Assembly: GCA_903928015.1 (NCBI GenBank)
Contig: CAIYPF010000090.1
Span: forward strand, 1 to 35,782
Length of the DNA stretch: 35,782 bases
Origin: an uncultured Gammaproteobacteria bacterium
Lineage (GTDB): Bacteria > Pseudomonadota > Gammaproteobacteria > Pseudomonadales > UBA5518
Reading direction: 5' to 3'
In this document: positions 1 through 35,782 of the stretch, in pieces
Position numbering within the stretch: position 1 is the first letter of the stretch
Layout of the letters: every line of letters starts with the position of its first letter
Position numbers and translations under genes: made by a program
Notes under the pieces: model-generated
Told to the model about the DNA's origin: nothing
Database searches by the model: none
What the model saw: the letters and a program-made list of their open reading frames with translations, nothing else

Positions 1-1
1 C

Positions 2-1270
2 GCATACCGCCACATCCCCCGGTGCAGGTTGAACAGGAGCACAAACAACATCTTGATGACCAGGAACGGCACGATCAGCCGCTGGATCGACGGCAAGTAC
101 ATGACGGGGATCACGCCGTCAAACCGCATGGCAAAGGCGCCGATGAACCTGCGCCTGTCGCCCTACACCGTCAGCCGAATGGACTGGAATGACCCCTACG
201 CCGACCCGATCCGCATCCAGTTCGTGCCGGTGGGCTCTTTGCAGATTCCTGATCACCCGCGCCTCACGCTCGATTCCCTGCACGAGCAGTCCGATGCGCC
301 CACGCCCGGGCTCACGCACCGTTACCGGGACAAGGCACTGTTCCTGCCGCTCGACGTGTGCCCGGTGTATTGCCGCTTCTGTACGCGCAGCTACGCCATC
401 GGCGGCGATACGGACACCGTCAGCAAAGCGCGACTCAAGCCCAACAGCGACCGCTGGAAGCTGGGTATCGCGTACCTGGCCTCGCGCCCCGAGATCGAGG
501 ATGTGGTCGTATCCGGCGGTGATGCGTTCATGTTGCCCGCCGCACACCTCGAAACCATTGGCAACCTGCTGCTCTCGATCCCGCACATCCGGCGGATCCG
601 CATCGCCACCAAGGGGCCGGCGGTAGCCCCCATGAAGATCCTCACCGACCACGAGTGGACCTCGGCGCTGTTCGCGCTGGTGGCCCGCGGTCGGCGCGAG
701 GGCAAGGAAGTGTGCCTGCACACCCACTTCAACAATTCATCGGAAATCAGCGGCATAACCCGCGATGCGATGCGCATGCTCTTCAGCGAAGGCGTGACCG
801 TGCGCAACCAGGCCGTGATGATCCGTGGCGTGAACGATTCCCCGGCGATCATGACCGATCTCGTACGCCGTCTCGGCTACATGAACGTGCATCCCTATTA
901 CGTGTACCAGCACGACATGGTCTCGCAGGTCGAGGACATGCGCACGACGGTCGCGACGACCGCCGAGGTCGAGCGTCATGTGCGCGGTTCCACCGCCGGC
1001 TTCAACACCCCGACCTTCGTCGTGGACGCCCCCGGTGGCGGCGGCAAACGCGCGGTCCACAGCTTCGACCACTACGATCGCGTATCGGGGATCAGCGTCT
1101 ACCGTTCGCCTGCGGTGCATGCAGACGAGGCCTATCTGTATTTCGATCCCGTCGATCTGCTGCCGGAGGAAGGGCGAGCCATGTGGGCGGATCCCGCCAG
1201 ACATCAGCCGATGATCGACGCTGCCGTGGAGGCTGCGGGTCTCTCGCACATGAAGGTGGTCTCGGGCTGA
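2..1270 (+). CDS. KamA-family radical SAM/PLP aminomutase (5' partial)
   Basis: A lysine 2,3-aminomutase-like enzyme; this family moves an amino group using a [4Fe-4S] cluster, S-adenosylmethionine and PLP. Counting from a TTG at 29, the cluster motif is C111-x3-C115-x2-C118 (CPVYCRFC), preceded by the typical GLTHRYRDKALFLPLDV stretch. The PLP-lysine motif PGGGGK ends at K340, close to K337 of the clostridial enzyme. The frame is open to base 2, and the family normally has about 100 residues before the segment that starts here at MNLRLSPYT, so the true start probably lies outside the window and the first 40 residues are uncertain. The C-terminus lacks the CxCxxC zinc cysteines of classical lysine 2,3-aminomutase. 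The substrate is therefore unknown: lysine, another amino acid or a protein-bound lysine are possible. Family assignment is secure, reaction is not. Confidence 0.85.
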   Translation, partial: AYRHIPRCRLNRSTNNILMTRNGTISRWIDGKYMTGITPSNRMAKAPMNLRLSPYTVSRMDWNDPYADPIRIQFVPVGSLQIPDHPRLTLDSLHEQSDAPTPGLTHRYRDKALFLPLDVCPVYCRFCTRSYAIGGDTDTVSKARLKPNSDRWKLGIAYLASRPEIEDVVVSGGDAFMLPAAHLETIGNLLLSIPHIRRIRIATKGPAVAPMKILTDHEWTSALFALVARGRREGKEVCLHTHFNNSSEISGITRDAMRMLFSEGVTVRNQAVMIRGVNDSPAIMTDLVRRLGYMNVHPYYVYQHDMVSQVEDMRTTVATTAEVERHVRGSTAGFNTPTFVVDAPGGGGKRAVHSFDHYDRVSGISVYRSPAVHADEAYLYFDPVDLLPEEGRAMWADPARHQPMIDAAVEAAGLSHMKVVSG

Positions 1271-1298
1271 TCCCCGGCGCCAACACCCGGGACAATCC

Positions 1299-1877
1299 AT
1301 GGATTTCGGTATCGCCGCATCGGCCTTCGCGCTCCTTTTCGTTGCTGAAATGGGAGACAAGACCCAACTCACCGCCATGACCCTTGCCACGCGCTACAGG
1401 CCTCTGCCGGTGGCGCTGGGGGTCTGTGGCGCTTTCCTGCTGCTGAATGTCCTGGCGGTTGTGGTGGGGCAGGTGCTGTTCCGTTACGTGCCCCAGCAGG
1501 TGGTGTTGCTTGCGGCAGGCCTGCTGTTCCTGCTGTTTGCCTGGAAGTCCTGGCAGGGCTCTGCGGAGGACGATGACGAGGCGGGTCCTGCGGATGCCCG
1601 CAGCGCCGTCATCACGAGTTTCCTGATGATTTTCGTTGCCGAACTGGGCGACAAGACGCAACTCGCGCTGATCGCGCTGGCGGCATCGAGTGGCGCGCCG
1701 TGGTCGGTGTTTGCGGGCGCCACTCTGGCGCTGTGGGCGGTGTCGCTGATCGGGATATTCATCGGCGCGGCGCTGCTGAAGAACGTCCCCAAGGCGCTGA
1801 TTGCCCGTGCCGCGGCAGTGCTGTTCGCGGCCTTCGGACTGCTTGCCTTGTGGCGTGCGGCGCTCGGTGCGGCCTGA
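1299..1877 (+). CDS. GDT1/TMEM165 (UPF0016) family cation exporter
   Basis: A 192-residue inner-membrane protein of the GDT1/UPF0016 family, whose members export Mn2+ or Ca2+ in exchange for protons. It carries the two family signatures E-x-G-D-K-T, at residues 17-22 (EMGDKT) and 115-120 (ELGDKT), each inside a hydrophobic helix and followed by QL. The two halves are an internal duplication separated by a short acidic cytoplasmic-type loop (residues 89-98, EDDDE). About six membrane helices can be seen. The ATG at 1299 follows the preceding stop by 28 bp with only a weak Shine-Dalgarno. It may be cotranscribed with the radical SAM gene. Its stop lies 3 bp from the stop of the convergent SDR gene. 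No manganese riboswitch is visible in the short gap. The ion specificity is inferred from the family. Confidence 0.9.
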   Translation: MDFGIAASAFALLFVAEMGDKTQLTAMTLATRYRPLPVALGVCGAFLLLNVLAVVVGQVLFRYVPQQVVLLAAGLLFLLFAWKSWQGSAEDDDEAGPADARSAVITSFLMIFVAELGDKTQLALIALAASSGAPWSVFAGATLALWAVSLIGIFIGAALLKNVPKALIARAAAVLFAAFGLLALWRAALGAA

Positions 1878-1880
1878 GTC

Positions 1881-2645
1881 TCAGAGCACCAGGTAGCCGC
1901 CGTCTGCAACCAGCGTTGCGCCGGTGGTGAACTTCGACATGTCGCTCGCCAGATACATCACCGGACCGATGATCTCGTCTGTCTCTGCTATGCGCTTCTG
2001 CAGCGAGGAATTGCGGCTGCCTTCCTCGTAGCCGGGAAGGATCTTCAACGCGGCGTCCAGCATGTCGGAGTGGAAACTCCCCGGCGCAATCGCATTCACC
2101 CGTATGCCCATGCCCGCCCATTCTGCGGCCATGACTTTGGTCATGGCGTGGAGCGCGGCCTTGCTCCCCGCGTAGAAGCCCTGATAGGCCGGTGGCTTCA
2201 GGCCGCCCACGGAGATGATGTTGATGATGCTGCCGCCGCCATGCGCTGCCATGCGTGGCGCCGCGCGCGAGGCGAGATACCAGGGTCCCTTGGTATTCAC
2301 GTCGAAGACCTTCTGGAAGAGTTCCGGCGTGAGCTCCGAGAGTCCTGCCGTGACGGGGTTGGTGCCGGCGTTGTTCACCAGTACATCGAGGCGACCGAAC
2401 CGGGAGTAGGTGCTCTCCAGCAACGCGTCCAGGCTGTCCATCCGACCTGCATGTGCCGAGAAGGGCAGGGCGCGACGCCCCAGCGCTTCGACCTCTGCCG
2501 CGACCTGCTGGCAGGACTCGAGCTTGCGGCTGGCGATCACCACATCGGCGCCGGCTTTGGCCAGCCCGAGCACCATTGCCCGGCCCAGCCCGCGACTGCC
2601 GCCCGTCACCAGCGCGACCTTTCCTTCGAGACTGAGTTGAAACAT
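1881..2645 (-). CDS. Short-chain dehydrogenase/reductase (classical SDR)
   Basis: A 254-residue cytosolic NAD(P)-dependent oxidoreductase of the classical SDR family. Visible landmarks are the Rossmann motif TGGSRGLG near residues 14-21, NNAG near residue 91, and the active-site pair in YAGSK. The C-terminus GATLVADGGYLVL is typical of the glucose 1-dehydrogenase/FabG-like group. The frame runs further upstream, but the ATG at 2645 is chosen because GGGAG lies 8-9 bases before it and the SDR fold begins immediately after. It starts 16 bp after the stop of the extended SDR gene upstream, so the two form an operon. Substrate cannot be deduced; a hydroxyacyl-CoA or an alcohol made in the surrounding catabolic locus is possible. 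Confidence 0.88.
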   Translation of the reverse strand: MFQLSLEGKVALVTGGSRGLGRAMVLGLAKAGADVVIASRKLESCQQVAAEVEALGRRALPFSAHAGRMDSLDALLESTYSRFGRLDVLVNNAGTNPVTAGLSELTPELFQKVFDVNTKGPWYLASRAAPRMAAHGGGSIINIISVGGLKPPAYQGFYAGSKAALHAMTKVMAAEWAGMGIRVNAIAPGSFHSDMLDAALKILPGYEEGSRNSSLQKRIAETDEIIGPVMYLASDMSKFTTGATLVADGGYLVL

Positions 2646-2661
2646 CCGTTGTGCTCCCGTA

Positions 2662-3768
2662 TCAGGCGGAGAAATTGTTGCTGGAGCGCTGGCGGCCGCC
2701 GGGGCCACTGTAGGACATGGTGTACCCCGGTTCGGTGTCGAACGTGACGCGCTCCATCCCTGCGATGGCCTTCTCCCACGCCGCGCGAAGCCGGTCTTCC
2801 GCTGCGTAGTCGAAGGGATCCTCCAGCACCATTTCTTCCAGTCCGCCGCGTGCGGGCGGATGCTCTGCCAACCAGCGCGTCGTCTTGGCGAGCGCTTCGC
2901 GGGCGGGCATCGCATCGCGGTAGCCGAGTTCCGCGCGTATGCGGGAAATGTCGAGTACCCGGTGCGTGCTGAGCGGCTGCATCACCAGTGGGCGCGTACA
3001 GGGGGCGAGTTCCCACGGCATCGAGACGATCTCGATCCGTCGGCCTAGTGCCGCGGCCATGATCTCCACGCCCTGCCTCAGGCTGAGCACTTCCTCGTCC
3101 GCGCAGTTGTAGATGCGTCCGCGCGATACGGCAGGGTGATCCACGGCGAGCAGGATTCCGCGCGCGACGTTCTCGGCATAGCCCATGTGATGGAGGGTGA
3201 GTCCGCCATCCGGGAGGATGATGAACTCCCGGCCATCCAGCAGCCGGCGCAAGATCGGCCATTCGCGTGGCATCGGCTGGTACATGCCATAGACATAGGG
3301 GTAGCGCACGTGTGTGGCGTCGGGATGTGCGGCGAAGAGCGCGTCTTCGGTGCGCACGATGCGCCAGCCTTTCTCGTCCTCCTCCGGCAGGGCAACGCGT
3401 GTTGCGTCCTCTGCGGTCGGAACCGGCAGTCCTGCGGGTTCGAGGAGCGCGGGGTTCATGTACCCACGGTATGCGGGAACCCCGCCCGCCGAGATGATCC
3501 GGCCTGTTCGTCCCGCAGAGGCGTTTGCGATCGCGCGCAGACGGCCGTAGGTTGCAACGCAGAGCTCGTAGTGTGCTGCGGTATCGAAAAACGCCGTGAT
3601 CGCGGCAGGATCGTAGGGGTCGAGGTGGTGGTGCACGACCTCCTCGGGAATTTCGGCGAGTTCGTGGTTCCCGCGGTGCAGGATCTCTACGCGATACCCC
3701 CGCGCAATCAGTCCGTTGACGATGTAGTGCCCCGTGGGCCCCGTACCGCCGATCACCAGTGCCCGCAT
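2662..3768 (-). CDS. NAD-dependent epimerase/dehydratase (extended SDR)
   Basis: A 368-residue extended-SDR protein. The N-terminus MRALVIGGTGPTGHYIV contains the GGTGPTGH nucleotide-binding loop directly after the start, followed by a basic residue run (LHRGNHE) that suggests NADP preference. The middle holds the segment YPYVYGMYQ, close to where the catalytic Tyr usually sits, and the C-terminal half has the variable substrate domain expected for epimerases and dehydratases. The ATG at 3768 is chosen over upstream in-frame codons because GGAGG lies 9 bases before it and the fold starts at once. It is the first gene of a two-gene operon with the classical SDR and is divergent from the DUF35/thiolase operon, from which it is separated by 149 bp. 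No specific substrate can be assigned. Confidence 0.8.
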   Translation of the reverse strand: MRALVIGGTGPTGHYIVNGLIARGYRVEILHRGNHELAEIPEEVVHHHLDPYDPAAITAFFDTAAHYELCVATYGRLRAIANASAGRTGRIISAGGVPAYRGYMNPALLEPAGLPVPTAEDATRVALPEEDEKGWRIVRTEDALFAAHPDATHVRYPYVYGMYQPMPREWPILRRLLDGREFIILPDGGLTLHHMGYAENVARGILLAVDHPAVSRGRIYNCADEEVLSLRQGVEIMAAALGRRIEIVSMPWELAPCTRPLVMQPLSTHRVLDISRIRAELGYRDAMPAREALAKTTRWLAEHPPARGGLEEMVLEDPFDYAAEDRLRAAWEKAIAGMERVTFDTEPGYTMSYSGPGGRQRSSNNFSA

Positions 3769-3917
3769 ATGAAGTTCCCTCCGGGGATCGCGGTCGTGAG
3801 CAGAATGGTCAGCCAAGAATGGTGCGGGCTTGCCATGTTCGCGGCCGCATCCTTGTGGAATGATCCCGGCGTGTCAATTCGCGAGCCGCCTTGGCATCGC
3901 GCAACCCGGAGGAGCAG

Positions 3918-4364
3918 ATGGCAGAACCGACTCCCGAACTGCTGACCAAGAGCTTCGAACTCGGCTACACCTACACCCGGTCCACCGGGCCGGTGATCGG
4001 ACATTTCCTGTCGGAGCTCCGCGAGGGCCGGATTGTCGGCACTCGCACGAGCGACGGGCGGGTCCTGGTCCCTGCGGCCGAGTACGATCCGGTCAGCGCC
4101 GAGGCTCTCACGGAATTCGTGAATGTGGGCGACGAGGGTGTTGTCACCACCTGGTCCTGGGTAGTGGATCCGATCTCGCATCACCTCATGCAAAAGCCCT
4201 TTGCCTTCGCGCTCATCCAGCTCGATGGCGCCGATGTCGCCATGCTCCACATGGTCGATGCGGGAAGCGAGTCGGCGATGCGAAGCGGCATGCGTGTGCG
4301 CGCGCGCTGGGCGGCCGAGCGTCGCGGCAGCATCACCGACATCATCTGCTTCGAGCCGACCTGA
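3918..4364 (+). CDS. OB-fold (DUF35-type) protein lacking the zinc ribbon cysteines
   Basis: A 148-residue DUF35-family protein, paralogous to the next gene (compare SELREGRIVGTR here with TSIREGRIVGQR there). DUF35 proteins are partners of thiolase-fold enzymes and acyl-CoA hydratases; in actinobacterial steroid degradation the DUF35 domain of ChsH2 binds the aldolase Ltp2. An N-terminal helix is followed by the region where a Zn ribbon would be (residues 41-65), then a C-terminal OB-fold. The four cysteine positions are replaced (Thr44, Gly47, and no Cys later), so it should not bind zinc. The ATG at 3918 has GGAGG five bases upstream. First gene of a four-gene operon; the gap to the next gene is 12 bp. 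Fold assignment is firm through the paralogue; the partner enzyme is inferred. Confidence 0.82.
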   Translation: MAEPTPELLTKSFELGYTYTRSTGPVIGHFLSELREGRIVGTRTSDGRVLVPAAEYDPVSAEALTEFVNVGDEGVVTTWSWVVDPISHHLMQKPFAFALIQLDGADVAMLHMVDAGSESAMRSGMRVRARWAAERRGSITDIICFEPT

Positions 4365-4376
4365 GGAGGCCCCACG

Positions 4377-4841
4377 ATGAGCGAGACGCGCGAACCGATC
4401 ACCGGGATAGAAGTCCCGATCAACCTGCAGTTCAAATTCACCGCCGGCAAGGCGCTTACGCGCTTTCTCACCAGCATCCGCGAGGGCCGCATCGTCGGGC
4501 AGCGGTGCCCGGGCTGCAACAACGTGTACGTTCCTCCGCGCGGAATGTGCGCTGCATGCGGCATCCCGACGGAAGAAGAAGTGTCTGTTTCCGACGAGGG
4601 CGTCATCGAGTCCTTCACCGTCGTCCATATCCCGATTCCGGGCAACCCGATCAAGCCGCCGTTCGTCGCGGCCAATATCCTGCTCGATGGCACCGACATG
4701 GCCTGCCTGCACCGCGTGAGTGAAGTGGACAACGCGAAAGTACACGTTGGCATGCGCGTCAAGGCCCGCTGGAAGCCGCGCGAGGAATGGGATTACACCT
4801 TCGAGAACATTGCCTGGTTCAGGCCCGTGGAAGGGAGCTGA
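4377..4841 (+). CDS. Zn-ribbon/OB-fold DUF35 protein
   Basis: A 154-residue DUF35 protein with an intact rubredoxin-like zinc ribbon, C44-x2-C47 and C58-x2-C61 (CPGC...CAAC), followed by an OB-fold in the second half that ends near EEWDYTFENIAWF. The family acts as a non-catalytic or CoA-binding partner of thiolase-fold enzymes (for example ChsH2 with Ltp2, or archaeal HMG-CoA synthase complexes). A GAGGAGG Shine-Dalgarno precedes the ATG. It sits 12 bp after its zinc-less paralogue and 3 bp before the first thiolase-fold gene, which suggests that the four proteins assemble together. Confidence 0.9.
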   Translation: MSETREPITGIEVPINLQFKFTAGKALTRFLTSIREGRIVGQRCPGCNNVYVPPRGMCAACGIPTEEEVSVSDEGVIESFTVVHIPIPGNPIKPPFVAANILLDGTDMACLHRVSEVDNAKVHVGMRVKARWKPREEWDYTFENIAWFRPVEGS

Positions 4842-4844
4842 GAA

Positions 4845-5897
4845 ATGCGAGAGGCAGCGATCATCGGTTACACGCAGAGCGCCCAGCGACGCTACGCAGG
4901 CGCGGCCAACGAGAGCGAGCTCATCATGCCCGTGGTGCGGGAAGTGATGCAGTCCGTCGGAGTGAGCCAGAAGGATATCGATTTCACCTGCTCGGGCAGC
5001 TGCGATTACTTCCAGGGTGCCGCATTTGCCTTCGTCGAAGGCCTGAATGCCGTCGCCACGGCGCCGCCGATCCGCGAATCCCACGTCGAGATGGACGCCG
5101 CGTGGGCACTCTACGAGTGCCTCCTCAAGATCTGGTCCGGCGAGGCGGATCTCTGCTTGGTCTACGGATTCAGCAAGTCCTCGCCCGGCGAGCTCCGTTC
5201 GGTACTCACCTTGCAACTCGACCCTTATTACCAGGTGCCGCTCTGGCCCGATGCGATCAGCCTTGCGGCACTGCAGGCGCGGGCCATGCTTGATGCCGGC
5301 ATCATCAGCGAGCGGGACATGGCCGAGGTGGTGGCGAGGAGCCGTCGCGCTGCCCTCGCGAACCCCAAGGCACAGCTCTCCGGCGAATCCTCGGTCGAAG
5401 AGCTTCTCGCGCAGCCGGGCTTTGTCTCGCCCCTGCGCCGTCACGACTGCGCGCCCATCACCGACGGTGCCTCCGCGCTCCTCGTGGCCTCGGCCGAAAC
5501 GGCACGCCGCCTCTGCGCGCGCCCGGCCTGGATCCGTGGCATCGACCACCGCATGGAGACCGGCATGCTCGGCGCACGGGATCTCACCCGCTCGCCCTCC
5601 GCTCGCTATGCCGGCGCCCGTGCCGGCGTGTCCGCCGGAGCGGTCGACGTCGCGGAATTGCACGCGCCCTTCAGCCATCAGGAGATCATCCTGCGTCGCG
5701 AACTCGGCCTTGCCGATGGCGTGAGCATCAACCCCTCGGGCGGCGCCCTTGCGGGCAACGTCATGATGGCTGCGGGCCTGGACCGCTTCGGGCACGTCGC
5801 CACCCGCATCATGCAGGGCGAGGCGGGCAGGGGTGTCGCACATGCCACCTCGGGTGCCTGCCTGCAGCAGAACCTCGTCGCCGTACTGGAGGCTTGA
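4845..5897 (+). CDS. Thiolase-fold protein A (Cys-less, possible aldolase/lyase subunit)
   Basis: A 350-residue thiolase-superfamily protein of the SCP-x/lipid-transfer group. The typical SG-ADL-LVYG stretch follows the nucleophile loop around residues 100-110, and the C-terminal NPSGGALAGN loop is present. By eye, the nucleophilic cysteine position is Ala: HVEMDAAWAL stands where thiolases have a Cys-x-Ser-Gly. The conserved GHPxGA histidine is also replaced (GNVMMAAG). It therefore probably does not do classical thiolysis. Ltp2-like aldolases, which are thiolase-fold enzymes acting with a DUF35 partner, are the nearest functional precedent. GGGAG lies 8 bases before the ATG; spacing to neighbours is 3-4 bp, so translational coupling is likely. 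Confidence 0.85.
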   Translation: MREAAIIGYTQSAQRRYAGAANESELIMPVVREVMQSVGVSQKDIDFTCSGSCDYFQGAAFAFVEGLNAVATAPPIRESHVEMDAAWALYECLLKIWSGEADLCLVYGFSKSSPGELRSVLTLQLDPYYQVPLWPDAISLAALQARAMLDAGIISERDMAEVVARSRRAALANPKAQLSGESSVEELLAQPGFVSPLRRHDCAPITDGASALLVASAETARRLCARPAWIRGIDHRMETGMLGARDLTRSPSARYAGARAGVSAGAVDVAELHAPFSHQEIILRRELGLADGVSINPSGGALAGNVMMAAGLDRFGHVATRIMQGEAGRGVAHATSGACLQQNLVAVLEA

Positions 5898-5901
5898 TCC
5901 C

Positions 5902-7059
5902 ATGGGCAATCGCGTCGCAGTGGTTGGCATAGGCCAGACCAAGCACAAATCGAAGCACAAGGATGTCTCCATCGCCGGACTGGTGCGCCAGGCCGCGGAG
6001 CGCGCCCTCGAGGACGCGGGCTGCACCTGGAAAGACATCGATGCACTGATCCTCGGCAAGGCCCCCGACATGTTCGAGGGGGTGGTGATGCCCGAGCTCT
6101 ATCTCACCGACGCCCTGGGCGGAAACGGCAAGCCCGTGCTGCGGGTACACACGGCCGGCAGCGTGGGTGGATCGACCGCAGTTGTTGCGGCCAACTATGT
6201 GCAGAGCGGAGCCTTCCGCCGCGTGCTCACGGTCAGCTTCGAGAAACAGTCCGAGTCCAACGCCACATGGGCGCTGTCTCCTCGCATGCCTTTCGTGCCG
6301 CACGTCAACGCCGGTGCGGGCGGCTTTTTCGCGCCCTACATGCGCCTCTACATGGAGCGCTACGGTGTGCCGGCGCATATCGGCTGCATGGTGGCGGTGA
6401 AGGACCGCCTCAACGCGCTGAAAAACCCCTACGCTCACCTCCAGATTCCCGATATCTCGCTCGAGATGGTGCAGCAGTCCCCGATGCTCTGGGAGCCCAT
6501 CCGTTTCCTCGAGAGCTGCCCGTCGTCCGACGGGGCCTGTGCCCTGGTGCTGGCCGATGAGCAGCACGCGGCACGCTCGCCCAATCCGCCTGCCTGGATC
6601 CTTGGCACCTCCACACGCGCTGACGGTTCGATGTACGCCGGCAAGGACAACATCCATCCGGCGTCCCTGATCGCCTGTGCCAAGGACGTCTATTCCAAGG
6701 CCGGGATCACGGATCCCCGGCGCCAGATCGATGTCGCGGAACTCTACGTGCCGTTCAGCTGGTACGAGCCCATGTATCTCGAGACTCTCGGCCTTTGTGG
6801 CGAGGGTGAAGGCTGGAAGCTGGTCGAGTCCGGTGTGACGGCGCTCGATGGCGATGTGCCGATCAACGCCTCGGGAGGCGTGCTCTCCTCGAACCCCATC
6901 GGGGCTTCCGGAATGCTGCGTTTCGGCGAGGCTGCGTTGCAGGTGCGGGGCATGGCAGGCGCTCACCAGGTCGAGGGGGCGCGTCTTGCGATCGGTCACG
7001 CCTTCGGCGGAGCGCATTCCTACTACGCGATGTGGGCGGTGTCTGCCGACAAGCCCTAA
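5902..7059 (+). CDS. Thiolase-fold protein B (SCP-x type, lacks nucleophilic Cys)
   Basis: A 385-residue acetyl-CoA acetyltransferase-like protein of the SCP-x/lipid-transfer type, starting MGNRVAVVGIGQTKHK. Family hallmarks are the N-terminal VGIGQT strand and the C-terminal motifs NASGGVLSSNPIGASG and GHAFGG. At the nucleophile loop it reads HTAGSVGGS, so Ser replaces the catalytic Cys, and the C-terminal motifs carry Asn and His where degradative thiolases have His and Cys. The frame extends upstream into the previous gene, but the ATG at 5902, four bases past the preceding stop, is where homologous sequence begins. With protein A it likely forms a heteromer held by the DUF35 proteins. A retro-aldol or other C-C cleaving role is inferred, not proven. 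Confidence 0.88.
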   Translation: MGNRVAVVGIGQTKHKSKHKDVSIAGLVRQAAERALEDAGCTWKDIDALILGKAPDMFEGVVMPELYLTDALGGNGKPVLRVHTAGSVGGSTAVVAANYVQSGAFRRVLTVSFEKQSESNATWALSPRMPFVPHVNAGAGGFFAPYMRLYMERYGVPAHIGCMVAVKDRLNALKNPYAHLQIPDISLEMVQQSPMLWEPIRFLESCPSSDGACALVLADEQHAARSPNPPAWILGTSTRADGSMYAGKDNIHPASLIACAKDVYSKAGITDPRRQIDVAELYVPFSWYEPMYLETLGLCGEGEGWKLVESGVTALDGDVPINASGGVLSSNPIGASGMLRFGEAALQVRGMAGAHQVEGARLAIGHAFGGAHSYYAMWAVSADKP

Positions 7060-7155
7060 AGAGGCGGGGGCCGTTTCCCGGCTTACGCCGGCGCGGGGTT
7101 TTCCTCTACCATGCGGCATCGCTTATCAGGGCCGCTGTTGATGGAGATCCTGCGG

Positions 7156-8397
7156 ATGCCAGAGCCTGCCGTGCGCGGGCGCGAGGGCTTCCTTACCCGC
7201 ACGTCTCCTGTCATCAGCGGCGTAGCGGTCGGTCTCGTCTTCCTTTTCGTCAGTGGCGTATTGCTCGCGCTGATCACATATTTCGGAATCCGCCAGCACG
7301 AGCGCATCGCCGAAGACCGCCTGCGCGGCCTGGCCGCCGCTGCGGCACAACTCGTTGACGTCGATGCGCATGAGCGTCTGCGTGCCCCCGCAGACACCGG
7401 ATCCCCACTCTACGCGCGCACGATTGACCGGCTGGTGGAGTTCCACAACATGCTCCCCGAGATCTACTGGGTCTACACCAAACGGATTCTCGATGGCCGG
7501 CTGTACTACGTCCTCGACACCGCCGCATCACCGCGTATCCGGTGGGCGCGGGACAAAGCCCAGGTGTCGCGCGTGATGGATCCGGTCCTCGACTTCGACC
7601 CGAACCAGGAGCCCGACCTGCTGCCCACCATCCTCTCCGGCAGGGTCCATGTCGACAACCGCGCTTACGCGTGGGGAAAGAAAAACCTCAGGTCGGTAGA
7701 CGCGCCCCTTCGGGATGCCGGAGGGAATATCGTCGGGATGGTGGCGCTCGACGTCGAGGAGGACACCTTCACCGCCGAGCAACGCGCCTTCAGGCTGATC
7801 GTGCGTGTGGGCGCCTTGGTGTGCCTGGGACTTTCCGTGCTCGCGGGCCTGATCACGGCGCGGCTGCACGGCAGCCTTCTCGAGGCCATCGCACGTTTCG
7901 AGCGCGAAAGCGTCACCGACGCCCTGACGGGGCTCGGTAACCGCGCATATTTCAACCGCGCCCTTGCGGCCGAGCTGGCGCAGGCGCGCCGTGCCGGAGC
8001 GCCCTTCACGCTTCTCGTGTTCGACATCGATCATTTCAAGCGGGTGAACGACGATCTCGGGCACCCGGGTGGAGACGAGGTCCTGCGGCGCATCGGCGAG
8101 CGGCTTAGGGCCGAGGTGCGGGAGGGCGACCTCTGCTGCCGTATCGGTGGTGAGGAGTTCGCGTTGCTGATGCCCGGTATCGGGCGTCAGGAAGGTGAGG
8201 CAGCCTTCAACCGCATGAATGGCGCGATCCGGATGCCCATGCTGGTAGAAGGTGCCGAGCGCGTGATAACCATCAGCGGCGGCATCGCCACCATGAGCGG
8301 CAACGACATCCGCCCCGAGGAAATCCTGCGACTTGCTGACCGGGCCCTCTACGAGGCCAAGCGCAGCGGTCGTGATCGTGTCGTGTTCGCGGCCTGA
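7156..8397 (+). CDS. Membrane diguanylate cyclase 1 (GGDEF)
   Basis: A c-di-GMP synthase anchored in the inner membrane. From the ATG at 7156 it has 413 residues: one N-terminal membrane helix (SGVAVGLVFLFVSGVLLAL), a periplasmic sensor region of about 170 residues with the motif DAHERLRAP and later IYWVYTKR, a second helix (GALVCLGLSVLAGLI), then a GGDEF domain with DIDHFKRVND and the catalytic motif GGEEF near residue 331. The inhibitory I-site RxxD is intact (REGD, five residues before GGEEF). Two upstream in-frame ATGs (7111, 7141) are possible; 7156 is preferred because GGAG lies nine bases upstream. First of three tandem paralogues with the same architecture. The signal sensed is unknown. 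Confidence 0.92.
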   Translation: MPEPAVRGREGFLTRTSPVISGVAVGLVFLFVSGVLLALITYFGIRQHERIAEDRLRGLAAAAAQLVDVDAHERLRAPADTGSPLYARTIDRLVEFHNMLPEIYWVYTKRILDGRLYYVLDTAASPRIRWARDKAQVSRVMDPVLDFDPNQEPDLLPTILSGRVHVDNRAYAWGKKNLRSVDAPLRDAGGNIVGMVALDVEEDTFTAEQRAFRLIVRVGALVCLGLSVLAGLITARLHGSLLEAIARFERESVTDALTGLGNRAYFNRALAAELAQARRAGAPFTLLVFDIDHFKRVNDDLGHPGGDEVLRRIGERLRAEVREGDLCCRIGGEEFALLMPGIGRQEGEAAFNRMNGAIRMPMLVEGAERVITISGGIATMSGNDIRPEEILRLADRALYEAKRSGRDRVVFAA

Positions 8398-8406
8398 AGT
8401 CCCTCG

Positions 8407-9684
8407 ATGAGAACGTCGACGCCCGATAGCCGCCTTCGTGACCGAGCCGAACTCGGTCGGGTTCTCGGCCTGCGGCCAGGTCCGCTCGCCGTGCTGGTGG
8501 CGCTCGTCTATCTGGCACTCTTCGTTGCATTCGGCGCCTGGACACTCAGCGTGGGTCTCGATGTGTACCAACGGCGGACCGACTCGGCGATGGTCGATTT
8601 CGCGCTGGCACTCGCCAGCCAGGTGGACATGGATGCCCACGAACGCATCCGTGAGGATTCCCAGACGGGGTCTGTCGAGTACACGAGACTGCTCGCGCCT
8701 CTCGAGAAGATGCATCTGGGCATGCACGAAGTCCGCGGCGTTTACACCAAACGCATCGATGACGACGGGGACATGGTGTATGTGCTCGACACCGCCCAGA
8801 GCCGCATTCCCGAGTTGCGCGAGCGTGCGACGGCCGTGACCCGCGTCGGCGAGAGGGTGCTCATGTACACCATCGAGCCTGAACTCGTCGCCACCGTCCT
8901 GTCGGGCAAACCCTGGGTTGATGCCGAGAGCTTTCTTGAGGGCAACGTGCTGTTGCGCGGCATCTACGTGCCCCTGCGCGCCGCTGGCGGCAAGGTGGTG
9001 GGCATGCTGGGCATGGATTTCGAGGAAAGCGAACTCCGTGCGATCGCGGCGCAGTGGGGTTGGGGCCTCGTGCTCCCCGCGGTGGTGTCGCTCGGGCTGG
9101 TTTCCGGCCTGCTCGGCGCGCTCGTCTGGCTGCTGCGCAATGAGCTCGGGATCATCCTCGCTGCACTGCGTGAAGAGACGATACGCGACTCGCTCACAGG
9201 TATGTTCAACCGGCGCCACTTCAACCACAGCCTTGCGAGGCATGTGGAGTTGGCGCAACACACGGGGCGATCCATCAGCCTCGTGATGATCGACGTCGAC
9301 AAGTTCAAGTCCATCAACGATACGCTGGGCCATGCCTCGGGTGACCGGGTGCTGATGATGGTGGCGGAGGCTCTGGCACAGTGCGCGCGCAGTGAAGACA
9401 TCGCCTGCCGGATCGGTGGAGAGGAGTTCGCGTTGATCCTCCCGGGGACGGATCAGCGGCAGTCACAGGTGCTCTTTTCCCGGGTGGCAGGCATGATCCG
9501 CCGTCCGTTGGGGCACAGCGGTGACGTCGGGCTCGCGCTCAGCGTCAGCGCCGGCATTGCCAGCCTGATTCCCGGCGAGGACGCAGAAGGATTGATGCTG
9601 CGGGCAGATCGCGCGCTCTACGGCGCCAAGCGCTCGGGCCGGGACTGCGTGGAACTGGCCATGCCCGAAGGCGGTACTGCGTGA
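8407..9684 (+). CDS. Membrane diguanylate cyclase 2 (GGDEF)
   Basis: A 425-residue paralogue of the preceding cyclase. It has a membrane helix at about residues 28-50, a periplasmic region with the shared motifs MDAHERIRED and GVYTKRIDDDG...YVLDTA, a second membrane helix (VVSLGLVSGLLGALVWLL), and a GGDEF domain with DVDKFKSIND and GGEEF. The I-site RSED sits five residues before GGEEF, so product inhibition should be retained. It starts 9 bp after cyclase 1 and its stop overlaps the GTG start of cyclase 3. No strong Shine-Dalgarno is seen, which suggests coupling to the upstream gene. Confidence 0.92.
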   Translation: MRTSTPDSRLRDRAELGRVLGLRPGPLAVLVALVYLALFVAFGAWTLSVGLDVYQRRTDSAMVDFALALASQVDMDAHERIREDSQTGSVEYTRLLAPLEKMHLGMHEVRGVYTKRIDDDGDMVYVLDTAQSRIPELRERATAVTRVGERVLMYTIEPELVATVLSGKPWVDAESFLEGNVLLRGIYVPLRAAGGKVVGMLGMDFEESELRAIAAQWGWGLVLPAVVSLGLVSGLLGALVWLLRNELGIILAALREETIRDSLTGMFNRRHFNHSLARHVELAQHTGRSISLVMIDVDKFKSINDTLGHASGDRVLMMVAEALAQCARSEDIACRIGGEEFALILPGTDQRQSQVLFSRVAGMIRRPLGHSGDVGLALSVSAGIASLIPGEDAEGLMLRADRALYGAKRSGRDCVELAMPEGGTA

Positions 9685-10949
9685 GTCGCCCCATCCTCTT
9701 TGGTGGTCGGCGGGGTGTGCTGCGCCGCTTCTTGCTCCAGACGCCCCTGATGCTGGCGCTCCAGGCGGGTGCCATCTTCGGGCTGCTGGTGATCCTGCTT
9801 ACCGTGCCCATCGCCACCGAAGGTGCCGAACGCGCAAGCAAGCAGTTCGATCACAACCTGATGGAACTGGCGAGCGTTATCGCTGCAACGATCGATGGCG
9901 ATCTGCATGCGACATTGCGTCTGCCCGAGCAGCAATCCGGCGAGGTCCACGCAAGGCTGCAGGATGTGCTGGTGCGCTTCCAGAATGCCGTTCCCGCGAT
10001 CTACAACCTTTACACGACCCGCCCGGAAAACGGCCGCCTCATGATGGTTCTGGATGCCGCGCGCTCGCCCTCGCTGCTGCGTCCCACCGACCCGCCGTCG
10101 GTGCTCGGGGAAGCGCTGGATTTCGATCTTGCCAATGAACCCGGCACCATCCCGACCCTGATGGCCGGACATGCCTACGTCGATCGGGGCGCCTATGACA
10201 GTGGTGGCACGCGGCGCGCCATGCGCAGTGTCTCTGCGCCGATCCGTGCGTCTGACGGGCGCGTGGTGGCGTTTCTCTCGATGGACTACGAGGAGTCTCT
10301 GTACGCCGAAGAGTTCGAGCGCCGTCGGGAGCACACGCTGCTTGTCGCGGCTGCCGTGGACGCAGCGCTCGTGCTCGGTGTGGTGGTGCTTGTGTACTGG
10401 CTGCGCCGGAGTATCGGCCGAGCGCTGGATGATCTCGCCCTCGAGTCCAGCACCGATGCGCTCACCCGCCTCGGCAACCGGGGCAGTTTCGATATCCGCC
10501 TCGGCCATGCCGTGGCATCGGCCCGCGAACGCCGGGCGCCTCTCAGCCTGCTGTTGCTGGACGCGGACCGGTTCAAGGAGGTCAACGATTCCTGGGGGCA
10601 TCCGGTGGGCGATGCCGTTCTCACCCGCATTGCAGACTGCCTCCGCGCCGAACTCCGCCCGCCCCGGGACATCTTCAGGATCGGTGGCGAGGAATTCGCC
10701 GTGCTGCTGCCCGGCGTGGTGGCGCTCGATGCGATCGCTCTCTACAACCGGCTGAACGAGGCGATCCGTCGCCCTCTGGTCCTGCCCTCCGCGCGGGTCG
10801 AACTCAGCATGAGCGGCGGTATCGCAGAGCTTGATCCGCGTGGCAGGGAGGATGCCGAGGAGTTGCTCCTGCGCGCTGACGCTGCCCTCTACCTTGCCAA
10901 GGATCTGGGTCGGGACAACGCAACGATTGCCCCCCAGGCCGGCGCCTGA
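9681..10949 (+). CDS. Membrane diguanylate cyclase 3 (GGDEF, altered I-site)
   Basis: A 422-residue third paralogue with a GTG start that overlaps the TGA of cyclase 2 (GTGA), so translation is coupled. Architecture is the same: a membrane helix (LALQAGAIFGLLVILLTVPI), a periplasmic sensor with DGDLHATLRLPEQ and IYNLYTTRPENG, a second helix (AAVDAALVLGVVVLVYWL) and a GGDEF domain with DADRFKEVND and GGEEF. The inhibitory site position reads RPPR instead of RxxD, so feedback inhibition by c-di-GMP may be lost or shifted by one residue. Its stop is 4 bp from the stop of the convergent pyruvate kinase gene. Confidence 0.92.
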   Translation: MSRPILFGGRRGVLRRFLLQTPLMLALQAGAIFGLLVILLTVPIATEGAERASKQFDHNLMELASVIAATIDGDLHATLRLPEQQSGEVHARLQDVLVRFQNAVPAIYNLYTTRPENGRLMMVLDAARSPSLLRPTDPPSVLGEALDFDLANEPGTIPTLMAGHAYVDRGAYDSGGTRRAMRSVSAPIRASDGRVVAFLSMDYEESLYAEEFERRREHTLLVAAAVDAALVLGVVVLVYWLRRSIGRALDDLALESSTDALTRLGNRGSFDIRLGHAVASARERRAPLSLLLLDADRFKEVNDSWGHPVGDAVLTRIADCLRAELRPPRDIFRIGGEEFAVLLPGVVALDAIALYNRLNEAIRRPLVLPSARVELSMSGGIAELDPRGREDAEELLLRADAALYLAKDLGRDNATIAPQAGA

Positions 10950-10953
10950 GCGA

Positions 10954-12393
10954 TCAGGCCTCGATGATCTTCAGCGTCGTCGTGGAGCCGCCGACGCCCA
11001 GCAGGTCGCCGCGGGTGAAGATGAGCCGATCCCCGGCGTGAATCAGGCCCCTGCGGCGCAGTTCGGCCACCGCCTCTGCTGCCGCATCGGCGGCGTGAAA
11101 TACCGTGTAATCGAAGACCAGAGGTATCACTCCCCGGTACAGGCTCATCCTGCGCACGGTGGCAGCGTGCCTGCTGAGGGCGAAGATCGGCAGCCCTGAA
11201 CTCATCCTGGACATCCGGAGTGCCGTGCCGCCGGACTCCGTCAGGCAGACCATGCCCGCGACGCCGACGAGATGGTTCGCGGCGTAGACGGCAGCCATCG
11301 CGATGGTCTCGTCGACGCGCTGGAACTCCCGGTCGGCACGGTGCCCGGAGCGGCGTACGTCCGGCCAGGTCTCGGCGCCCAGACAGGTGCCTGCCATTGC
11401 GGTCACGGTTTCGACGGGGAACCTGCCGCTCGCGGTCTCGGCCGAGAGCATCACGGCATCGCTGCCGTCCAGCACGGCATTGGCGACGTCGAAGACCTCG
11501 GCCCGGGTGGGTATGGGGTTCTGCACCATCGACTCCATCATCTGGGTCGCGGTGATCACGATGCGATCCGCGCGGCGCGCTTTCCGGATCAGCATCTTCT
11601 GGGCGCCAATCAGGGCCGCGTCGCCGATTTCCACGCCGAGATCCCCGCGGGCCACCATGATGCCGTCGGCCGCCTCGATCATCGCATCGAGCACGGCTTC
11701 GTCCTGAACCACTTCCGCACGTTCGATCTTGGCAATGATCCGGGCGTTGCTGCCTGCGGCGACTGCCAGTTGCCGCGCCTCATGGATGTCGGCGGCATGC
11801 AGGGGGAATGACACGGCGAGGTAGTCGAGCTCGAGCCCGGCCGCGTGCCGGATGTCCTCGAGATCGCGCTCGGTGAGAGAAGGGGCAGAGAGACCGCCGC
11901 CCAGCCGGTTGAGCCCCTTGCGGTTCGAGAGCCTCCCGCCCATGCGCACCCGGCATTCCACGCGCGAACCCTGAACCCGCTCCACGACAAGGCTGATGCG
12001 GCCGTCGTCCAGGATCAGAACGTCTTCAGGAAACACGCTCTCCGGCAGGCTTGAAAGATCGACACCCACGCCGGTTTCGTCGCCGGCATCTGCCGGCAGA
12101 TCGCAGTCGAGCGTGAATGCCGCGCCCGCCACGAGTTCGACTGCTCCCTCGCGAAAACCCCGGATCCGGATCTTCGGCCCCTGCAGGTCTCCGAGCAGCG
12201 CCACCTCGTGGCCGCAGCGCGCAGCTGCTGCCCGCACCTCGCGTGCACGATCGCGGTGATCCTCGACGTTTCCGTGCGAGAAATTCAGCCGGAAGACGTC
12301 GACGCCGGCCTCGACGAGAGCGGCGATGATCTGCGGCGAACTGCTGGCGGGTCCGAGTGTGGCGACGATTTTGGTACGGCGGTGGACTGTCAT
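10954..12393 (-). CDS. pyk: Pyruvate kinase
   Basis: Converts phosphoenolpyruvate and ADP to pyruvate and ATP at the end of glycolysis, in the cytosol. The 479-residue protein begins MTVHRRTKIVATLGPAS, the usual start, and contains the substrate and metal segment MVARGDLGVEIG, the ATQMMESM motif and TRAEVFDVANAVLDGSDAVMLS. Length is normal for a bacterial enzyme, and the C-terminal regulatory domain ends GVGGSTTTLKIIEA. The frame continues upstream, but the ATG at 12393 overlaps the TGA of the upstream reductase gene as ATGA, so the two genes are translationally coupled. This pairing with an MDR reductase is unusual and may reflect cotranscription only. Confidence 0.97.
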   Translation of the reverse strand: MTVHRRTKIVATLGPASSSPQIIAALVEAGVDVFRLNFSHGNVEDHRDRAREVRAAAARCGHEVALLGDLQGPKIRIRGFREGAVELVAGAAFTLDCDLPADAGDETGVGVDLSSLPESVFPEDVLILDDGRISLVVERVQGSRVECRVRMGGRLSNRKGLNRLGGGLSAPSLTERDLEDIRHAAGLELDYLAVSFPLHAADIHEARQLAVAAGSNARIIAKIERAEVVQDEAVLDAMIEAADGIMVARGDLGVEIGDAALIGAQKMLIRKARRADRIVITATQMMESMVQNPIPTRAEVFDVANAVLDGSDAVMLSAETASGRFPVETVTAMAGTCLGAETWPDVRRSGHRADREFQRVDETIAMAAVYAANHLVGVAGMVCLTESGGTALRMSRMSSGLPIFALSRHAATVRRMSLYRGVIPLVFDYTVFHAADAAAEAVAELRRRGLIHAGDRLIFTRGDLLGVGGSTTTLKIIEA

Positions 12394-13424
12394 GCCTGTG
12401 TCTCCGGGGCCGGTTCGATGCGCAACAGCTGCTTGCCGAGGTTCTCGCCGCGGAAGAGGCGGAGCAGTGTTTGCGGGATGCGCTCGAAGCCTTCCTGGAC
12501 GTCCGAGTTCCAGCTGAGCTGGCCGCTGGCGAGCCAGGGCCCGAGTTCGGCAAAGGCCTCGCCGGTTCGATGCAGGAAGTCGAGCATGAGGAAACCCTCG
12601 ATCCTGGCCCTGCGGTAGATCAGGTTCATCAGGTTCTGCGGTCCCGGGGGTGGTGTGGCGGCGTCGTAGCTGGCGATCTGGCCGCAGAGCACAACCCGGC
12701 CACGTGGCGCGATCCGGCCGATCAGGGCCTCGAGTTGGGCGCCTCCGACATTGTCGAACGCGATGTCGATGCCATCCGGGCACAGCGCCGCGAGGCGCTG
12801 CGGGAGGTCCTCGTTGCGGTAATCGATACAGTCCTCGGCACCAAGGCTTTTCACCCATGCGCATTTCTCCGCGCCGCCGGCGACGCCCACCACACGCGCT
12901 CCTCGCAGGCGCGCTATCTGTACGGCCATCGAGCCCGTTGCGCCGCCCGCTGCAGTGACGACCACGGTCTTGCCCGCGCCAAGGCCCCCGATATCCACAA
13001 GGCCGAAATAGGCCGTCAGTGCCGTGCCGCCCAAGGCCGCAAGCGCCATCTCCGGGTTGACTCCGGGCGGCAGCAGGGAGGGCGGGATCGGGTCATCCGT
13101 GCGGGCCAGTGTGTAGTCCTGCCAGCCGAAGAGTCCTTGCACCAGCGCGCCTTCGGGAAGGGCAGGGTTCCTCGACCGTACGACACGCGCAACGCTCGAT
13201 GCACGTACCACCTCACCCACGGCTACGGGAGGGAGATAACCCTCCTGGTCTTTCAGCCACTCGCGCTGTGTCGCGTCAAAGCCCAGCCAGAGGTTCTGCA
13301 GCAGCACCTGTCCCGAGTCGAGGTCCGGCTCGGGAACCGGGGTTTCGCGGTAGTGGAAATCGGCTTCGACGAGATGACCGCCGGGGCGACGTGCCAGGAT
13401 CCACTGACGGTTGCACATGCTCAT
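12390..13424 (-). CDS. NADP-dependent MDR oxidoreductase (CurA/PTGR-like)
   Basis: A 344-residue zinc-independent medium-chain dehydrogenase/reductase of the leukotriene B4 dehydrogenase/CurA/YncB type; such enzymes reduce the double bond of enones with NADPH. It starts MSMCNRQWILARRPGGH, the family's usual NRQW opening, has the nucleotide loop AAGGATGSMAVQIA, and lacks the zinc-ligand cysteines of alcohol dehydrogenases. GAGGA lies 7 bases before the ATG at 13424, which fixes the start; a second ATG at 13418 is less well spaced. It is divergent from the acyl-CoA synthetase gene across 90 bp and overlaps pyk by 4 bp. Confidence 0.92.
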   Translation of the reverse strand: MSMCNRQWILARRPGGHLVEADFHYRETPVPEPDLDSGQVLLQNLWLGFDATQREWLKDQEGYLPPVAVGEVVRASSVARVVRSRNPALPEGALVQGLFGWQDYTLARTDDPIPPSLLPPGVNPEMALAALGGTALTAYFGLVDIGGLGAGKTVVVTAAGGATGSMAVQIARLRGARVVGVAGGAEKCAWVKSLGAEDCIDYRNEDLPQRLAALCPDGIDIAFDNVGGAQLEALIGRIAPRGRVVLCGQIASYDAATPPPGPQNLMNLIYRRARIEGFLMLDFLHRTGEAFAELGPWLASGQLSWNSDVQEGFERIPQTLLRLFRGENLGKQLLRIEPAPETQA

Positions 13425-13441
13425 GATTTTTTCCTCGTTGT

Positions 13442-13492
13442 CCGGGCCGATTATGCACCAGCGCAGCGGCGCGCTTTGCCATAATGGCCCGG
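13442..13492. promoter_or_regulatory. Inverted repeat spanning the divergent promoter region
   Basis: Left arm 13442-13455 (CCGGGCCGATTATG) and right arm 13480-13492 (CATAATGGCCCGG) are reverse complements except for one extra G, with 24 bp between them. Each arm contains an outward-facing CATAAT, a five-of-six match to a -10 hexamer, pointing at the reductase gene on the left and the CoA synthetase gene on the right. No good -35 elements are present. This could be an operator or a symmetric bidirectional promoter; the repeat is seen, the function is inferred. Confidence 0.4.
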
Positions 13493-13514
13493 CTCCCTTC
13501 TCTGGCGACCATCG

Positions 13515-15005
13515 ATGCTTGAAATCGTCCTGCGTGCCGCGGCCAACCCCGATCGCATCGCCTTCCGCTCGGAATCCGGTACCACCACCTACGAACAGTT
13601 GCTGCAACGCTCCGCGAGCCTTGCCGCCGCGCTGCTTGGCGACGCCTCCGATCTGGGCGAGGAGCGCATCGCCTTCCTGGTGCGGGGCGGTGAGGACTAT
13701 GCGGCGCTGCAGTGGGGGATCTGGCGCGCCGGTGGTGTGGCCGTGCCACTGAACCGCGGCGCGGCGATGGGCGAGTTCCTGCACGTGCTTCGCACTGCGG
13801 GTGTGATCCGTGTCGTGGCAGATCAGCCGGGTGCCGCCCTGCTGGAAGCCTGTGCGGCCGCGGGCGCCCTCATCACCACGTTTGACGGGCTTCAAGGGGG
13901 CGCCATTGCGGCATCGCTCCCCGAGGTGGACGCCGGCCGTCGCGCGATGATCGTCTTCACCAGCGGCACTACCAGCAAACCCAAGGGCTCCGTCGCCACG
14001 CATGCCAACATCGTCGCCATGATGTCCGGCATGGAGCAGGCCTGGGGCTGGCGCGCGGAGGATTGCATTCCGCTGTTCCTTCCGCTGCATCACGTGCACG
14101 GTATCGTCAACGTGCTGGGTTGCGCGCTCTGGGTTGGCGCATGCGTTGAAGCCTTCGAAGGCTTCCGCCAGGAACAGGTGCTGCGGCGCGTGGAAGAGGG
14201 CGCCTACAGCGTCTTCATGGCAGTGCCCACCATTTACGTGAAACTCATCAAAGCACTCGAGGACCTGCCCGAGGCGCAGCGTGCGGCGGTCTGTGCAGCA
14301 TTCGGTCGCATGCGACTGATGGTTTCGGGTTCCGCAGCCTTGCCGGTCACGGTGCACCAACGCTGGGAGGAACTCACCGGCCAGCGTTTGCTCGAGCGCT
14401 ACGGCATGACAGAGATCGGCATGGCGCTGTCCAACCCGCTGGTCGGCGAGCGCCGCAGCGGCAGCGTCGGTTTGCCCATGCCGGGTGTCTCGATCAGGCT
14501 GGTCGATGAGGCGGGCAAGGAGATCGCGTCCGAGGACGCACCTGGCGAGATCCAGGTCCGGGGGCCCGCGGTGTTCCTCGAGTACTGGAACAATCCCGAT
14601 GCAACGGCCGCGAGTTTCACCGCTGACGGCTGGTTCCGTACGGGTGACGTCGCCATCCGCGAGCGTGGCTACTACCGCATCATGGGCCGGCAGTCCGTCG
14701 ACATCATCAAGTCCGGCGGCTACAAGCTCTCGGCGCTTGAGATCGAGGGCGTGCTGCTCGAGCATCCGCAGATTGCCGAGTGCGCGGTCCTCGGGATCCC
14801 CGACCAGACCTGGGGCGAGGTGGTTTCCGCGGTGGTGGTGGTGCGTGAACATGGCGTGCTCGATGAGCCCGGCCTGCGTGCCTGGTGCGAAAAACAGATG
14901 TCCACATACAAACAACCCCGGCGGTTCCTGTTTGTTCCCGGGTTGCCGCGAAATGCGATGGGCAAGGTGGTCAAGCCCGGGTTGCGGGCGTTGTTCCAGG
15001 CCTGA
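13515..15005 (+). CDS. Acyl-CoA synthetase, ACSF3/MatB-like (probable malonyl- or other short acyl-CoA synthetase)
   Basis: A 496-residue member of the ANL (AMP-forming) ligase family. Visible motifs in order: P-loop [10 protein letters not shown] at 149-158; [20 protein letters not shown] at 189-208, characteristic of ACSF3/Mat[16 protein letters not shown] (A5); GWFRTGDVA (A7); [14 protein letters not shown] (A8); and the C-terminal catalytic lysine K484 in NAMGK. These match mammalian ACSF3, a malonyl/methylmalonyl-CoA synthetase, much better than long-chain ligases. It activates a carboxylic acid with ATP and CoA in the cytosol. Downstream lie CoA-transferase genes, with scoA starting 14 bp later. 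No strong ribosome site precedes the ATG. Substrate malonate is likely but unproven. Confidence 0.88.
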
Positions 15006-15019
15006 AGGAGGCAATGCAG

Positions 15020-15721
15020 ATGAATGGCTTCGACAAAGTGGTCGGCAGCTACGAGGAGGCCCTCGCGGGCCTGTCCGACGGCATGACGGTGATCTCGGGC
15101 GGTTTCGGTCTGTGCGGGATTCCGGAGGGCCTGATCGCGCAGATCCGTCGCATGGGTGTGCGGGAGCTCACGGTCGTGTCGAACAACTGCGGCGTCGACG
15201 GCTTCGGCCTTGGTGTGCTGCTGGAGGATCGCCAGATCCGCAAGGTCATCGCCTCTTATGTCGGCGAGAACAAGCTCTTCGAGCAACAACTGCTGAACGG
15301 CGATATCGAGGTCGAACTCACACCGCAGGGCACGCTCGCAGAAAAAATACGCGCGGGCGGCGCCGGCATTCCGGCCTTTTTCACCGCCACCGGTTACGGC
15401 ACGCCGGTAGGCGAGGGCAAGGAGGTGCGCCACTTCAACGGCCGCCCCTTCATCCTCGAGGAGGCCATCACAGGTGATTTCGCGATCGTGAAGGCCTGGA
15501 AGGCAGACCGCTACGGCAACGCCATCTACCGGCACACGGCGCAGAACTTCAATCCGATGGCGGCGACCGCGGGCAGGATCACGGTCATGGAGGTCGAGGA
15601 GATCGTCGAACCGGGCGAGCTCGAGCCTTCGCAGATCCACACGCCCGGCATCTACGTGAACCGGCTCGTACTGGGCCGCTTCGAAAAGCGCATCGAACAG
15701 CGCACCGTGCGCGCCGGCTGA
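15020..15721 (+). CDS. scoA: 3-oxoacid CoA-transferase subunit A
   Basis: Alpha subunit (233 residues) of succinyl-CoA:3-ketoacid CoA-transferase or a close relative (AtoD/PcaI family), which moves CoA between succinyl-CoA or acetyl-CoA and an oxoacid. Hallmarks are [10 protein letters not shown] near residue 28, [13 protein letters not shown] and the [11 protein letters not shown] segment. The start at 15020 is preferred to the ATG at 15014 because AAGGAGG is eight bases upstream of the former and only two from the latter. The beta subunit gene follows after 14 bp. Together with the ligase this suggests release or activation of CoA esters from a catabolic pathway. Confidence 0.95.
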
Positions 15722-15735
15722 GCGGAGGAACACCC

Positions 15736-16398
15736 ATGGCACTCACACGTGAACAGATGGCCCGCCGGGCGGCCCTTGAACTGCGCGACGGCGATTATGT
15801 GAACCTGGGGATCGGCATCCCCACACTTGTCGCCAACTACGTCCCTGATGGCATCCGCGTGATGCTCCAGTCCGAGAACGGTCTGCTCGGGATGGGGCCG
15901 TTTCCCACCGAAGATGCCGTCGATGCCGACATGATCAATGCGGGGAAGCAGACCGTCACCGCGATCACCGGAGCCGCGATCTTCAACTCTGCCGAGTCCT
16001 TCGCCATGATCCGGGGCGGCCACGTCGATGTGACCATCCTCGGCGCCTTCGAAGTTTCCGTGCACGGTGACATCTCGTCCTGGATGGTGCCGGGCAAGCT
16101 GGTGAAAGGCATGGGCGGCGCCATGGATCTGGTGGCTGCCGCGCGCAACATCCTGGTCATCATGACCCACGCCGACAAATCCGGCGCATCCAAACTGCTC
16201 GACGCCTGTACCTTGCCGCTCACGGGCGCAGCCTGTATCCGCAAGGTTCTCACGGATCTTGCGTACCTCGAGATCGCCGATGGCGCCTTCCACCTGAAGG
16301 AACGGGCGCCGGGTGTGAGCGTCGAAGAAATCGTCGCCCGAACAGCCGGAAATCTGGTGGTCCCTTCCGACGTGCCCGAAATGCGCTTCGCCTTATAA
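15736..16398 (+). CDS. scoB: 3-oxoacid CoA-transferase subunit B
   Basis: Beta subunit (220 residues). The catalytic glutamate that forms the CoA thioester is E47 in SENGLLGMG. NLGIGIPT at residues 23-30 and the glycine-rich KGMGGAMDL segment are present. GGAGG precedes the ATG by about eight bases. It is the last enzyme gene of the ligase/CoA-transferase group before a 115-bp leader to the TonB receptor. The natural acceptor acid (acetoacetate, 3-oxoadipate or another 3-oxoacid) cannot be read from sequence; the group lies in a locus of acyl-CoA catabolism. Confidence 0.95.
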   Translation: MALTREQMARRAALELRDGDYVNLGIGIPTLVANYVPDGIRVMLQSENGLLGMGPFPTEDAVDADMINAGKQTVTAITGAAIFNSAESFAMIRGGHVDVTILGAFEVSVHGDISSWMVPGKLVKGMGGAMDLVAAARNILVIMTHADKSGASKLLDACTLPLTGAACIRKVLTDLAYLEIADGAFHLKERAPGVSVEEIVARTAGNLVVPSDVPEMRFAL

Positions 16399-16458
16399 GG
16401 GCAAGCACCTCACCCTTTCGGAGTAATCGGCGGAGCCTCTCTTGGGCTAGGGTTCAGA

Positions 16459-16479
16459 TCGGGAGCCAGACGCTCCCGA
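16459..16479. promoter_or_regulatory. Perfect 8-bp inverted repeat upstream of the TonB receptor gene
   Basis: TCGGGAGC and GCTCCCGA flank a CAGAC spacer, forming a perfect palindrome 35 bp before the receptor start. There is no T-run after it, so it is not an intrinsic terminator. It could be a repressor operator (TetR-like spacing) or an mRNA 5' hairpin. Its position fits regulation of receptor expression, but no binding protein is identified here. Confidence 0.35.
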
Positions 16480-16513
16480 CGAGAATAATCCTCATAGCTC
16501 CGGGAGATACCCC

Positions 16514-18922
16514 ATGAAACGCGTCCAACGTCCGCGCAGAGCGCGAGCCGCCCTGTTTCCGGCCCTGATCCTCGCTCTTCCCCCTCTGGCATTTGCCCAG
16601 GGCGGGATCGAGGAAATCACCGTAACCGCGCAGAAGCGCGTCGAGACGATGCGCGACGTTCCCATATCCATGGCGGTGGAGACGAGCGAGAGCCTTCTGA
16701 AGAAGAGCATCAAGTCCATCACCGAGCTCGGGCGCCAGACGCCGAACCTCTACGTCGAGGACCAGGGCTCCACCAACGCGGTGAGCCTGCGCGGTCTCGG
16801 CAGTCCGGCCGAAGGGCTCGAGAGCCCCGTAGGTTTTTATCTCGATGGCATCGCGGTATCCCGCGCGCTCGGCCTGCTGTCCATGCCCTTCTTCGACCTC
16901 GAGCGGGTCGAGGTGCTTCGTGGCCCGCAATCGACGTTCTTCGGCCGCAACACCAGCGCCGGCGCGATCAACGTGATCAGCGCCAAGCCCGGCGAAGAGA
17001 CCGAGGGCAAGCTCCGTGTGCGCGCCGGCAATCGCCAGATGCGCGAATACGAAGGCTCACTGTCCGGGCCGATCACCGACTCGGTCTCCGGCCGCATCGC
17101 CATGATCAAGACCGAGCGCGGTGCCTATCTGGACAACCCACTCGGACAGGATGCCGGTGGCGAAGACAAGTTCGGTGCGCGCGGCCAGATCGCTTTCACG
17201 CCCAACGAGACCTTCGACGCCTTGCTCAAATACGAGTACATGACCACCAAGCGTTACGGCACCACGCAGCAGGGCATCCATCCCGGCCCGGGCGGAAAGA
17301 ACCTGCCTATCAACAAGTACCTCGAATCCCTGGGCGAGGATTTCAAGACCGACCTCACGCAGCACGTCATCACGACGGGAATCTATGCCAGCCTGAACGA
17401 AGAGACGCGCTGGACCGCGCGCATGAAGAACGCGCAGTTCGTCATGAACTACCACTTCGGCGACGGCTACACGCTCACCTCGCAGACCGGCCACCTCGAT
17501 ACGGCCAACTCGCGGGTGTTCAACTACTCGGGCTTGCCGATCAACAGCATCATGCTGACCACCCGCTACTCGCCGGTCGATTTCACCAGCACAGAACTGC
17601 GGCTCACGTCTCCTGACGACGGCAATTTCACCTGGATGGCGGGTCTCTACTACGACGAACTCGACACCGAGCAGACGCCGAAAAGCAAAAACGGCGGCGC
17701 CTATATCTTCTTCCACAACCCCTACAGCGCCACGGGCATTCCGGCGGCCAACCTCGCGGCGCTGAACGGCGATACCGAGGAGTCGAAGTCTTACTCTGCC
17801 TTCGCCGAGGGAACCTACTCCATCACCGAGCAGCTCAAGTTCGGTGTGGGCCTGCGCTACGGCAAGGAAGAAAAAGACGCGGTCGACAAGGTGGGCCTGC
17901 GGGTCGACCTGCCGAACGGCACGCCGCTGCCTCTCGCCTTTCTGGGTATCACGGGCTTCCCGAACGGTGCGCTCTACAGCACCTCGTACACCGATGTGAG
18001 CCAGGTGACGGCTCCCTGCATCGGCATCGGCGGCGGTGCTTTCATTTCGCCTGACGGTAACCAGTGCGAGCAGGCGCTTGGCCTTGACGACAAGTTCCTC
18101 ACCTGGTCGGCGAAGCTCCAGTACGACGTCAACGACGACATCAACGTCTACGCCACCGTGGCCACGGGCTACAAGGGTGGCGGCATCGACAACGGCGGCA
18201 ACACCTTCGTGCTGAGCGAGAAACTCGTGAAGAACGAGGATTCCATCGCCTACGAGATCGGCAGCAAGAGCCGTCTGCTGGACGGCCGCATGCTGTTCAA
18301 CGTGGCGGTGTTCGTGAACACCTTCGACGACCTGCAGGTTGGCGCGCAGTCTCCCGATACGGGTGTGATCGTGGTGCGCAACGCCGCCAAGGCAGAGACC
18401 AAGGGCATCGAGGCCGACGTCAACTTCTCCCTGGACGAGCACTGGTCCGTCGGCGGCAGCATTGCGCTGCTGGACACCGAGTTCAAGAAATTCCCCGGAG
18501 CAGGCTGTGGTGCCTTCGCTGCGTGGGACGGCACCTGTGTGGGCAGCTTCGATGCCAAGGGCAACGAGCTTCCGGGCGCGGCCAAAACCTCCGGGTCGGC
18601 CTTCGTTGCGCTCAACATGCCCATCGGCGACAGCCGCTGGGATTTCGACGGCAACGTGAACGTTTCCTTCCGCGACAAGAGCTATGCCTTCGGTGACTTC
18701 GCCAACGAGAAAGAGCGCGAGCTCGACTCCTACGCGATGCTGAATGCGATGCTCTCGGTCGTCGACCGGGACAACGGTCTCACGATCTCGCTGGTAGGCA
18801 GCAATCTCACCGACGAGCGCGCCGTGACCGGCAACCAGACCAACCCGGTGGTGGCGGCTGAAATCAGCGGCTGGATCCTGCGCCCGCGCGAGTACGGGGT
18901 AGAGGTGAACTACGCGTTCTGA
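16514..18922 (+). CDS. TonB-dependent outer-membrane receptor
   Basis: An 802-residue outer-membrane beta-barrel that takes up a ligand with energy from TonB. It has a signal peptide (about residues 1-29, ending PPLAFAQ), a TonB box IEEITVTAQ, a plug domain with VSLRGLGS, the segments VGFYLDGI and VEVLRGPQ-TFFGRN-AGAINV, and a 22-strand barrel ending in the terminal aromatic VNYAF. GGGAG lies seven bases before the ATG. It follows scoB on the same strand and is closed by a strong terminator. The group is the one abundant in oligotrophic Gammaproteobacteria and Sphingomonads, where such receptors accompany catabolic loci; the ligand is unknown, but a hydrophobic substrate of the adjacent enzymes is plausible. 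Confidence 0.95.
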   Translation: MKRVQRPRRARAALFPALILALPPLAFAQGGIEEITVTAQKRVETMRDVPISMAVETSESLLKKSIKSITELGRQTPNLYVEDQGSTNAVSLRGLGSPAEGLESPVGFYLDGIAVSRALGLLSMPFFDLERVEVLRGPQSTFFGRNTSAGAINVISAKPGEETEGKLRVRAGNRQMREYEGSLSGPITDSVSGRIAMIKTERGAYLDNPLGQDAGGEDKFGARGQIAFTPNETFDALLKYEYMTTKRYGTTQQGIHPGPGGKNLPINKYLESLGEDFKTDLTQHVITTGIYASLNEETRWTARMKNAQFVMNYHFGDGYTLTSQTGHLDTANSRVFNYSGLPINSIMLTTRYSPVDFTSTELRLTSPDDGNFTWMAGLYYDELDTEQTPKSKNGGAYIFFHNPYSATGIPAANLAALNGDTEESKSYSAFAEGTYSITEQLKFGVGLRYGKEEKDAVDKVGLRVDLPNGTPLPLAFLGITGFPNGALYSTSYTDVSQVTAPCIGIGGGAFISPDGNQCEQALGLDDKFLTWSAKLQYDVNDDINVYATVATGYKGGGIDNGGNTFVLSEKLVKNEDSIAYEIGSKSRLLDGRMLFNVAVFVNTFDDLQVGAQSPDTGVIVVRNAAKAETKGIEADVNFSLDEHWSVGGSIALLDTEFKKFPGAGCGAFAAWDGTCVGSFDAKGNELPGAAKTSGSAFVALNMPIGDSRWDFDGNVNVSFRDKSYAFGDFANEKERELDSYAMLNAMLSVVDRDNGLTISLVGSNLTDERAVTGNQTNPVVAAEISGWILRPREYGVEVNYAF

Positions 18923-18942
18923 TCGGGCGCGTGCGTAGAGAA

Positions 18943-18965
18943 GGCGGGCTTCGGCCCGCCTTTTT
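18943..18965 (+). terminator. Intrinsic terminator with UUCG loop
   Basis: A perfect 7-bp stem GGCGGGC/GCCCGCC encloses a TTCG tetraloop closed by C-G, the extra-stable type, and is followed by TTTTT. It lies 20 bp after the receptor stop. The same hairpin could weakly serve the convergent P450 gene, whose stop is at 18976, since the other strand continues TTCTCT. Confidence 0.92.
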
Positions 18966-18975
18966 CATTGCTCGC

Positions 18976-20193
18976 TCAGGCGGGTGACACGCGCACCGGC
19001 ATGCGCTTGAAACCGTTCACGAGGTTGGAGCGGATACGCGCGGGCGCGGCGGTTTCCTCGATACGGCCTACGGTGCCGAAGAGCTCCTCGAAGAATACGC
19101 GCGCTTCGAGCCGGGCGAGATTCGCGCCCAGGCACAGATGTATCCCGTGCCCGAAGGCGAGATGCGGGTTGGGGCTGCGACGGATGTCGAAGTTCATGGG
19201 ATCCCGGAACACGCGCTCGTCGAAATTCGCCGAGGTATAGAGCATCAGCACCCGGTCACCCTCGCGGATGTGCTGGCCATGAAGCACGGTGTCACGCGTG
19301 GCGGTACGCCGGAAGTGGTGCAGCGGTGAACTCCAGCGCAGCATCTCTTCCACGGCCAGTGGCAGCGCCGATGTGTCAGCTGCGAGTGTCGCGAGGAGCT
19401 CTGGCCTCTGCAGCAACTCGTGCATGCCGGTGGAGATCATGGCGCGGGTGGTCTCGTTGCCGGCCACGGTGATCTGCACGAAAAGCGAGGCGAATTCGGC
19501 TTCCGTGACGGTGTGTCCATCGACCTCGACGTTGATCAGCAGCGAGATCAGATCGTCGCCTCCCTTGCCCTTGCGCTCCGCAGCAAGCGAGTAGCCGTAC
19601 ATCCCCATGTCCAGCGAGGACTGCTGCTGTTGCTCGGGGGTGCAGCCGATGTCGGGATCGGTTGCCGAGGTCGAGTGGTCAGACCACTCGCGGATCTGTT
19701 CCCACATGTTTTCAGGGACACCCATCATGCTGCAGATGACGGCGGTGGGGAGCTTGCCCGCGATGTCGTAGACGAAGTCGCAGTCGCCGCGCTCCCGGGC
19801 ATTGGCCAGTATCCCGCGCGTGATCCCGCGCACCCGCGGTTCGAGTTGTTCCATCATCCGTTGCGTGAAGCGCTCGATCACAACCCGGCGCAGCGGCCCG
19901 TGGCGTGGCGGGTCCATGCCGAGCAACTGGTTGCGGGTCTGGTCGAGGATCGCGGGCGGTAGCTCGTCGACCATCACGAAGCCGCGCTCCGCAGAGAAAG
20001 TCTTGTGATCGCGCGATACCGCCATCACGTCTGCGTGCCGGCTGATGACCCAGAAGCCGCCGCCATCCGGATGCGGGTGCCAGTAGACCGGCGCGTTGTC
20101 GCGCAACCAGCGCATCGCCTCGTGCGGGACGGCCGCGGCATAGACGTCGGGGTTGTAGAGTTCGATCACTGGCTGCTGCACGGCGTTGTTCAT
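18976..20193 (-). CDS. Cytochrome P450 (CYP125/124-like clan)
   Basis: A 405-residue soluble bacterial P450 monooxygenase. The heme-ligand motif FGHGIHLCLG places the axial cysteine at C354; the I-helix oxygen-activation motif AGNETTR is at 244-250; the ExxR pair is E283/R286. The AGNETTR helix and the NPHLAFGHGIH segment resemble the CYP125/124/142 and CYP153 groups, which hydroxylate terminal carbons of sterols, isoprenoids or alkanes. That similarity is from memory and substrate is not proven. The ATG at 20193 overlaps the stop of the cupin gene (ATGA), and a longer frame upstream is disregarded for this reason. No ferredoxin or ferredoxin reductase gene is in the window, so electrons must come from elsewhere. 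Confidence 0.92.
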   Translation of the reverse strand: MNNAVQQPVIELYNPDVYAAAVPHEAMRWLRDNAPVYWHPHPDGGGFWVISRHADVMAVSRDHKTFSAERGFVMVDELPPAILDQTRNQLLGMDPPRHGPLRRVVIERFTQRMMEQLEPRVRGITRGILANARERGDCDFVYDIAGKLPTAVICSMMGVPENMWEQIREWSDHSTSATDPDIGCTPEQQQQSSLDMGMYGYSLAAERKGKGGDDLISLLINVEVDGHTVTEAEFASLFVQITVAGNETTRAMISTGMHELLQRPELLATLAADTSALPLAVEEMLRWSSPLHHFRRTATRDTVLHGQHIREGDRVLMLYTSANFDERVFRDPMNFDIRRSPNPHLAFGHGIHLCLGANLARLEARVFFEELFGTVGRIEETAAPARIRSNLVNGFKRMPVRVSPA

Positions 20194-20696
20194 CCCAGGA
20201 TGTCGCTTCTGGACAGCACATGTCCTTGGGCCGCGGCCAGCGCGAGGTATTCCGCAAGTTGGGTGTGGGCATCGGAGACGCCCCAGATGCTGCCGTCGGG
20301 CAGGCAGTGCACCAGGCTCCCCTCGATGAAGAAGATCACCTCGGCGGTCTCGGTGGCGTCGGCCGGCACGTAGAGCGTGTGCGAGGTGTTGGCGGGCTCG
20401 CGCACCAGAGAGCCGGGAGTAGCGAGGAAATCGCTTTCCCGGTAACCCCAGCGCCCGTGCAGCGTGAATGCGAAGACACCACCACTGTGGCGGTGGGCAG
20501 GAAGCTCGGTGCCGGGCGGGAAGCGGTTCATGCTCACCCACTGGCCGGTGTCGTCGTTCACGCGGAGGATCTTCATTGCCACGCCGCCGCCCTGTTCCAC
20601 CCAGGGCAGGGCATGGTGGTTGAGGTGTGCCGAAGAGAGCGGTGTTTCGGGCAGCCCGGTCAGGCGGACGGGCGGGGGCAATTCGATGTTGTTCAT
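20190..20696 (-). CDS. Cupin-domain protein (2,4'-dihydroxyacetophenone dioxygenase-like)
   Basis: A 168-residue single-domain cupin resembling the 2,4'-dihydroxyacetophenone dioxygenase and acetylacetone-cleaving enzyme group. The metal-binding histidines are H68 and H70 in PAHRHSGG and H106 in PANTSH; the glutamate of the standard cupin motif is absent, as is usual in this three-histidine group. The family cleaves C-C bonds with O2 and Fe(II), but some members are merely sensors (ChrR-like). It is the first gene after a candidate promoter and is translationally coupled to the P450, so a role in the same oxidation is likely. Catalytic function is not certain. Confidence 0.8.
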   Translation of the reverse strand: MNNIELPPPVRLTGLPETPLSSAHLNHHALPWVEQGGGVAMKILRVNDDTGQWVSMNRFPPGTELPAHRHSGGVFAFTLHGRWGYRESDFLATPGSLVREPANTSHTLYVPADATETAEVIFFIEGSLVHCLPDGSIWGVSDAHTQLAEYLALAAAQGHVLSRSDILG

Positions 20697-20725
20697 GGGC
20701 TACGTCTCGTTGCGTGAGTGCGGGG

Positions 20726-20755
20726 TTTATAGCGGTTCTGCGCTGCACACGTAAA
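20726..20755 (-). promoter_or_regulatory. Candidate sigma-70 promoter of the cupin-P450 operon
   Basis: On the minus strand, TTTACG (20755-20750) and TATAAA (20731-20726) are separated by 18 bp. The -10 element matches five of six consensus bases. The predicted start is about 20 bp before the cupin ATG. The site also implies that the cupin-P450 pair can be expressed independently of the upstream propeller gene. Confidence 0.5.
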
Positions 20756-20804
20756 CGGCAAACGCATTACCGCGCGGCAAGGCGGCAAACCGCGAGCGTT
20801 GCGG

Positions 20805-22634
20805 TCAACGCTGTTGCAGCGACGAGGCTTCCGGAACGAGCCGGATGAGGCTCGGTTGCGCGTCCTCGATGTGCCAGGCAGGGAAATTCGAATTGCTTGT
20901 GAACACGCTGCCGTCCTCGGCAATGGCGATGTCCCGGGTGTAGGTGCCACGCCGTGGCAGGGCATAGCTGCTCCAGTGCCCCGAGGCGATATCCAGGGCG
21001 AAGAGCGCGTCCGACTGGCTGCCGTTCACCCAGATGCGGCCGCGCGCCGCATCTATGCCGAGGCCGTAGGGCGTCTCTCCCTCGACCGGCAAGGGGAAGG
21101 TGTCGAATTTCCCGTCTGCCACGCGATACCTCGCGAGCAAGCCCGATGCGAAGCCCGTGATCCACACATTGCCCCCGGCATCGCAACGCAGTCGCCGTGG
21201 CGCGGCGAAGGGGGCCGGGATCATCTCCACTGCCAGTGTGCGTGGGTCGATGCGCGCAAGGTCGTCTGCGTTTGCCCGCGTCACCCAGACCGTGCCGTCG
21301 GGTGCCACGTCCAGATCGTAGGGCATCGGGAAGCCGGATGTGTCGAGGTCGTAGCGCGGCGGCTCGCCCCCACGTCCGCTGCCGAGGGACCACTGCCCGT
21401 ACCAGATCAGCAGCTCGTCGAGCAGGCCTCGCGGTGGGAGGTCGATGTAGCGGAAGGTCCTCGCGGAACGATCGAAGACGCCTACCTTCGAGCTCAGCGC
21501 AAGCGTGAACCAGACCCTGTCCTGGCTGTCGAAGCGGATGCCCTGCGGATAGAAGCCCTCCTGCAGGCGCCACTCCATGAATTGCTTGCGCAAGGGATCG
21601 AACTCGATCAGGGCCTGCTGGTTCGGCGGCGTGATGAAGATGTGCCCGTCTGACGGAGAGAGCGCCAGCGAGTGCGCGCCGTAGAGGTTGTCCACCTTCG
21701 GGACGCCGCCCGCCAGGCGATTGCCCATGACGCCGCCGGGCCGAGCGTCTGCCGAATGCGGCAGCTTGTAGACCGTCACTTCGTCCCCAAGGGGATCGAT
21801 TTCGTAGATCCGGTCCATCAGGTTGTCCCCGGAATAGACCAGGCCGTTCGGATGCAGCAGCACGTCGTGGAACTGCGAGGCGGAATCCCCGATGGGCCAT
21901 TCCGTGATCGCGGCAGCAGCTGTGCCCAGGCCGGGTTCTGCAGGCGCGGGCTGCGCGCCCTTGCGCAGATCGGCGAAATGCCGCCCCAGATACTCGGCGA
22001 AGGGCTTGCGTTCGCTGTCGGCAAGCCTTGCGCCGTAGCGGTTCATCCGGTCCATCACGTCGCGCCACTGCTCCGGGCTGCGTTCCATCCGGATGAAACT
22101 CGACGCGCCCTGGTGGCAGTTGGTGCAGTGACGCAGGTAGTGCTGCTTCGCAGCCACGTCGCCATCGAAATCAAGCTGTGACAGCCAGGCGGAGGAGGGC
22201 ATCTGCGCGGCGAGCGCTTCGGGGTTCGTCTCCAGATCCATGCGCAGCTCCGGGAGCGTGCCGGCCGTGATGTCATCGAGGGCCGAGTCACGGTAGCCGG
22301 GCTTGCGTGCCCGGATGCTGGCGGGCGCCGGGATTGCCTCGTTCTCCGGGAAGCGTACGGTGCCGGAGGTGTCGGTGAAGAGCGTCGTGGAGGGCTGGAG
22401 TGTCGTGCGTACGCCGGGCGCAGGGTAGCCGTCATCGGAGGTGTCCGGGCGGCTGAGCGCAGCCGGGCTGCGGGTGACCATCACGCCTACCATCGGTGTT
22501 CCGGCGGCATCGCGTACCCGTAGCTCAAGGGCGCCCGCCGGGGCGCCCTGCACCGAGGCGGAGCCAAGGCAGCCGTACAGAAGCCACCGTATCAGGCGTT
22601 TTTGCGGGCGGCGTGTGCTGGGCATGCGCCGCAT
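20805..22634 (-). CDS. Secreted cytochrome c/Vgb-type beta-propeller fusion protein
   Basis: A periplasmic or secreted protein of 609 residues from the ATG at 22634 (an ATG at 22625 or an upstream TTG at 22661 are alternatives). It begins with a basic stretch and a hydrophobic signal segment (LIRWLLYGCLGSASVQG). Next comes an Ig-like module (LELRVRDAAGTPMVGVMV), then a heme-c motif C170-TN-C173-H174 in a short cytochrome domain, then a six- or seven-bladed propeller with repeated phrases such as PYDLDVAPDGTVWVT and PYGLGIDAARGRIWV, typical of virginiamycin B lyase/SMP-30-like proteins. The heme suggests electron transfer or an oxidoreductase of the quinohemoprotein kind; the propeller may bind the substrate. 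The reaction is unknown. It precedes the cupin-P450 pair on the same strand by 108 bp. Confidence 0.8.
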   Translation of the reverse strand: MRRMPSTRRPQKRLIRWLLYGCLGSASVQGAPAGALELRVRDAAGTPMVGVMVTRSPAALSRPDTSDDGYPAPGVRTTLQPSTTLFTDTSGTVRFPENEAIPAPASIRARKPGYRDSALDDITAGTLPELRMDLETNPEALAAQMPSSAWLSQLDFDGDVAAKQHYLRHCTNCHQGASSFIRMERSPEQWRDVMDRMNRYGARLADSERKPFAEYLGRHFADLRKGAQPAPAEPGLGTAAAAITEWPIGDSASQFHDVLLHPNGLVYSGDNLMDRIYEIDPLGDEVTVYKLPHSADARPGGVMGNRLAGGVPKVDNLYGAHSLALSPSDGHIFITPPNQQALIEFDPLRKQFMEWRLQEGFYPQGIRFDSQDRVWFTLALSSKVGVFDRSARTFRYIDLPPRGLLDELLIWYGQWSLGSGRGGEPPRYDLDTSGFPMPYDLDVAPDGTVWVTRANADDLARIDPRTLAVEMIPAPFAAPRRLRCDAGGNVWITGFASGLLARYRVADGKFDTFPLPVEGETPYGLGIDAARGRIWVNGSQSDALFALDIASGHWSSYALPRRGTYTRDIAIAEDGSVFTSNSNFPAWHIEDAQPSLIRLVPEASSLQQR

Positions 22635-22696
22635 GGTGCCCCGTGCGTGGTGCGGGCGCAATGATCCGCAGCGACTCGGTCAGCCGTACACGCGCG

Positions 22697-22723
22697 TTGA
22701 TCGCCCTGCTGCCGCGTTATAGT
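22697..22723 (+). promoter_or_regulatory. Candidate promoter of the pterin-enzyme operon
   Basis: TTGATC at 22697-22702 and TATAGT at 22718-22723 are separated by 15 bp, slightly short. The -10 element matches five of six bases. Transcription would start about 18 bp before the PTPS-like ATG, leaving room for the AGAGGA ribosome site. Confidence 0.45.
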
Positions 22724-22747
22724 GCTTGCTCTTCAGAGGACACGCGC

Positions 22748-23239
22748 ATGGAAAACCTCACCACCATCGAGCTCTCCAAGGAATACCTGAAGTTCTCGGC
22801 GGCGCATTTCACGGTGTTCTCCGCCACCGATCGCGAGCGTCTCCACGGCCATAATTTCAAGGTCTCTGCCAAGGTGACCGCGCCAGTCGGCCCGAACGGC
22901 ATGTGCTTCAGCTACCGCATCCTGAAGGACAAACTGGAGGCGCTCTGCGCCAGCCTTGACGAGTACCTCCTGCTGTCGGCCGATTCGCCACATCTGATCA
23001 TCGTTGATGAAGGTGATAACTACCGCGTGGAGTTCAACGGTGAGTCCATGCGCTTCCTCAAAGCCGACACCCTGTTGCTTCCGGTGCGCAACGCCACCGT
23101 CGAGGAGTACTCGCGCTACATACTCGAGCGTCTGCTGGAAGACCGTAGCCTGATCGACGGTTACGATATCCGCGAGGTAGGCATCAAGGTTTCCTCCGGC
23201 CCCGGGCAATGGGGCTCCGCACACTGGAAAAAGGTCTGA
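22748..23239 (+). CDS. 6-pyruvoyl-tetrahydropterin synthase-like protein (PTPS-III-type motif)
   Basis: A 163-residue protein of the PTPS/QueD family, which acts on dihydroneopterin triphosphate. Zinc ligands are visible as H20 (FSAAHF) and H33/H35 (HGHNF). The catalytic cysteine of QueD (CxxxHGH) and of mammalian PTPS is absent; instead E30 precedes the histidines as ExxHGH, the signature reported for PTPS-III enzymes that make 6-hydroxymethyl-dihydropterin and replace the folate aldolase FolB. The ATG at 22748 has AGAGGA seven bases upstream; longer in-frame starts lack support. The next gene, 3 bp downstream, is an SDR of sepiapterin-reductase-like size. A folate or tetrahydropterin cofactor role is inferred. 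Plain QueD (queuosine) function looks unlikely because the cysteine is missing. Confidence 0.85.
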   Translation: MENLTTIELSKEYLKFSAAHFTVFSATDRERLHGHNFKVSAKVTAPVGPNGMCFSYRILKDKLEALCASLDEYLLLSADSPHLIIVDEGDNYRVEFNGESMRFLKADTLLLPVRNATVEEYSRYILERLLEDRSLIDGYDIREVGIKVSSGPGQWGSAHWKKV

Positions 23240-23242
23240 ATC

Positions 23243-23950
23243 ATGGGTGTTTCCACTCTTGTCATCACGGGTGCGAGTCGCGGCATAGGCCTTGCCACTG
23301 CCGAACTCTTTGCCGCCTCCGGCTGGCGCGTCCTGAACATCTCGCGCAGCCCCATCGCACTTGCGGGTGCGGTCCAGTTGCAGATCGACCTCTCCGATCC
23401 CGATTGGGAGCTGACACAGGCCGAAGAGCTCCTCGAGGCTGTTTCCGGCAGCGACCGTTTGGCGCTGGTGCACAACGCCGGCCTCCTCGCCAAAGACAGC
23501 GTCCCCACGCTCGACGCAGCGCATCTGGCGCGGGCCCTGCAGGTGAACGTGATCGCACCGCAGCAGTTGAACCGCCTGTTGCTGCCATCCATGGGCCAAG
23601 GCTCCTCGATCGTCTACGTGGGTTCCACGCTGGGCGAGAAAGCGGTGGCGGGGGCCTGCTCCTATGTCGTGTCCAAGCACGCGCTGATCGGCCTGATGCG
23701 ATCCACCTGCCAGGACCTTGCCGGGCGCGGCATCCACACGGCCTGCGTGTGCCCGGGCTTCACCGACACCGAGATGCTCCGGGCGCACGTGGGTGCCGAC
23801 GAGTCGATCCTCGGCTCGCTCGCCGGCAGCATGACCTTCGGGCGCCTGATCACTCCCGCAGAGGTGGCAGAGACCATCCGCTTCTGCGCACTGAACCCGG
23901 TCATCAACGGTTCCGTGATCCACGCCAACCTCGGCCAGGTGGAGCGCTGA
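23243..23950 (+). CDS. SDR oxidoreductase, possible pterin carbonyl reductase
   Basis: A 235-residue classical SDR with TGASRGIG at residues 10-17, NAG near residue 79, and the catalytic segment YVVSK. The ATG is 3 bp after the stop of the PTPS-like gene, so the two form an operon. SDRs paired with PTPS enzymes include sepiapterin reductase and dihydromonapterin reductase, which reduce a pterin side chain or ring with NADPH; this is the most economical reading, but a fatty-acid or alcohol substrate cannot be excluded. A stable hairpin follows the gene. Confidence 0.85.
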   Translation: MGVSTLVITGASRGIGLATAELFAASGWRVLNISRSPIALAGAVQLQIDLSDPDWELTQAEELLEAVSGSDRLALVHNAGLLAKDSVPTLDAAHLARALQVNVIAPQQLNRLLLPSMGQGSSIVYVGSTLGEKAVAGACSYVVSKHALIGLMRSTCQDLAGRGIHTACVCPGFTDTEMLRAHVGADESILGSLAGSMTFGRLITPAEVAETIRFCALNPVINGSVIHANLGQVER

Positions 23951-23962
23951 GGCTCCCTGGTC

Positions 23963-23987
23963 GCGGGGGAGATTGTCGCTCCCCCGC
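23963..23987 (+). terminator. Stable hairpin after the SDR gene (no T-run)
   Basis: A perfect 9-bp stem GCGGGGGAG/CTCCCCCGC with a 7-base loop (ATTGTCG) begins 13 bp after the stop of the pterin operon. It lacks a following T-tract, so termination is uncertain; it may protect the 3' end of the mRNA. Confidence 0.45.
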
Positions 23988-24047
23988 AGGCTCGGCTACA
24001 TTTGGCGCCGCCCTGAACCCACGCTCTGAATCCACGAGGAGAGATCG

Positions 24048-24407
24048 ATGAAAAAAATGTTCACCCTGGCGGCCGCGATGGCCCTTCCCCTGCTGGCAGC
24101 CAGCGCGCAAGCAGCCTGCACCCTCGAAGCGGCGCCGCAGATTCCCGATGGCAAGACCGCTACGCTGGATCAGATGAAAGCCACGCAGGCAGCGGTGAAG
24201 GCCTACGGCAACGACTACCGCGCATGCCTCGACGCAGAAGCCGCAGCCGCCAATGCAGCAGCCCCGAAGGACGAGAAGCCAGAGGCCAAGAACGCCCGTG
24301 CAGCCGTCACTGCCGAGGCCTACAACGCATCCATCGACAAGACGGCCGCACTTGCAGCCAGCTTCAACGATGCCGTGAAAGCCTACAAGGCAGCCCAAGC
24401 GAAGTGA
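24048..24407 (+). CDS. Small secreted alanine-rich protein, unknown function
   Basis: A 119-residue protein with a clear Sec signal peptide (MKKMFTLAAAMALPLLAASAQA, cleavage after residue 22). The mature part of about 97 residues is rich in Ala, Lys and Asp, mostly helical, and has two cysteines, C24 and C60, that could form a disulfide in the periplasm. GAGGAG lies six bases before the ATG. It stands alone between two hairpins, so it is probably a separate transcript. I do not recognise a family. The strong ribosome site and low-ambiguity codon use suggest a well-expressed periplasmic protein. Confidence 0.8.
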   Translation: MKKMFTLAAAMALPLLAASAQAACTLEAAPQIPDGKTATLDQMKATQAAVKAYGNDYRACLDAEAAAANAAAPKDEKPEAKNARAAVTAEAYNASIDKTAALAASFNDAVKAYKAAQAK

Positions 24408-24419
24408 TCTGAGCCCGCC

Positions 24420-24450
24420 CCGCGGTACCGGCGCGCAGCCGGTGCCGCGG
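24420..24450 (+). terminator. 13-bp hairpin after the small secreted protein gene
   Basis: CCGCGGTACCGGC and GCCGGTGCCGCGG pair over 13 bp with a single G-U wobble and a GCGCA loop, starting 12 bp after the stop. No T-run follows. It may be a Rho-independent-like terminator or a 3' stabiliser that separates this gene from the acyl-CoA dehydrogenase gene 33 bp downstream. Confidence 0.5.
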
Positions 24451-24482
24451 TGGGGGCACTCTCTGGCCCGGAGCCCCCCCTC

Positions 24483-25718
24483 ATGTCCGATTCCGCCCGC
24501 AAGGATTCGCCCGAACAGTCCGCATTCCGCGAGCACTGTCGCAGCTGGATTGCCGCCAACCTTCCTCCGCCATCTCCTGTCCGGCTGCCGCAGTCCGCGC
24601 TCGAGATCATGACCCGCGAGCAACTCGACTACCTCTGCGCCTGGCAGAAAGCGGCCTATGACGCGGGGCTCGTGGGATGCGACTACCCGGTCGATTGCGG
24701 CGGCGGCGGACGCACAGACTGCCAGCGCGTCGCCAACGAGGAGATGCAGCGCAGCGCAGCGCCTTACTTCCCCAACATCATCGGCCTGGGCATGGCTGCA
24801 CCCACGGTCTTCTATCACGGCTCGGACGCGCTGAAGCGGCAGGTGCTGCCGGCGTTGCTCTCGGGTGAAGAGATCTGGTGCCAAGGGTTCAGCGAGCCGG
24901 GCGCCGGCTCCGACCTCGCCAGCGTCCAGACCTTCGCGGAGCGTCGCGGGGACCGCTGGGTCATAAATGGTCACAAGGTGTGGACCTCCCTCGCGCATTT
25001 CGCGAGCTGGATGATCCTGCTCGCACGTACCGACAAATCGAGCAAATACGACGGACTGAGCTATTTCGTGGTGCCGATCCGCGCGGCGCTGGGCAAGGGC
25101 GTCACGGTACGACCCCTGATCAAGATGACCGGGGAAACCGGCTTCAACGAGGTGATCTTCGAGGATCTGGAAATCGACGATGCCCTGCGCCTGGACGAAG
25201 TGGGCAAGGGCTGGACGGTCGCCATGACCACGCTTGCCCACGAGCGTGGCGCGGGCATTCTCGTGACACCTCAGTCGGGTGGTTCGCGCCGTGGCGACGG
25301 CGATGCCGGGTTGGTGAGCGCGCTCGTGGAGCTCGCGCGCCAGAGCTGGCGCAACGGGCAGTGCGCCGCCGATGACCCGGTTATCCGCGATCGTCTGGCG
25401 CAATTGCTGGTGCGCGAGGAGGGTTTCAGGTTGAACCTGAAGCGCGCCCGCGTGGCCGGTCTCACAGACCACCCCATGCGGCTCATGCTGCAGTACAAGC
25501 TGCTGATGAGCGAGGTCGCGCAGGAGGCGGGAAGGCTCGGCATGGACATCGCGGGAAATGCGGGTTCCTTGTACGTGTCCGATCCCGCCGCACCGCAGGC
25601 CGGGCGCTGGCCACTCGCGTACATGAACTCCTTCGGCTTCACCATTGCGGCGGGTACCAGCGAGGTGCAGCGCAACATCCTTGGTGAGCGGGTCCTCGGG
25701 CTCGCCAAGACCAAGTAG
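24483..25718 (+). CDS. Acyl-CoA dehydrogenase, large subunit type
   Basis: A 411-residue FAD-dependent acyl-CoA dehydrogenase that introduces a 2,3 double bond in an acyl-CoA. The FAD/substrate loop WCQGFSEPGAGSD is at 132-144 and the C-terminal signature is AGTSEVQRNILGERVLGL. The residue that is the catalytic Glu in the YEGT motif of medium-chain enzymes is Ala here (IAAGT), so the base must lie elsewhere, perhaps the Glu in the TLAHERG helix, or be lost. The ATG at 24483 has GGAG nine bases upstream; an in-frame GTG at 24450 is less likely. The smaller acyl-CoA dehydrogenase gene follows after 36 bp, a pairing known from alpha2beta2 ChsE-type enzymes that act on bulky side-chain CoA esters. 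The substrate is unknown. Confidence 0.93.
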   Translation: MSDSARKDSPEQSAFREHCRSWIAANLPPPSPVRLPQSALEIMTREQLDYLCAWQKAAYDAGLVGCDYPVDCGGGGRTDCQRVANEEMQRSAAPYFPNIIGLGMAAPTVFYHGSDALKRQVLPALLSGEEIWCQGFSEPGAGSDLASVQTFAERRGDRWVINGHKVWTSLAHFASWMILLARTDKSSKYDGLSYFVVPIRAALGKGVTVRPLIKMTGETGFNEVIFEDLEIDDALRLDEVGKGWTVAMTTLAHERGAGILVTPQSGGSRRGDGDAGLVSALVELARQSWRNGQCAADDPVIRDRLAQLLVREEGFRLNLKRARVAGLTDHPMRLMLQYKLLMSEVAQEAGRLGMDIAGNAGSLYVSDPAAPQAGRWPLAYMNSFGFTIAAGTSEVQRNILGERVLGLAKTK

Positions 25719-25754
25719 CCGCGATCGCAGTTCTCTGGCCAACAGGTGAGCCAC

Positions 25755-26882
25755 ATGTCCATTCCCTCGAATTTCGGTTTCGGCGAAGAGGAACAGACGC
25801 TGCGTGATGCGGCGCGCAAGTTCCTTGCCGAGCAACTCCCCACCGACCGGCTGCACAGGCTGGTTGCCGGTCATCAGGCAGGGAGCCCGCGATGGGATCC
25901 CGCGCTGTGGGAGCAGATGGCCGCGCTCGGCTGGACGGGCGTCGGGGTGCCAGAGCGCTGTGGTGGTGTTGGCATGCCCTTCGTGGCAGCCGTTGCGCTT
26001 GCAGAGGAGGCGGGCAGGGCAGCCTTGCCGTCGCCTCTCATCGGCACGCTGCAGTCGAGCGCGCTGCTTGCCGCCTGCGGCAACGCCGAGGCAGATGCGG
26101 TGCTCACGCAGATCGCCTCAGGCAAGGCGGTTGCGCCGGGCATCACCGGGCCGCGCGGCGGCTGGCGTGGGCAGGACTGTGCACTCGAGGTGCAGGGAGG
26201 CTGTCTCAGCGGAACCGCGCATTGGGTTCAGGACGCCGCCAAGGCGGATGTATTCCTGCTGAAGGCGCGCGGTAGCGCGGGCACCGGGTTGTATGCGGTG
26301 CAAGCCGATGCTCCGGGGCTCTCGCTGCAGCCCGACGCCATCGTCGACCTGAGCCGCGATCAGGCGCGGCTGTCGCTTGCGTCGGTCCCTGCGGTCGAGC
26401 TTGCCGCGCCCGGCACTGCAGACAGTGTGATCGCGGCGGCCGAGCCCGCGCTCTTCACGCTGGTGTCTGCCGACCTCTGCGGTGCTGCCGAGTGGCTGCT
26501 GCAGACCACTGTCGAATATGCCCGCGTGCGCCAGCAATTCGACCGCCAGATCGGATTCTTCCAGGCAGTGAAGCATCCTCTGGTGGACGTGATGATCGCG
26601 ATAGACAGCGCGCGCTCCCACCTCTACAACGCCGCGAGTGCCGTCGACCACGACCCGGCCGTCTCCTTGCGTGCTGCACACATGGCCAAGTCTGCTGCTG
26701 CGGAGGCTGCCCGTTTCGGCGCCAGTCGGGCCGTTCAATTCCACGGCGGAATAGGTTTCACGTGGGAGTGCTACGTCCAGGTGTATTTCAAGCGGCAGTT
26801 GCACAACGAGGCGCTGTACGGGGATGCGGCCTGGCACCGCGCAAGGCTTGCAGAGATGCTGCTTGGCCCCGTGGGAGCCTGA
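25755..26882 (+). CDS. Acyl-CoA dehydrogenase, small/partner subunit type
   Basis: A 375-residue second acyl-CoA dehydrogenase. It has the C-terminal helical-domain motif VRQQFDRQIGFFQAVKHPL and FHGGIGFTWECYVQVYFKR. Its middle domain is short and degenerate, lacking the SEPGAGSD loop, as is common in the partner subunit of heteromeric enzymes such as ChsE. AGGTGAG 3-9 bases before the ATG at 25755 supports that start over the GTG at 25746. It probably binds FAD together with the large subunit, forming a composite active site. It ends 23 bp from the convergent oxyR gene. Confidence 0.9.
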   Translation: MSIPSNFGFGEEEQTLRDAARKFLAEQLPTDRLHRLVAGHQAGSPRWDPALWEQMAALGWTGVGVPERCGGVGMPFVAAVALAEEAGRAALPSPLIGTLQSSALLAACGNAEADAVLTQIASGKAVAPGITGPRGGWRGQDCALEVQGGCLSGTAHWVQDAAKADVFLLKARGSAGTGLYAVQADAPGLSLQPDAIVDLSRDQARLSLASVPAVELAAPGTADSVIAAAEPALFTLVSADLCGAAEWLLQTTVEYARVRQQFDRQIGFFQAVKHPLVDVMIAIDSARSHLYNAASAVDHDPAVSLRAAHMAKSAAAEAARFGASRAVQFHGGIGFTWECYVQVYFKRQLHNEALYGDAAWHRARLAEMLLGPVGA

Positions 26883-26905
26883 GACGCCGTCCACGTGCGG
26901 GGCGC

Positions 26906-27790
26906 TCAGGCGCTGTTGCGTGTTGCCCTGATCAGGTCCGCGATTGCCGTGAAGAATGCGGGCTGGCCGGCGCCGCGCCTCCACACCAGCCCGATGCTGC
27001 GGTGAGGTGCGGGAGGGTCGAAGGGAATGAAGTGCAGGCCGCGTGGCGCATCACGCGTGGCCATCTCCGGCACCAGCGTGATGCCGAGGTCCGTCGAGAC
27101 CATCTGCATCAGCGTCGGCAGGCTGGTGGCGCGGAAGTCACCGGACTCCTCGAGGGCATTCAGTTTGCAGAACTCGAGCGCCTGATCGCGCAGGCAGTGC
27201 CCCTCGTCCAGCAGAAGCAGCGGGTATTCCCCTAGGCTGTCAACACTGACCGATGAGCGTGTAGCCAGCGGGTGTGCGGCGCTCGTCGCAAGCAGGAAAG
27301 CCTCGTCGAAGAGCGGGCAACACTCCAGATCATCGCCCGGTACCGGCAGTGCAAGCAGCGCCAGATCGAGCTGGCCCCGGCGAAGTTTGAGCAGCAGTTG
27401 CTCGGTCTTGTCCTCGACCAGCAGGAGTCGCAGGCTGGGGAAACTCTCGTGGATCACGGGCACGATCCGCGGAAGCAGATAGGGCGCGAGCGTGGGAAAT
27501 GCCCCGAGCTTGTACTGTCCTGCCGAGGGATCCTTCAGACGCTTTGCCGTGAGTCGCAGTTCTTCGTAGTCGCGCAGGAGTACCCGGGCCCGCTCCACGA
27601 TCTGCTCCCCTGCCGGCGTCACCAGCACGCGCCGTCCGGAGCGCTCGAAGAGCTCTACGGAAAGATAATCCTCGACCTTCCTGATCTGCATGCTGAGCGT
27701 CGGCTGGCTCACGTGGCAACGCTCTGCCGCGCGCCCGAAGTGCTGCAGCTCCGCGACGGCAACGACGTACTGCAGGTCGCGGAGGTTCAC
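26906..27790 (-). CDS. oxyR: Peroxide-sensing LysR-type regulator OxyR
   Basis: A 294-residue LysR-family activator that senses H2O2 through a reversible disulfide. The helix-turn-helix covers roughly residues 18-37 (FGRAAERCHVSQPTLSMQIR). The redox pair is C199 and C208 in GHCLRDQALEFC, identical in number and spacing to E. coli OxyR. The GTG at 27790 is chosen because it matches the usual MNxRDLxYxVAV start and lies 10 bp after the DUF3501 stop; the longer frame overlaps that gene. It is the last gene of the rubrerythrin operon, whose promoter region carries a near-consensus OxyR site, implying positive autoregulation. Confidence 0.95.
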   Translation of the reverse strand: MNLRDLQYVVAVAELQHFGRAAERCHVSQPTLSMQIRKVEDYLSVELFERSGRRVLVTPAGEQIVERARVLLRDYEELRLTAKRLKDPSAGQYKLGAFPTLAPYLLPRIVPVIHESFPSLRLLLVEDKTEQLLLKLRRGQLDLALLALPVPGDDLECCPLFDEAFLLATSAAHPLATRSSVSVDSLGEYPLLLLDEGHCLRDQALEFCKLNALEESGDFRATSLPTLMQMVSTDLGITLVPEMATRDAPRGLHFIPFDPPAPHRSIGLVWRRGAGQPAFFTAIADLIRATRNSA

Positions 27791-27800
27791 TGGCGGGGGC

Positions 27801-28382
27801 TCAGTCGAGATCGCCCAGCAGCGAGGCACGCACTGCCGGATCGCTGATGGGTGTTTCGTAGCGGTAGCGGGGATGATCTATGCCGAAGACGAGATCAGCT
27901 CCGGCTCGCAGTGCTGCTTTTGCCTCTGCGCCCAGCGGAAAACGCAGGAAATGCACTGCGGAGGTCTTCTCCTCGTCGGAGCGCTCCATGTCCTCGTCGG
28001 CCAGTACCGCGATCCTGTGCTCGCCTGCGCGAACGTATACCGCGTGCTCGACCGCGCGCAGGTACTTCAGCTGGACGCGCCGCTCGTCGGCATCCTCGAA
28101 TTCCACCAGCATGGTCGCGCGCCAGTCGCTGCCGGCGGGAATCAGCGGGTTGTATGCGTCGAGCTCGTCCTGTATCGCGGCCGGGTCGGAGGTCTTCTCG
28201 ATGCGCAGCATCTCGAGGATCTGGTATTTCACCGTGTCGCGGTTCTCGAAGAGCAGTGTGACGTTCTCGCCGATCCGTACCTGGCGGGATTTCTTCGCCG
28301 CTATGACCAGTGAGCGCATCGCATCGCGACCGGCGGCGTAGTCCGCAACCGATGGCAGGTCGGAGAGTGTCAGGGGCTTCAT
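27801..28382 (-). CDS. DUF3501 family protein
   Basis: A 193-residue protein that I recognise as DUF3501, with the conserved opening MKPLTLSDLPSVADYAAGR, the middle LKYLRAVEHAVYVRAGEH and the end FGIDHPRYRYETPI. Function is unknown. DUF3501 genes recur beside a rubrerythrin and an Fe-S CCG protein in many genomes (recalled, not checked). The sequence is acidic, lacks membrane helices and has no cysteine pair, so it is probably a cytosolic partner rather than a redox centre. GAGGA lies 6-7 bases before the ATG; the gap from the Fe-S gene stop is 9 bp. Confidence 0.88.
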   Translation of the reverse strand: MKPLTLSDLPSVADYAAGRDAMRSLVIAAKKSRQVRIGENVTLLFENRDTVKYQILEMLRIEKTSDPAAIQDELDAYNPLIPAGSDWRATMLVEFEDADERRVQLKYLRAVEHAVYVRAGEHRIAVLADEDMERSDEEKTSAVHFLRFPLGAEAKAALRAGADLVFGIDHPRYRYETPISDPAVRASLLGDLD

Positions 28383-28391
28383 GCGGGATCC

Positions 28392-29723
28392 TCAGATGCC
28401 GTAGGCGCGGCGCAGCAGGCTGAGCGGGTGCGCCGGTTGCTCTTCCTGCCCCATGGCATGCGCTATGTGCGCGCCGGCCATCGGGCAGTCGCTGGTAAGC
28501 GAGGCCGGGTCGAATTGCTTCACCTGGTTCACCACCGGTTTGACGATCTTCATCGAGCGGTCATGCGTTTCCTTGCGCACGGCGTAGGTGCCGTCGTGGC
28601 CCGAACAGCGCTCGATGGCTTTCACTTCGGTGCCGGGAATGAGCGAAAGCACTTCGCGCGTCTTGAGGCCGATGTTCTGGACCCGCTGGTGACAGGCCAC
28701 CTGATAGGCGACCTTGCCAAGCGATGCGCTGAAATCCGTGCGCAGCAGGCCTGCTTTGTGACGGTGCATCAGGTACTCGAAGGGGTCGAAGATGTTGGCC
28801 TTCACCAGTTGCACGTCTGCATCGTCCGGGAACATCAGCGGCAGTTCCTGCTTGAACATCAGCGTGCAGGAAGGGATGGGCGCGACGATATCCCAGCCGT
28901 CGCGGATGGCCGCCGCCAGTATCGGTATGTTGTGTTCCTTCAACGCTGCCACCGAGGGCAGGTCGCCGAGTTCGAGCTTGGGCATGCCGCAGCATTTTTC
29001 GCCCTGCACCAGCGTGGCAGGGATGCCGTTGTGCTCGAAGACCTTGAACAGGTCCTCGCCCATTTGAGGCGTGTTGTAGGTGCCATAGCAGGTGCCGAAC
29101 ACCGCCACCCTCCCGCGGGTAGGACCGGCCTGCTGCACTGCTGACTCGAGGGGCTGGTGCTTTTTCAGGCGGCGCTTGAGCGTCTTGCTGTCATAGGTAG
29201 GTACCCGCGCCTTGTGGTGCACGCCGAGTGCGCCTTCGAGCGCCTTGCGTACCACGGCAGTGCGGTTGAGCGCGTTCACCGTCACGTCCACCAGCGGAAT
29301 CGTGGCGAGTTTGCCGACCGCGGTGGTTGAGGAGAGCACCTTGCGGCCCAGGCTCGCGCCTTCCTTGCGGAACTGCACGGCTTTCGCGCGCAGCATCAGG
29401 TGTGGGTAATCGATGGCCCATTCGTGCGGGGGTACATAAGGGCACTTGGTCTGGTAGCAGAGGTCGCAGAGGTAGCAGTGCTCAATGACGTCGGCGTACT
29501 TCGTTTTGTCCGCGCCATCGAGGTCGAAGGTCGGGGATTCGTCGATCATGTCGAACAGCGAGGGGAACGAGTCGCAGAGGCTCACACAGCGGCGACACCC
29601 GTTGCACAGGTCGAATACGCGGTCCATCTCGGCTGTGAGGGCTTTCTCGTCGTAGAAAGCCTCGTTCTGCCAGTCGAGGGGGTGACGGGTAGGGGCTTGC
29701 AGGCCGCCTTCACGCAGACTCAT
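28392..29723 (-). CDS. Two-[4Fe-4S] CCG-domain oxidoreductase (GlpC/HdrD-like)
   Basis: A 443-residue Fe-S protein resembling GlpC, heterodisulfide reductase HdrD and glycolate oxidase subunit F. The first cluster motif is C40-x2-C43-x2-C46-x3-C50; the second is C83-x2-C86-x2-C89-x4-C94-Pro, with one more residue than usual before the last cysteine. Two CCG-type domains follow, marked by EKCCGMP and ERCSGHDG. It would pass electrons, perhaps to the adjacent rubrerythrin, which lacks its own rubredoxin domain. GGAG lies eight bases before the ATG at 29723; the longer upstream frame is rejected. A hairpin at 29762-29787 separates it from rubrerythrin. Confidence 0.9.
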   Translation of the reverse strand: MSLREGGLQAPTRHPLDWQNEAFYDEKALTAEMDRVFDLCNGCRRCVSLCDSFPSLFDMIDESPTFDLDGADKTKYADVIEHCYLCDLCYQTKCPYVPPHEWAIDYPHLMLRAKAVQFRKEGASLGRKVLSSTTAVGKLATIPLVDVTVNALNRTAVVRKALEGALGVHHKARVPTYDSKTLKRRLKKHQPLESAVQQAGPTRGRVAVFGTCYGTYNTPQMGEDLFKVFEHNGIPATLVQGEKCCGMPKLELGDLPSVAALKEHNIPILAAAIRDGWDIVAPIPSCTLMFKQELPLMFPDDADVQLVKANIFDPFEYLMHRHKAGLLRTDFSASLGKVAYQVACHQRVQNIGLKTREVLSLIPGTEVKAIERCSGHDGTYAVRKETHDRSMKIVKPVVNQVKQFDPASLTSDCPMAGAHIAHAMGQEEQPAHPLSLLRRAYGI

Positions 29724-29761
29724 TGCTGTTGCTCCGTGCTGTTCGCGTGGGAATAGGGGGT

Positions 29762-29787
29762 GGACGGACGGCGGTTGCCGTCCGTCC
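29762..29787 (-). repeat. Perfect 11-bp inverted repeat inside the rubrerythrin operon
   Basis: GGACGGACGGC and GCCGTCCGTCC pair perfectly with a GGTT loop (AACC on the transcribed strand). It lies 9 bp after the rubrerythrin stop and 38 bp before the next start. No T-run follows, so read-through is expected; it may stabilise the rubrerythrin mRNA or reduce downstream expression. Confidence 0.55.
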
Positions 29788-29796
29788 GGGGCCGCA

Positions 29797-30219
29797 TCAG
29801 CCGGCCAGGTAGCTGTCCAGAGTCTTCTGGAACTTGCCTGCGTGGCTGCGCTCTGCCTTGGCCAGAGTCTCGAACCAGTCGGCGATCTCGTCGAAGCCCT
29901 CGTCACGAGCGGTCTTCGCCATGCCCGGGTACATATCGGTGTACTCGTGCGTCTCGCCGGCAATCGAGGCACGCAGGTTGTCTGCGGTGCCGCCGATCGG
30001 TTGGCCGGTGGCGGGATCGCCTACAGCCTCGAGATACTCCAGGTGGCCGTGTGCGTGGCCGGTCTCGCCCTCTGCGGTCGAGCGGAAAACGGCTGCCACA
30101 TCGGGTGCGCCTTCTACGTCGGCCTTCGCAGCGAAGTACAGGTAGCGGCGGTTGGCCTGGCTCTCGCCCGCAAAGGCGTCAGCCAGGTTCTTGGCGGTCT
30201 TGGAACCTTTCAGGTCCAT
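29797..30219 (-). CDS. rbr: Rubrerythrin without rubredoxin domain
   Basis: A 140-residue ferritin-like diiron protein. Ligand residues can be read as E19 ([14 protein letters not shown]), E52/H55 (GETGH), E89 and E92 (GETHEY), and E123/H126 (ERSH). The family reduces H2O2 to water. The C-terminal rubredoxin (CxxC...CxxC) found in classical rubrerythrin is missing, so an outside electron donor is needed; the Fe-S protein in the same operon is a candidate. GGAGG lies six bases before the ATG at 30219. It is the first gene after the OxyR-box promoter. Confidence 0.94.
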
Positions 30220-30290
30220 GTCGTGCCTCCAGTGAAACGGATGGTGGAATGGTGTGCGCCAGAAGACCCGTTGGGTTATCGAGCAAGGCC

Positions 30291-30318
30291 AGCATAGCGG
30301 CCGAACGATAAGTTACAA
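30291..30318 (-). promoter_or_regulatory. Candidate sigma-70 promoter of the rubrerythrin operon
   Basis: On the minus strand, TTGTAA (30318-30313) and TATGCT (30296-30291) lie 16 bp apart. Each matches four of six bases, as expected for an activator-dependent promoter. The OxyR box abuts the -35 element. The predicted leader is about 65 nt. Confidence 0.55.
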
Positions 30319-30354
30319 CAGTAATCTTCTATTCGATCGATAGAAGTTGGCTAT
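30318..30354. promoter_or_regulatory. OxyR binding site
   Basis: A 37-bp sequence with four tetranucleotides spaced by exactly seven bases: ACAG (30318-30321), CTAT (30329-30332), ATAG (30340-30343) and CTAT (30351-30354). The OxyR consensus is ATAG-N7-CTAT-N7-ATAG-N7-CTAT, so 15 of 16 core bases match; the inner T and A positions of each half-site do not. It lies immediately upstream of the -35 of the rubrerythrin operon, the position expected for activation. Confidence 0.75.
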
Positions 30355-30400
30355 CAGTAGATGGCGTCGAGCGGTAGGCGTGGGGACGGGGGAGGGCAGA

Positions 30401-30970
30401 TCAGCCGGGCTCGCCCCAGCGCTTCAACAGGGAGTGCTCGATGCCCATGCAATCGAGGGCGCGGCCCACCGTCTGGTCGATCAGATCGTCAACGCTGACG
30501 GGGCCCGCGTAGAACGCCGGCACCGGAGGAAGTATCTGTGCGCCGTAGTCGGTGGCACGGAGCATCAATTCAAGGTGCCCTTTGTGCAGTGGGGTCTCGC
30601 GGACCATGAGGACCAGACGGCGGCGCTCCTTCAGGCAGACATCGGCGGCCCGCACCATCAGGGTGTCGGCGTAGCAATTGGCCACACCCGAGAGCGTCTT
30701 GATGCTGCAGGGCGCGATGATCATGCCCTCGGTCCGGAACGATCCGCTGGCGATGGACGCAGCGAGGTTGTCGTTGCGGTGCCAGACCTCGCAGAGTCCG
30801 CGAAGATCCTCGGCGCGGCGCCCGGTTTCGATTGCGAGCGTGCGGTCCGCACTGGCGGAGATGACCAGATGGACTTCGTGTGAGCCGAGTTCGCGAAGCC
30901 TCTCCAGCAGGCGTACGCCGTAGATCACGCCGCTGGACCCGCTTATCCCGACGATGATCCTGCGCGTCAT
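30401..30970 (-). CDS. ubiX: Flavin prenyltransferase UbiX
   Basis: A 189-residue enzyme that joins dimethylallyl phosphate to FMN and supplies the prenyl-FMN cofactor of UbiD-type decarboxylases, including the one for ubiquinone biosynthesis. Family motifs are GISGSSGVIYG at residues 8-18, PCSIKTLSGVANCYAD and RRLVLMVRETPLH. The length is normal. GGAG lies five bases before the ATG at 30970. The gene is divergent from the channel gene across 102 bp and ends upstream of the rubrerythrin promoter region. No UbiD gene is in the window. Confidence 0.96.
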   Translation of the reverse strand: MTRRIIVGISGSSGVIYGVRLLERLRELGSHEVHLVISASADRTLAIETGRRAEDLRGLCEVWHRNDNLAASIASGSFRTEGMIIAPCSIKTLSGVANCYADTLMVRAADVCLKERRRLVLMVRETPLHKGHLELMLRATDYGAQILPPVPAFYAGPVSVDDLIDQTVGRALDCMGIEHSLLKRWGEPG

Positions 30971-31072
30971 GCTCGCTCCGGTAGTTGTTCCGAGGGGTTT
31001 GCACGGGGGGAGAGGGCGGGTTGCCGTGCGTAGTAGACTCCGCCCCGATCACGTAATCACCGGTGCTCCGAG

Positions 31073-34000
31073 ATGGTACTGCGACATCCCGCGATTGTCC
31101 TGTTGCTTGTGTTTGCTGCGGCCCTGGGGGGCACGCGTTCCGCACTTGCGGTCGATGATGCGGCCATGGCAGTGCCACACCTGGAAGCGATGGAAAAGGC
31201 CCTCGAGGGTTTGCGCAACGCACCCGCCGAGGATGTGCATGCCCAGCGCCTGAGGGAACTCTACAGCTCGGCGGTGCAGAACCTCCGTGCAGCTGCAGAC
31301 AACCGGGTCGAGGTTGCGCGTTACGAGAGACTCTACGCCGATGCGCCCGAGCGCTCTGCAAGGTTCACGGCTGAACTTCAGGATTTGCAGCGCAACGCAC
31401 GGCGGATATCCATTTCGCGCGACATGTCGGTAGAGCGGCTCGAGCGTCGCCTGGACGAGACCGAGGCGCGCGTCGCTGCGCTGCGAACCGAGGAAATCTC
31501 CCTCGGCAATACCACCGCCACCTTGCAGACGCGGGTGGATGCGGCGCGTCAGGAATTGAAAGCACTGGGCGATGTCGCGGCCCGTCGCGAAGGGGCGCCA
31601 GTGCCGCGCCCCGGCGAGAGCGGGGAACTCACCCGTGCGCGGATGGAGGAGTGGCTGGCGCATCAGGACTATCGCGCCTCCCAGCGGCAGAAACTCGAGA
31701 CCGAGGTGCGCACGCTCCCGTCCCGGCTTGATGCCCGCAAGGCGGAGCTCAAGCTGGTGGTGCTGCAGCGCGAGCTGGCAGAGCGGGATCTCGCCGATAT
31801 CGCGGGCCAGGAGCAACTTCGACGCATCGCCGAGGCCTCGCGACTGCGTGAGCAGACCGTAGAGCACGTGGAACGTCTGGACAGCAGCCTCCCGGAGTTG
31901 CGCGCCCTTGCAACCGAGGTCAAAGCGCTCGGAGACGAGTACGTTGATGTCGTGACCCGCTTCGAGGCGGGCAGCGCCAACGTCGCGCATGCACAGCGCT
32001 CACTCGAGGACCTGCGTTCATCCTTCAGCGCCACGCGCCAGCAGTTGGAGATTGCAGCCCTGAGCGACGCCCTGGGTCCGGTGCTGGTCGAACAGTATCT
32101 CGGGCTCGACGACTTCGAGCGCCCGGACCGCGAGCTCGCGGCGCTATCGGCGATGCTCTCGGATACCCGCCTCCGTGAGTTCCGCATCGAGCAGTTGCGC
32201 GAGCAGTCGAACGCAAGGCGCGAGCAACTGGAATCGGTTGTCGGCGCTGCCCACGCGGGGAACGTGCGCGAGTTCGAGTCGGCGATGGGCGAGGCGGACC
32301 AGTTGCTCGATGACCGGGACGCGCTTCTCGATGCGCTCGGTGGGGTCTACGTCAAGCTCACGGGCCACATCATCGAGCTGGATGCCGTTTACCAGGAGCA
32401 GGCCGCGCTGGCCCGGAGTTTCCGGCAGTTGCTCGACCGCAACCTGATCTGGATGAAGTCCCACGCGTCGCTGCGGCTCGATGAGCTGGCGGCCTTTCCG
32501 GGTGCCTTCGTCCTGCTCGTGACGGCGCAGGACTGGCGCGGACTCGCGGCCGAGGTCGTTGCGGGCCTTCAGGGGGCGGCGCTGAACGGAATCGCCACCC
32601 TCATCGCGCTGTTGCTGCTGTGGCGCAACCGCAGCAGGTTGCGGGCCCAGCTCCTGCGCATAGGCCAGCGATCCGTCGGCTGGAAGGACTACCGCTTCCA
32701 CATGGCCTTGCAGGCGCTTGGCATACATCTACTGCTCGCGCTTCCACTGCCCCTGATAATGCTGTGGTGCGGGCACCTCCTCGATGGCGTCTACAGCGAA
32801 AACCCGCTTGCACCGGCGCTGGGCGATGCCGCCACCGAACTTGGTGTCATCGGTTACGGATACCTGTTTCTCCTTGGCCTCTTCGGCGAGGAGGGTTTTG
32901 CCAGGCAGCATCTGCGCTGGAAGACGGCGCGTGTACTGAGCATCCGGCGCTGGATGCAGCTCGGGCTGCGGGTCCTGTTGCCGCTGGGTTTCGTGTTCCT
33001 TGCGTTGGGAGGGTTTACCGACACACCTTCCGGCGCTCTGGTACAGCGTGTGGTTTCGCTGCTGTTCAGCACGGCTTTCCTGGTGTTCTCGGTGATCCTC
33101 GTGCGGGCCGGTACGGGCATGTTCGGCGGCGCCTTCTTCGCACGGCGCTTCGTGCTGGCCGGCCGTGCCGGGCGCGTGCTCGTGATGCTTCTGCTGGCAG
33201 TACAGCCGCTGGCCCTGCTGCTCGACGTCCAGGGCTATCACTTCACGGCTACCGCGCTGCAGGTCCGGGTGCTGGTCACCATCGTTGTGCTGGTGCTCGC
33301 AAAACTGGTGATAGACACGGGCCTGCTCGGACTCACTATCGCCGGTCAGCGCACTGCCATGGCACGCGAGCAACACGCGCAGGGAGACGGCAAGAGCACC
33401 GAGACGCCCGAAGACGTCGACCTCGAGAAAATGAACTCGAGTGCCATTGCGCTGCTGCAGGTCTTCGTGCTCGGCCTCACGGCGGCGGTGCTGCTGTCGC
33501 TGTGGTCGCAGTTCTTCACCGCGCTCAGCATCCTGGACGGCGTGGAGCTCTGGCAGCACGAGGCCGTGATTGAGGGCAAGACAGTGCTGGAGAGTGTGTC
33601 GCTCTTCGACATGCTGGGCGCGCTGCTTCTCTTCGGGGCCTCGCTGATCGTGGCGCGCGGCCTCCCGGCGCTGCTCGGGATCGTTCTCTACAGCTTCGTC
33701 ACACGCAAAGGGGTCCTGTTCGCCATCCAGACACTGATTTCCTATGCCGCCGTGTCGGTGGGACTGTTCCTCAGCCTGCAGATGCTGGGCTTCGGCTGGG
33801 CAAAGCTGCAGTGGATGGCGGCAGGTCTCTCGGTGGGTCTCGGCTTCGGCCTGCAGGAAATCTTCGCCAACTTCTTCGCTGGCCTGATCATGCTCTTCGA
33901 GCGCCCGGTGCGCATTGGCGATGTCATCACGCTGGGAGAGTACAGCGGCACCATCCAGAAGATCCGCATGCGCGCCACGACCATCACGGATTTCGACAAC

Positions 34001-34408
34001 CGCGAGATCATTGTTCCCAACAAGAATTTCGTGACCGAGCGCCTGATCAACTGGACGCTCTCGTCCTCGGTGGTGCGCATGAGCTTCGACGTCGGTGTGT
34101 CCTACAACTCCGACCCGCGCCTCGTGCGCGAGACGCTGATGGAGCTCCTCGCCGCGGATCCACGCATCCTCAAAGATCCGCCCCCCAACGTCGTGTTTCG
34201 CGAGTTCGCCGACAGCGCGCTCAATTTCCGGTGCTTCGGACATGTCGAGGACATCAGTCTGCGCTTCCAGGTGCAGAGCGAGATGCACATGCGTATCACC
34301 GAGGTCTTCCGCGAGAAAGGTATCGAGATCGCCTATCCGCAGATGGATCTGCACCTGCGCTCGGTCGATCAGGTCGCCGGTGCGCGTATCGCGGGGGAAG
34401 GCGCGTGA
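31073..34408 (+). CDS. mscK: MscK/KefA-type large mechanosensitive channel
   Basis: A 1111-residue inner-membrane channel that opens under hypo-osmotic stress. It starts with a signal peptide (about residues 1-26, ending RSALA) and a long periplasmic coiled-coil region up to about residue 480, rich in Glu, Arg and Leu. About ten membrane helices follow. The MscS pore and beta domain begin near residue 910 with GLSVGLGFGLQEIFANF and FERPVRIGDVITLGEYSGT, then DNREIIVPNKNF. E. coli MscK is 1120 residues, so the size agrees. No clear ribosome site precedes the ATG at 31073. The stop overlaps the next gene's GTG as GTGA. Confidence 0.93.
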   Translation: MVLRHPAIVLLLVFAAALGGTRSALAVDDAAMAVPHLEAMEKALEGLRNAPAEDVHAQRLRELYSSAVQNLRAAADNRVEVARYERLYADAPERSARFTAELQDLQRNARRISISRDMSVERLERRLDETEARVAALRTEEISLGNTTATLQTRVDAARQELKALGDVAARREGAPVPRPGESGELTRARMEEWLAHQDYRASQRQKLETEVRTLPSRLDARKAELKLVVLQRELAERDLADIAGQEQLRRIAEASRLREQTVEHVERLDSSLPELRALATEVKALGDEYVDVVTRFEAGSANVAHAQRSLEDLRSSFSATRQQLEIAALSDALGPVLVEQYLGLDDFERPDRELAALSAMLSDTRLREFRIEQLREQSNARREQLESVVGAAHAGNVREFESAMGEADQLLDDRDALLDALGGVYVKLTGHIIELDAVYQEQAALARSFRQLLDRNLIWMKSHASLRLDELAAFPGAFVLLVTAQDWRGLAAEVVAGLQGAALNGIATLIALLLLWRNRSRLRAQLLRIGQRSVGWKDYRFHMALQALGIHLLLALPLPLIMLWCGHLLDGVYSENPLAPALGDAATELGVIGYGYLFLLGLFGEEGFARQHLRWKTARVLSIRRWMQLGLRVLLPLGFVFLALGGFTDTPSGALVQRVVSLLFSTAFLVFSVILVRAGTGMFGGAFFARRFVLAGRAGRVLVMLLLAVQPLALLLDVQGYHFTATALQVRVLVTIVVLVLAKLVIDTGLLGLTIAGQRTAMAREQHAQGDGKSTETPEDVDLEKMNSSAIALLQVFVLGLTAAVLLSLWSQFFTALSILDGVELWQHEAVIEGKTVLESVSLFDMLGALLLFGASLIVARGLPALLGIVLYSFVTRKGVLFAIQTLISYAAVSVGLFLSLQMLGFGWAKLQWMAAGLSVGLGFGLQEIFANFFAGLIMLFERPVRIGDVITLGEYSGTIQKIRMRATTITDFDNREIIVPNKNFVTERLINWTLSSSVVRMSFDVGVSYNSDPRLVRETLMELLAADPRILKDPPPNVVFREFADSALNFRCFGHVEDISLRFQVQSEMHMRITEVFREKGIEIAYPQMDLHLRSVDQVAGARIAGEGA

Positions 34409-34935
34409 GCGGGCCACTGTTGCGGGAACTGCAGGACCGCGAGTCCATCCGCCATCTGGTCCACGCCTACTGTCGTGCAGTGGACCGCAGGGACTTCGCA
34501 TGGCTCCGGACCCTTTACCACCCCGACGCCATCGACGATCACACCCCGTATTTCTGCGGCCCGGCGAGCGAGTTCATCGACCGTCTGCCGGAGATCATGG
34601 CGGTGAACCGTGTTACCTCGCACCAGGTCACCAACTTCCTGGTGGCTCTCGACGGTGACCGTGCAGAGGGGGAGGTGGGTGTGCTGGCCTATCACCTCAT
34701 GGACACCGACACGGGGCCGGTGGATTTCCTGGTCGGTGGGCGCTATCTCGACCATTACGTCCGTACTGACACGGGCTGGCAGTTCATGCAGCGCAAGATC
34801 GTGCTCGACTGGAGCGATCGCAAGCCCAGTGGTTTCGACCCCGCCGTTGCGCGCAGCCTCGGTGCGGTCGTGGGTGCCGCGGGCCCCGATGACCCTTCCT
34901 ACGGGTACTTCCGGCTTTTTCCTCGTGGCGGCTGA
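34405..34935 (+). CDS. SnoaL-like (NTF2-fold) protein
   Basis: A 176-residue protein of the SnoaL_4/NTF2 superfamily, starting with a GTG that overlaps the stop of the channel gene. The characteristic opening LLRELQDRESIRHLVHAYCRAVDRRDFAWLRTLYHPDA is the helix that packs on the cone-shaped barrel, and FLVGGRYLDHYVRTDTGWQFMQRKIVLDW forms the later strands. The fold is used by small hydrolases, isomerases, dehydratases and the beta subunit of ring-hydroxylating oxygenases, so function is open. In catabolic gammaproteobacteria such proteins often accompany aromatic or steroid degradation, but here it sits between a channel and a methyltransferase. Confidence 0.85.
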   Translation: MSGPLLRELQDRESIRHLVHAYCRAVDRRDFAWLRTLYHPDAIDDHTPYFCGPASEFIDRLPEIMAVNRVTSHQVTNFLVALDGDRAEGEVGVLAYHLMDTDTGPVDFLVGGRYLDHYVRTDTGWQFMQRKIVLDWSDRKPSGFDPAVARSLGAVVGAAGPDDPSYGYFRLFPRGG

Positions 34936-35782
34936 GCCCCGCGTCCTGCGCGACGGCCGGGCCTGCGGCCCACTCACCGTGGTGCTCTGCCGCCCCGGCT
35001 TCGAGTCCGAGTGCCGCGTCGAGCTCGGATCCTCCGGCGGGACGGAGGCCGGCTCGGGTGCGGGCTGGGTTGCGGCGGGCGGGATGGAGCGAGTGCCGCC
35101 GTTCCGCTCGCTTGTGTTCGCGCGCGATCGCTTCGTCGGGCAGCAGTTCACGATCGCCGATCCGACCGATCGCGTGGGGCCCCTGCTCGCGCTTGCAGCG
35201 GAGTGCGGCCCCTTCGAGGCCGCGTGGTTGCAGTACACCGACACCACCGAAGGCCGCTCGCTGACGCGGCTCTGCCAGCGCCTGCAGGCGCGCATCGAAG
35301 GCGGATTGCGCGAGAGGGGGCTGTTCCGTGCGGACTGCGGGCGGCGCCTGCACGTGCTCTTCATGGACGGCACGCACGGCTTCATCGGTGTTTCGGATGC
35401 GCGTGACGGCGCCCGCTGGTCCATGGGTGTGCCGCGCTTGCGCCTGCCGGGCGCCCCCAGTCGCTCGGCTGCCAAGCTCGAAGAGGCGTTGCTGTGGTTC
35501 CTCGGTGATGACGCCCCGGCATTGCTCGCCTCGGGCATGAGCGCGGTCGATCTGGGCGCGGCTCCCGGCGGGTGGACCTGGGTGCTGGCGCGGCGCGGAT
35601 TGCGGGTTGTCGCCGTGGACCACGGTCGTCTCGCGACGGCGGCGGAGGAAGCCGGCGCCGTCCAGCACCTGAGCGCTGATGCGTTCACGTTCAGGCCCGC
35701 GCGTCCGGTCGACTGGATGGTCTGCGACGTCGTCGACAAGCCCGCGCGTACGGCCGAGCTGGTGCAGCGCTGGTTCACGCAG
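34925..35782 (+). CDS. rlmM: 23S rRNA C2498 2'-O-methyltransferase RlmM (3' partial)
   Basis: The gene is cut by the window end; 286 codons are visible. It methylates the ribose of C2498 in 23S rRNA using S-adenosylmethionine. The N-terminal domain has TVVLCRPGFESECRVEL, the middle FRSLVFARDRF and SMGVPRLRLPGAPSRSAAKLEEAL, and the catalytic domain the SAM loop AVDLGAAPGGWTW and DWMVCDVVDKPARTA. All correspond to E. coli RlmM segments. The start is unclear: a GTG at 34925 overlaps the end of the SnoaL gene, while GTG codons at 34979 and 34982 give the shorter N-terminus seen in E. coli. RlmM is largely confined to Gamma- and some Betaproteobacteria, which helps place the organism. Confidence 0.93.
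   Translation, partial: MAAEPRVLRDGRACGPLTVVLCRPGFESECRVELGSSGGTEAGSGAGWVAAGGMERVPPFRSLVFARDRFVGQQFTIADPTDRVGPLLALAAECGPFEAAWLQYTDTTEGRSLTRLCQRLQARIEGGLRERGLFRADCGRRLHVLFMDGTHGFIGVSDARDGARWSMGVPRLRLPGAPSRSAAKLEEALLWFLGDDAPALLASGMSAVDLGAAPGGWTWVLARRGLRVVAVDHGRLATAAEEAGAVQHLSADAFTFRPARPVDWMVCDVVDKPARTAELVQRWFTQ

Follow-up and report, generated by a model that had tools for sequence, protein, structure and literature searches.

Which molecule is the physiological electron donor of the single-domain rubrerythrins, a group widespread among aerobes? The locus described here raises that question in a specific form: which partner reduces a rubrerythrin that stands in an operon with an iron-sulfur protein and a DUF3501 protein, and what switches that operon on? 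The window, i.e. the whole stretch of 35,782 nt that was analysed, is contig CAIYPF010000090.1 of assembly GCA_903928015.1, obtained from an uncultured Gammaproteobacteria bacterium (Pseudomonadales, UBA5518).

The gene trio and its conservation

The genes lie on the reverse strand. The gene rbr (29797-30219; PF02915, 101 bits) encodes a single-domain (aerobic-type) rubrerythrin of 140 aa and is followed by the gene for an Fe-S/CCG protein of 443 aa, RFO (28392-29723), which matches PF02754 and, more weakly and under the Pfam cut-offs, 4Fe-4S models, and by a gene for a DUF3501 protein of 193 aa (27801-28382; PF12007, 214 bits). The last gene of the run encodes an OxyR-type LysR regulator (around 26906-27790) and probably begins at the GTG at position 27790, which is 10 bp past the DUF3501 stop. 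A scan of positions 26800-31100 for promoter and terminator consensus sequences yielded a single terminator-like site, located on the non-coding strand, and nothing resembling a sigma-70 site; shuffled sequences give more.

With adjacent PF12007 and CCG Fe-S genes beside rbr, the locus belongs to the RBR-RFO-DUF3501 system, and the window trio is another copy of a published bacterial gene trio. Cardenas et al. (2016) described this trio, gave RFO its name, proposed that RFO works in place of rubredoxin and reported 185 genomes with all three families (PMC5114695). The grouping of rubrerythrin, CCG protein and DUF3501 made in an earlier note on this DNA is borne out by the ORFs, the Pfam assignments and the conserved neighbourhood. 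The same note took the electron route and the job of DUF3501 to be undescribed, which is half right. An undescribed system was rejected, as the trio, its co-occurrence and the RFO-for-rubredoxin idea date from the founding description of 2016 (PMC5114695); the note's view stands for the donor to RFO and for the job of DUF3501: our literature search found no published test of either, nor published experiments on RFO or on DUF3501. The cluster of Cardenas et al. and the window locus are alike in the three families, the one-domain rubrerythrin and the co-localisation (PMC5114695); the window copy adds a downstream oxyR-type gene and a near-perfect OxyR-type operator, and a word search of the main text of that paper for 'OxyR', 'PerR' and 'regulat' gave no hits. 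An oxyR gene adjoining the trio was published for Sideroxydans in 2020 (PMC7852563).

The count of conserved neighbourhoods across genomes, proposed in the earlier note as a check, came out in favour of the trio: all three genes were present in 98 of the 112 listed DUF3501 loci, some of which reach a contig end, and in these 98 complete loci order and strand were identical throughout. Eight of the 14 loci lacking a full trio are cut by a contig end. These locus counts are not independent, as related genomes were counted separately, and the named set consists of the top 80 among at least 584 confirmed loci, ranked by similarity to A1. In five named genomes a member was not adjacent, and in four of them it was encoded elsewhere in the genome. 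An Arenimonas genome (L066) possesses rubrerythrin and DUF3501 and lacks RFO, a 99% complete genome (G311) carries a divergent DUF3501 without rubrerythrin or RFO, and one of five congeners (G301, 93% complete) has no DUF3501. In H. thermophilus the RFO gene lies apart from the other two, unlike in the window (PMC5114695).

Rubrerythrin, RFO and DUF3501

The window rubrerythrin, of which residues 10-133 are spanned by PF02915, contains no cysteine in its 140 aa and therefore has no rubredoxin domain. Seven residues, E19, E52, H55, E89, E92, E123 and H126, which by analogy with D. vulgaris Rbr we take to be the diiron ligands, are identical in all 96 aligned rubrerythrins (alignment of near full-length matches from 95 loci). 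Thus, the protein combines the ligand set and the missing rubredoxin domain of an aerobic-type rubrerythrin, as the earlier note had read it: all ligands kept, no built-in donor. Its nearest solved relatives are rubrerythrins (9ONM, 4DI0 and 8FUH) and, in addition, sulerythrin. Ferriperoxin of Hydrogenobacter thermophilus is likewise single-domain; it is an H2O2 reductase required for aerobic growth, and disruption of its gene results in sensitivity to O2 and H2O2 (PMC3317640). The trio's role is probably the destruction of H2O2. A related rubrerythrin is reportedly promiscuous in metal binding (PMC12585693).

RFO contains 15 cysteines that are invariant in 98 of 98 sequences (near full-length matches from 97 loci were aligned); eight fit two [4Fe-4S] motifs and the other seven lie in two CCG repeats. 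Hence the CCG family named in the earlier note was right, and its 'two-cluster' label was an undercount. The predicted structure (pLDDT 93; structure alignment from 65 of the 97 aligned loci) matches LutA (Z 24.7 over 227 residues, the matched entry being itself an integrative model), EtfD (Z 21.9 over 363 residues, nearly the full length) and HdrB (Z about 20 over about 231 residues). A search of solved structures with the single sequence gave no match at E 0.01, and a profile recovered HdrB as the sole match (E 0.003); since sequence searches reach at most HdrB, the likeness to EtfD and LutA is one of predicted fold. The model also matches the unexplained H. pylori protein 3KWL (Z 16.4, 297 residues).

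EtfD (ETF:menaquinone oxidoreductase, 9OJN) has two [4Fe-4S] domains and two CCG domains (PMC13083937), and the same combination of an Fe-S dicluster with two CCG domains is found in RFO. The two differ in which CCG repeat contains the CC pair, the first one for RFO and the second for EtfD (PMC13083937), and in that RFO has no transmembrane haem domain and looks soluble: judged by hydropathy, its 443 aa include no membrane-type stretch, the top 19-residue mean being 1.2. As far as the model goes, RFO resembles an electron carrier of the respiratory chain reduced to its soluble half.

Among NCBIfam models, the nearest to RFO are GlpC (anaerobic glycerol-3-phosphate dehydrogenase subunit C), the best match, and lactate-type subunits. 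This would suit a role of RFO in a separate respiratory or lactate/glycerol-type oxidation that has only the promoter in common with rubrerythrin. We consider such a role very improbable, given that the searched adjacent genes include no catalytic flavoprotein subunit, that the GlpC score is below the curated threshold (219.8 bits versus a cut-off of 278 for NF008369) and that RFO is strictly linked to rubrerythrin. An assignment of RFO as GlpC was rejected on the same score; the neighbours of RFO are rubrerythrin and DUF3501 and not glpA/glpB.

Whether RFO delivers the electrons can be questioned on other grounds. The activity of ferriperoxin was measured in vitro with NADPH and FNR, in the absence of RFO (PMC3317640), and RFO may therefore not be the donor. 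General NAD(P)H:ferredoxin reductases would then reduce rubrerythrin, and in the wake of peroxide stress RFO and DUF3501 would mend or load the diiron site, or else Fe-S or thiol targets that had become oxidised, a reading that is consistent with the existence of rubrerythrin-DUF3501 pairs without RFO (PMC5114695, and the Arenimonas genome) and with the HdrB-like CCG repeats, HdrB being an enzyme that cleaves a heterodisulfide (PMC13083937). We regard it as unlikely in view of the near-fixed linkage of RFO to the rubrerythrin gene. The repeats themselves also argue against it if the full HdrB catalytic motif is taken, as we do here, as the yardstick: unlike that motif, the second CCG repeat of RFO has no CC pair, C373 being followed by Ser or Ala in each of the 98 sequences, none of which has a Cys at position 283.

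The DUF3501 protein of the window contains no cysteine in its 193 aa, and the strongly conserved columns of the family include none either. Its conserved residues include F45, E46, Q54, E57, E73 and Y77. Its single-chain model (pLDDT 92) closely resembles the solved relative 3FJV (Z 26.1). Further fold matches (CrdA, adaptor-type beta-sandwiches and immunoglobulin domains) reach a Z of at most 6.7, in a list that barely covers the N-terminal helix region; they may reflect merely a common arrangement, and no function was derived from them. DUF3501-RFO fusions occur in Nitrosomonas and the Thermoproteales have DUF3501 with rubrerythrin in the absence of RFO (PMC5114695), which fits a DUF3501 protein that contacts both partners.

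Operators before rbr

Upstream of rbr, at a distance of 98 bp from its start, the sequence at 30318-30354 (ACAG-N7-CTAT-N7-ATAG-N7-CTAT, not assigned to a strand) matches 15 of the 16 positions of ATAG-N7-CTAT-N7-ATAG-N7-CTAT, the four-half-site consensus that we take to be the OxyR operator. It is the only match with three or fewer mismatches in the window (0.01 expected from shuffled windows) and the best OxyR-type site in the 4.27 Mb genome; this single mismatch in 16 positions supports the OxyR peroxide control that the earlier note had surmised. The same genome has a weaker site (13/16) 69 bp ahead of katG; its sites with three mismatches (n=3) are no more frequent than a reversed control yields. 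The regulator keeps the cysteine pair GHCLRDQALEFC, in the GHC-N8-C setting that is presumably that of the OxyR redox pair; NF008361 (OxyR) is its best model, at 285.9 bits and thus below the cut-off of 329, and for that reason we name it 'OxyR-type'. The oxyR-type gene is kept in four congener loci (L143-L146, the L143 copy being cut by a contig end), and three congeners have OxyR-type sites in the rbr promoter with 1, 1 and 2 mismatches.

Among 96 rbr promoters, 24 contained an OxyR-type site, 46 a TTAGA-N5-TCTAA palindrome, one both and 27 neither, with thresholds (at most four and at most one mismatches, respectively) chosen after viewing the score spread; the reversed control patterns occurred in 1 of 96 promoters each. 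The same operators were found before 0 (OxyR-type) and 3 (palindrome) of 100 RFO genes and before none of 112 DUF3501 genes. An Irr-like Fur paralogue, scored as present at 100 bits or more to one Irr-like query (remaining genomes: at most 51 bits), was encoded in 8 of 10 genomes with the palindrome and in 0 of 21 without. Outside the genus, 8 of 108 loci had a LysR gene near the trio whose product contains the OxyR cysteine pair. As only two of these eight promoters (L054 and L140) carry an OxyR-type site, a neighbouring oxyR and the site pattern are poorly coupled. Genome G010 has a 15/16 site flanked on one side by a gene for a LysR protein with the OxyR-type cysteine pair and on the other by a gene resembling that of a dihaem cytochrome c peroxidase; both identities were assigned by eye from the sequences. 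Judged from these motifs, the trio appears to be switched via an OxyR-type peroxide-sensor site in some bacteria and via an iron/haem-type repressor site in others.

The link of the palindrome to an Irr-like, iron/haem-type regulator in 46 of 96 promoters could point to iron oxidation or storage, with peroxide as the oxidant for Fe(II), as in Dps. The ferritin-like fold of rubrerythrin would agree with such a ferroxidase module, as would an EncFtn-type ferritin gene just before DUF3501 in 7 of the 112 listed loci (between RFO and DUF3501 in the six that have RFO on the contig). We nevertheless think this quite improbable: a ferroxidase needs no electron-wire partner, other rbr loci carry OxyR-type sites, and sites of this type also stand before katG and beside the cytochrome c peroxidase-like gene.

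A proposed peroxide reductase

Building on the genes observed, on the constancy of their order and joint occurrence, and on the operator sequence, cysteines and predicted folds, we propose, with reasonable though not high confidence, that the operon encodes a non-haem peroxide reductase that is induced by H2O2 and belongs to the aerobic-type rubrerythrins already published, in which RFO feeds electrons to rubrerythrin and DUF3501 docks the two. Peroxide would oxidise the OxyR-type protein encoded at the operon end, which in its oxidised form would act at 30318-30354 and turn on rbr-rfo-DUF3501-oxyR. The diiron rubrerythrin would convert H2O2 into water and end up in the diferric state, from which RFO, as a soluble Fe-S wire of the EtfD/GlpC/LutA/HdrB type, would re-reduce it in place of rubredoxin. 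The cysteine-free DUF3501 protein most likely joins or positions RFO and rubrerythrin. The operon contains no flavoprotein or quinone gene; because of the EtfD-like fold, a first guess for the donor to RFO is the quinol pool, ETF or another flavoprotein.

What is new here are the two switch types of the trio and the likeness of RFO to the soluble part of EtfD. The operon offers a candidate donor (RFO), a putative docking subunit (DUF3501) and a switch (the OxyR-type site, or elsewhere the Irr-linked palindrome). More speculatively, RFO might be a membrane-free EtfD that passes electrons from quinol or a flavoprotein to the DUF3501-docked diiron rubrerythrin, in a soluble, respiratory-linked, non-haem peroxide reductase switched by OxyR or, in other lineages, an Irr-like Fur repressor, an extension that we hold as tentative. 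A mitochondrial location has been predicted for copies from protists (PMC7050145). If the extension is true, such a reductase would be common to aerobic bacteria and, judging from the gene content in the literature, to some mitochondria, and a quinol or ETF donor would tie the respiratory chain directly to peroxide defence, protists included.

The operon and its relatives

The trio of genes is located on the minus strand of the window and consists, according to ORF and domain searches, of rbr for a single-domain rubrerythrin (29797-30219), rfo for the Fe-S/CCG protein RFO (28392-29723) and a DUF3501 gene (27801-28382). An oxyR-type gene follows on the same strand, most likely from a GTG start at 27790, 10 bases past the DUF3501 stop. 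Because the successive gaps are only 73, 9 and 10 bases, it is plausible that the four genes share a single transcript. Outside the operon, and without an evident link to the trio, we found genes for a UbiX-family flavin prenyltransferase (30401-30970) and a large MscS-superfamily mechanosensitive channel (31073-34408). The rubrerythrin, for which the nearest solved structures are the rubrerythrins 9ONM, 4DI0 and 8FUH and sulerythrin, has 140 residues and no cysteine, and its candidate ligands were identical in all 96 aligned sequences, which agrees with the complete diiron ligands and missing built-in electron donor described in the earlier note.

The aerobic-type rubrerythrin group was defined, and RFO named, by Cardenas et al. 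2016, whose excerpted text counts all three genes in 185 genomes and only rubrerythrin and DUF3501 in 25, and reports DUF3501-RFO fusions in Nitrosomonas (PMC5114695). Excerpts of other papers describe the cluster in Acidihalobacter (PMC7760498), oxyR clustered with the DUF3501, RFO and rubrerythrin genes in Sideroxydans (PMC7852563), and all three proteins, with predicted mitochondrial targeting, in the protist Andalucia (PMC7050145). The electron route and the job of DUF3501 had been considered undescribed. For the former this has to be amended, as compensation of the lost rubredoxin by RFO was already suggested (PMC5114695); for the latter it stands, in that no experiments on DUF3501, or on RFO, were found in the literature searched, which covered few subscription articles and no preprints.

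The proposed count of conserved neighbourhoods was made on 112 DUF3501 loci, being the best 80 of at least 584 confirmed ones and 32 from other genomes. Within this set all three genes were present in 98 loci (partial at some contig ends), and in each of the 98 they occurred on one strand in the order rbr-rfo-DUF3501. Eight of the 14 loci without a full trio end at a contig edge (L040, L042, L075, L094, L097, L099, L111, L146), and for four (L061, L069, L091, L109) whole-genome searches located the missing gene elsewhere. Similar searches yielded a rubrerythrin and no RFO match in Arenimonas malthae (L066), and neither a rubrerythrin nor an RFO match in genome G311 (99% complete), whose divergent DUF3501 (L149; 30% identity to that of the window) possibly represents a separate use of the fold. 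Of 299 genomes sampled from the phylum, 17 have DUF3501, as do 17 of 55 relatives (either count includes the genome of the window); G301, one of five congeners searched, lacks it. The operon is an ordinary, well-preserved member of the published system.

In six loci with the full trio, a gene for encapsulated ferritin (EncFtn, as tested with PF22277 on L051) separates rfo from DUF3501 (L041:6705-6995, L051:6688-6981, L058:6680-6973, L110:4533-4832, L113:6635-6937, L119:5669-5959), and in L111 (107-400), where the contig stops ahead of RFO, it precedes DUF3501. None of eight genomes (the seven with EncFtn and the window's own) yielded an encapsulin shell gene (PF04454), an absence that is provisional since several are MAGs.

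Two types of promoter before rbr

Our main and most likely explanation is a peroxide-induced reductase: the OxyR-type protein would sense H2O2 and induce the operon, rubrerythrin would reduce H2O2, RFO would return electrons to rubrerythrin, and DUF3501 would join the two. Of this scheme, the analysis shows the genes and their order, the sequences of the sites and the predicted folds, whereas binding by the regulator, the direction of electron flow, the electron donor and the docking are inferred. At 30318-30354, 98 bases upstream of rbr, a candidate site shows one mismatch to the OxyR consensus ATAG-N7-CTAT-N7-ATAG-N7-CTAT; 0.01 matches with up to three mismatches were expected from shuffled windows. 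It is the best match in the 4.27 Mb genome, which has three further places with three mismatches, and these represent background as a group, given that the reversed control pattern likewise has three. Yet one of the three (L003:1501-1537, on contig C48 of the same genome) precedes the ATG start codon of katG (1607 onward) by 69 bases, a position that fits an expected OxyR site. The signal-peptide-like start of this KatG, as judged by eye, suggests a periplasmic catalase-peroxidase.

Seven other genomes, picked for rbr promoters already scoring at three mismatches or fewer, were scanned at up to two. The rbr promoter was the sole place in five (G302, G299, G303, G019, G270) and one among three in G010, and G246 had none; the reversed control matched once in the seven, in G270. 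The best site of G010 (one mismatch) is flanked by a cytochrome c peroxidase-like gene on one side and, on the other, by a LysR gene whose product has the cysteine pair of the OxyR type (both identified by eye). Within the 112-locus set, which includes the best 80 of at least 584, 108 loci lie outside the genus, and eight of these (L041, L054, L066, L073, L076, L136, L137, L140) have such a LysR gene in their flanks. Only L054 and L140 among the eight have a scoring site, which counts against the OxyR reading; at the others the regulators may bind with a different spacing, or else our pattern missed their sites. It also counts against the main explanation that the OxyR-type protein of the window falls below the curated cut-off.

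Among the 112 loci, with the best 80 of at least 584 included, 96 had enough upstream sequence to judge the rbr promoter. An OxyR-type site (up to four mismatches) preceded rbr in 24, the palindrome TTAGA-N5-TCTAA (up to one) in 46, both in one and neither in 27, the latter being over a quarter and a further point against the main explanation. The two site types tend to exclude each other (Fisher p = 2e-7, uncorrected for relatedness). Reversed controls matched in 1/96 and 1/96; upstream of rfo the counts were 0/100 (OxyR-type) and 3/100 (palindrome), and upstream of DUF3501 0/112 for both (best 80 of at least 584 included). In L135 and L137, which have neither main site, another palindrome, TGAGAA-N3-TTCTCA, lies about 26 bp upstream of rbr.

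TTAGA-N5-TCTAA, which is absent from the window at up to one mismatch, is built on the 7-1-7 plan of Fur-family boxes and is similar to the Irr/ICE box. In seven loci (L101, L128-L131, L147, L148) the gene immediately upstream of rbr encodes an Irr-like protein of the Fur family, with Pfam FUR confirmed for L130 and L101. When 33 trio/DUF3501 genomes were searched with one Irr-like query protein, 10 scored at least 100 bits and the others at most 51 or nothing. Among the 31 with a judgeable promoter, the palindrome occurred in 8/10 genomes with the Irr-like protein versus 0/21 without (p = 6e-6), and OxyR-type sites in 0/10 versus 11/21 (p = 0.005). The palindrome thus tracks an Irr-like gene wherever in the genome that gene is located, and is also found in beta- and gammaproteobacterial loci lacking an adjacent regulator. 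Exact matches to the narrower pattern TTAGANTNANTCTAA in five genomes were confined to G219 and G191, one each and both at the trio; at one mismatch the reversed control was as frequent in some genomes, with 10 places each across the five. In Bradyrhizobium, Irr binds ahead of the rubrerythrin-like blr7895, a different, MbfA-related protein (excerpt of PMC3413700). No earlier report of an OxyR/Irr-type promoter split for the trio was found in the literature searched.

RFO, DUF3501 and the electron route

All 15 cysteines of the window RFO are kept in 98/98 sequences: two [4Fe-4S] motifs (C40, C43, C46, C50 and C83, C86, C89, C94), a first CCG repeat (C212, C244, C245, C286) and a second one (C344, C373, C413, with H345 and H376). 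The predicted structure (pLDDT 93) resembles LutA (integrative model; Z 24.7, 227 residues), HdrB (Z about 20, about 231 residues) and, over almost its full length, EtfD (Z 21.9, 363 residues). EtfD is described as a wire that conducts electrons from ETF to menaquinone by way of two cubane and two CCG-bound clusters (excerpt of PMC13083937). RFO lacks its membrane part and has the CC pair in the first CCG repeat (CS or CA in the second), whereas in EtfD this is reversed. From the cysteine pattern and the comparison with EtfD and HdrB we infer that RFO could hold two cubane and one or two HdrB/EtfD-like clusters.

The DUF3501 protein of the window has no cysteine, and ten of its residues (R19, F45, E46, Q54, E57, E73, Y77, P82, G84, D131) are kept in all 112 sequences, including the best 80 of at least 584. 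Its model (pLDDT 92) fits 3FJV, a solved but unexplained structure (Z 26.1), beyond which the structure search listed nothing above Z 6.7. The lack of cysteine, together with the published RFO fusions and co-occurrence with rubrerythrin without RFO, points to a docking or assembly part.

Against RFO as donor stands ferriperoxin, an aerobic-type rubrerythrin that reduces H2O2 with NADPH and takes its electrons from FNR without RFO; its disruptant did not grow at 10% O2 (excerpt of PMC3317640). The genome without RFO and the one with a divergent DUF3501 alone likewise count against the main explanation, as does the relatedness of the loci, owing to which our statistics overstate their independence. 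As to the donor, the likeness of RFO to EtfD makes quinol or ETF a first guess, albeit one that is rather unlikely to be right. The new regulatory and structural leads make the electron-donor question directly testable.
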